A DNA stretch of 37,577 nucleotides from Tepidimonas sp. GTDB lineage: Bacteria > Pseudomonadota > Gammaproteobacteria > Burkholderiales > Burkholderiaceae_C. Below, piece by piece: positions 1-37,577 of this stretch. Location of the stretch: NCBI RefSeq assembly GCF_029335975.1, contig NZ_JARJMT020000071.1, positions 1-37,577 of the forward strand, written 5' to 3'. The translations under genes were made by a program, and so were the position numbers. Below the pieces are notes generated by a model. That model saw only the letters and a list, made by a program, of their open reading frames with translations. It searched no databases and was not told where the DNA came from. The stretch's first letter is position 1. The number at the start of each line of letters is the position of its first letter.

Positions 1-40
1 AGTGCCGCCCCTGCCGGTTATGCCGGCGGTTATTCCCCGC

Positions 41-82
41 AACCCCGAAAGTTCTAGACGAGCTTTCGGGGTTTTGCGTTTT
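41..82 (+). terminator. Rho-independent terminator of an upstream gene
   Basis: An 11-bp perfect stem (41-51 pairing with 63-73) with an 11-nt loop is followed by a T-rich stretch, GTTTTGCGTTTT. This is the usual form of an intrinsic terminator. It lies upstream of the metH1 start, so it most likely ends transcription of a gene just left of the window. It could also act as an attenuator for metH1, but no competing structure is visible in the short leader. Confidence 0.75.
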
Positions 83-124
83 AGCGAGCAGGCGAGCCAG
101 CTTGGGTGCGGCAAAATGTGGGAC

Positions 125-1186
125 ATGGCGGTGAATATTTACACGCGGGGACAGGCGTTGGTGGATCTGTTGGCGCAGCGTATCGTGCTGATCGACGGCG
201 CCATGGGCACAATGATTCAGCGCTTCCGGCTCGATGAGGTGCAGTACCGCGGGGCGCGGTTACCTGGACAGTCGGGGGATCCACGCTTTGCCGATCACGA
301 TGGGGATCTCAAAGGCAATAACGATTTGCTGAGTTTGACCCGCCCAGATGTGGTGCGACAGATTCACGAAAGCTATCTGGCGGCGGGAGCCGACATCATC
401 GAGACCAATACATTCGGTGCCACGTCGATTGCCCAAGCGGATTACGGGCTGCAAGTTTGGGCGCGAGAGATGAACCTCGCTTCGGCGCGTCTGGCCAGAG
501 AGGCCTGCAATCGCTATGCGACAGCGCAGCGACCACGATTCGTGGCTGGGGCCATCGGGCCCACACCCCGCACGGCGAGCATCAGCCCGGATGTCAATGA
601 CCCCGGTGCGCGTAATGTAACCTTCGATGAATTGGAGCAAGCTTACCATGAGCAGGCTCTCGCCTTGATCGAAGGGGGGGTGGATGTGCTGTTGGTCGAA
701 ACCATTTTCGACACCCTCAACGCAAAGGCAGCGTTGTTTGCGATCGAGCGCGCTTTCGACGACAGCGGAGAGCGCTTGCCACTGATGATCAGTGGAACGG
801 TGACGGATGCCTCGGGTCGCTTACTCAGTGGGCAGACAGTGGCGGCCTTTTGGGCGAGTGTCCGCCATGCACGCCCGTTGGCCGTTGGATTGAATTGCGC
901 TTTGGGCGCGGCATTGATGAAGCCGTATATCCAAGAACTGGCGCGGGTGGCAGAGGATACCTATATCAGCTGCTATCCCAACGCTGGCTTGCCCAATCCG
1001 ATGAGCGAGACGGGCTTTGACGAGACGCCTGCGGATACATCCCGTTTGTTGCACGGTTTTGCGGAGGAAGGGCTGGTCAACATCGTCGGGGGGTGTTGTG
1101 GTACCACACCCGACCACATCGCTGCCATAGGCGCCACACTTACCGGATGTGCGCCACGCGCGCTGCGGTGGTATCGAAGCGAATGA
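125..1186 (+). CDS. metH1: Homocysteine S-methyltransferase domain protein (N-terminal half of cobalamin-dependent MetH)
   Basis: About 353 residues, matching only the homocysteine-binding barrel of MetH. Visible family marks are [11 protein letters not shown] near the N-terminus, TNTFGA, and the zinc ligands in GLNCALG and GGCCGTTP. The pterin-binding, B12-binding and activation domains are absent, so the protein cannot complete methionine synthesis alone. In many Burkholderiales metH is split and the remaining domains are on a separate protein; that partner is not in this window, and the next gene is an unrelated GGDEF protein. ATG at 125 was chosen because it precedes the family-like N-terminus; ATG at 116 is an alternative, and neither has a strong ribosome site. 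Function is confident, the start less so. Confidence 0.88.
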
Positions 1187-1296
1187 CCTGTCCCGGGAGT
1201 GCCATGGCCCACGACGCGCGTATACTCGGCCAAGACAAACGGCCTTAGCGTGCCGTACGTGAGAATCGCACGCGTCCACTCCGGCCATCCTGACCG

Positions 1297-2022
1297 ATGA
1301 GCATGCCCGTTTTGCGCCTGGACCACGCCCGCGCCCTGCTTCGCCAGGCTGGGGTGGTGTTGCCAGAGCGCGAAGACGGCTCAGGGGCTGTTGAGCTGCA
1401 AGCGATCATTGATGCCCTGTGCGAACTGAGCGAGCGTGACCCCCTGACGGGATTGCCCAACCGTCGTGCCTTCATGGCACGGTTGGCGCAGGAGTTGGAC
1501 CGCTCCAGCCGAACGGGTGAAGTGGCGTTGTTATTGATGCTGGATATCGATCATTTCAAGTCGGTGAACGATCGTTATGGACATTTGGCAGGTGACGCGG
1601 TGCTTCGCGCTGTCGGCGAGACCTTGAGAACGCATATTCGCCCCATGGACACCGTGGGGCGTCTGGGGGGCGAGGAGTTTGGGGTCGTTTTCCCGAACTG
1701 TGGCCCTGGGTCAGGGGCGCAGTTGGCCGAGCGCGTGCGCGCTGCTGTGGAGGGTGCACAGATTCCTTTGCCGGATGGTGTGGGGGTGTTGCAGGTCACG
1801 GTCAGTGGAGGGGGAGCCTATGCACCCGCCTGGGTGCGCTCGACCATCGAGCACTGGATGGAGCGGGCCGATCGCCAACTCTATGAGGCCAAGCGCCAAG
1901 GGCGCAACCGCATCTTGATCGAGCCGGTCGCCCACAGCGAAGTCAGCGCCGAGGAAAAGGAGCTGTTATTTGCCTGGCCCGATGCAGACCGGCTTATCAT
2001 CGATCCTGCCGATGCGATCTGA
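1297..2022 (+). CDS. GGDEF-domain diguanylate cyclase
   Basis: A 241-residue protein that is nearly all GGDEF domain. The domain opens at the DPLTGLPNRRAF motif (about residue 48). The active-site motif is GGEEF at residues 124-128. An RxxD sequence (RPMD, 115-118) sits exactly five residues before it, the position of the product-inhibition I-site. These features predict an active, c-di-GMP-inhibited cyclase making c-di-GMP from two GTP. The first roughly 45 residues form a short, possibly helical segment with no recognised sensor domain, and no membrane segment is visible. It ends 8 nt before the MinD-like gene, so the two are probably cotranscribed. Confidence 0.9.
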   Translation: MSMPVLRLDHARALLRQAGVVLPEREDGSGAVELQAIIDALCELSERDPLTGLPNRRAFMARLAQELDRSSRTGEVALLLMLDIDHFKSVNDRYGHLAGDAVLRAVGETLRTHIRPMDTVGRLGGEEFGVVFPNCGPGSGAQLAERVRAAVEGAQIPLPDGVGVLQVTVSGGGAYAPAWVRSTIEHWMERADRQLYEAKRQGRNRILIEPVAHSEVSAEEKELLFAWPDADRLIIDPADAI

Positions 2023-2029
2023 GCGTCGG

Positions 2030-2917
2030 ATGAGCAACCTCGACATGAACACATCCCTGACCACTGCCTCACCCTCTGCATCCGCCACAAACAGCGGGGG
2101 GGTGCTGTTGCGGCCGAGCAAGGGGCGGGTCATTGCGATCACCAGCGGCAAAGGTGGCGTGGGCAAGACCTTCATCTCGGCCAATTTGGCGGCGGCACTG
2201 ACCCGGCGCGGGCTGCGCGTGCTGGTCCTGGATGCGGATCTGGGGCTGGCCAATCTGGATGTGGTGCTCAATTTGTATCCCAAATTGACGCTGCATGATG
2301 TATTTACCGGCAAATGCGGGCTCGACGACGCGATTATCAAGGCCCCGGGCGGCTTTTCGGTATTGTTGGCGGGTTCGGGGATGGTGGAGTACTCGCGCCT
2401 GACGCCAGAAGTTCGGGAGGATTTTCTGCGTCTGATGGGGCAGGTCGTGCCCCGGTTCGACGTGGTGTTGCTCGACACCGGCGCGGGGATTTCGGATGTG
2501 GTTCTGTTTGCTTTGTCGCTGGCGAGCGAGATATTGTTGGTAGCCACGCCCGAGCCGACCTCGTTGACCGACGCTTATGCGACCATCAAGGTGCTGGCTA
2601 CCCAACAGCAGCGCCAATTGGTTCGACTGATCGTCAATCAGGCCGCACGTCCCGGGGATGGTCGGGCGATCACCGCTCAACTGCAAGCTGTGTTGAATCG
2701 CTTCGTCGGTGGGGGCGCCGCCACCGGGGACGCCAAACCCAAGCCTATTCGGCTGGTCCACATGGGGGATATTCCGGTGGACAAAGCCGTTAAGGAGGCG
2801 GTCATGCGCCGACAGCTGCTGTTGTTGCACGCGCCTGGCTGCCCGGCCAGCTTGGCGGTGGCGCAGATTGCCGGCCGGCTGGAGGATACGGTGCTACGCA
2901 CGCAAGAGCAGGTCTGA
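2030..2917 (+). CDS. MinD/ParA-family ATPase, FlhG/FleN-like
   Basis: About 295 residues. After a Ser/Thr/Ala-rich N-terminal tail comes the deviant Walker A motif SGKGGVGKT (near residues 39-47), then VLVLDADLGLANLDV (Walker A' and switch I) and VLLDTGAG (Walker B). This is the MinD/ParA/FlhG layout. No clear C-terminal amphipathic membrane helix of true MinD is visible, and there are no minC or minE neighbours, so an FlhG/FleN-like placement or polarity ATPase is more likely than division-site MinD. ATG 2030 was chosen because it follows the GGDEF stop at 2022; ATG 2045 is a possible alternative. No flagellar genes are in view, so the target process is unknown. Confidence 0.85.
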   Translation: MSNLDMNTSLTTASPSASATNSGGVLLRPSKGRVIAITSGKGGVGKTFISANLAAALTRRGLRVLVLDADLGLANLDVVLNLYPKLTLHDVFTGKCGLDDAIIKAPGGFSVLLAGSGMVEYSRLTPEVREDFLRLMGQVVPRFDVVLLDTGAGISDVVLFALSLASEILLVATPEPTSLTDAYATIKVLATQQQRQLVRLIVNQAARPGDGRAITAQLQAVLNRFVGGGAATGDAKPKPIRLVHMGDIPVDKAVKEAVMRRQLLLLHAPGCPASLAVAQIAGRLEDTVLRTQEQV

Positions 2918-2988
2918 CATCAGGTTGTGTCCAGCCCTCCCGGCAGGCGCGGCGCGTGTGCGTGTCCCACCTCGACAGGAGAATGCCG

Positions 2989-3318
2989 ATGCTGTACCGA
3001 TTCAAGTCCAAAGCCACCGGCGATGTGGTGATGCTGCAACCCAATGGGCGTCGCGTGCTGGAGATTCTGGGCAAGGACCCCGAGGGGCCAGGCATCATCC
3101 TGCCGCAGCAGATACCCGCGGCCATCGAGGCCCTGCGCGCGGCGGTCGCGGCCGAAGAGGCGCAAGCCGAGCGCAAGCGGCAAGAGGCCGAGGCACAGGG
3201 CGAGGAGCCCCCCGTCCCCCCCGAGGAGCGCGTGCCGCTGCGCGCCCGGGTCGCGCCCTTCATCGAGATGCTGCAGCGCTGCCAAAGCGAGGGCTGCGAA
3301 GTGGTCTGGGGCGTTTGA
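2989..3318 (+). CDS. DUF1840 domain protein
   Basis: A 109-residue protein opening with MLYRFKSKATGDVVML, typical of DUF1840, a small family found mainly in betaproteobacteria. The middle (about residues 45-75) is a charged Glu/Ala/Arg-rich stretch likely to be helical. ATG 2989 was chosen because the AGGAG at 2977-2981 is 7 nt upstream; ATG 2983 is only 1 nt from that site. Its function is not known. It follows the MinD-like gene by about 70 nt on the same strand and may share its transcript. Confidence 0.82.
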   Translation: MLYRFKSKATGDVVMLQPNGRRVLEILGKDPEGPGIILPQQIPAAIEALRAAVAAEEAQAERKRQEAEAQGEEPPVPPEERVPLRARVAPFIEMLQRCQSEGCEVVWGV

Positions 3319-3334
3319 GCCCCGCGCGGTCGGT

Positions 3335-3866
3335 CAGCGTACTGGCCCGCGGCGTCGACCACCGCCTTGATCTTGGCCATCTCGCTGGCGACGAAGGCCT
3401 TGTGGCCTTCGGGCGTGACGCGCTTGTCGTTCGGTGCGGCGACGCTGGCACCCAGCGCCTTTTGCTTCTGGACGAAGCCGGGGTCGCGCTAGCCAGATGG
3501 TCAGGCTGAAGTCTTTTAGCTCCATTTCTTGCAGCGAGGGGTAGTGCCGCAGGGTGGGGTGGTCGAACAGGGGTTTGGCTGCCGTCACGCAAAGGCCTTG
3601 ATGCGACCGCCCTCGATCTGGTGTGCGGTGTTGGGGGTCTGGTCGCACATCACCTCGATCGTGCCGCCCGCGCCGACGACATTCTCGACGACGATCGTCG
3701 CATTGTTCAGGTGCTTGTGTATCGTCTCGGCCAACTGGGGTGCGACGGTATCGGTCAGCCCGCCAGCGGCGAAGGGCACCACGAAGGTGATGGGTTTGGA
3801 GGGGAAGTCTTGGGCGGCCGCCGCGAAGGCAACGGTCGACAGCGCCAGGGCAAGTAGCGCTTTTAT
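3335..3866 (-). pseudogene. Degraded Bug/TctC-family tricarboxylate-binding receptor
   Basis: Fragments of one Bug-type periplasmic receptor can be read in order on the minus strand: a signal peptide (KALLALALSTVAFAAAAQ), then DFPSKPITFVVPFAAGG, GAGGTI, VMCDQTPNTAHQIEGGRIKAFAVT, LKDFSLTIW, and finally DPGFVQKQKALGASVAAPNDK and ending AAGQYA. The region is about 530 bp against roughly 970 bp for an intact gene. One large deletion lies between GAGGTI and VMCDQT, and a second with a frame change lies after LTIW. The expected ATG is ATA (3864-3866) and the terminal stop is out of frame. An intact copy would bind a carboxylate for a TTT-type transporter; this one cannot. Confidence 0.8.
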
Positions 3867-3954
3867 CAGGGAGGTCTCCGGCCAGCGGAATGACGCGCCG
3901 GATACTAGCCAGAGTGGCACGGGTTGCGCCATCCGGGAAACCAAACCCAAGGGG

Positions 3955-5840
3955 TCAGATTTCGATCTTGGCGCCTAGTTCAACCACACGGTTGGCCGGC
4001 AGATTCAGAAAATCCGCCGCCGATGCCGCATTGCGGTGCATACCGGCAAATAGCTTTTCGCGCCAAGTCGTCATGCCAGCGCCGCGGCGGGGCAGCACGA
4101 TCTCGCGCGAGAGGAAGTAGGACGCCTCCATCTCGTCTAACTGCACCCCGTGGCTGCGCAGCAATTTGAGGGCCTCGGGCACGTCCGGGTGGTTCTTGAA
4201 GCCAAAGTGCAGCACCACGCGCCAGCAGTCGTGACCCAGCGTCTCCACCTCCACCCGCTTGTCGAAGCCGATCCAGGGCACCTCGTGGTGGCGCACGGAG
4301 ACAAAGAGGTTCGTCTCGTGCAGCACCTTGTTGTGTTTGAGGTTGTGCAGCAGTGCATTGGGCGTCACGCCAGTCTCTGTGTTGAGAAAGACCGCCGGGC
4401 CCGGCACGCGCGTCGGCGGGCTGAGAAAGACCGAATCCAAAAACAGCTTGAGGTCGATCGCCTCGTCGCGCAGCCGCTCCGCGAGCAACTGGCGCCCGCG
4501 CTGCCAGGTGGTCATCAGCGTGAACATGACAATGCCGATAGCCAGCGGGAACCAGCCACCGTTGATTACCTTGACCGCGTTGGTGGAGAAAAACAGCCCG
4601 TCCACGACCAGAAAGGCGCCGGTGGTCGCCACGCACAGCAGCCATGGATAGCGCCATGCATAGCGGATGACGAAGAAGGTCAGCACCGTGGTGATCAGCA
4701 TGTCGATCGTGACCGCGATGCCATAGGCCGACGCCAGTGCGCTGCTGGAGCCGAACAGCAGAACGGCGCTCACGATGCCGCCGTACAGCGCCCAGTTGAC
4801 GAAGGGAACGTAGATCTGGCCCGTGTCGCGCACGGAGGTGTGCAGGATGCGCTGGCGCGGCAGATAGCCCAGCTGCACGACCTGCTTGGTGACCGCGTAG
4901 GCCGCCGAAATCAGCGCTTGCGAGGCGATGACCGTGGCGCAGGTGGCCAAGCCGATCAGCGGGACCAGGGCCCAGCTGGGCACCATCTCTTATAACGGGT
5001 TGCTGACGTTTTCCGGGTGCTGCCGCAGCATCGCGCCCTGCCCGAACTAGTTGAGCAGCAGCGACGGCATCAGCAGTCCGAACCAAGCCAGGCGGATGGT
5101 TCGTTTGCCGAAATGGCCCAGATCGGCATAGAGCGCCTCAGCCCCTGTGACGCACAGCACGATCGCCCCGAGCGAGACGAAGGCCAGCCCCGGCTGCTCG
5201 ATGATGAATCGCAGCGGATGCTGTGGCAGGACCGCCGTCAGCACGGCGGGATTGCGCCGAACATGGGCGCCGCCAAGCAACGCCAGCGCCAGGAACTGCA
5301 CCGCTGTGCCGGGGCCGAACGGCTTGCCGACGCTGGCGCTGCCCCGCTTTTGCGCCGCAAACAGGGCGGTCAGAACCACCAGGGTGACCGGCACCACGAA
5401 CGGCTCCAGGCTCGGGGTGGCAACCTCCAGACCCTCCACAGCCGAGAGCACCGAAATGGCGGGCGTAATGATGCCGTCGCCAAAAAAATGGCGGTGCCGA
5501 AGATACCGATGGCGAGCAGCCGGCGGCGCAGGTGGGGGCGGTCCTCGACCGCCATCGAGGCCAACGCCAGCATGGCCACCAGCCCCCCTTCGCCGTTGTT
5601 GTCGGCCCGCAGGATCGGCGTCACATACTTGAGCGAGACGATGATCGTCAGCGTCCAAAACACCAGCGACAGAAAGCCGAAGATGTTTTCGGGTGTGACC
5701 GCGAGATTGCCGTAGGTGAAGACCTCTTTGAGTGCGTACAGCGGACTGGTGCCGATGTCGCCATACGCGGCGCCGAGCGCGCCGAGCGTCAGCGCCGCCA
5801 GTTCGGAGCCGTCGGTCGCGGAAGAGGAGGGATGCGCCAA
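3955..5840 (-). pseudogene. kup: KUP-family potassium transporter with a frameshift and two in-frame stops
   Basis: All parts of a full-length (about 628-codon) Kup are present in order. The N-terminal part has [19 protein letters not shown], the middle [19 protein letters not shown], and the C-terminal part runs from the [15 protein letters not shown] region to the cytoplasmic tail. Three lesions break it. A run of seven A on the plus strand (5482-5488) needs an eighth to keep FFGDG in frame. TAG at 5047-5049 and TAA at 4990-4992 follow, each where the family has Tyr (LNYFGQGA and NPFYxM). The longest reading begins at TTG (5840), with no good ATG. The homopolymer shift could be a sequencing error, but the two stops are harder to dismiss. 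Intact Kup is an inner-membrane K+/H+ symporter of 12 segments. The gene lies beside another pseudogene. Confidence 0.85.
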
Positions 5841-5921
5841 AGGTCGCCGGGATGGTTGCTAGGCCACCATTGTGCGCCTGTCCCGCCACGGGCGCTGCGG
5901 GCTGTTGCGTTGCAGCAACGG

Positions 5922-5938
5922 CGACCGCCCGGCGGTCG
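5922..5938. repeat. Short inverted repeat past the end of the liv/CoA-ligase operon
   Basis: CGACCG (5922-5927) pairs with CGGTCG (5933-5938) around a 5-nt loop, 13 nt past the stop of the CoA ligase gene on the minus strand. A second small inverted repeat (GTTGC/GCAAC, around 5903-5918) follows. Neither has a T tract, so an intrinsic terminator is not clear; the hairpin may protect the mRNA end. Confidence 0.35.
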
Positions 5939-5950
5939 GTCCATGGGGGA

Positions 5951-7216
5951 TCAGTCGTAGGTGCGAGCGTCCTCGATGACCTTGCCATCGTTGGGCAATG
6001 CACCGATGGTCAGCAGCTCAACGTCGCCGCGCAGCTTGGTCGCGTCGCGCAGCGACTCCTGCAGCGCATGTTTCAGCGCCTCTGATGGGGTGTCGGTTTC
6101 GGCGCGCAGCAGCATCTGGTCATCGGCCATGCGACCGCTGACCACCAGCCGGGCGCGCCGCACCTCGGGATGACGGCGCAACACCTCGGCTACTTGCGCA
6201 GGGTGGACGAACATGCCCTTGATCTTGGTGGTCTGGTCCGCGCGCCCAAGCCAGCCGCGAATGCGGGTGTTGGTGCGGCCCGTAGGGCAGGGCCCCGGCA
6301 GCACCGCCGACAGGTCACCCGTGCCAAAGCGGATGAGCGGATAGTCGGGATTGAGCGCCGTGACCACCACCTCGCCGACCTCGCCGTCGGGCACAGGGTC
6401 GTCGGTCCCAGGGCGCACGATCTCCAGAATCACGCTTTCATCCAAAACCAGCCCTTCGCGAGCCGAGGTCTCGTAGGCGATCAGACCGACATCGGCCGTC
6501 GCGTAGGCCTGATAAGCCGCGATGCCGCGCTCGGCCAGCCAGTCGCGCAGACTGGGCGGGAAGGCCTCGCCGGACACCAGTGCCTTACGGATGGGCAGGC
6601 GCACACCAGCGGCCTCGGCTTTTTCCACGAGGATGCGCAGAAAGCTCGGCGTGCCGCAGTAGCCCACGGGTTTGAGATCCATGATCGCAGCGAGCTGCTG
6701 CTCTGTGTTGCCCACCCCGCCGGGGAAGACCGTGCAGCCGATCGCTTGCGCACCCGCCTCCATGATCCATGCGCCGGGCGTCAGGTGGTAGCTGAAGGCA
6801 TTGTGGATCAGGTCGCCCGACTCGAAGCCGGCGGCGGTCAGCGCCCGCGCGCTGCGCCAGTAGTCGATGCCTTGCCCCTCGGGCTCGTAAATGGGGCCGG
6901 GCGATTGGAAGACGCGCCGCGCCCCGCGTGCCTGCAGCAGCCCGCGCCAGCCGATCGTCGACAGCCCTGCGAAGGGGTCGCCGCCGGCCGCGCGGCTGGC
7001 GTGCTGTCGCTCCATCAAATCGTGTTTGCGCAGCACGGGCAGGCGGGCCAGTTCGGCGCGCGAGGTCACGCGCAACGGATCGACGTCGGCCAGGCGTTCG
7101 GCCCAAGCGGCGCCATGCGCGCGTGCATGGGCGATCAAATCGGGCAGGGCGGCGAAGAGCGCGGCCTCGCGTTCGGCGGGGGCGCGGGTTTCGAGAGAGT
7201 CGTGGTAGGCGGGCAT
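5951..7216 (-). CDS. Phenylacetate-CoA-ligase-like AMP-forming acyl-CoA ligase
   Basis: A 421-residue ANL-superfamily protein of PaaK type: short, lacking the long N-terminal domain of fatty-acyl ligases. Motifs include [30 protein letters not shown] (adenylate-binding region), [12 protein letters not shown] and [16 protein letters not shown], followed by a small C-terminal domain ending in [11 protein letters not shown]. It is predicted to activate a carboxylic acid, probably aromatic, to its CoA thioester using ATP. ATG 7216 was chosen because the family-like MPAYHDSLE follows; the ribosome site is weak. It is the last gene of a seven-gene operon with the Liv-type transporter, which suggests the transported acid is its substrate. 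The exact acid cannot be read from the sequence. Confidence 0.85.
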
Positions 7217-7262
7217 GGTGAGCAAACGGCGCGGCGGCGGGCGAAATCGATGGGGCGGGATG

Positions 7263-8072
7263 TCAAGCCAGCCAGCGCTTGCGGCGCTTGTAGCTCTTGA
7301 CGTCGCGAAAGCTCTTGCGCTCGCCGCCGCCCATGCCGAGGTAGAACTCCTTGACGTCCTCGTTGTTGCGCAGGTCTTCGGCGGCGCCATCCATGACGAT
7401 GCGGCCAGACTCCATGATGTAGCCGTAGTTGGCGTAGCGCAGCGCCATGTTGGTGTTTTGCTCGGCGATCAGGAAGCTGACCTTTTCTTTTTGGTTGAGG
7501 TCCTTGACGATCTCGAACACCTCTTCGACGATCTGCGGCGCCAGCCCCATCGACGGCTCGTCCAGCAGCACGACGCTGGGGTTGGCCATCAGGGCTCGGC
7601 CGATCGCGCACATCTGCTGCTCGCCGCCGGAGGTGTAGGCAGCCTGGCTGGTGCGGCGCGTCTTCAGGCGCGGGAAGTAGGTGTAGACCTTTTCCAGGTT
7701 GGCGGCGATCTCGCCCTTGTCCTTGCGCGTGTAGGCGCCGGTCAGCAGGTTTTCCTCGATCGTCAGGTGGGCAAAGCAGTGCCGTCCCTCCATTACCTGC
7801 ACCACGCCGCGCTTGACGAGGTCGGCGGGCGTGAGGTTTTCGATGCGCTCGCCGCGCAGCTCGATCGAGCCCTTGGTGACCTCCCCGCGCTCGCCCTTGA
7901 GAAGGTTGGAGATGGCGCGCAGGGTCGTGGTCTTGCCAGCGCCATTGCCGCCCAGGATGGCGGCGATCTGGCCCTCGGCGAGCTGCAGCGAGACGCCCTT
8001 GAGCACGAGGATGACGTGGTTGTAGATGACCTCGATGCCGTTGACGGTGAGGACGGGTGCGGGTGTCGTCAT
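7263..8072 (-). CDS. livF: Liv-type ABC transporter ATP-binding protein (LivF)
   Basis: A 269-residue ABC ATPase. Walker A is [10 protein letters not shown] (near residues 41-50), the signature is TSGGEQQM, and Walker B VVLLDEPSMGLAP, with the switch histidine replaced by Gln or Asn in IAEQNTNMA as is usual in LivF. It would form the cytoplasmic motor with LivG for import through LivH/LivM. A basic C-terminal extension (RKSFRDVKSYKRRKRW) goes beyond the usual roughly 235 residues of E. coli LivF. GAGGTCACC gives a good ribosome site before ATG 8072. It is separated from the upstream binding-protein gene by 147 nt holding a strong hairpin. Confidence 0.92.
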   Translation of the reverse strand: MTTPAPVLTVNGIEVIYNHVILVLKGVSLQLAEGQIAAILGGNGAGKTTTLRAISNLLKGERGEVTKGSIELRGERIENLTPADLVKRGVVQVMEGRHCFAHLTIEENLLTGAYTRKDKGEIAANLEKVYTYFPRLKTRRTSQAAYTSGGEQQMCAIGRALMANPSVVLLDEPSMGLAPQIVEEVFEIVKDLNQKEKVSFLIAEQNTNMALRYANYGYIMESGRIVMDGAAEDLRNNEDVKEFYLGMGGGERKSFRDVKSYKRRKRWLA

Positions 8073-8106
8073 GGGGTGACCTCGGTAACGTGGCTGGGTG
8101 CGCAGG

Positions 8107-8147
8107 CACCACCCGTCAGCGCCGCGGACCGACGCTGGCGGGTGGTG
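8107..8147 (-). promoter_or_regulatory. Long intercistronic hairpin between the binding-protein gene and livF
   Basis: Positions 8107-8121 and 8133-8147 form a 15-bp stem, with one G-U pair or mismatch, around an 11-nt loop. There is no T tract in the direction of transcription, so it is probably not a simple terminator. Such hairpins after a binding-protein gene often stabilise the upstream mRNA or reduce downstream transcription, so that the binding protein exceeds the ATPase. That role is inferred here from position alone. Confidence 0.6.
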
Positions 8148-8219
8148 GTGGGGACTGTGGAGCGCCTGCCCCCACCGCGAGGGGCGGCATGGACCGACCG
8201 CCCCCCTTCGCCCGGATCA

Positions 8220-9557
8220 TCAGGACTGGCAGTCCTGCGGGGTGCGGCGCTCGATCTTCTTCTCGGCGGCGTACTTGTCGGCCGCGGCGCGCACCATCGG
8301 CTTGATGATCTGCTCGTCCGCCTGGTACCAGTCGCTCGTGAACTCCCACTTGCTGCCGTTCCAGGTGTGGATGCGGGCCCAGGCCGCGCCCATGTGGTCC
8401 TGGCAGCTCGTCGAAATCGGCCGCATCACACCCTTGAAGCCCAGCGCGTCGAGTTTGGCCTGCGTCAGGTTCAGGTTTTCCAGGCCCCAGCGCACCTGCT
8501 CGCCGGTCATGACCTTGCCCTTGCCGAAGCGCTCTTGCGCGCGGCGCACGCCCTCGATCGCCAGCATGGCGCTCATCGCCCCGCGCACATACAGCACCGA
8601 GCCGACCTCATCCTTGGGGCCCGTGCCCTGGCCCTTGCCGTGCACCTTCTCCAGGATTTCCTGGATGAAGGGGGCGTTGGGCTCGGCGCCATGCTGCATG
8701 GTGATGGCGTTGTAGCCCTTGGCGCCTGCGCCGATGTCCTTGACATCCGGCTCGGCCCCGGCCCACCAGACCCCGTAAATCTTGTCGCGCGGATAGCCGA
8801 CGGCTTGCGCCTCTTTGAGCAGGGTGGAGTTCATCACCCCCCAGCCCCAATTGATCACGTAGTCGGGGCGCTGTTGGCGGATCTGCAGCCAGGTGGACTT
8901 CTGTTCCACGCCCGGGTGCGGCACCGGCAGCAGCGACAGCTGGTAGCCGTGCATCGCAGCACGCTCCTGCAGGATGGGGATGGCCTCTTTGCCAAATGGG
9001 CTGTCGTGGTAGACCAAAGCGATCTTCTTGCCCTTGAGCTTGTCGAAGCCGCCTTCCTTCTTGGCGATGTGCTGGATGATCACGTCGCCCGCGACCCAAT
9101 AGGTGCCCGCGAGCGGGAAGTTCCACTTGAAGACGCCGCCGTCCTGCGATTCGCTGCGACCGTAGCCGGCGGTGATGAGCGGGATCTTGTCCACAGGGGC
9201 TTTTTCGGTCAGCGCGAAGGTGATGCCGGTGGACAGCGGCTGGAACATGCTGGCGCCGCCGTTTTTGCCCTTGAGGCGCTCGTAGCACTCGACGCCGCGG
9301 TCGGTCGCGTAGCCGGTCTCGCACTCCTCCCAACTCACCTTGACGCCGTTGATGCCGCCGCGGGCGTTGGTGAGCTTGAGGTAGTCCACGAAGCCGTTCG
9401 CCCAGGGCACACCGTTGGGGGCGTAGGCCCCGGTGCGGTACACCAAGACGGGAAAGAATTGCTCCTTGGCCTGCGCGTAGGCGGCGGGGCCGACCAGCGC
9501 GCTGGACAAGACGGCAGTCGCTGCCGCAGCAGCAAGGATCACGGGACGCAGCTTCAT
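8220..9557 (-). CDS. Periplasmic substrate-binding protein of a Liv-type ABC transporter
   Basis: A 445-residue type I binding protein. Residues 1 to about 28 form a signal peptide (MKLRPVILAAAAATAVLSSA then an AYAQA cleavage region), with no lipobox. The mature part has VSWEECETGYATDRGVECYERLKG, PLITAGYGRS, KIALVYHDSPFGKE and ATGxx-like repeats of the Leu/Ile/Val-binding fold. It is longer than LivK (about 370 residues) and resembles binding proteins linked to aromatic-acid gene clusters rather than amino-acid uptake. A strong site (TAGGAGA) precedes ATG 9557. It should deliver the ligand to LivH/LivM. Two CoA ligases in the same operon support an organic-acid ligand; this is inference. Confidence 0.88.
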   Translation of the reverse strand: MKLRPVILAAAAATAVLSSALVGPAAYAQAKEQFFPVLVYRTGAYAPNGVPWANGFVDYLKLTNARGGINGVKVSWEECETGYATDRGVECYERLKGKNGGASMFQPLSTGITFALTEKAPVDKIPLITAGYGRSESQDGGVFKWNFPLAGTYWVAGDVIIQHIAKKEGGFDKLKGKKIALVYHDSPFGKEAIPILQERAAMHGYQLSLLPVPHPGVEQKSTWLQIRQQRPDYVINWGWGVMNSTLLKEAQAVGYPRDKIYGVWWAGAEPDVKDIGAGAKGYNAITMQHGAEPNAPFIQEILEKVHGKGQGTGPKDEVGSVLYVRGAMSAMLAIEGVRRAQERFGKGKVMTGEQVRWGLENLNLTQAKLDALGFKGVMRPISTSCQDHMGAAWARIHTWNGSKWEFTSDWYQADEQIIKPMVRAAADKYAAEKKIERRTPQDCQS

Positions 9558-9603
9558 GGTCTGTCTCCTAGGATGGTTGAAGTACGGGTGGGGAAATCGA
9601 TGA

Positions 9604-10680
9604 TCAATGCGGGAACGGCCAGATGCGCAGCTTTTGCTTGCCGATGCTCCACAGCTTGGCCAGGCCGTGGGGCTCGACGATCAGGAACCACACGATCAGC
9701 GAGCCGAAAATCATGTATTCGGCATGGGACACTGCTGCGGTCGAGACGTCAATCCCCAACAACCCGCCCAACCAGGGCAGGAATTGGTTAAGGAAGATGG
9801 GCAGCACGACGATGAAGGCCGCGCCGAAGAAACTGCCCATGATCGAGCCCAGGCCACCGATGATGACCATGAACAGCAGCTGGAACGAGCGATCGATCGA
9901 GAAGGCCGCCGGCTCCCACGAGCCTAGGTGGATGAAGCCCCACAGCGCGCCGGCCACACCGACGATGAAGGAGCTCACGGCGAATGCCGACAGCTTGGCG
10001 TACACCGGACGGATGCCGATCACCGCCGCGGCCACATCCATGTCGCGGATGGCCATCCACTCGCGCCCAATGGCCGAGCGCACCAGGTTTTTGGCCAGCA
10101 GAGCAAACAGCACCACGAAGCCCAGAGAGAAGAGATATTTTTCGACGGGGGTATCGATCTGCCAGCCCAGCACACTGAGGTTGGACACCGACACCGAGCC
10201 CGACGGGTTGTTGTTGGTGAACCAGCCAATGCGCAGGAAGGCCCAGTCGGTGAAGAACTGCGCGGCAAGAGTCGCCACCGCCAGGTACAGGCCCTTGACG
10301 CGCAGGCTGGGGATACCGAAGAACATGCCCACGACCGTGGCGCACAGCCCACCGATGAGCAGCGCGGCAATGAGCGGCATACCCTCGAAGCGCACATAGG
10401 CGTTGTACGCCGTGTAAGCACCGACCGCCATGAAGGCCCCGGAGCCGAGCGAGATTTGGCCGCAATAGCCGACCAGGATGTTGACTCCGATGGCTGCCAA
10501 CGACAGGATCAGAAACGGGATCAGGATGGCGCGAAACAGGTATTCGTCCGCCAGCAGCGGCACGCCAACGAAGGCAAAGGCGAGCAGGGCGAGGATGGCC
10601 CAGCGGTCCTGCGCGATCGGGAATATCTGCTGATCCGCGCGGTAGCTGGTTTTGAACTGACCGTTTTCTCTGTAGAACAT
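9604..10680 (-). CDS. livM: Liv-type ABC transporter permease (LivM)
   Basis: A 358-residue membrane protein with about nine or ten hydrophobic segments and the LivM hallmarks GYCGQISLGSGAFMAVGAYT, LRVKGLYLAVATLAAQFF and GGLGSIMGSFFGAAFIV. The hydrophilic start MFYRENGQFKTSYRADQQIFP precedes the first segment and is the kind of N-terminus seen on LivM paralogues in aromatic-compound clusters. GAGGT lies upstream of ATG 10680. It starts 11 nt after livH ends, so translation is probably coupled. It would pair with LivH in the inner membrane to form the import channel. Confidence 0.92.
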   Translation of the reverse strand: MFYRENGQFKTSYRADQQIFPIAQDRWAILALLAFAFVGVPLLADEYLFRAILIPFLILSLAAIGVNILVGYCGQISLGSGAFMAVGAYTAYNAYVRFEGMPLIAALLIGGLCATVVGMFFGIPSLRVKGLYLAVATLAAQFFTDWAFLRIGWFTNNNPSGSVSVSNLSVLGWQIDTPVEKYLFSLGFVVLFALLAKNLVRSAIGREWMAIRDMDVAAAVIGIRPVYAKLSAFAVSSFIVGVAGALWGFIHLGSWEPAAFSIDRSFQLLFMVIIGGLGSIMGSFFGAAFIVVLPIFLNQFLPWLGGLLGIDVSTAAVSHAEYMIFGSLIVWFLIVEPHGLAKLWSIGKQKLRIWPFPH

Positions 10681-10691
10681 GATGGCTTACC

Positions 10692-11621
10692 TCAAACGCG
10701 GTCGATGATCTTTTCGCCGAACAGGCCCTGGGGACGGAACAGCAGGAAGATCAGCGCCAGAACGTAGGCGAACCAGATTTCGATGCCGCCACCGACCAGG
10801 GGCCCCAGATAGACCTCGGAGAGCTTTTCGCCGACGCCGATGATCAGACCGCCGACGATGGCGCCCGGCACCGAAGTGAGTCCGCCGAGGATGATGACCG
10901 GCAGCGCCCGCAAGGCGATGGTGGTGAGGGAGAATTGCACCCCGAGCTTGGAGCCCCAGATCATCCCGGCGACCAGCGCCACGACCCCGGCCACGCACCA
11001 CACGATCACCCAGATGCGGTTGAGCGGGATGCCGATGGACTGCGCGGCCTGATGGTCATCGGCCACCGCGCGCAGGGCGCGGCCCGTGGCGGTCTTTTGG
11101 AAGAACAGCGACAGCGCCGCCACCAGCAAGGCCGCGATGCCTGCGGCGATCAGGTCCTCTTGGTTGAGCAGGATGCCGCCTTCGAACACGCCCTCCAGGA
11201 TGAAGATGGGGTCCTTGGGCATGCCGATGTTGATGGGGTAGATATCACTGCCGAAGAGGGTCTGCCCGGCACCGTCAAGGAAGTAGGAGATACCCAGGGT
11301 CGCCATCAGCAGCGTCGCGCCTTCCTGGTTGACGAGGTGGCGCAGCACCAACGCTTCGACCAGCCATGCCACGACAAACATCAACACTGCGGCCGCGGCA
11401 AAGGCCAGCAGGTTGGCCAGCAGCAAGCTCTCGAAGCCCAGCCAACGCGGCAGCCACTCGGAAAAGCGCGCCATTGCCAACGCGGCAAACAGCACCATCG
11501 CGCCCTGCGCGAAATTGAACACGCCGGAGGCCTTGAAGATCAGCACGAAGCCGAGTGCCACCAGCGAATACAGCATGCCGGCCATCAGGCCGCCGAAGAC
11601 GGTTTCCAGAAAAAATCCCAT
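10692..11621 (-). CDS. livH: Liv-type ABC transporter permease (LivH)
   Basis: A 309-residue integral membrane protein of the LivH family. It begins MGFFLETVFGGLMAGMLYSLVALGFVLIFKASGVFNFAQG, the usual first helices, and contains ALRAVADDHQAAQSIGIPLNRIW (the cytoplasmic coupling loop) and LGGLTSVPGAIVGGLIIG near the C-terminus. An AGGAG overlaps the end of livG and precedes ATG 11621, consistent with coupled translation. It forms the second half of the import channel with LivM. Confidence 0.92.
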   Translation of the reverse strand: MGFFLETVFGGLMAGMLYSLVALGFVLIFKASGVFNFAQGAMVLFAALAMARFSEWLPRWLGFESLLLANLLAFAAAAVLMFVVAWLVEALVLRHLVNQEGATLLMATLGISYFLDGAGQTLFGSDIYPINIGMPKDPIFILEGVFEGGILLNQEDLIAAGIAALLVAALSLFFQKTATGRALRAVADDHQAAQSIGIPLNRIWVIVWCVAGVVALVAGMIWGSKLGVQFSLTTIALRALPVIILGGLTSVPGAIVGGLIIGVGEKLSEVYLGPLVGGGIEIWFAYVLALIFLLFRPQGLFGEKIIDRV

Positions 11622-11633
11622 GTCGGTGGCTCC

Positions 11634-12419
11634 TCAATGGCTCGTGCCCAGGTAGGCGCGGATGACGTCATCGTTGGTGCGCACCTCGGCGGGCGTGCCG
11701 TCGCCGATCTTCTTGCCGTAGTCGAGCACGACGACGCGGTCGGAGATGTCCATCACCACCCCCATGTCGTGCTCGATGAGCACGATGGTGGTGCCGAATT
11801 CGTCGTTGACGTCGAGGATGAAGCGGCACATGTCCTGCTTTTCCTCGACGTTCATGCCGGCCATGGGCTCGTCCAGCAGCAGCACCTGCGGCTCCATCGC
11901 GAGGGCGCGGCCCAGGTCCACGCGTTTTTGCAGGCCGTATGGCAATTGGCCCACGGGGGTCTTGCGGTAGGCCTGGATTTCCAAAAAGTCGATGATGCGC
12001 TCTACCACTTCGCGGTGTGCGACCTCCTCGCGTTCGGCCGGGCCGATGCGCAGCGCCTGCAGCAACAGGTTGCTCTTCATGCGCAGGTTGCGTCCGGTCA
12101 TGATGTTGTCCAGCACGCTCATGCCCTTGAAAAGGGCGAGGTTTTGGAAGGTGCGTGCGATGCCCATTTCGGCGACCTGGCGGCTGTTCATGTGCTTGAA
12201 CGTCCGGCCACGAAAGGTAATCGAGCCCTCTTGCGGCGTATAGACGCCGTTGATGCAATTGAGCATGGAGCTCTTGCCCGCGCCGTTGGGTCCGATGATG
12301 GCGCGGATTTCGTGCTCGCGTACGTTGAACGAGATGTCGGTGAGCGCCTTGACGCCCCCGAATCGCAGGCTGATGTTTTGGACGTCGAGGATGACGTCGC
12401 CGATTTGCTTGTGGGCCAT
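11634..12419 (-). CDS. livG: Liv-type ABC transporter ATP-binding protein (LivG)
   Basis: A 261-residue ABC ATPase: Walker A GPNGAGKSSM (near residue 42), a Q-loop in MGIARTFQNLALF, a signature region LPYGLQKRVDLGRAL (LSGGQ replaced by LPYGLQ, as is common in LivG), Walker B VLLLDEPMAGMN and the switch histidine in LIEHDMGVVMDISDRV. The C-terminal GKKIGDGTPAEVRTNDDVIRAYLG is typical of LivG. AGGA precedes ATG 12419. It lies between the acyl-CoA synthetase and livH and works as a heterodimer with LivF. Confidence 0.92.
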   Translation of the reverse strand: MAHKQIGDVILDVQNISLRFGGVKALTDISFNVREHEIRAIIGPNGAGKSSMLNCINGVYTPQEGSITFRGRTFKHMNSRQVAEMGIARTFQNLALFKGMSVLDNIMTGRNLRMKSNLLLQALRIGPAEREEVAHREVVERIIDFLEIQAYRKTPVGQLPYGLQKRVDLGRALAMEPQVLLLDEPMAGMNVEEKQDMCRFILDVNDEFGTTIVLIEHDMGVVMDISDRVVVLDYGKKIGDGTPAEVRTNDDVIRAYLGTSH

Positions 12420-12459
12420 GGGGCGTCCTGAAAGGTCGAAGTGCCGTCGGGCGTGTGCT

Positions 12460-14406
12460 TTAGGCTGCAGCCTTCAGGGGAGGGAAGGTCTTGGCGTCGG
12501 CGATCCGCAGGGTTGCGCTGATCTGGCCGGTGCGGCCATCCTCGAACTTGACCTGGGTCTCGATGTACTGCTCGGTCTTGCCGCCGTACAGCGCATCCAC
12601 GAGCACGCCGTACTTCTCGCCGATGAAACCGCGGCGGACCTTGTTGGTGCGCGTCAGCTCGCCGTCATCGGCGTCGAGCTCCTTGTGCAGGATCAGGAAA
12701 CGGTGGATTTGACTGCCCGATAACATCTGGTCGCGGCTGAGGTCGGCGTTGTACTTCTCGACGCATTCATGGATGAGGGCGTAGACCTCGGGTTTGCAGG
12801 CAAGATCCGTGTAGCCGGTGTAGGGCAGGTTGCGGCGCTCGGCCCAGTTGCCCACGGCCTCGAAGTCAATGTTGATCATCGCGCAGACCTTGTCGCGCCC
12901 GTCGCCAAAAGCCACCGCCTCCTTGATGTAGGAAAAAAACTTGAGTTTGTTCTCCACATACTTGGGCGCAAACATGGCCCCGTCATTGGGCCCGCCTTTG
13001 AGGCGTCCCACATCCTTGACGCGATCGATGATCTTCAAATGGCCGGTGCTGTCGAGAAAACCCGCATCGCTGGTGTGGTACCAGCCGTCGGCATCCAACA
13101 CCTCGGCGGTGGCCTTGGGGTTTTTGTAGTACTCCTTGAGCAGCCCGGGCGAGCGCACCAGGATCTCGCCCTGCTCGGACAGCTTGATTTCCACCCCCTC
13201 ACAGGGCACGCCGACCGTGTCGGCCTTGACCTCGTGGTCGGGTTGCAGGCAGACGAACACGGCGGTTTCGGTGGAGCCGTATAGCTGCTTGAGGTTGATG
13301 CCGATCGAGCGGTAGAAAGTGAACAGATCCGGGCCGATGGCTTCGCCAGCCGTGTACGCCACCCGCACGCGCGAAAACCCGAGTGTGTTGCGCAGCGGGC
13401 CGTAGATCAGGACATTGCCCAGCGCGTACAGCAGCCGCTCGCCCAGGCCGACGGGCTTGCCGTCCATCAGTTGCGGGCCGACGCGGCGCGCCACATCCAT
13501 GAAGGCGTGGAACAGTTTGCGCTTGAGGGTGCCGGCGTCTTCCATGCGAATCATGACGTTGGTCAATAGTCCCTCGAATACACGCGGTGGCGCAAAGTAA
13601 TAGGTTGGCCCGATTTCCTTGAGATCGATCATCACGGTGCTGGCGGATTCGGGGCAGTTGACCACGTAGCCGCAGGCCAGCCACTGCGCGTAGCTGAAGA
13701 TGTTTTGGCCAATCCACGCCGGCGGCAGATAGGCCAGCACCTCTTCCTTCTCGGTCAGCTGGTCGAACTTGGCGCCGACCTCGGCGCGGTTGAGCAGCGA
13801 GAAGTGGGTGTGCACCACACCTTTGGGGTTGCCGGTGGTGCCCGAGGTGAAGAACATCGCCGCCACATCGTCCGGACGGGCTTTTTCCACCTCTTCCAGA
13901 AAGAAATCGGGATGCTCTTGGCAGAACACGGCGCCGGCAGCCTCGATTTCCTTCAGCCCCGCCAGGCCGGGCTCGTCGTAGTTGCGCAGGCCGCGCGGGT
14001 CGTCGAACAGGATGTGCGCCACCTGTGGACATTCGGGCCGGATCTCCAGCATCTTGTCGACCTGTTCCTGGTCTTCCACGACGGCGAAGCGCACCTGCGC
14101 GTTGTTGATCGGGAAAACACATTCGGCCGCCACGGCGTCCTGGTACAGCGGCACCGGGATGGCGCCGAGCGACTGCGTGGCCAGCATGGTGGCATACAGG
14201 CTGGGGCGGTTGGATCCGATCACCACCAGATGCTCCCCTCGTTGCAGGCCGAGTTGATGCAGACCGGCGGCGATGTGCCGCACCCGGTCCAGCATTTGGC
14301 GCCAGGTGGTCGTTTGCCAGATGCCGTACTCTTTTTCGCGCATGGCGGGCGCATCCGGGCGCGCACTCGCGTGCTGAATCAGCAAGCGGGGAAATGTCGT
14401 TCGCAT
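12460..14406 (-). CDS. AMP-dependent acyl-CoA synthetase (long-chain type)
   Basis: A 648-residue ANL-family ligase. Motifs in order: FFTSGTTGNPKGVVHTH (ATP phosphate-binding loop), YGSTETAVF, WYHTSDAGFLDSTGHLKIIDRVKDVGRLKGG (A8 hinge region). It matches the long-chain acyl-CoA synthetase branch that has an internal insertion, and differs from the short PaaK-type ligase at the other end of the operon. AGAGGAG stands before ATG 14406. On the minus strand a TATATA at 14454-14459 could be the promoter -10, but no good -35 was seen. As first gene of the operon it probably activates the imported acid or a later intermediate. Confidence 0.88.
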   Translation of the reverse strand: MRTTFPRLLIQHASARPDAPAMREKEYGIWQTTTWRQMLDRVRHIAAGLHQLGLQRGEHLVVIGSNRPSLYATMLATQSLGAIPVPLYQDAVAAECVFPINNAQVRFAVVEDQEQVDKMLEIRPECPQVAHILFDDPRGLRNYDEPGLAGLKEIEAAGAVFCQEHPDFFLEEVEKARPDDVAAMFFTSGTTGNPKGVVHTHFSLLNRAEVGAKFDQLTEKEEVLAYLPPAWIGQNIFSYAQWLACGYVVNCPESASTVMIDLKEIGPTYYFAPPRVFEGLLTNVMIRMEDAGTLKRKLFHAFMDVARRVGPQLMDGKPVGLGERLLYALGNVLIYGPLRNTLGFSRVRVAYTAGEAIGPDLFTFYRSIGINLKQLYGSTETAVFVCLQPDHEVKADTVGVPCEGVEIKLSEQGEILVRSPGLLKEYYKNPKATAEVLDADGWYHTSDAGFLDSTGHLKIIDRVKDVGRLKGGPNDGAMFAPKYVENKLKFFSYIKEAVAFGDGRDKVCAMINIDFEAVGNWAERRNLPYTGYTDLACKPEVYALIHECVEKYNADLSRDQMLSGSQIHRFLILHKELDADDGELTRTNKVRRGFIGEKYGVLVDALYGGKTEQYIETQVKFEDGRTGQISATLRIADAKTFPPLKAAA

Positions 14407-14611
14407 ACAGGCTCCTCTGCCGCAGCGGCCGTATGTGCACGAGGCGATGCCGCTATATAGGGGCAAATGTACGGGCATGTTTGACGTTATTCTGTCCGCC
14501 CGTTGACAATCTAGGGGTTGCCCTGACTGGGACTTTCCCTAGGTGCTTGGGGGAGCGGGAGGGTGCGGGCGAACAATGGCGACACCACAGTGGGGAGTTC
14601 GAAGGATCACC

Positions 14612-15328
14612 GTGAGCCAAGCCCATCGACTGCGGCAGCGCGCCCGTGCCCTGAGCGCTGCTGAACTGGACAGCATCCCCTGGATCGGGTCGCTGGAGGG
14701 GGCCGAGCGGGAGCGGGCGCAGGCCGCACTCGTGGTCAGCGAGGCAGAGCCGGGGGACTTCATCTGCCGCGTGGGCCGACCCGTGACCTATTGGTTTGGT
14801 CTGATCGACGGGCTGCTCAAGATGAGCAACGATGACAGCCAGGGGCCGATCATGACCTTTACCGGTGTGGCGCCGGGCGGCTGGTTTGGTGAGGGCACCG
14901 CACTCAAGCGCGAGGCGTACCGCTACAACATCCAGGCGCTGCGGCGCAGCTTGGTGGCAGGACTGCCTGTCGAGACCTTCCATTGGCTGCTGGACCACTC
15001 CATTGGCTTTAACCGCTTTGTGATGAATCAGCTCAACGAGCGGCTCGGCCAATTCATTGCTGCGCGCGAGATCGACCGCATCACCGATCCAGACGTGCGC
15101 ATCGCTCGCAGCCTGGCCAATTTGTTCCACCCGGGCCTCTTTCCGGGCGTGGGGCAGGTGCTGCGCATCACCCAGCAGGAGCTGGCCTACTTGGTCGGGC
15201 TGTCGCGCCAGCGCGTCAACCTGGCGCTGTCACGCTGGCAGCAAGCCGGGGCGATTCGGGTGGAGTATGGGGGGCTGCGCGTGCTCGATTTGGATACGCT
15301 GCGCAGCGCCGGGCGCGGGATGGTTTGA
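14612..15328 (+). CDS. Crp/Fnr-family transcriptional regulator
   Basis: About 238 residues. An N-terminal cyclic-nucleotide-binding-like beta barrel (PGDFICRVGRPVTYWFGLIDGLLKM, GGWFGEGTALK) and a long dimer helix lead to a winged helix-turn-helix, LRITQQELAYLVGLSRQRVNLALSRW. No FNR-type cysteine cluster is visible, so an iron-sulfur sensor is unlikely. GTG 14612 was chosen because GAAGGA lies 5 nt upstream; ATG 14576 in the same frame is a reasonable alternative. It is divergent from the CoA-synthetase/liv operon across about 200 nt, which makes it the likely local regulator, though its ligand is unknown. The spacer holds two TTGAC copies (14481, 14503) that could be promoter or operator parts. 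Confidence 0.85.
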   Translation: MSQAHRLRQRARALSAAELDSIPWIGSLEGAERERAQAALVVSEAEPGDFICRVGRPVTYWFGLIDGLLKMSNDDSQGPIMTFTGVAPGGWFGEGTALKREAYRYNIQALRRSLVAGLPVETFHWLLDHSIGFNRFVMNQLNERLGQFIAAREIDRITDPDVRIARSLANLFHPGLFPGVGQVLRITQQELAYLVGLSRQRVNLALSRWQQAGAIRVEYGGLRVLDLDTLRSAGRGMV

Positions 15329-15370
15329 CGTGGTACGCGGGCGCACCCGCGGGCGGGTTACAGTCCCGCC

Positions 15371-16027
15371 ATGAGCATGCGTTTGAACAAGCGGATGGCG
15401 GCGCTGGGCTTGTGTTCCCGTCGCGAGGCCGATGATTGGATCGCGCGCGGGTGGGTGCGCGTCAACGGCCAGCCAGCCGTGCTGGGGCCGCTCGTCGGCG
15501 AGGCCGACCGTGAGGATCCCCAAACCCGTTGGCGCGAGGACCGCTGTCCCCGGTGCTTCGAGCTGGCGCACGCCCGCGGGCTGGCACCGGCGGGGCGTCT
15601 CGACATCGACTCCACTGGGCTGCTCGTGCTGACGCAGGACGGTCGGGTGGCCAAGGCCATCGTGGGCGAGCACTCGGCAGTGGACAAGGAATACCTGGTG
15701 CGGGTGCAGTGGGCCCCTGGCGGCCGCAAGGGCCCCGGTGTGGTGGCGCAGAATGTGCAGGCCGTTTTTCCGGCGCAGGCGCTGGCGCGGCTGCGCCATG
15801 GACTGGCGCTGGACGGCGTACCGCTGCGCCCTGCCCAGGTGGAGTGGATCAATCCCGCGCAGTTGCGCTTCGTGCTCACCGAGGGCCGCAAGCGCCAGAT
15901 CCGCCGCATGTGCGAGTTGGTGGGCCTGCATGTGGTGGGCCTCAAGCGCGTGCGCATCGGCCGAGTCACGCTCGGGGCGCTGCCGCCCGGTCGATGGCGC
16001 TATCTGGGCGAGCAAGAGCGCTTTTGA
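15371..16027 (+). CDS. RluF/RsuA-family pseudouridine synthase, internally shortened
   Basis: A 218-residue protein. The first roughly 45 residues are an S4 RNA-binding domain ([21 protein letters not shown]). The catalytic motif [14 protein letters not shown] puts the active Asp at residue 78, and the C-terminus holds [23 protein letters not shown]. It groups with RluF-type 23S rRNA or tRNA pseudouridine synthases. The usual segment between the S4 domain and the catalytic motif, including the conserved NKP stretch, appears missing: the Asp lies some 30 residues earlier than in E. coli RluF (Asp107). The deletion is in frame, so the protein may be active, altered or decaying. ATG 15371 begins a typical N-terminus. 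Confidence 0.85.
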
Positions 16028-16033
16028 ATGGGC

Positions 16034-16061
16034 CTTGAAACGGCAGCGCCTGCCCTCATCT
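16034..16061 (+). promoter_or_regulatory. Sigma-32 heat-shock promoter of htpG
   Basis: CTTGAAA at 16034-16040 matches the sigma-32 -35 core. Counting 14 nt from CTTGAA, CCTCATCT at 16054-16061 matches the CCCCATNT -10 element at seven of eight positions. It lies about 84 nt upstream of the htpG start, just past the pseudouridine synthase stop, and htpG is a classic sigma-32 target. Confidence 0.7.
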
Positions 16062-16144
16062 GCCGCATCGTTTGGGGTGGTCCGCCTAGGGCGTGTCGCG
16101 CCCCAGTGTCATCGCTTGGATTGTCCGCCTAACCATCGAGCCCC

Positions 16145-18100
16145 ATGAGCAAGCACACCCACGCCTTTCAGGCCGAAGTGGCCCGGCTGCTGCACCTGGT
16201 CACGCATTCGCTGTACTCCAATCCCGACATCTTCTTGCGCGAGCTGATCTCCAACGCCTCCGATGCCTGCGACAAGCTGCGCTTCGAAGCCCTGGCCGAC
16301 GCCTCGCTGTACGAGGACCAGCCCAACCTGGAGATCCGCGTTGCCTTCGACAAGGCGGCCAAGACCATCACCATCACCGACAACGGGATCGGCATGAGCG
16401 AGGCCGAGGCCATCGAACACCTGGGTACCATCGCCAAGAGCGGCACACGCGACTTTTTGCAACGGCTCTCGGGCGATCAGAAGCAGGACGCGCAATTGAT
16501 CGGCCAGTTCGGGGTGGGCTTCTACTCCGGATTCATCGTGGCCGATCGCATCACGGTGGAAAGCCGCCGCGCCGGCTTGCCGCCCGAGCAGGGGGTGCGT
16601 TGGAGCAGCGACGGCAGCGGTGCCTTCGACACCGAAACCATCACCCGCGCCGAGCGCGGCACCCGCGTCATCCTGCACCTGCGCGACGACGCCAGCGAAT
16701 ACCTCAACCGCTGGAAGCTCAAGTCCATCATCGGCAAGTACTCCGACCACATCAGCCTGCCCATCCTTATGCAAAAAGAGGAGTGGGACAAAGACAAGGG
16801 CGAATATGTGCTGAAAGACGAGTGGGAGGCGGTCAACAGCGCCAGCGCCCTGTGGACGCGGCCCAAGAAGGACATCAGCGACGAGCAGTACATCGAGTTC
16901 TACAAAAACCTGAGCTACGACAGCGAGGCCCCGCTGGCCTGGAGCCACAACCGCGTCGAGGGCAGCACCGAGTACACCCAACTGCTCTATATCCCGGCCA
17001 AGGCGCCATTCGATCTGTGGAACCGCGACAAGCGCGGCGGGGTGAAGCTGTATGTCAAGCGCGTCTTCATCATGGACGACGCGGAAGCGCTGATGCCCGC
17101 GTACCTGCGCTGGGTCAAAGGGGTGATCGACTCGGCCGACCTGCCGCTGAACGTCAGCCGCGAGCTGCTGCAGGAAAGCCGCGATGTGAAAGCCATCCGC
17201 GACGGCAACACGCGCCGCGTGCTGTCCATGCTGGAAGAGCTGGCCAAGAAAGACGTGCTGCCCACCGGCGAGGCCTGGGAGCAGCTCAGCGCCGACGAGA
17301 AAGCCGACGCCGAGCGGCAGGCTGGCAAATACAGCCGCTTCTATGCCGAGTTTGGCGCCGTGCTCAAGGAAGGCTTGGGCGAGGACTTTGCGAACCGTGA
17401 GCGCATCGCCAGGCTGTTGCGCTTTGCCTCGACCCACAGCGATGCGGTCAACGTCAGCCTGGCCGATTACAAGGCGCGCATGAAGGAGGGACAAGAGGCG
17501 ATCTACTACATCACCGCCGACACCTTGGCTGCGGCCAAGAACAGCCCGCAGCTCGAAATTTTTCGCAAGAAGGGCATCGAAGTGCTGCTGATGACCGACC
17601 GCGTCGATGAGTGGGCGCTGTCGTTCTTGCACGAATTCGACGGCACGCCGCTGCACAGCGTGGCCAAAGGCGCGGTGGACCTGGGCAAGCTGCAGGACGA
17701 AGAAGAAAAGAAAGCGGCCGAGCAGGCGGCCGAGGCCTTCAAGCCCGTGCTCGACAAACTCAAGGAAGCCCTCAAGGACAAGGCCAAGGATGTGCGGGTG
17801 ACGGCGCGGCTGGTCGATTCACCCGCTTGCCTGGTGGTGGAGGACGGCGAATACTCCATGCAATTGGCGCGGCTGCTCAAGCAGGCGGGGCAGAAGGCGC
17901 CGGAGGTCAAGCCCATCCTCGAGGTCAATCCCGGCCATGCGCTGGTGCAAAAGCTGGATTCGCATCCGCAGTTCGAGGACCTGGCCCACATCCTGTTTGA
18001 CCAAGCTTTGCTGGCCGAAGGCGGCCTGCCGGAGGACCCGGCTGGCTATGTGCGCCGCGTCAATGCGCTGCTGGTGGGCAAGCACCCAGGCGAGGGATGA
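16145..18100 (+). CDS. htpG: Chaperone protein HtpG (Hsp90)
   Basis: A 651-residue Hsp90. The N-terminal GHKL ATPase domain has [17 protein letters not shown] (about residue 32), [13 protein letters not shown] (about residue 78), GTIAKSGT and [10 protein letters not shown]. The middle domain has [13 protein letters not shown], with the catalytic Arg in NVSRELLQ, and the C-terminal dimerisation domain follows. It is slightly longer than E. coli HtpG (624 residues). It is a cytoplasmic ATP-dependent chaperone. The sigma-32 promoter upstream predicts heat induction. ATG 16145 is followed by [21 protein letters not shown], the family start. Confidence 0.97.
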
Positions 18101-18106
18101 CACCGC

Positions 18107-18697
18107 TTACCCCAGTGTCCCGGTAAATTCGATGATTTTTCGGTGATCCGGGGGCATCAGGGTGTACTTGATGCCCTCCGATGCGAGCAGAGTGCGCATC
18201 TCGTTGTCCATTTCGCGCGCGCGGTTTTCATCCTGCAGCCGCCCTGCGCGAACATACGGCTTGTCCAGGTCGCGCTGGGCAAAGATGTTCACATTGTCGA
18301 ATTGCCGGTACCACTCCAGGATCTGGCGGCGCGTCTTGTCCACGTCGCACACGTTATCCGGATGGTAGGCGTTGTAATACAGCAATTGCGGCAGCCCGCC
18401 TTCGGTCACCAGATAATGCACCTGGCCATCGAGCACCTCCAGCAGGCGAAATTGGTGTAACGCAATGCCGTATTGATTGCGCAGCGCCTCGTAGTCACCT
18501 TGCCAAACCAGGGACTTGGCCACCTCAGGCACCAACTCCACGGTTTTGTGCATCAGATGCAGTTTGAGCACGATGGCCGAGGAGTACAGCGACTTATCAC
18601 AGCCTGGGCCGCCCACGATATTGATGACTTTGGTCGGATAGCGCCGCAATTTGTTTTCTGGCAGGTTCGGCGTCACATAGCCGACGATGGTGCTCAT
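18107..18697 (-). CDS. Phage-type P-loop NTPase/kinase-like protein with altered Walker A
   Basis: A 196-residue protein. IVGGPGCDKS (about residues 27-36) stands where a P-loop Walker A (GxxxxGK[ST]) would be, but Asp34 replaces the Gly before Lys35. Downstream parts VELVPEVAKSLVWQGD, GIALHQFRLLEVLDGQVHYLVTEG and EMDNEMRTLLASEGIKYTLM resemble an AAA/adenylate-kinase-like family known from T4-like phages and related to NadR kinase domains. The substrate is unknown. GGAG before ATG 18697 supports expression, so this is not obvious debris. It stands alone and convergent with htpG, ending 6 nt from it. Its base composition looks less GC-rich than its neighbours, which would fit transfer. Family placement is by pattern, from memory. 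Confidence 0.68.
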   Translation of the reverse strand: MSTIVGYVTPNLPENKLRRYPTKVINIVGGPGCDKSLYSSAIVLKLHLMHKTVELVPEVAKSLVWQGDYEALRNQYGIALHQFRLLEVLDGQVHYLVTEGGLPQLLYYNAYHPDNVCDVDKTRRQILEWYRQFDNVNIFAQRDLDKPYVRAGRLQDENRAREMDNEMRTLLASEGIKYTLMPPDHRKIIEFTGTLG

Positions 18698-18800
18698 GGC
18701 AGTCTCCTCAGCCGGGCCGCAGCCCCGGCGGTTTCAATCCTAGCACTGCCTCGGGCGCTTGTGTGTCGTATACCCCCGACCCTGCCCGTATGATTGGCCC

Positions 18801-19670
18801 ATGACCCGATCCCCATCCCCGCGACGATCGCCCGCAGGGCCAGCCCCTGAGGTGCTGGCAGAGCTGCATCCCGGACAGTCGATCGCGTTGCTGCAAGAAC
18901 TGCACATCCTCACGCGCGACGGGCGGCTCAACCAGGATTCGCGGCGCAAGCTCAAGCAGGTCAATCACCTGTTACAGTTCATCGAGCCCTTGCTGCAAGC
19001 AGCCCTGGCCGAGCGCGGTGATGTGACCCTGGTGGACCACGGTGCGGGCAAATCGTATCTGGGTTTTTTGCTCTACGACCGGTTTTGCCTGGCGCGCCCG
19101 GTAGGGACCGTCTGGGGGGTGGAGGCGCGGCCCGAGTTGGTCGAACGCGCAGCTGTCTTGGCCCAGCGACTGGGCTTTGCGCGCATGCACTTTGTGGCCG
19201 CCACGGTCCGTGAGGCGATGGCCGCGCTGCCCGCTCAGGTGGACGTGGTGACGGCGCTGCACGCCTGCGACACAGCCACCGACGATGCCATCGAGTTTGC
19301 CCTGCAGCGCCAGGCGCGTGCCATCGTCTTGGTGCCGTGCTGCCAGGCGGAAGTCGCCGCAGCCTTGCGGCGCAACAAGGCGCTGCAGTTGGCGCGCACG
19401 CCGCTGGCCGAGTTGTGGCGTCATCCGCTGCACACGCGCGAGTTCGGCAGCCAGGTCACCAATGTGCTGCGCTGCTTGCGGCTCGAGGCAAGCGGCTACG
19501 AGGTGACGGTGACCGAGCTGGTGGGCTGGGAGCACTCCATGAAAAACGAGCTCATCATCGCGCGCCGCACCGGTCGGCGCAAGCACAGCGCAGCCGTTCG
19601 CCTGACCCACATGCTCGATGACCTGGGGCTGGCGGAACTCAGAGGCCGCTTTGCCGTCCCATCCGTATAA
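18801..19670 (+). CDS. SAM-dependent methyltransferase-like protein (METTL25/Methyltransf_32 type)
   Basis: About 289 residues. A helical N-terminal part (LLQELHILTRDGRLNQDSRRKLKQVNHL) precedes a Rossmann core: VTLVDHGAGKSYLGFLLYDRF stands for SAM motif I, VWGVEARPELVERA for motif II, and VVTALHACDTATDDAI carries the ALHACD motif seen in this family. VLVPCCQAEV follows. The HACD and PCC elements are typical of Methyltransf_32. The target molecule is unknown. ATG 18801 was chosen over an upstream start at 18759 because the latter runs through the intergenic spacer. The antiporter gene starts 28 nt downstream and the genes are probably cotranscribed. Confidence 0.8.
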   Translation: MTRSPSPRRSPAGPAPEVLAELHPGQSIALLQELHILTRDGRLNQDSRRKLKQVNHLLQFIEPLLQAALAERGDVTLVDHGAGKSYLGFLLYDRFCLARPVGTVWGVEARPELVERAAVLAQRLGFARMHFVAATVREAMAALPAQVDVVTALHACDTATDDAIEFALQRQARAIVLVPCCQAEVAAALRRNKALQLARTPLAELWRHPLHTREFGSQVTNVLRCLRLEASGYEVTVTELVGWEHSMKNELIIARRTGRRKHSAAVRLTHMLDDLGLAELRGRFAVPSV

Positions 19671-19698
19671 CGACAGACGACGAGGCGGGGTAAGCGCG

Positions 19699-20889
19699 GT
19701 GCAGTTGTTGGTGACATGGCCGGCCCTGCTGTGGTTGGCGTGGTGGTTGGGCGAGCGTGCGCAGCCTCGGGGCTGGCCGCGGGTCAGCGTTTATGTGGCG
19801 GTGGGCTTGCTGGCCAGCTTCGCGGCCCCTGCCCCCACGCTGGTGGACGGCTCGGTGCTGGCGCTGCTGGCACAGTTGGCGCTGGCGCTCGTGCTGTTCG
19901 AGCTCGGACATCGCATCCGGCTGCGTTGGCTACGCGCCAACCCGTGGGTGGCTGCGGCAGCGCTGCTGCAGGGGCTGGCGTTGTTCGTGCTCCTGGGCTG
20001 GGCTGGCGGGTGGTTGGGCTTGGCGCCGGATGTGCGCTGGCTGTTGGCGGCGGTGGCGGTGGCCGCTTCGCCGGCCGGTTTGTTGCGCGTCGTCAACGAT
20101 TTGCGCGCCGGCGGACAAGTGACCGAGCGTGCATTGCACCAGGCAGCGCTGTTGTCGGTGCTGGCGGTCCTGTTGGTCAAGGCAGTCAGCACCCACTGGT
20201 TCGTTCGCAGCGCCGACGACTGGCTGGCGGCGTTGCTGGCCGGCGGCTATGCGCTGGTGGCCTCGGTGGGCCTGGGCATGGCGCTGGCGGTGGTGTTGGG
20301 ATGGCTGGTGCGCGGCCCATTTGCGGCGCCGCAGGTGCCCACCGTCGGCTACGCGCTGGCATTGGTTTGGCTGACGGTGGTGGCCGATACGCTGAAATTA
20401 TCGCCGCTGCTGGCGGCGCTGAGCTTCGGTGTCATGCTGCGCGAGCGGCAAACGTTGGCCGCCGCAGTGCAGCGCAACTTTGGCACGCTGGGTTGGCTGC
20501 TCGGGGTGTTCCTGTTCGTCTACGTCGGCTCGCGCACAGTGTGGCCGGCGCTGGCCGAGCCGGGCGTGTGGGCGATGGCGGCGCTGGTGCTGGCAGCGCG
20601 GCTGCTGGTGTCAGTCGCCGTCAATGTGGCGCTGGCGTGGCCTGCCGGCATCGGCGCACGAAAGGGTGTGCTCACCGGCGTGGTGCTGCTGCCGATGTCG
20701 GCGCTGACGCTGCTGTTGCTGGAGCGCAGCGCGGCGCTGGGCGTGGAGCCGGCCGCAACGGTGTTGCACCAGCTGGCCGCAGCCCTGTTGTGGGCCGAGC
20801 TGCTCGGCCCGCTGCTGGCTGCGTGGGCGCTGCGCGCGGCGCGCGAGGCGGCGGTCGCCGCGCCGCCGCGGCCAGAGGATCAGGGGTGA
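19699..20889 (+). CDS. CPA2-type cation:proton antiporter, membrane domain only
   Basis: About 396 residues, strongly hydrophobic throughout, with roughly 11 or 12 predicted membrane segments rich in Leu, Ala, Val and Trp. The layout is that of KefB/KefC/CPA2 Na+(K+)/H+ antiporter domains. The C-terminal RCK/TrkA-N nucleotide-binding domain of Kef systems is absent: the protein ends soon after the last segment with a short basic and acidic tail. GTG 19699 was chosen because GAGGCGGGG lies upstream and the hydrophobic N-terminus begins there; the longer reading starts inside the methyltransferase gene. It lies between a methyltransferase and a YbdK-type ligase, which may connect ion exchange with thiol metabolism (inference). 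Confidence 0.75.
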
Positions 20890-20893
20890 TGCG

Positions 20894-22024
20894 ATGCCAC
20901 TGGAGTCATTTATGCAGTCTGACGCGCTCACGATGGGCGTGGAGTTGGAACTGCAAATCGTCCATCCCTACGACCTGGACCTGACGCCGGGGGCAGACGA
21001 CCTGCTTGCGCTGCTCAAGCGCGCACCGTTTCCGGGCAGCGTCACGCCCGAGATGACGCAGAGCATGATCGAGATTGCCACCGGTGTGCATACGCGCCAC
21101 GACGAATTGCTAGCGCAGCTGCGTGCAATCCGGGATACGCTGCTGGCGGCGGCCGAGCGGCTCAACATCGAGCTGGCTGGCGGCGGCACACATCCCTTTC
21201 AGCGCTGGTTCGAGCAGCGCATCTTCGACAAGCCGCGCTTTCAGCAGCTCTCCGGCCTGTATGGCTATCTGGCCAAGCAGTTCACGGTCTTTGGCCAGCA
21301 TGTGCACATTGGTTGCCGCTCGGCGGACGAGGCGCTGTTCCTGCTGCACGCGCTCAACCGCTATGTGCCGCACTTCATCGCGCTGTCGGCTGCCTCGCCA
21401 TTCTTCCAGGGGGTGGATACGCTGTTCGACTCGGCGCGGCTGAACTCGGTGTTTGCATTTCCCCTCAGCGGTCGCGCGCCGTTCGTCTTGCACTGGGACG
21501 ACTTCGAGCAGGGCTACTTCCGCAAGATGGAGTCCACCGGTGTCGTGAAGTCGATGAAGGACTTCTACTGGGACATCCGCCCCAAGCCCGAGTACGGCAC
21601 GATCGAGCTGCGCGTTTGCGATACGCCGCTGACGGTGGAGCGCGCTGCGGCGTTGGCGTGCTACCTGCAGGCGCTGTGCCGCCATCTACTGGAGGGCGGC
21701 GAGCCGCCACCGCAGGAGGACGACTACCTGGTCTACACCTACAACCGCTTCCAGGCGTGTCGCTTTGGGCTGGAGGGCACGATGGTGCATCCGCGCACGC
21801 GCGAGCCGCTGTCGATCCGGGAGGACATCCTGGCCACGCTGCGCCGACTGGAGCCGCACGCACAGGCACTGGACAGCTCAGCAGCGCTGGCGGAGCTGGA
21901 GGCGGTGGCTGGCGCAGCCGGCAACCACGCGCGCCAGTTGCGCGCGGCGCATGCGCGTACCGGCAGCATCCAGGCGGTGGTGCGCGCTGCGGTCGACGCG
22001 CTGCGCGATGGCATGCTAAGCTGA
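20894..22024 (+). CDS. ybdK: YbdK-family carboxylate-amine ligase (glutamate-cysteine ligase type 2)
   Basis: A 376-residue GCS2-family protein. [13 protein letters not shown] opens the catalytic fold, with [31 protein letters not shown] and [16 protein letters not shown] as the metal- and nucleotide-binding elements. YbdK enzymes show weak glutamate-cysteine ligase activity, and the true acceptor of many is unknown. The start ATG 20894 is 4 nt after the antiporter stop, so translation is probably coupled. Later possible starts (20912) exist. A hairpin after the stop probably ends the transcript. Confidence 0.9.
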
Positions 22025-22027
22025 TCG

Positions 22028-22069
22028 GCGCTCGCCCCGTTGGGCCCGTGTCAGACGGGCGAGCGCTTT
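22028..22069 (+). terminator. Probable terminator after ybdK
   Basis: GCGCTCGCCCCGT (22028-22040) pairs with ACGGGCGAGCGC (22055-22066) with one bulged base and a 14-nt loop, followed by only three T. The stem is strong and the T tract short. It lies between the ybdK stop and the aminotransferase start and would separate the two transcripts. Confidence 0.5.
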
Positions 22070-22098
22070 CACATATTCAACTCCAGGAGACGACGCCG

Positions 22099-23253
22099 AT
22101 GCCTGGCTTGCTGCCCCACATCGACCCGGATGGTCTGCTCGAATTTTCGGTCGTCTACACCGACCGCGCGCTCAACCACATGTCCCAGCGCTTCCAGCGC
22201 GTCATGACCGACATCGGCGGCCTTCTGAAGGAGGTGTACGGCGCGCATGCGGTGGCACTGGTGCCGGGCAGCGGTACCTTCGGCATGGAGGCGGTGGCGC
22301 GCCAGTTTGCCACCGACCGGCGTGTGCTGGTGATCCGCAATGGCTGGTTCAGCTACCGCTGGACCCAGATCTTCGACATGGGCCGCATCCCGGCCGAGGC
22401 GCATGTCCTCAAGGCGCGGCGCGTGGCCGAGGCGCCGCAGGCACCGTGGGTGCCGGCACCGTTGGACGAGGTGGTGCGCACGATCCACACAGGGCGTCCG
22501 GCGGTGGTGTTTGCGCCGCACGTGGAGACCGCCGCCGGCATGATGCTGCCCGATGACTACCTGCGCACGGTGGCTGAGGCCGCGCACACGGTGGGCGGGC
22601 TTTTCGTGCTGGACTGCATCGCCTCGGGTGCCATGTGGGTGGATATGCGCGCCACCGGCGTGGATGTGCTGATCTCGGCGCCGCAGAAGGGCTGGAGCGG
22701 CTCGCCGGCTTGTGCGATGGTCATGCTGTCGGAGCGTGCGCACCAGGTCCTCGACAGCACCACCAGCACGAGCTTTGCCTGCGACCTGAAAAAGTGGCTT
22801 CAAGTCATGCAGACCTATGAGCAGGGCGGCCATGTCTATCACACCACCATGCCGACCGATGCGCTGGCGCGGCTGCGCGATGTGATGCAGGAGACGCGCG
22901 AGCACGGTTTTGCGGCGATGAAGGCCGCCCAGGTCGAACTTGGCCGGCGTGTGCGCGATTTGTTCGAAGCCCGTGGACTGTGCAGCGTGGCGGCGCCGGG
23001 CTTCCAAGCCCCTGGCGTGGTGGTCAGCTACACCGACGATCCGGAGCTCGCCAGCGGCCGCAAGTTCGCCGCCGTCGGGCTGCAGACCGCCGCCGGCGTG
23101 CCGCTGATGTGCGACGAGCCGGCGGACTTTCGCACCTTCCGGGTCGGCCTGTTCGGGCTGGAAAAGCTGCTGCACATCGAGCGCACCGTCGGCCATCTGC
23201 GGCAGGCGCTGGATGCACTCGGCCTGCGCGAGCGGGCCGCCGTCGCCGCCTGA
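22099..23253 (+). CDS. Class V aminotransferase, PLP-dependent
   Basis: A 384-residue fold-type I enzyme. The PLP-binding lysine is Lys197 in ISAPQKGWSGSP. The PLP ring-nitrogen Asp is Asp172 in FVLDCIASG, and the phosphate-binding part is GSGTFGMEAV (about residues 57-66). This layout fits the alanine-glyoxylate, serine-pyruvate or 2-aminoethylphosphonate group; the substrate cannot be assigned. CCAGGAGA lies 8 nt or so before ATG 22099, a good ribosome site. It is preceded by a terminator-like hairpin and ends convergent with the exporter genes, so it is probably a single-gene transcript. Confidence 0.9.
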   Translation: MPGLLPHIDPDGLLEFSVVYTDRALNHMSQRFQRVMTDIGGLLKEVYGAHAVALVPGSGTFGMEAVARQFATDRRVLVIRNGWFSYRWTQIFDMGRIPAEAHVLKARRVAEAPQAPWVPAPLDEVVRTIHTGRPAVVFAPHVETAAGMMLPDDYLRTVAEAAHTVGGLFVLDCIASGAMWVDMRATGVDVLISAPQKGWSGSPACAMVMLSERAHQVLDSTTSTSFACDLKKWLQVMQTYEQGGHVYHTTMPTDALARLRDVMQETREHGFAAMKAAQVELGRRVRDLFEARGLCSVAAPGFQAPGVVVSYTDDPELASGRKFAAVGLQTAAGVPLMCDEPADFRTFRVGLFGLEKLLHIERTVGHLRQALDALGLRERAAVAA

Positions 23254-23271
23254 TGGGATGGTGTCGGCATT

Positions 23272-24096
23272 TCAACGGGCGAAGCGCCGTCGCGTCAGCG
23301 CCAGCGCCGCCCAAAATGCGGCCAACGCATAACCAGCCAGCACCGCGATGTGCCGTGCCGCCTCGGCCGGCCAGTGGTCCAGAAAAAGCGGGCGCACCAG
23401 TTGCACCGCGTGCGTCAGCGGCAGGGCCTCGCTGATCGCCCGAACCCAGCCGGGGAGCTGCTCGCGCGGGAAGAACACGCCCGAGACAAACGTCATCGGT
23501 GTCAGAAACAGCGTGAAATAGTAGGTGAAAAAGTCGTAGCCCTTGGCCAGTGCGTTGAAGATCAGCGCAAGACTCGCAAATGTCACGCCGGTCAGCGCCA
23601 GCGCCGCCCACGCCAGCACGAGCTTGGGGCTGTGGCCTATGCCCAGCAGCAACATCACCAGCAGGATCGCGCTGGAGGCAAACAGCGCCTTGAACGCCGC
23701 CCACAGCATCTCGGCCAGCACGATGTCGTCCAGCGTCACCGGGGCGTTGAGGATGCCGTCCCAGGTGCGCTGTACATGCATGCGCGAGAACGCCGAATAC
23801 AGCGCCTCGAAGGTGGCGGCGTTCATCGCGCTCATGCAGACGCTGCCGCTGGCCAGGAACACCAGGTAGGGGACCGTTTGCACATTGCCCCCGGGCAGGG
23901 CGAGCGTCAGGTTGCCGACCAGCGCGCCCATGCCGTAACCGAACGCCACCAGCCAGATCAGCGGCTCAGCGATATTGCCCACCAGGCTCGGGATCGCCAA
24001 CTTGCGCCAGACCAGCAGGTTGCGTCGCCACACGGCCGCAAAGCGCCAACTCGGCCGCGGGGGCGCCCAGTGGGGGGGGTTGATGCCGTCGCGCAT
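23272..24096 (-). CDS. ABC-2 type permease (NodJ-like)
   Basis: A 274-residue ABC-2 membrane protein with about six hydrophobic segments. It carries VGNIAEPLIWLVAFGYGMG, YLVFLASGSVCMSAMNAATFE and LFLTPMTFVSGVFFPREQLP, the NodJ/ABC-2 pattern. AAGGA precedes ATG 24096, which is just 4 nt or so after the ATPase gene, so the two are translated together. It would form the channel of an exporter. Rhizobial NodIJ exports lipochitooligosaccharides, but NodIJ-like pairs are common in Burkholderiales without nodulation genes, and no nod gene is here, so the substrate is unknown. Confidence 0.9.
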   Translation of the reverse strand: MRDGINPPHWAPPRPSWRFAAVWRRNLLVWRKLAIPSLVGNIAEPLIWLVAFGYGMGALVGNLTLALPGGNVQTVPYLVFLASGSVCMSAMNAATFEALYSAFSRMHVQRTWDGILNAPVTLDDIVLAEMLWAAFKALFASSAILLVMLLLGIGHSPKLVLAWAALALTGVTFASLALIFNALAKGYDFFTYYFTLFLTPMTFVSGVFFPREQLPGWVRAISEALPLTHAVQLVRPLFLDHWPAEAARHIAVLAGYALAAFWAALALTRRRFAR

Positions 24097-24100
24097 GGGC

Positions 24101-25036
24101 TTATCCTTCGGCGCGGATCTGCCGCCCCGTCAGGCGCAGGAACAGGTCCTCCAGATTCGCTGGCCGGTGCAGCAGCCGCAGCTGCGGCTGACCCGCCAGC
24201 CGCGCCAGCAGCGGGCGCGCGTCGCGGGTGTAGAGGAAGGTCGTCTCGCCATGGGTCTCGATGCGGCCGGCCAGCGCGCGCGCCTCTTCGTCCAGCAGCG
24301 CGGCCACCTCGGGCTGTCCTTGCTCGCCGTACAGCTCGATCACCTCTGGCTCCAGATGCTGCGCGATCAGCGCCCGTGGCGCCCCTTCGGCGATGCAGCG
24401 CCCCTGGTCGACGATCACCAGCCGGTGGCACAGCCGCTCGGCCTCGTCCATGAAGTGCGTCGTCAGCAGGATGCTCTTGCCCTGCTGCAGCAGGCGCTGC
24501 AGCCGCTCCCACATCAGGTGGCGCGCCTGCGGATCCAGCCCAGTGGTCGGCTCATCGAGCAGCAGCAAGGCGGGGTCGTTGACCAATGCGCGCGCCAGGC
24601 TCAGCCGCCGTCGCATTCCACCCGACAGCTCGCTGGGTCGCGCATCCACCTTGTGCGAAAGCGCCGCAAACTCCAGCAGCGGCGCGATGCGTGCGCGCAG
24701 CTGCGCCTGCGGCAGGCCGAAGTAACGTCCGTAAACCAGCAGATTCTCGGCGCAGCTGAAGTCGGGGTCCAGCGTATCGAACTGCGCCACCACGCCCAGC
24801 CGTGCCTTGATCGCGCGGGCGTGCTGCGGCATCGGCAGGCCGAAAATGCATACCGAGCCAGCGTCCGGCGCCACCTGCCCCAGCGCCATGCGCAGCGTGG
24901 TCGTCTTGCCCGCCCCGTTGGGCCCAAGCAGCCCGACGCACTCGCCCGCTTCAATCGAAAACGACAGCCCGTCCACCACCGCGCGCCCGCTGTAACGCTT
25001 GGTCAGTCCGTCGATCTGCAGCAAAGTCTCGACCAT
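24101..25036 (-). CDS. ABC exporter ATP-binding protein (NodI-like)
   Basis: A 311-residue DrrA/NodI-type ATPase. Walker A is [13 protein letters not shown] (near residues 39-47), the signature is [15 protein letters not shown], Walker [14 protein letters not shown], and the switch His is in [17 protein letters not shown]. The C-terminal domain (about residues 225-311) is typical of drug/NodI exporters. It is upstream of, and almost touching, the NodJ-like permease, with which it forms the exporter. ATG 25036 was chosen because family-like [17 protein letters not shown] follows. It diverges from psd across about 75 nt. Confidence 0.92.
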
Positions 25037-25111
25037 GACCGCATTGTGCCCTGATGCCGCATCCCGCAGGACGCCGGGGAGATGGGTACGGGTCCCGCAG
25101 ATCATCGCCAC

Positions 25112-25981
25112 ATGACCAGTCAGGACCGCGCAGCCGTCTGGCTGCAACACGCCCTGCCCAAGCGCGCGTTGACCGAGCTGGCCGGCGCGCTGGCGCGCCG
25201 GCCGCTGGGGCCAGTGACGCAGGCGGCGATCCGCCGCTTCATCCAGCGCTATGGCGTGGACATGGGCGAGGCAGCGCAGCCCGACTCGGCCGCTTATGCC
25301 ACGTTCAATGACTTTTTCACGCGCGCGCTGCGCCCGGGGGCGCGGCCGCTGGCAGCCGCCGATCTGGTGTGTCCCGTGGACGGTGCGATCAGCCAGTGCG
25401 GTGCGATCGCACACGACCAGATCCTGCAGGCCAAGGGGTACAGCTACACGGTGGCAGCGCTGCTCGGTGGCGACGCGGCGCTGGCGGCAGCGTTTACCGA
25501 CGGCATGTTCGCGACGCTGTACCTGAGCCCGCGCGACTACCACCGCATCCACATGCCGTGTGGGGGGCGTTTGCTGCGCATGGTGCATGTGCCGGGGTCG
25601 CTCTATTCGGTCAATCCGGTGACGGCGCGCGGGGTGCCGGGGCTGTTCGCGCGCAACGAGCGCGTGCTGTGCCTGTTCGAAGGGCAGCGCCCGGACGGCC
25701 GGCGTTTTCCGTTCGCGCTGGTGCTGGTGGGGGCGACGATCGTCGGCAGCATGGCCACTGTCTGGCATGGCGTGGTCAATCCGCCGCGGCCGGGCATTGT
25801 GCGGCGCTGGGACTACGATGACCGCGAGATCACCCTGGCGCAGGGGGCGGAGATGGGGCGCTTCCTGCTCGGCTCCACCGTGGTGGCCTTGTTCCCGCCG
25901 GGGCTCGCCGTTCTGACCCCGGACTGGGCCCCAGGCCGTCCGGTGCGCATGGGCGAGGCGATGGGGGCGTGGCGGCCCTGA
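25112..25981 (+). CDS. psd: Phosphatidylserine decarboxylase proenzyme
   Basis: A 289-residue Psd. The autocatalytic cleavage motif LLGST places the Gly254-Ser255 bond near the C-terminus; the Ser becomes the pyruvoyl group on a 35-residue alpha chain. [11 protein letters not shown] (Asp) and [10 protein letters not shown] (His) supply the other conserved residues. It converts phosphatidylserine to phosphatidylethanolamine at the inner membrane. ATG 25112 was chosen because the family-like helical N-terminus follows; ATG 25082 is an upstream alternative. Neither has a strong ribosome site. It is divergent from the NodI-like gene. Confidence 0.93.
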
Positions 25982-26011
25982 CAGCGCTGCCGCGCCAGCG
26001 CGGGCCGTCCG

Positions 26012-27541
26012 TCACTGGAATGCCACCTCGGCAAAGCTGCGCAGCTTGCGGCTGTGCAGTTGGTCCACGCCAGCGGCGCGCAGCCGCTCGATGGCGCGCA
26101 GACCGATGCGCAGATGCTGATCGACGCGCTCGCGGTAGAAGCGGTCAGCCATGCCGGGCAGTTTGATGGCCCCATGGAGTGGTTTGTCGCTGACGCACAG
26201 GAGGGTGCCGTACGGTACCCGGAAGCGAAAACCGTTGGCCGCGATGGTGGCTGATTCCATGTCCAGCGCCACGGCCCGCGATTGCGAGAAGCGCCGCTGC
26301 GGCAGGTTGTCTGGCAACAGCTCCCAGTTGCGGTTGTCGGTGCTGGCCACGGTGCCGGTGCGCAGCACGCCCTTGAGCGCTGCCCCGTCCAGTCCCGTGA
26401 CATCGGCCACTGCGGCCTCCAGCGCCTGCTGGATTTCGGCCAGCGCGGGGATGGGTACCCATAGCGGCAGTTCTTCGTCCAGCACATGGTCCTCGCGCAC
26501 ATAGGCGTGGGCCAACACATAGTCCCCCAGTTGCTGGCTGGTGCGCAGCCCGGCGCAGTGCCCCAACATCAGCCAGGCATGCGGGCGCAGCACGGCGATG
26601 TGGTCGGTGGCGGTCTTGGCGTTGCTCGGGCCCACGCCGATGTTGACCAGTGTGATGCCGCTTCGGTCGGCGCGCACCAGGTGGTAGGCCGGCATCTGGG
26701 GCAGGCGCGCGGGTGGGCCACCCTCGGGGCCCGCCAGCGCCGCGCGCTGTGTTGCCGACAAGCCCGAGCGCCAGGTGACCACGTTGCCCGGCTCCACGAA
26801 TGCGGCATATTCGCTGTCCGGGCGCTGCATTTCCGCCAGGCCCAGACGCACGAATTCATCGACATAAAAGCCGTAGTTGGTAAACAGAACGAAGTTCTGG
26901 AACCATGCGGGTGATGTGCCGCTGTAGTGGCGCAGCCGCTGCAGCGACTAGTCGATGCGCGCGCCGGTGAACAGCGCCAGCGGTTGAGGGCCACCCGGCG
27001 GCGGAGTGTGCGTGCCGTTGGCGATGCCGTCGTCCATCGCCGTCAGGTCAGGCAGATCGAACACCTCCCCCAGGCGGGCACGGTGCACGGCGTCGAGCTC
27101 GCCCTCGAAATGAGCATCCTCCCCGAGCGCGAAGTGCACGGGGATGGGCTCGTTGCCCAGGCCGATTTCCAGCGGCGTGCCGTGGTTTTCCAGCAACAGG
27201 CGAAACTGCTCGCGCCAGTAGTGCGCAAACAGGTCGGGTCGGGTCAGCGTGGTCTCGTAACGTCCCGGACCGGCGACGAAGCCGAAGCTCAGCCGCGTGC
27301 CGATCCCAGGGCGCATGGGGGTCATGGCCCGTTGCGTGCGCAGTCGCACGAAGGGGTAGGTGGCCCGCACCCGGGTCACCGGGGTATCCAGCGCCAGGGG
27401 GGTTTGCACATAACGGGTCAAAGCGTCGCGCAGAAAGCCCACTGCAGCATCGTAGAGCCGACGCACCTGGGCCACGGCAGCGTCAGGGTCGGTAAAGGCT
27501 TGTGGGGCAACGAAGGCGGGGGTCTCGGGGCGACGGTCCAT
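26012..27541 (-). pseudogene. amn: AMP nucleosidase interrupted by an in-frame amber codon
   Basis: The whole 509-codon Amn can be read on one strand and in one frame apart from a single TAG at 26948-26950 (codon 198). The N-terminal part (from MDRRPETPAFVAPQ) has the regulatory-type domain, and the C-terminal part has the purine phosphorylase-like catalytic domain (INIGVGPSNAKT-like NIGVGPSN, LMLGHCAGLR, ALDMESATIAANGFRFRVPYGTLLC). The TAG lies in ARID-stop-SLQRLRHYSGT, where relatives have Tyr (DYSLxRLxHYTGT). Otherwise the gene looks fully intact, with no frameshift. Amn splits AMP to adenine and ribose 5-phosphate. It may be a very recent pseudogene, a suppressed amber, or a base error. 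The downstream part has no convincing own start. Confidence 0.85.
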
Positions 27542-27568
27542 GGCGTGATTGTCCGTGCTGCGCAGCGC

Positions 27569-28975
27569 TCATCCTCGGGATACTGGCTCGCGCAGGGTGA
27601 CGAATTCCTCGGCGAGGGTGGGGTGGATGCCCAAGGTGGCGTCGAACTGGGCCTTGGTGGCCCCGCAGCGCAACGCCACGGCAAAGCCCTGCACGATTTC
27701 GCCGGCATCTGGCCCCACCATGTGCAGGCCCACCACCCGGTCGCTGGCGTCGTCCACCACCAGCTTGACCAAGGTGCGTTCCTCGCTGCCGCTGAGCGTG
27801 TGGCGCAGCGCGCGAAATTCGCTGCGGTAGATACGCAGCCGCCCACATCGCTCGCGGGCCTGCGCCTCGGTCCAGCCGACTGTGCCTACGTTGGGTGCAG
27901 TGAAGACGGCGGTGGGAATCAGATCGTAGTGCACGCTGCGCGGGGCGGACCCAGGGGCCGGTCCGTACAGATGATCGACCAGGGCCATGGCCTCGGCCAG
28001 CGCGACGGGGGTGAGCTGAACCCGTGCGGTCACGTCCCCCACCGCATACACATTGGGGACGTTGGTGCGAAAGTGCGCATCCACGACGATGGCCCCCTGC
28101 GCCCCCTGGGCGATGCCGACCGTCTCCAGTCCCAGCCCCTGAACATTGGGTACCCGACCGGTCGCGTACAGGATGGCATCGGCCACCAGCCGGTTGCCGT
28201 CTTCCAGTACGGCGTGCAGGCCGTCCGCTTCGCGATGCACCGCCACCACGCCGGTTTGCAGCCGCAGGTCCACCCCTTTCTTGCGCATCTCGCCAGCCAG
28301 AAAATGCCGGACCTCGTCGTCGAATCCGCGCAGGATCTGTTCGCCGCGATACAACTGCGTCACCTGCGCCCCCAGCCCGTTGAAGATGGAGGCAAATTCG
28401 CACGCGATGTAGCCGCCGCCGACCACCGCCAGCCGCTGGGGGAAGGGGTCGAGGTCGAACACCTCGTCGGAGGTGATGACGTGCTCGCGCCCGTGGAAAT
28501 GCGGCACATGCGGGGTGCCGCCGGTCGCGATCAGGATGTGCTCGGCACGCCAGGTCTGGTGTCCCGGTGTCCCGTCTGCGTTGAGCGTGGCCAACTCGAC
28601 AGTGTGAGCGTCGCGCAGCCGGGCCCAGCCGCTCAGCACGGTGACGCCGCTGCTGCGCAGCAATTGATCGTACACCCCGTTGAGGCGAGCGATTTCGGCG
28701 GCGCGCCGGCGCTTGAGCTCGGTCCAATCGAGCACCGCGCCGCTCAGCTGCCAGCCATAGCCGCGTGCTTCCTCGAAGGCTTCCGCGTAGTGGGCCGCGT
28801 AGCTGTAGAGTTTTTTGGGGATACAGCCCAGGTTGACGCAGGTGCCTCCCAGTCCGTCTAGGCCCTGGGCCTCGGCCAGCGCGACACGCGCGCCGCGCTG
28901 TGCCGCCATGCGGGCAGCGCGTACGCCGCCGCTGCCGCCGCCGATGACAAAGAGATCGAAGTCGAAACCACCCAT
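27569..28975 (-). CDS. gor: Glutathione-disulfide reductase
   Basis: About 468 residues of a class I flavoprotein disulfide reductase. FAD motif VIGGGSGGVRAAR at residues 10-22; redox-active cysteines Cys46 and Cys51 in GGTCVNLGCIPKK; NAD(P)-binding GGGYIACEFASIFNG; second FAD motif NVYAVGDVT; and the C-terminal catalytic His in LGIHPTLAEEF. The GYIACEFA and CVNLGCIPKKL sequences fit Gor rather than lipoamide dehydrogenase. It reduces GSSG with NADPH in the cytoplasm. ATG 28975 was chosen as the family start. It is followed by amn, separated by 27 nt. Confidence 0.93.
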   Translation of the reverse strand: MGGFDFDLFVIGGGSGGVRAARMAAQRGARVALAEAQGLDGLGGTCVNLGCIPKKLYSYAAHYAEAFEEARGYGWQLSGAVLDWTELKRRRAAEIARLNGVYDQLLRSSGVTVLSGWARLRDAHTVELATLNADGTPGHQTWRAEHILIATGGTPHVPHFHGREHVITSDEVFDLDPFPQRLAVVGGGYIACEFASIFNGLGAQVTQLYRGEQILRGFDDEVRHFLAGEMRKKGVDLRLQTGVVAVHREADGLHAVLEDGNRLVADAILYATGRVPNVQGLGLETVGIAQGAQGAIVVDAHFRTNVPNVYAVGDVTARVQLTPVALAEAMALVDHLYGPAPGSAPRSVHYDLIPTAVFTAPNVGTVGWTEAQARERCGRLRIYRSEFRALRHTLSGSEERTLVKLVVDDASDRVVGLHMVGPDAGEIVQGFAVALRCGATKAQFDATLGIHPTLAEEFVTLREPVSRG

Positions 28976-29104
28976 GTGCGCTACCCGTCTGTCGTTGTGT
29001 TGACGTCGCCGTCGTCGGCGCCCCGATGGGGACGTTGCTCCGACGAGGACCACCCGATGATGCCAGCAAAGACCACGGGACGGCGGATGGCTGGTGGTTG
29101 CGGT

Positions 29105-32083
29105 TCAGCGGCGCGCTGCTGGCTCGGCGCTGCCCGCCAGGGCTGGCGCGCCCGATTGCGGATGGTCTGGCGGCGCTGGAGACGGCTGTCCGCGCCCCAG
29201 CACCCGGGCCAGATAGCGCCCGGTGTGGCTGTCGGGATGGGCGGCAACGGCCTCGGGCGTGCCGCAGGCCACCACTGTACCGCCACCCGCCCCGCCCTCG
29301 GGCCCCATGTCGATGACCCAGTCGGCCGTTTTGATGACGTCCAGGTTGTGCTCGATGACGACGATTGTGTTGCCCGCGTCGCGCAACTGGTGCAGCACGC
29401 GCAGCAGCAGCTCGATGTCCCCGAAGTGCAGCCCCGTGGTCGGCTCGTCCAGGATGTAGAGCGTGCGCCCGGTGTCGCGCTTGGACAGCTCCTGTGCCAG
29501 TTTGACGCGCTGCGCTTCGCCGCCAGAGAGGGTGGTGGCACTCTGGCCCAGTCGCAGGTAGCCCAGCCCCACGTCCAGCAGCGTCTGCAGTTTGCGCTGC
29601 AGGGCTGGCACGGCGCCAAAAAAGGCTTGGGCCTGTTCCACGGTCAGGTCCAAGATCTCGGCGATGTTGCGGCCCTTGTAGCGCACCTCGAGCGTCTCGC
29701 GGTTGTAGCGTGCCCCGCCGCAGACGTCGCACGGCACATAGACATCGGGCAGGAAGTGCATCTCCACCTTCACCACACCATCGCCCTGGCAGGCCTCGCA
29801 GCGCCCGCCCGCGACATTGAAGCTAAAGCGTCCCGGGCCGTAGCCGCGCTCGCGTGCCGTAGGCGTTTCCGCCATCAACTCGCGAATGGCCGTGAACAGG
29901 CCGGTGTAGGTCGCCGGGTTGGAGCGGGGCGTGCGGCCGATCGGGCTTTGGTCGACGGCGATCACTTTGTCGAAGTGCTCCAGCCCCTCGATGGCATCGA
30001 ACGGTTCTGGCTCGTCGTGGCTGCGGTGGAGGTGGCGCGCCACTGCCCGCAGCAGCGTGTCGTTGACCAAGGTGGATTTGCCCGAGCCGCTGACGCCCGT
30101 GACGCAGGTAAACAGCCCGACCGGAAACGCCACCGTCACATCGCGCAAATTGTGTCCGCGTGCACCGATCAGGCGCAGGGCCGCCGTGGGCGGGGCTGCA
30201 CCATCCCCGGTGCTGGGTTGCGAGGGCTGCCACGGCGTGCGCCGCGCGGGCACCGGAATGCGCCGCCGTCCCGACAGATACTGCCCCGTCAGCGAAGCCG
30301 GTTCCGCTGCCACCGCCTCCCAGTGGCCCTGGGCCAAGACCTGCCCGCCGTGCACGCCGGCGCCTGGCCCCAGGTCGATCAGGTGGTCGGCCGCCCGCAT
30401 CATGTCCTCGTCGTGCTCCACCACGATGACCGTGTTGCCCAGATCGCGCAGCCGCTGCAGGGTGCCGATCAGTCGGTCGTTGTCACGCTGGTGCAAGCCG
30501 ATGCTGGGTTCGTCCAGCACATACATCACACCGCTCAAGCCCGATCCGATCTGGCTGGCCAGCCGGATGCGCTGCGCCTCGCCACCGGAGAGGGTGTCCG
30601 CGCTGCGCGCCAGCGTCAGATAGGGCAACCCCACATCGTTCAAAAAACGCAGGCGGGAGCGGATTTCGCGCACCACCTTGTCGGCGATCTCGGCGCGCGC
30701 GCCTTGCCACTGCAAGCCTTCGAAATATGCCAGTGCCTCGGCCAGCGTCATCTGGCTGATGGCGTGGATATGGCGGCGCTGGGCTCCTTCGCCCAGGTAG
30801 ACCTGCAGCGCTTCGCGCCGCAGCCGGGTGCCGCCGCAGTCTGCGCAGACGAGGGTGCTGCGGTAGCGGCCCAGTTGCTCGCGCACGGTGGGCGAGCTGG
30901 TGTCGCGCCAGCGCCGCTCGAAGTTGCGCAAGATACCCTCGAAGGGGTGGCGTTGTGTCACTCGCCGTCCGCCATCGGCGCAGTATTGAAAATCGATGGC
31001 CTCGGCGCCGCTGCCGTACAGCAGCACATGGCGCACGGTGTCAGGCAGGTCCTGCCACGGGGTCTCGGGATCGAAGCCATAGTGCGCCGCCAGGCGCTCG
31101 ATCAGTGCAAAGGCCTGGGCATTGCGCCGGTCCCAACCCTGGATGGCACCGCTGGCCAGACTCAGCGCTGGAAATGCCACCACGCGCGCCGGGTCGAACC
31201 GTTCCACATACCCCAGCCCGTCGCAGTGCGGACAGGCCCCCTGCGGCGCGTTGAAGGAGAACAGCCGCGGCTCGGGCGTGGCCTGCGTGTAGTCGCATAC
31301 CGGACAGGCGTAACGTGACGAGAAGGCGTGCAGCGTCTGCGTGTCCAGGTCCAGGGCGTGTACCTTGCCGTCGCCCACCCGCAGCGCCGCTTCCAAGCTC
31401 TCGGCCAGCCGCTGGCGCGCGTCGGCCCGCACCTTCAGGCGGTCGATCACTACCTCCAGCGTCGCGCCCGGGCGCAGCAAGGCCACAGCCTCGTCGCCCT
31501 CGGCCACCGTGCCATCGATGCGAAAGCGCACATAACCCTGGGCCTGCCAGCCTCGCAATGCGGCGGCCGGATCGTGTGCCTGCCCGGCAGGCACCGGCGC
31601 CAGCAGCATCAGCCGCGTCTCGGTCGGCAGGGCCAGCACGGCATCCACCATCTGGCTCACCGTCTGTGCGCGCAGTGGCAGGTCGTGTTCCGGGCAGTGG
31701 GGCACGCCGGCGCGGGCGAACAGCAGGCGCAAATAGTCATATATCTCGGTCACGGTGCCCACCGTGGAGCGCTGGTTGTGGCTGGTGGCCTTTTGTTCGA
31801 TCGCAATCGCCGGGCTCAGGCCCTCGATCAGATCCACGTCGGGCTTGTCCATGCGCTCCAGAAACTGCCGTGCATAGGCCGACAGGCTCTCGACGTAACG
31901 GCGCTGGCCCTCGGCGTACAAGGTGTCGAAAGCCAGGCTGGATTTGCCAGAACCGGACGGCCCGGTGATCACCACCAGCGCGTTTTTGGGGATATCCAAG
32001 TCCAAGTTGCGCAGGTTGTGCGTGCGCGCGCCGCGGATGCGGATCGTGCGGTCGGCCAAGGGCGGGGATGGCGGGGCAGACAT
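29105..32083 (-). CDS. uvrA: Excinuclease ABC subunit A
   Basis: A 992-residue UvrA. Two ABC modules: Walker [10 protein letters not shown] (residues 41-48) and [10 protein letters not shown], signatures [16 protein letters not shown] and [15 protein letters not shown], Walker [14 protein letters not shown] and [13 protein letters not shown]. Zinc motifs are CPVCDY with CPHCDG, and CEACQG with CDVCGG. It is longer than E. coli UvrA (940) owing to a Pro/Ala-rich linker between halves and a roughly 30-residue Pro/Ala-rich tail. It damage-scans DNA in nucleotide excision repair with UvrB. The start ATG 32083 was chosen because it begins a typical N-terminus after a short tail. It is divergent from the trp operon. 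Confidence 0.96.
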
Positions 32084-32178
32084 GGATGGGGTAGACCGGG
32101 GTAGCGAGGGTGTGGGCAACCGCGCATCATAGAACGTAGAACGCGGGCCCGCCCGGTGCCTTTGATACACTCACTGCC

Positions 32179-32280
32179 ATGTTCGCTGTCCGCAGCACGT
32201 TCGACGCCCGCCTGGCCGCCGCCCTCAAGACCGGCCGCCGGGAGGCTTGGCCCTGGCGCAAGCCAATGACGCGCGCCTAA
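32179..32280 (+). CDS. Candidate trp leader peptide (33 codons, two Trp)
   Basis: A short reading frame between uvrA and trpE encodes about 33 residues ending [12 protein letters not shown], with two Trp codons two apart, then TAA. Its position directly upstream of trpE suits an attenuator leader. Against it: no ribosome site is evident before ATG 32179, the Trp codons are not adjacent, and no T-rich terminator follows. The Trp codons could arise by chance in GC-rich DNA. Confidence 0.35.
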
Positions 32281-32317
32281 CCATCCCTGCCCCCTCGCGC
32301 GCACGCACAGCCGGTTC

Positions 32318-32382
32318 GTCGCGCCGCATCCCGCGCCGGTTGCAGACCCGCGCTGGCCCCGTCGAATCCACGCCGGCGCGAC
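32318..32382 (+). promoter_or_regulatory. Possible alternative RNA structures in the trpE leader
   Basis: GTCGCGCC (32318-32325) and CGCGCCGG (32332-32339) can each pair with the same downstream segment (32373-32382), so the two hairpins exclude each other. This is the geometry of attenuation control, but GC-rich DNA yields such 8-bp matches often, and no U tract follows. The trpE GTG starts 57 nt downstream with AGGAG at 32424-32428. No other gene is seen in 32281-32438. Confidence 0.3.
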
Positions 32383-32438
32383 GGCCACATCCCGCCCAGG
32401 ACCGCCCGCCGACCCGCCCCGTCAGGAGCCCCGTTGCC

Positions 32439-33959
32439 GTGATCACCGAACTGGAATTCCGCAGCCTCGCCGCCCAAGGCTACAACCGCATCCCGCTGAT
32501 CGCCGAAGCCTTCGCCGATCTGGAAACCCCCCTGTCCCTCTACCTCAAGCTGGCCCACGCCACCCACGGGGGGCGCAACAGTTTTCTGCTGGAGTCCGTC
32601 GTCGGCGGCGAGCGCTTCGGTCGCTACAGCTTCATCGGATTGCCGGCGCGCACCTGGCTGCGCGCCAGCGGCTTCGGCGAGGCCGCACGGACCGAGGTGG
32701 TGCGCGACGGCACCGTCGTCGAGACGCTGGGCGGCAATCCCTTGGACGCCATTGCTGCCTACCAGCAGCGCTTTCGCGTGGCGCTCAGCCCCGGGTTGCC
32801 GCGGTTTTGCGGCGGGCTAGCGGGCTATTTCGGCTACGACACCGTGCGCCACATCGAGCGCAAACTCGCCAGCACCTGCCCGCCCGATCCGCTGGGTCTG
32901 CCCGACATCCTGCTGCTACAGACCGAGGAGCTGGCCGTCATCGACAACCTTTCGGGCAAGCTGTACCTGATCGTCTACGCCGATCCCGCTCAGCCCGAGG
33001 CCTATGCCAGCACCAAGCGCCGCTTGCGCGAGCTCATGGAGCGCCTGCGTTATTCGGTCAGCGCTCCGTCCGTCAAGGCCGGCGATGCCTACCCCGAGCA
33101 GCGCGAACGCAGCCAGGCCGATTTTTTGGCGGCAGTCGACGAGGCCAAGGCCCTGATCCAGCAGGGCGACTTCATGCAGATCGTTATCGGCCAACGCATC
33201 CACAAGCCCTACCGGCACAGCCCGCTGAGCCTGTACCGCGCGCTGCGCGCCCTCAACCCCAGCCCGTACATGTACTACTACAACCTGGCCGGGGCCGATG
33301 CGCGCGGCAGCGACCTGCATGTGGTGGGTGCCTCGCCCGAAATCCTGGTGCGCCAGGAGCGCACCGACGAAGGCGTGAAGGTGACCATCCGGCCCCTGGC
33401 CGGCACCCGGCCGCGCGGTGCCACCCCCGAAAAAGACAAGGCCGCCGAACAGGATTTGCTGGCCGACCCCAAAGAGCGAGCCGAGCATGTGATGCTGATC
33501 GATCTGGCGCGCAACGACATTGGCCGTATCGCCCAGATCGGCAGCGTCAAGGTGACCGAGGCCTTCGCGGTGGAGCGCTACAGTCACGTCATGCACATCG
33601 TCAGCAATGTCGAGGGGCTGTTGCGCCCGGGTCTGACCAGCATGGACGTGCTGCGCGCCTCCTTCCCGGCTGGAACGCTCACCGGCGCGCCCAAAGTGCA
33701 CGCCATGGAGTGGATCGACCGGCTGGAGCCGACCAAACGCGGCGTCTACGGCGGCGCGGTCGGCTACCTGAGCTGGGCCGGCGATATGGACCTGGCGATC
33801 GCCATCCGCACCGGTGTCGTGCACGACGGCACACTCTATGTGCAGGCCGCCGCCGGTGTGGTGGCCGACTCGGTGCCGGAGCTGGAGTGGAAAGAAACCG
33901 AGCACAAAGCCCGCGCCCTGCTGCGCGCCAGCGAGCTGGTCGAGGAGGGGCTGCAATGA
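32439..33959 (+). CDS. trpE: Anthranilate synthase component I
   Basis: A 506-residue TrpE. The Trp-feedback motif [18 protein letters not shown] is in the N-terminal domain, and the chorismate-binding domain has [39 protein letters not shown] and [19 protein letters not shown]. It makes anthranilate from chorismate with ammonia from TrpG in the first step of tryptophan synthesis. GTG 32439 (VITELEF) was chosen because AGGAG lies 10 nt upstream and homology begins there, although the frame extends further up. It overlaps trpG by 4 nt. Confidence 0.96.
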
Positions 33960-34534
33960 GCCGCATCAAGCTGCTGATGGTGGACAACTACGACTCGTTC
34001 ACTTACAACCTGGTGCAGTACTTCGGCGAACTGGGCGCCGAGGTGGAGGTGTTCCGCAACGACGAAATCACGCTGGAGGGCATCGCCGCGCGCGCACCGG
34101 AGCGCCTGGTCATCTCGCCCGGGCCATGCTCGCCGGCGCAAGCGGGTATCTCGGTGGCGGCAATCCGCCACTTCGCTGGTCGCATGCCGATTCTGGGCGT
34201 GTGCCTGGGTCACCAGAGCATCGGCGCCGCCTTCGGTGGGCGCATCGTGCGCGCGCGCGAGTTGATGCATGGCAAAACCAGCCTCATCACCACCACGCAG
34301 GAAGGCGTCTTTGCCCACTTGCCGCGCCAGTTCACCGTCAACCGCTACCACTCCCTGGCCATCGAGCGCGCCACGCTGCCGCCGGAGCTGGCTATCACCG
34401 CCTGGTGCGACGACGGCGAGATCATGGGCGTGCGCCACCGCGACTTGCCGGTGCAGGGTGTGCAGTTCCACCCCGAGAGCATCCTGACCGAGCACGGCCA
34501 TGCGCTGCTGCGCAATTTCCTGCAGTCCCCCTAA
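33956..34534 (+). CDS. trpG: Anthranilate synthase component II (glutamine amidotransferase)
   Basis: A 192-residue class I glutamine amidotransferase. The nucleophile is Cys83 in [10 protein letters not shown], and the catalytic His-Glu pair is in [12 protein letters not shown]. It opens with [22 protein letters not shown], typical of TrpG/PabA; the trp operon context favours TrpG, though it may also serve PabB. ATG 33956 overlaps the trpE TGA, so the two subunits are translationally coupled and made in equal amounts. Confidence 0.95.
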
Positions 34535-34559
34535 ACGCTTTCGTTTCCAGGAGATCCCC

Positions 34560-35615
34560 ATGCCCCATCGACACGCCATCACGCCGCAGGAGGCCTTGCA
34601 GCGCGTCATCGAGCATCGCGAAATCTTCCATGACGAGATGCTGCACCTGATGCGCCTGATCATGAGCGGCGAGGTCTCCCCGCTCATGACCGCCGCCATC
34701 CTCACCGGCCTGCGCGTCAAGAAAGAGACCATCGGCGAGATCACCGCCGCCGCCCAGGTGATGCGGGAGTTTTCCACCAAGGTCCCGGTGGAGGACACCA
34801 CCCACCTGGTCGACATCGTCGGCACCGGCGGCGACGGCGCGCACACCTTCAACATCTCCACCTGCGCCATGTTCGTGGCCGCCGCCGCCGGTGCGCGGGT
34901 CAGCAAGCACGGCGGGCGCAGTGTCAGCAGCAAGTCTGGCAGTGCCGATGTGCTGGAAAACCTGGGTGTCAATATCAACCTGCCCCCAGCCGCCATCGCG
35001 CAGTGCATCCGCGAGGTCGGCATCGGCTTCATGTTCGCGCCCAACCACCACCCGGCCATGAAGAACGTCGCGCCCGTGCGGCGCGAGATGGGCGTCAAAA
35101 CCCTCTTCAATATCCTCGGCCCATTGACCAACCCAGCTGGCGCTCCCCACATCCTGATGGGTGTGTTTCACCCCGATCTGGTCGGCATCCAAGTGCGGGC
35201 GCTGCAGCGCTTGGGCACCCAGCACGCGCTGGTCGTCTATGGCAAGGACGGCATGGATGAGGTCAGCCTGGGTGCCGCGACTATGGTCGGGGAGCTCAAG
35301 GACGGCGAAATCCTCGAATACGACATCCACCCCGAGGACTTTGGGCTGGCCATGGCCAGCCACCGGGCCTTCCAGGTGGGCACGCCCGAAGAATCGCGCA
35401 CCTTGCTGCTGGCCGTGCTCGACGGCCAATGCGGTCCGGCGGCCGACATCGTCGTCCTCAACGCCGGCGTCGCGCTGTATGCCGCCGATGTGACCGATTC
35501 CATTGAAGCCGGCATCACCCGCGCCCGAGAGGCGCTCGCCAGCGGCGCGGCCAAGGCCAAGCTGGAACAATTCGTCACGGCCGCGCACCGGCTGGGCACG
35601 GAGGCTGCGGCATGA
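34560..35615 (+). CDS. trpD: Anthranilate phosphoribosyltransferase
   Basis: A 351-residue TrpD. The PRPP-binding [14 protein letters not shown], the [21 protein letters not shown] segment and [20 protein letters not shown] are the family landmarks. It joins anthranilate to PRPP. CAGGAG stands before ATG 34560, which lies 25 nt after the trpG stop. Its end overlaps trpC by 4 nt (ATGA). Confidence 0.96.
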
Positions 35616-36412
35616 GCGACATCCTGCAGCGCATCTGCGCCACCAAGCGCGAGGAGGTGGCGGCTGCATCGGCGCGCACTCCGCAGGCCGCCATGCGCGC
35701 GCAGGCCGAAGCCAGCCTGCGCGACGACCCGCCGCGCGACTTTGCCGCTGCGCTGCGCGCCGCGCGGGCCGCCGGGCGCGCCGCCGTCATCGCCGAGGCC
35801 AAGAAAGCCAGCCCCTCCAAGGGCGTGCTGCGCGCCGACTTCGACCCGGCGGCGATTGCCGCCAGCTATGCACGCCACGGCGCGGCCTGCCTGTCGGTCC
35901 TGACCGACGTGCCGTACTTCCAGGGCCACCCGGACTATCTGCGCCAGGCGCGTGCGGCCGCGCCACTGCCGGCACTGCGCAAGGACTTCCTGGTCGATGC
36001 CTACCAGGTCTGGGAGGCTCGCGCGCTCGGCGCGGATGCCATCTTGCTGATCGCTGCCTGCCTGGATGACGCGCAAATGGGCGACTTCGAGGCCATCGCA
36101 CACGAGCTGGGCATGGCGGTGTTGGTGGAGGTGCATGACGCCGCGGAGCTGGAGCGCGCGCAGCGCCTGCGCACCCCGCTCATTGGCGTTAACAACCGCG
36201 ACCTGCGCAGCTTCCAGGTCTCGCTGCAAACGACGCTGGACCTGCTGCCGCGGCTGGAGCCGGGACGGCTGCTGGTGGCCGAAAGCGGCATCGCCACGGG
36301 CGACGATGTGCGCCGCCTGCGCGAGGCGGGCGTGCCGGCGTTTCTGGTGGGCGAGGCGTTCATGCGTGCCGACGACCCCGGCGCGGCGCTGGCCGCGCTG
36401 TTCGGCACATGA
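35612..36412 (+). CDS. trpC: Indole-3-glycerol-phosphate synthase
   Basis: A 266-residue TIM barrel. [13 protein letters not shown] carries the catalytic Glu and Lys region, [17 protein letters not shown] and [16 protein letters not shown] follow, then [15 protein letters not shown] and [12 protein letters not shown]. It closes the indole ring using carboxyphenylaminodeoxyribulose phosphate. It is the single-function bacterial form, with no fused TrpF. ATG 35612 overlaps the trpD stop, and its own stop overlaps the next gene. Confidence 0.96.
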
Positions 36413-36987
36413 GCGGCGACATGCCGACAGCACCCATGATGGCCGTGCCGGGCCTCACGGTCCACCACCAGCCCTGTCCGGGTGCCGCCACGGGCTTTGT
36501 TTTCATCTGTCCCGGCCGTTTCGAGGCGCAGCGCGGCTATCCCTGCGCCGCGGGCACCGGGGCCAACCTGGCGCGTGCGCTGATCGAGTTGCATCGGCGC
36601 GATCCGGTGCGGTTTTCCTCCCCGCATCGGGCCGACTATGTCGTCACCAACGCCTGGCCGCGCGTGGAATATCCGGCACTCACTGGCCGGTCGGTGCCGA
36701 CCAGCGAGGAGGTGCTGGATCAAGACAACCTGCACCGGCTGGCTGCTGAGCTGGGCGGTTTGCGTTGGGTGGTGGCCTGCGGGGCCCAAGCCCATGCGGC
36801 CGTGCGCGCGCTGCGCGATGCGGGGTGGCTCGCAGCCGACATCGCCTGCGAGCGCCACCTGAGCCAGCGCTCCATCAACACCCTTCGCGTCGGTGCCGAC
36901 ACGGCCAGCCGCATCGCGCACTGGTGCGCCGCGGTGCTGGAACAATTTTCCCCGTCTGTCGAAAATGCGCCGCAAATCGTGGCATAA
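36409..36987 (+). CDS. Uracil-DNA-glycosylase-superfamily-like protein
   Basis: A 192-residue protein. [20 protein letters not shown] (about residues 25-45) resembles the motif I region of the UDG superfamily, [18 protein letters not shown] follows, [15 protein letters not shown] looks like the central beta strand, and [10 protein letters not shown] occupies the place of the usual motif II HPSP loop. It differs from Ung and from the family 4 or 5 enzymes, having no four-cysteine iron-sulfur cluster, so activity is uncertain. ATG 36409 overlaps the trpC TGA, giving translational coupling; starts at 36421, 36436 and 36439 are also possible. Placement is by pattern from memory. Confidence 0.62.
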
Positions 36988-36988
36988 T
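36958..36988 (+). promoter_or_regulatory. Promoter of the tRNA-tuf transcript
   Basis: CATAAT at 36983-36988 matches the sigma-70 -10 in five of six positions, preceded by TGG (extended -10). The -35 (around 36958-36963, TGTCGA) is weak. A GC-rich discriminator region, GGGGCTCTCG, follows, as at stringently controlled stable-RNA promoters. The predicted start near 36995 is just before tRNA-Tyr and inside or past the end of the UDG-like gene. Confidence 0.5.
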
Positions 36989-37002
36989 TTGGGGCTCTCG
37001 CT

Positions 37003-37088
37003 GGAGGGGTGCCCGAGTGGCTAAAGGGGGCAGACTGTAAATCTGTTGGCTTACGCCTACGTTGGTTCGAATCCAACCCCCTCCACCA
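37003..37088 (+). tRNA. tRNA-Tyr (anticodon GUA)
   Basis: A class II tRNA with acceptor GGAGGGG/CCCCTCC, long variable arm, GTTGG/CCAAC T-arm with TTCGAAT, discriminator A and encoded CCA. The anticodon GTA is at 37037-37039. It is a normal tyrosine tRNA with no suppressor anticodon, which bears on the tyrosine-to-stop changes elsewhere. Confidence 0.97.
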
Positions 37089-37155
37089 GTGTGCTGGCTG
37101 TATTGGCTAAAGAGAAGGCGGTGTGGAATCGCGTCCGGATCAGGCGAGGTTCGAC

Positions 37156-37229
<74 letters not shown>

Positions 37230-37291
37230 ATGCAGTCCCGGCGCTGGAGTCGAAGAACGATTTTTCGTGGCCACCGCGAGGCGGCTGCGAG

Positions 37292-37366
<75 letters not shown>

Positions 37367-37436
37367 TCAAGGTTGTCCTGGCCCCACGTTGGGGTGTGTG
37401 AGTGAGTTCGGCAAACATCCATTCGGAGCGGTAACG

Positions 37437-37577
37437 ATGGCAAAGGAAAAATTCGAGCGGACCAAGCCGCACGTCAACGTGGGCACGATTGGTCACGTGG
37501 ACCATGGCAAGACGACGCTGACGGCGGCGATCACGACGGTGCTGGCGGCCAAGTTTGGTGGGTCGGCCAAGAAATAC
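37437..37577 (+). CDS. tuf: Elongation factor Tu, 5' part
   Basis: The first 47 codons: [19 protein letters not shown] then [14 protein letters not shown], the GTPase G1 motif GHVDHGKTT. The gene is cut by the window end and is otherwise intact so far. GGAG at 37425-37428 is 8 nt before ATG 37437. A small hairpin (37382-37394) lies between tRNA-Thr and tuf and could be an RNA-processing site. EF-Tu carries aminoacyl-tRNA to the ribosome. Its place after three tRNA genes is the tufB arrangement. Confidence 0.98.

Follow-up and report, generated by a model that had tools for sequence, protein, structure and literature searches.

A YbdK-family ligase gene paired with a gene for an antiporter-fold carrier that lacks the ion-binding aspartate: a possible gamma-glutamyl shuttle

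What, if anything, joins a methyltransferase, an antiporter-like membrane protein and a ligase of the glutamate-cysteine ligase type that lie in one tight run of genes in Tepidimonas sp.? The genes were found in the window, by which we mean the whole 37,577-nt stretch analysed (contig NZ_JARJMT020000071.1), and a preliminary description suggested that they may form a unit of ion exchange and thiol response. The run itself is as described: open frames and family models place all three genes on the plus strand (Table 1), with gaps of 28 nt (19671-19698) between the methyltransferase and the membrane protein, hereafter the carrier, and of 4 nt (20890-20893) between the carrier and the YbdK ligase. 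The HACD motif assigned to the methyltransferase is also present. An alternative in-frame ATG for the carrier at 19618 would overlap the methyltransferase, and in the relative L025 a stop just 5' bars a start much ahead of the equivalent of 19699. The end of the ligase gene is followed after 74 nt by an aminotransferase-like gene. A scan of 18600-22250 for sigma-70-like promoters gave no matches (0.2 expected), and the same interval holds four terminator-like matches against 2.2 expected, all inside genes.

Table 1. Features of the gene run and their positions in the window.
Feature	Positions	Strand	Details
Methyltransf_32 methyltransferase gene	18801..19670	+	289 aa; PF13679, 154.1 bits
Carrier gene (core partner 1)	19699..20889	+	GTG start; 396 aa; PF00999
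Codons for Leu152-Ser153, where the ND/DD/QD ion-binding motif would lie	20152..20157	+	Alignments with own-genome Kef-like protein, NHE1, PaNhaP and DD clade
YbdK family carboxylate-amine ligase gene (core partner 2)	20894..22024	+	376 aa; NF010040
Class V aminotransferase-like gene, lineage-specific neighbour	22099..23253	+	PF00266, 26.3 bits

Conservation separates two of these genes from the rest. Among 80 named loci, the best 80 of 583 candidates, the carrier lies directly upstream of YbdK on the same strand in 78, a count biased towards linked loci by a query alignment built from carrier-linked YbdK only. Both exceptions are contig ends. The gap between the two genes has a median of 2 nt and is at most 20 nt in 75 of the 78 loci. 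A search of 60 genomes found the pair in 29 of the 30 that carry YbdK, including one genome (G027) that has it twice, and it also turns up further away within the class, in genomes G173 and G174. YbdK without the carrier was seen in G021, G100 and G241; it also lacks the carrier alongside at L170, L172 and L173, in three genomes of one family that would be enterobacterial to judge from the neighbouring genes. A plasmid search returned 71 records, all below 60% identity, the best from Caballeronia.

The methyltransferase, in contrast to the pair, is present in 21 of the 80 loci (eight of the 59 loci without it are uninformative, because the carrier is missing or preceded by less than 900 nt). 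In the 60 genomes it adjoins the pair in ten, all of the window's own genus, and its presence does not track that of YbdK (p 0.78, one genome per genus). The proposed trio is thus ruled out as a conserved unit, with only its antiporter homologue and ligase holding together, and the methyltransferase is probably a co-oriented neighbour outside that unit. The aminotransferase-like gene was rejected as a member as well, being lineage-specific (9/80 loci). All-against-all clustering of open reading frames over the 80 loci was muddied by antisense frames; in crude gene lists from 12 loci (one of them, L061, plainly mis-called) the flanking genes vary on both sides of the pair. The adjacency of carrier and YbdK might be mere gene order inherited within one lineage, without joint function, and the titles of the 80 loci, almost all betaproteobacterial (L088 is given as Gammaproteobacteria, and L075, L086 and L118 to phylum only), would fit that. 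However, both flanks change, the methyltransferase is left behind, the pair recurs within G027 and reaches G173 and G174, and presence is correlated across genera. We therefore consider inherited order extremely improbable, and the carrier and YbdK very likely form a functional pair.

The ligase belongs to YbdK without difficulty. It scores 574.8 bits against the NCBIfam YbdK equivalog NF010040 (cut-off 425) and matches PDB entries 1r8g (E 3e-97) and 1tt4 (E 1e-98); the YbdK proteins of E. coli and Salmonella fall in the same curated family over their full length. Conserved YbdK columns were taken from 14 relatives. The curated GshA model TIGR02048 gives the ligase 35.9 bits against a cut-off of 249, and the other glutamate-cysteine ligase models applied to it all stayed below cut-off. 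The activity of E. coli YbdK was reportedly the subject of work by Lehmann in 2004, and we know of no clear physiological role for the family. A dedicated GshA (TIGR02049) scores above cut-off in 54 of the 60 genomes. These include the window's own, where the gene (G000:C134) reaches 601 bits against a cut-off of 293.9. This separate enzyme argues against a glutathione role for the YbdK pair and makes YbdK unlikely as the genome's glutathione enzyme; the suggested thiol-response role found no positive evidence.

The carrier matches PF00999 with 63.9 bits (cut-off 26.2). The match ends at residue 366 of 396, and in the family-model search PF00999 alone matched, with no RCK/TrkA domain, so that the carrier is indeed an antiporter homologue without a regulatory domain. 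A search of NCBIfam with the carrier matched no model. Its AlphaFold2 model (pLDDT 92.8) aligns with NHA2 (7p1i) at Z 36.3 and rmsd 3.2 over 374 residues and with NapA (5bz2) at Z 32.9 and rmsd 4.0 over 372; chains of NHA2, NapA and PaNhaP among the matches listed span Z 31.7-36.3 over 369-382 residues. The model thus indicates that the NhaA/CPA fold is kept in full, as in NapA, NHA2 and NhaP (CPA1/CPA2). Kef proteins (KefB/KefC, CPA2) share the PF00999 transmembrane fold too, and KefC chains are among the Foldseek PDB matches, below those of NapA, SOS1 and NHA2. KefC is not among the 50 VIA-align matches listed, which says nothing about kinship.

What the carrier lacks is the ion-binding aspartate. 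Leu152-Ser153 stand where an ND, DD or QD motif should be, with Ser153 at the position of the aspartate. A census of this motif used 191 of the 192 matches scoring at least 105 bits, which reduce to 144 distinct sequences; the match left out (L074) is a broken piece in which the column is missing, and the fragment L240 and the Kef protein L051 scored below 105 bits. The aspartate is present in none of the 113 distinct carriers linked to YbdK. Among them are N-C, N-S, N-T and, in two cases, D-C. The ion site is cysteine in 70 of the 113, in place of which the window has serine, and the asparagine of the ND motif, retained by 89 of the 113, is gone from the window. The unlinked relatives (n=31), in contrast, have DD in 24 and NN in seven. 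The seven NN carriers also lack the aspartate and do not adjoin YbdK; crude gene lists for L191-L195, with three neighbouring proteins scanned, gave no common neighbour.

Three comparisons support the choice of column. The profile aligns the family's N-C with the N-D of NHE1 and PaNhaP; the QD of one Kef-like protein from the window's own genome falls on Leu152-Ser153; and DD occupies the same column in 24 of the 24 nearest unlinked relatives read (of 26 places at 112-200 bits, 24 had their loci read). The QD of a second own-genome Kef-like protein (L052) lay two columns off, and off again in a second alignment, and was dropped as column evidence. A quick tree that used one long Kef branch as its root placed DD inside the rows without the aspartate. 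Constraining the 51 such rows to one group raised the likelihood (+4.25, p-AU 0.618), so a single loss of the aspartate is allowed, though not proven.

These results bear on two earlier labels. 'Kef' is too specific for a general exchanger-family match, and we reject Kef membership: the carrier has no C-terminal RCK/KTN domain and has Leu152-Ser153 in place of QD. It also differs from Kef in being paired with YbdK. The two other PF00999 proteins of the same genome are long and Kef-like and keep QD. 'Ion exchange' is doubtful because the aspartate is absent from 113 of 113 YbdK-linked carriers. According to PMC11150392, this residue (KefC D156, equivalent to NapA D157) is strictly conserved and essential in such exchangers, and K+ density is absent in KefC D156N. 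The carrier is a member of the CPA exchanger superfamily by homology and NhaA fold and departs from it at the ion-binding aspartate, so it is probably not a canonical cation/proton exchanger. Another acidic residue, so far unrecognised, could still bind a cation.

A version closer to the preliminary description would keep the carrier as a cation/proton exchanger working through other residues and gated from the cytoplasm by the gamma-glutamyl compound that YbdK makes, in place of Kef's glutathione-sensing domain. It draws on the full fold, on conserved charged residues still in place (e.g. Glu68, Arg144, Arg301 and Glu383) and on the closest DD relatives, which are probably true exchangers. 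We find it unlikely: the aspartate essential for binding the ion in characterised members is gone from all 113 linked carriers, a gating ligand leaves the loss of the ion site unexplained, and GshA is separate. The cysteine found at the ion site of most linked carriers makes a thiol link possible; the window, however, has serine. Alternatively, the carrier may be a ligand-binding sensor or scaffold, transport-dead or channel-like, through which YbdK is controlled at the membrane. Loss of the aspartate and tight coupling to a single enzyme gene would suit this, as would the faster divergence of the carrier, which outside the window's genus has 30-39% identity to the window's own copy, against 45-74% for the partner YbdK. 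Yet the model gives high confidence to every helix and to the broken-helix segments (residues 121-124 and 330-334), which fits movement still mattering, and we think a sensor or scaffold quite unlikely.

A third partner points towards chemistry on a gamma-glutamyl group. A C26 gamma-glutamyl-hydrolase-like peptidase, first spotted in the crude gene lists of 12 loci, is encoded in 40 of the 80 loci, directly downstream in 15 and, in the other 25, no more than 6 kb away on the opposite strand. It occurs in 19 of the 21 genera with YbdK and in one of the 29 without (19/2/1/28, p 1.3e-10, with kinship handled solely by taking one genome per genus). The association is not universal, a strong match being present in only five of ten further genomes with the pair (5/8 Burkholderiales, 0/2 more distant). 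The window's genome has its own copy, encoded away from the window and placed by its match to a partner scored with PF07722 (69% identity, 397 bits). Four partners score 179.8 to 189 bits with PF07722 (cut-off 20.5). Cys128, His231 and Glu233, which we take to be the candidate Cys-His-Glu triad, are each more than 97% conserved over 60 aligned rows. The PuuD equivalog NF008471 gave 71.9 to 95.9 bits against 266 on three C26 proteins, the window genome's included. In crude gene lists around C26 from 16 stretches (L255 and L256 among them contain the pair as well), no neighbour hinted by eye at a substrate; some neighbours are common to close relatives.

The peptidase could also be read as an ammonia-donating glutamine amidotransferase, with YbdK as an amide synthetase and the carrier moving the amidated product. 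The protein does share its fold with class I GATases (PF00117, 57.8 bits) and does lie beside YbdK in many loci. Against this, PF07722, the model for C26, fits it far better (189 bits), its top two NCBIfam hits are to gamma-glutamyl hydrolases, although both are under cut-off, and half of the ten further genomes with the pair lack a strong C26 match. An amidotransferase is, in our judgement, very unlikely.

The reading we prefer, and to which we would give slightly less than an even chance, is a gamma-glutamylation cycle served by a carrier of its own and encoded by the carrier-ligase pair and often the hydrolase. By analogy with their families, YbdK would link the gamma-carboxylate of glutamate to a small-molecule amine, and the C26 peptidase would take the glutamate off again. 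The NhaA-fold carrier, with its cation-binding aspartate gone, would no longer act as a Na+/H+ or K+/H+ exchanger of the known type and may instead move the free amine or the gamma-glutamyl conjugate over the inner membrane; cargo, direction and energy source are conjectural here. The earlier idea that the ligase product is cargo survives as the best available, and a cargo of gamma-glutamyl type is a tentative candidate, somewhat less likely than not.

Carrier, ligase and C26 hydrolase are also combined in the Puu pathway (PuuP-PuuA-PuuD) and related gamma-glutamylation pathways. The present system shares that logic but differs in its GCS2-type ligase, its NhaA-fold carrier and a C26 protein below the PuuD cut-off. 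GCS2-sized ligases neighbouring a GATase-like thiol peptidase have been described (Iyer et al. 2008, PMC2588565), and there too, in proteobacteria, a ligase of this superfamily adjoins a peptidase of GATase fold; the ligase family is a different one, and the words 'antiporter' and 'transporter' are absent from the main text of that paper.

The labels antiporter and glutamate-cysteine ligase imply salt exchange and glutathione, and both mislead here if our reading is true. More tentatively than the cycle itself, a branch of the antiporter superfamily may have turned into a dedicated gamma-glutamyl carrier, locked to YbdK and often accompanied by C26, in a shuttle not previously described. If so, one line within an ion-exchange superfamily transports something else, and the series from DD to N-C, N-S, N-T and D-C would be a natural set for studying the loss of coupling in ion exchangers. 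YbdK would gain two partners as a route to its true substrate, and a gamma-glutamyl shuttle would supply it with a function.

The preliminary description correctly noted three co-directional genes in the window, with 28 nt between the methyltransferase and the carrier (the PF00999 antiporter homologue) and 4 nt between the carrier and the YbdK-family ligase, and a carrier without an RCK match. The window is one contig of a draft genome, in whose assembly the YbdK search found only this copy. The genome encodes two further PF00999 proteins, which are long and Kef-like and keep the QD motif. Further along the window, a single in-frame stop interrupts an AMP nucleosidase gene at roughly two fifths of its length, which is either a genuine nonsense mutation or a mistake in the draft assembly.

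Features of the window, its genome (G000) and related loci
Feature	Location	Strand or direction	Remark
Methyltransf_32 methyltransferase gene	window, 18801-19670	same direction as carrier and YbdK	
PF00999 carrier gene	window, 19699-20889		396 residues
YbdK-family ligase gene	window, 20894-22024	same direction as the other two	
AMP nucleosidase gene	window, 26012-27541	-	in-frame stop
Peptidase_C26 gene, window's genome	G000:C95:5713-6483		separate contig, unrelated genes around
GshA gene, window's genome	G000:C134:49041-50261		
Kef-like exchanger gene, window's genome	G000:C134:58311-59417		
Carrier in pieces, locus L074	1034-2063		different frames
Peptidase_C26 fragments, genome G005	contig C56, near 10425-10845		internal stop

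The window's own genome and 59 relatives were searched. Of these 60 genomes, 30 had a match to YbdK, 34 to the carrier and 44 to the methyltransferase. A same-strand carrier lies directly upstream of YbdK in 29 of the 30 YbdK genomes, the exception being G021. One genome (G027) has two such pairs, another (G034) has one YbdK preceded by two carriers, and G001, a draft from the window's genus, has none of the three genes. An alignment search with YbdK gave 80 named loci, 78 with the carrier directly upstream, though this sample leans toward linked YbdK because the alignment was built from carrier-linked sequences only and the best 80 of 583 candidates were kept. In the other two loci (L088 and L104) the contig starts at YbdK or just before it. 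The gap between carrier and YbdK, measured to the match start, has a median of 2 nt and is at most 20 nt in 75 of the 78 loci, and flanking genes were otherwise varied across the 12 loci listed. Among the 78, the carrier in L074 is in pieces (the gene is either truly broken or misassembled in the draft); in L092 the pair occurs twice in succession on the contig.

The methyltransferase is present in only 21 of the 80 loci (close upstream in 18, some 2 to 3.5 kb away from YbdK in the other three), though 8 of the 59 loci lacking it either have no carrier or leave less than 900 nt of sequence upstream of it. Within the 60 genomes it lies next to the pair in only ten, all from the window's genus; in the others it is on a separate contig or distant. 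Its co-occurrence with YbdK (at least 300 bits, one genome per genus) gave p 0.78. The suggested three-gene unit thus does not hold for the methyltransferase, which, with the downstream aminotransferase, looks like a lineage-specific neighbour. The conserved unit is the carrier–YbdK pair, the part of the proposed trio that stands.

Samples of the class and of the phylum were searched with NCBI's own YbdK model. In the class sample (274 genomes) seven exceeded the curated cut-off, five of them with the carrier; in the phylum sample (299 genomes, five already counted in earlier sets) the carrier was found at 12 of 15 places over the cut-off. The three places without it all come from one family, which we take from its neighbouring genes to be enterobacterial. 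Of the lower-scoring ligase loci, fetched together with at most 1.5 kb of flanking sequence per side, none had an adjacent carrier (0/23 in the class, 0/16 in the phylum).

An AlphaFold2 model of the window's carrier (mean pLDDT 92.8, pTM 0.92; 59 rows) matches NHA2 (Z 36.3, rmsd 3.2, 374 aligned) and NapA (Z 32.9), as well as SOS1, SLC9C1 and NhaP, and has helix breaks at residues 121-124 and 330-334. Across 107 aligned carrier rows, Arg301 is identical in all, and Pro27, Gly139, Ser235 and Pro332 have a conservation of 1.00 after rounding. From these fold matches, the carrier is predicted to have retained the whole fold; the ion-binding carboxylate is lost.

Characterised exchangers of this superfamily have an Asp at the ion site (ND, DD or QD). 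A KefC report (PMC11150392) terms D156, equivalent to NapA D157, strictly conserved, and describes K+ density as absent in D156N KefC. The window's carrier has Leu152-Ser153 at this place. The QD of one Kef-like protein from the same genome aligns to this column, while the second (L052) aligned poorly; in a profile alignment the carrier family's N-C falls on the N-D of PaNhaP and, by a weak match (E 0.12), of NHE1; and DD occupies exactly this column in 24 of 24 sequences read from the nearest relatives lacking YbdK, whose open frames span 389 to 516 residues. The column assignment is therefore supported by several alignments, not one.

We then counted 144 distinct carrier sequences, 113 linked (YbdK directly adjacent) and 31 unlinked. 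No linked carrier has Asp (Cys in 70, Ser in 25, Thr in 11, Ala in 3, Asn in 3, Gly in 1), and two (L207 and L210) have D-C, keeping the first Asp alone. The unlinked carriers have Asp in 24 and Asn in 7. The association of Asp with linkage (Fisher 2e-21) is descriptive only, as it ignores shared ancestry. The carrier had been put forward as an ion-exchange antiporter, which these counts make doubtful; the stronger finding is an 'antiporter' without its ion site wherever it lies beside its ligase partner. Two of the seven Asn copies (in L106 and in L197, from G034) are NN-type carriers sharing a locus with a linked pair, perhaps a two-subunit or two-cargo arrangement. NN carriers without adjacent YbdK (L191-L195) are a sister group.

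A dedicated GshA (TIGR02049) exceeds its cut-off in 54 of the 60 genomes, including the window's, which argues against the window's YbdK being its genome's glutathione enzyme. Two genomes with YbdK (G045 and G058) lack this GshA, so YbdK may have a glutathione-like role there. In the window's genome, the GshA gene is about 8 kb from that of a Kef-like exchanger on contig C134, a more natural glutathione–Kef neighbourhood than the window.

Reading the neighbours of locus L079 revealed a class I GATase-fold gene downstream of YbdK, which is a Peptidase_C26 (PF07722, 189 bits). C26 occurs in 40 of the 80 loci. In 15 it immediately follows YbdK on the same strand, the aligned ends lying 27-51 nt apart; in the other 25 it is on the opposite strand, no more than 6 kb away. 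Of the 40 loci without it, 3 had under 900 nt of downstream room. Strong matches (at least 190 bits) were found in 27 of the 60 genomes, 26 of them with YbdK and one (G012) without. YbdK occurs without strong C26 in G004 (73% complete), G005, G024 and G058; in G005, from the window's genus, the C26 gene is fragmented with an internal stop. With one genome per genus, C26 against YbdK gave 19/2/1/28 (p 1.3e-10), a question asked after adjacency had been seen, including in four of the 60 genomes (G027, G034, G045 and G046); the identical test for the carrier gave p 4e-8. Among additional genomes selected for having YbdK, strong C26 was found in 5/8 Burkholderiales genomes with the pair, 0/2 more distant genomes with the pair and 0/5 genomes with YbdK and no carrier. 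C26 is thus a frequent, not constant, partner.

Among the papers listed by the literature searches, none describes the carrier–YbdK pair by title or abstract start, which is weak evidence of novelty as subscription journals were mostly outside the search. The simplest account of these genes is a gamma-glutamylation cycle, in which YbdK would add glutamate to an amine, C26 would take it off again, and the carrier would transport the free or glutamate-tagged compound. The Puu logic likewise joins a ligase, a hydrolase and a carrier; compared with Puu, these would be GCS2, C26 and NhaA-fold counterparts.
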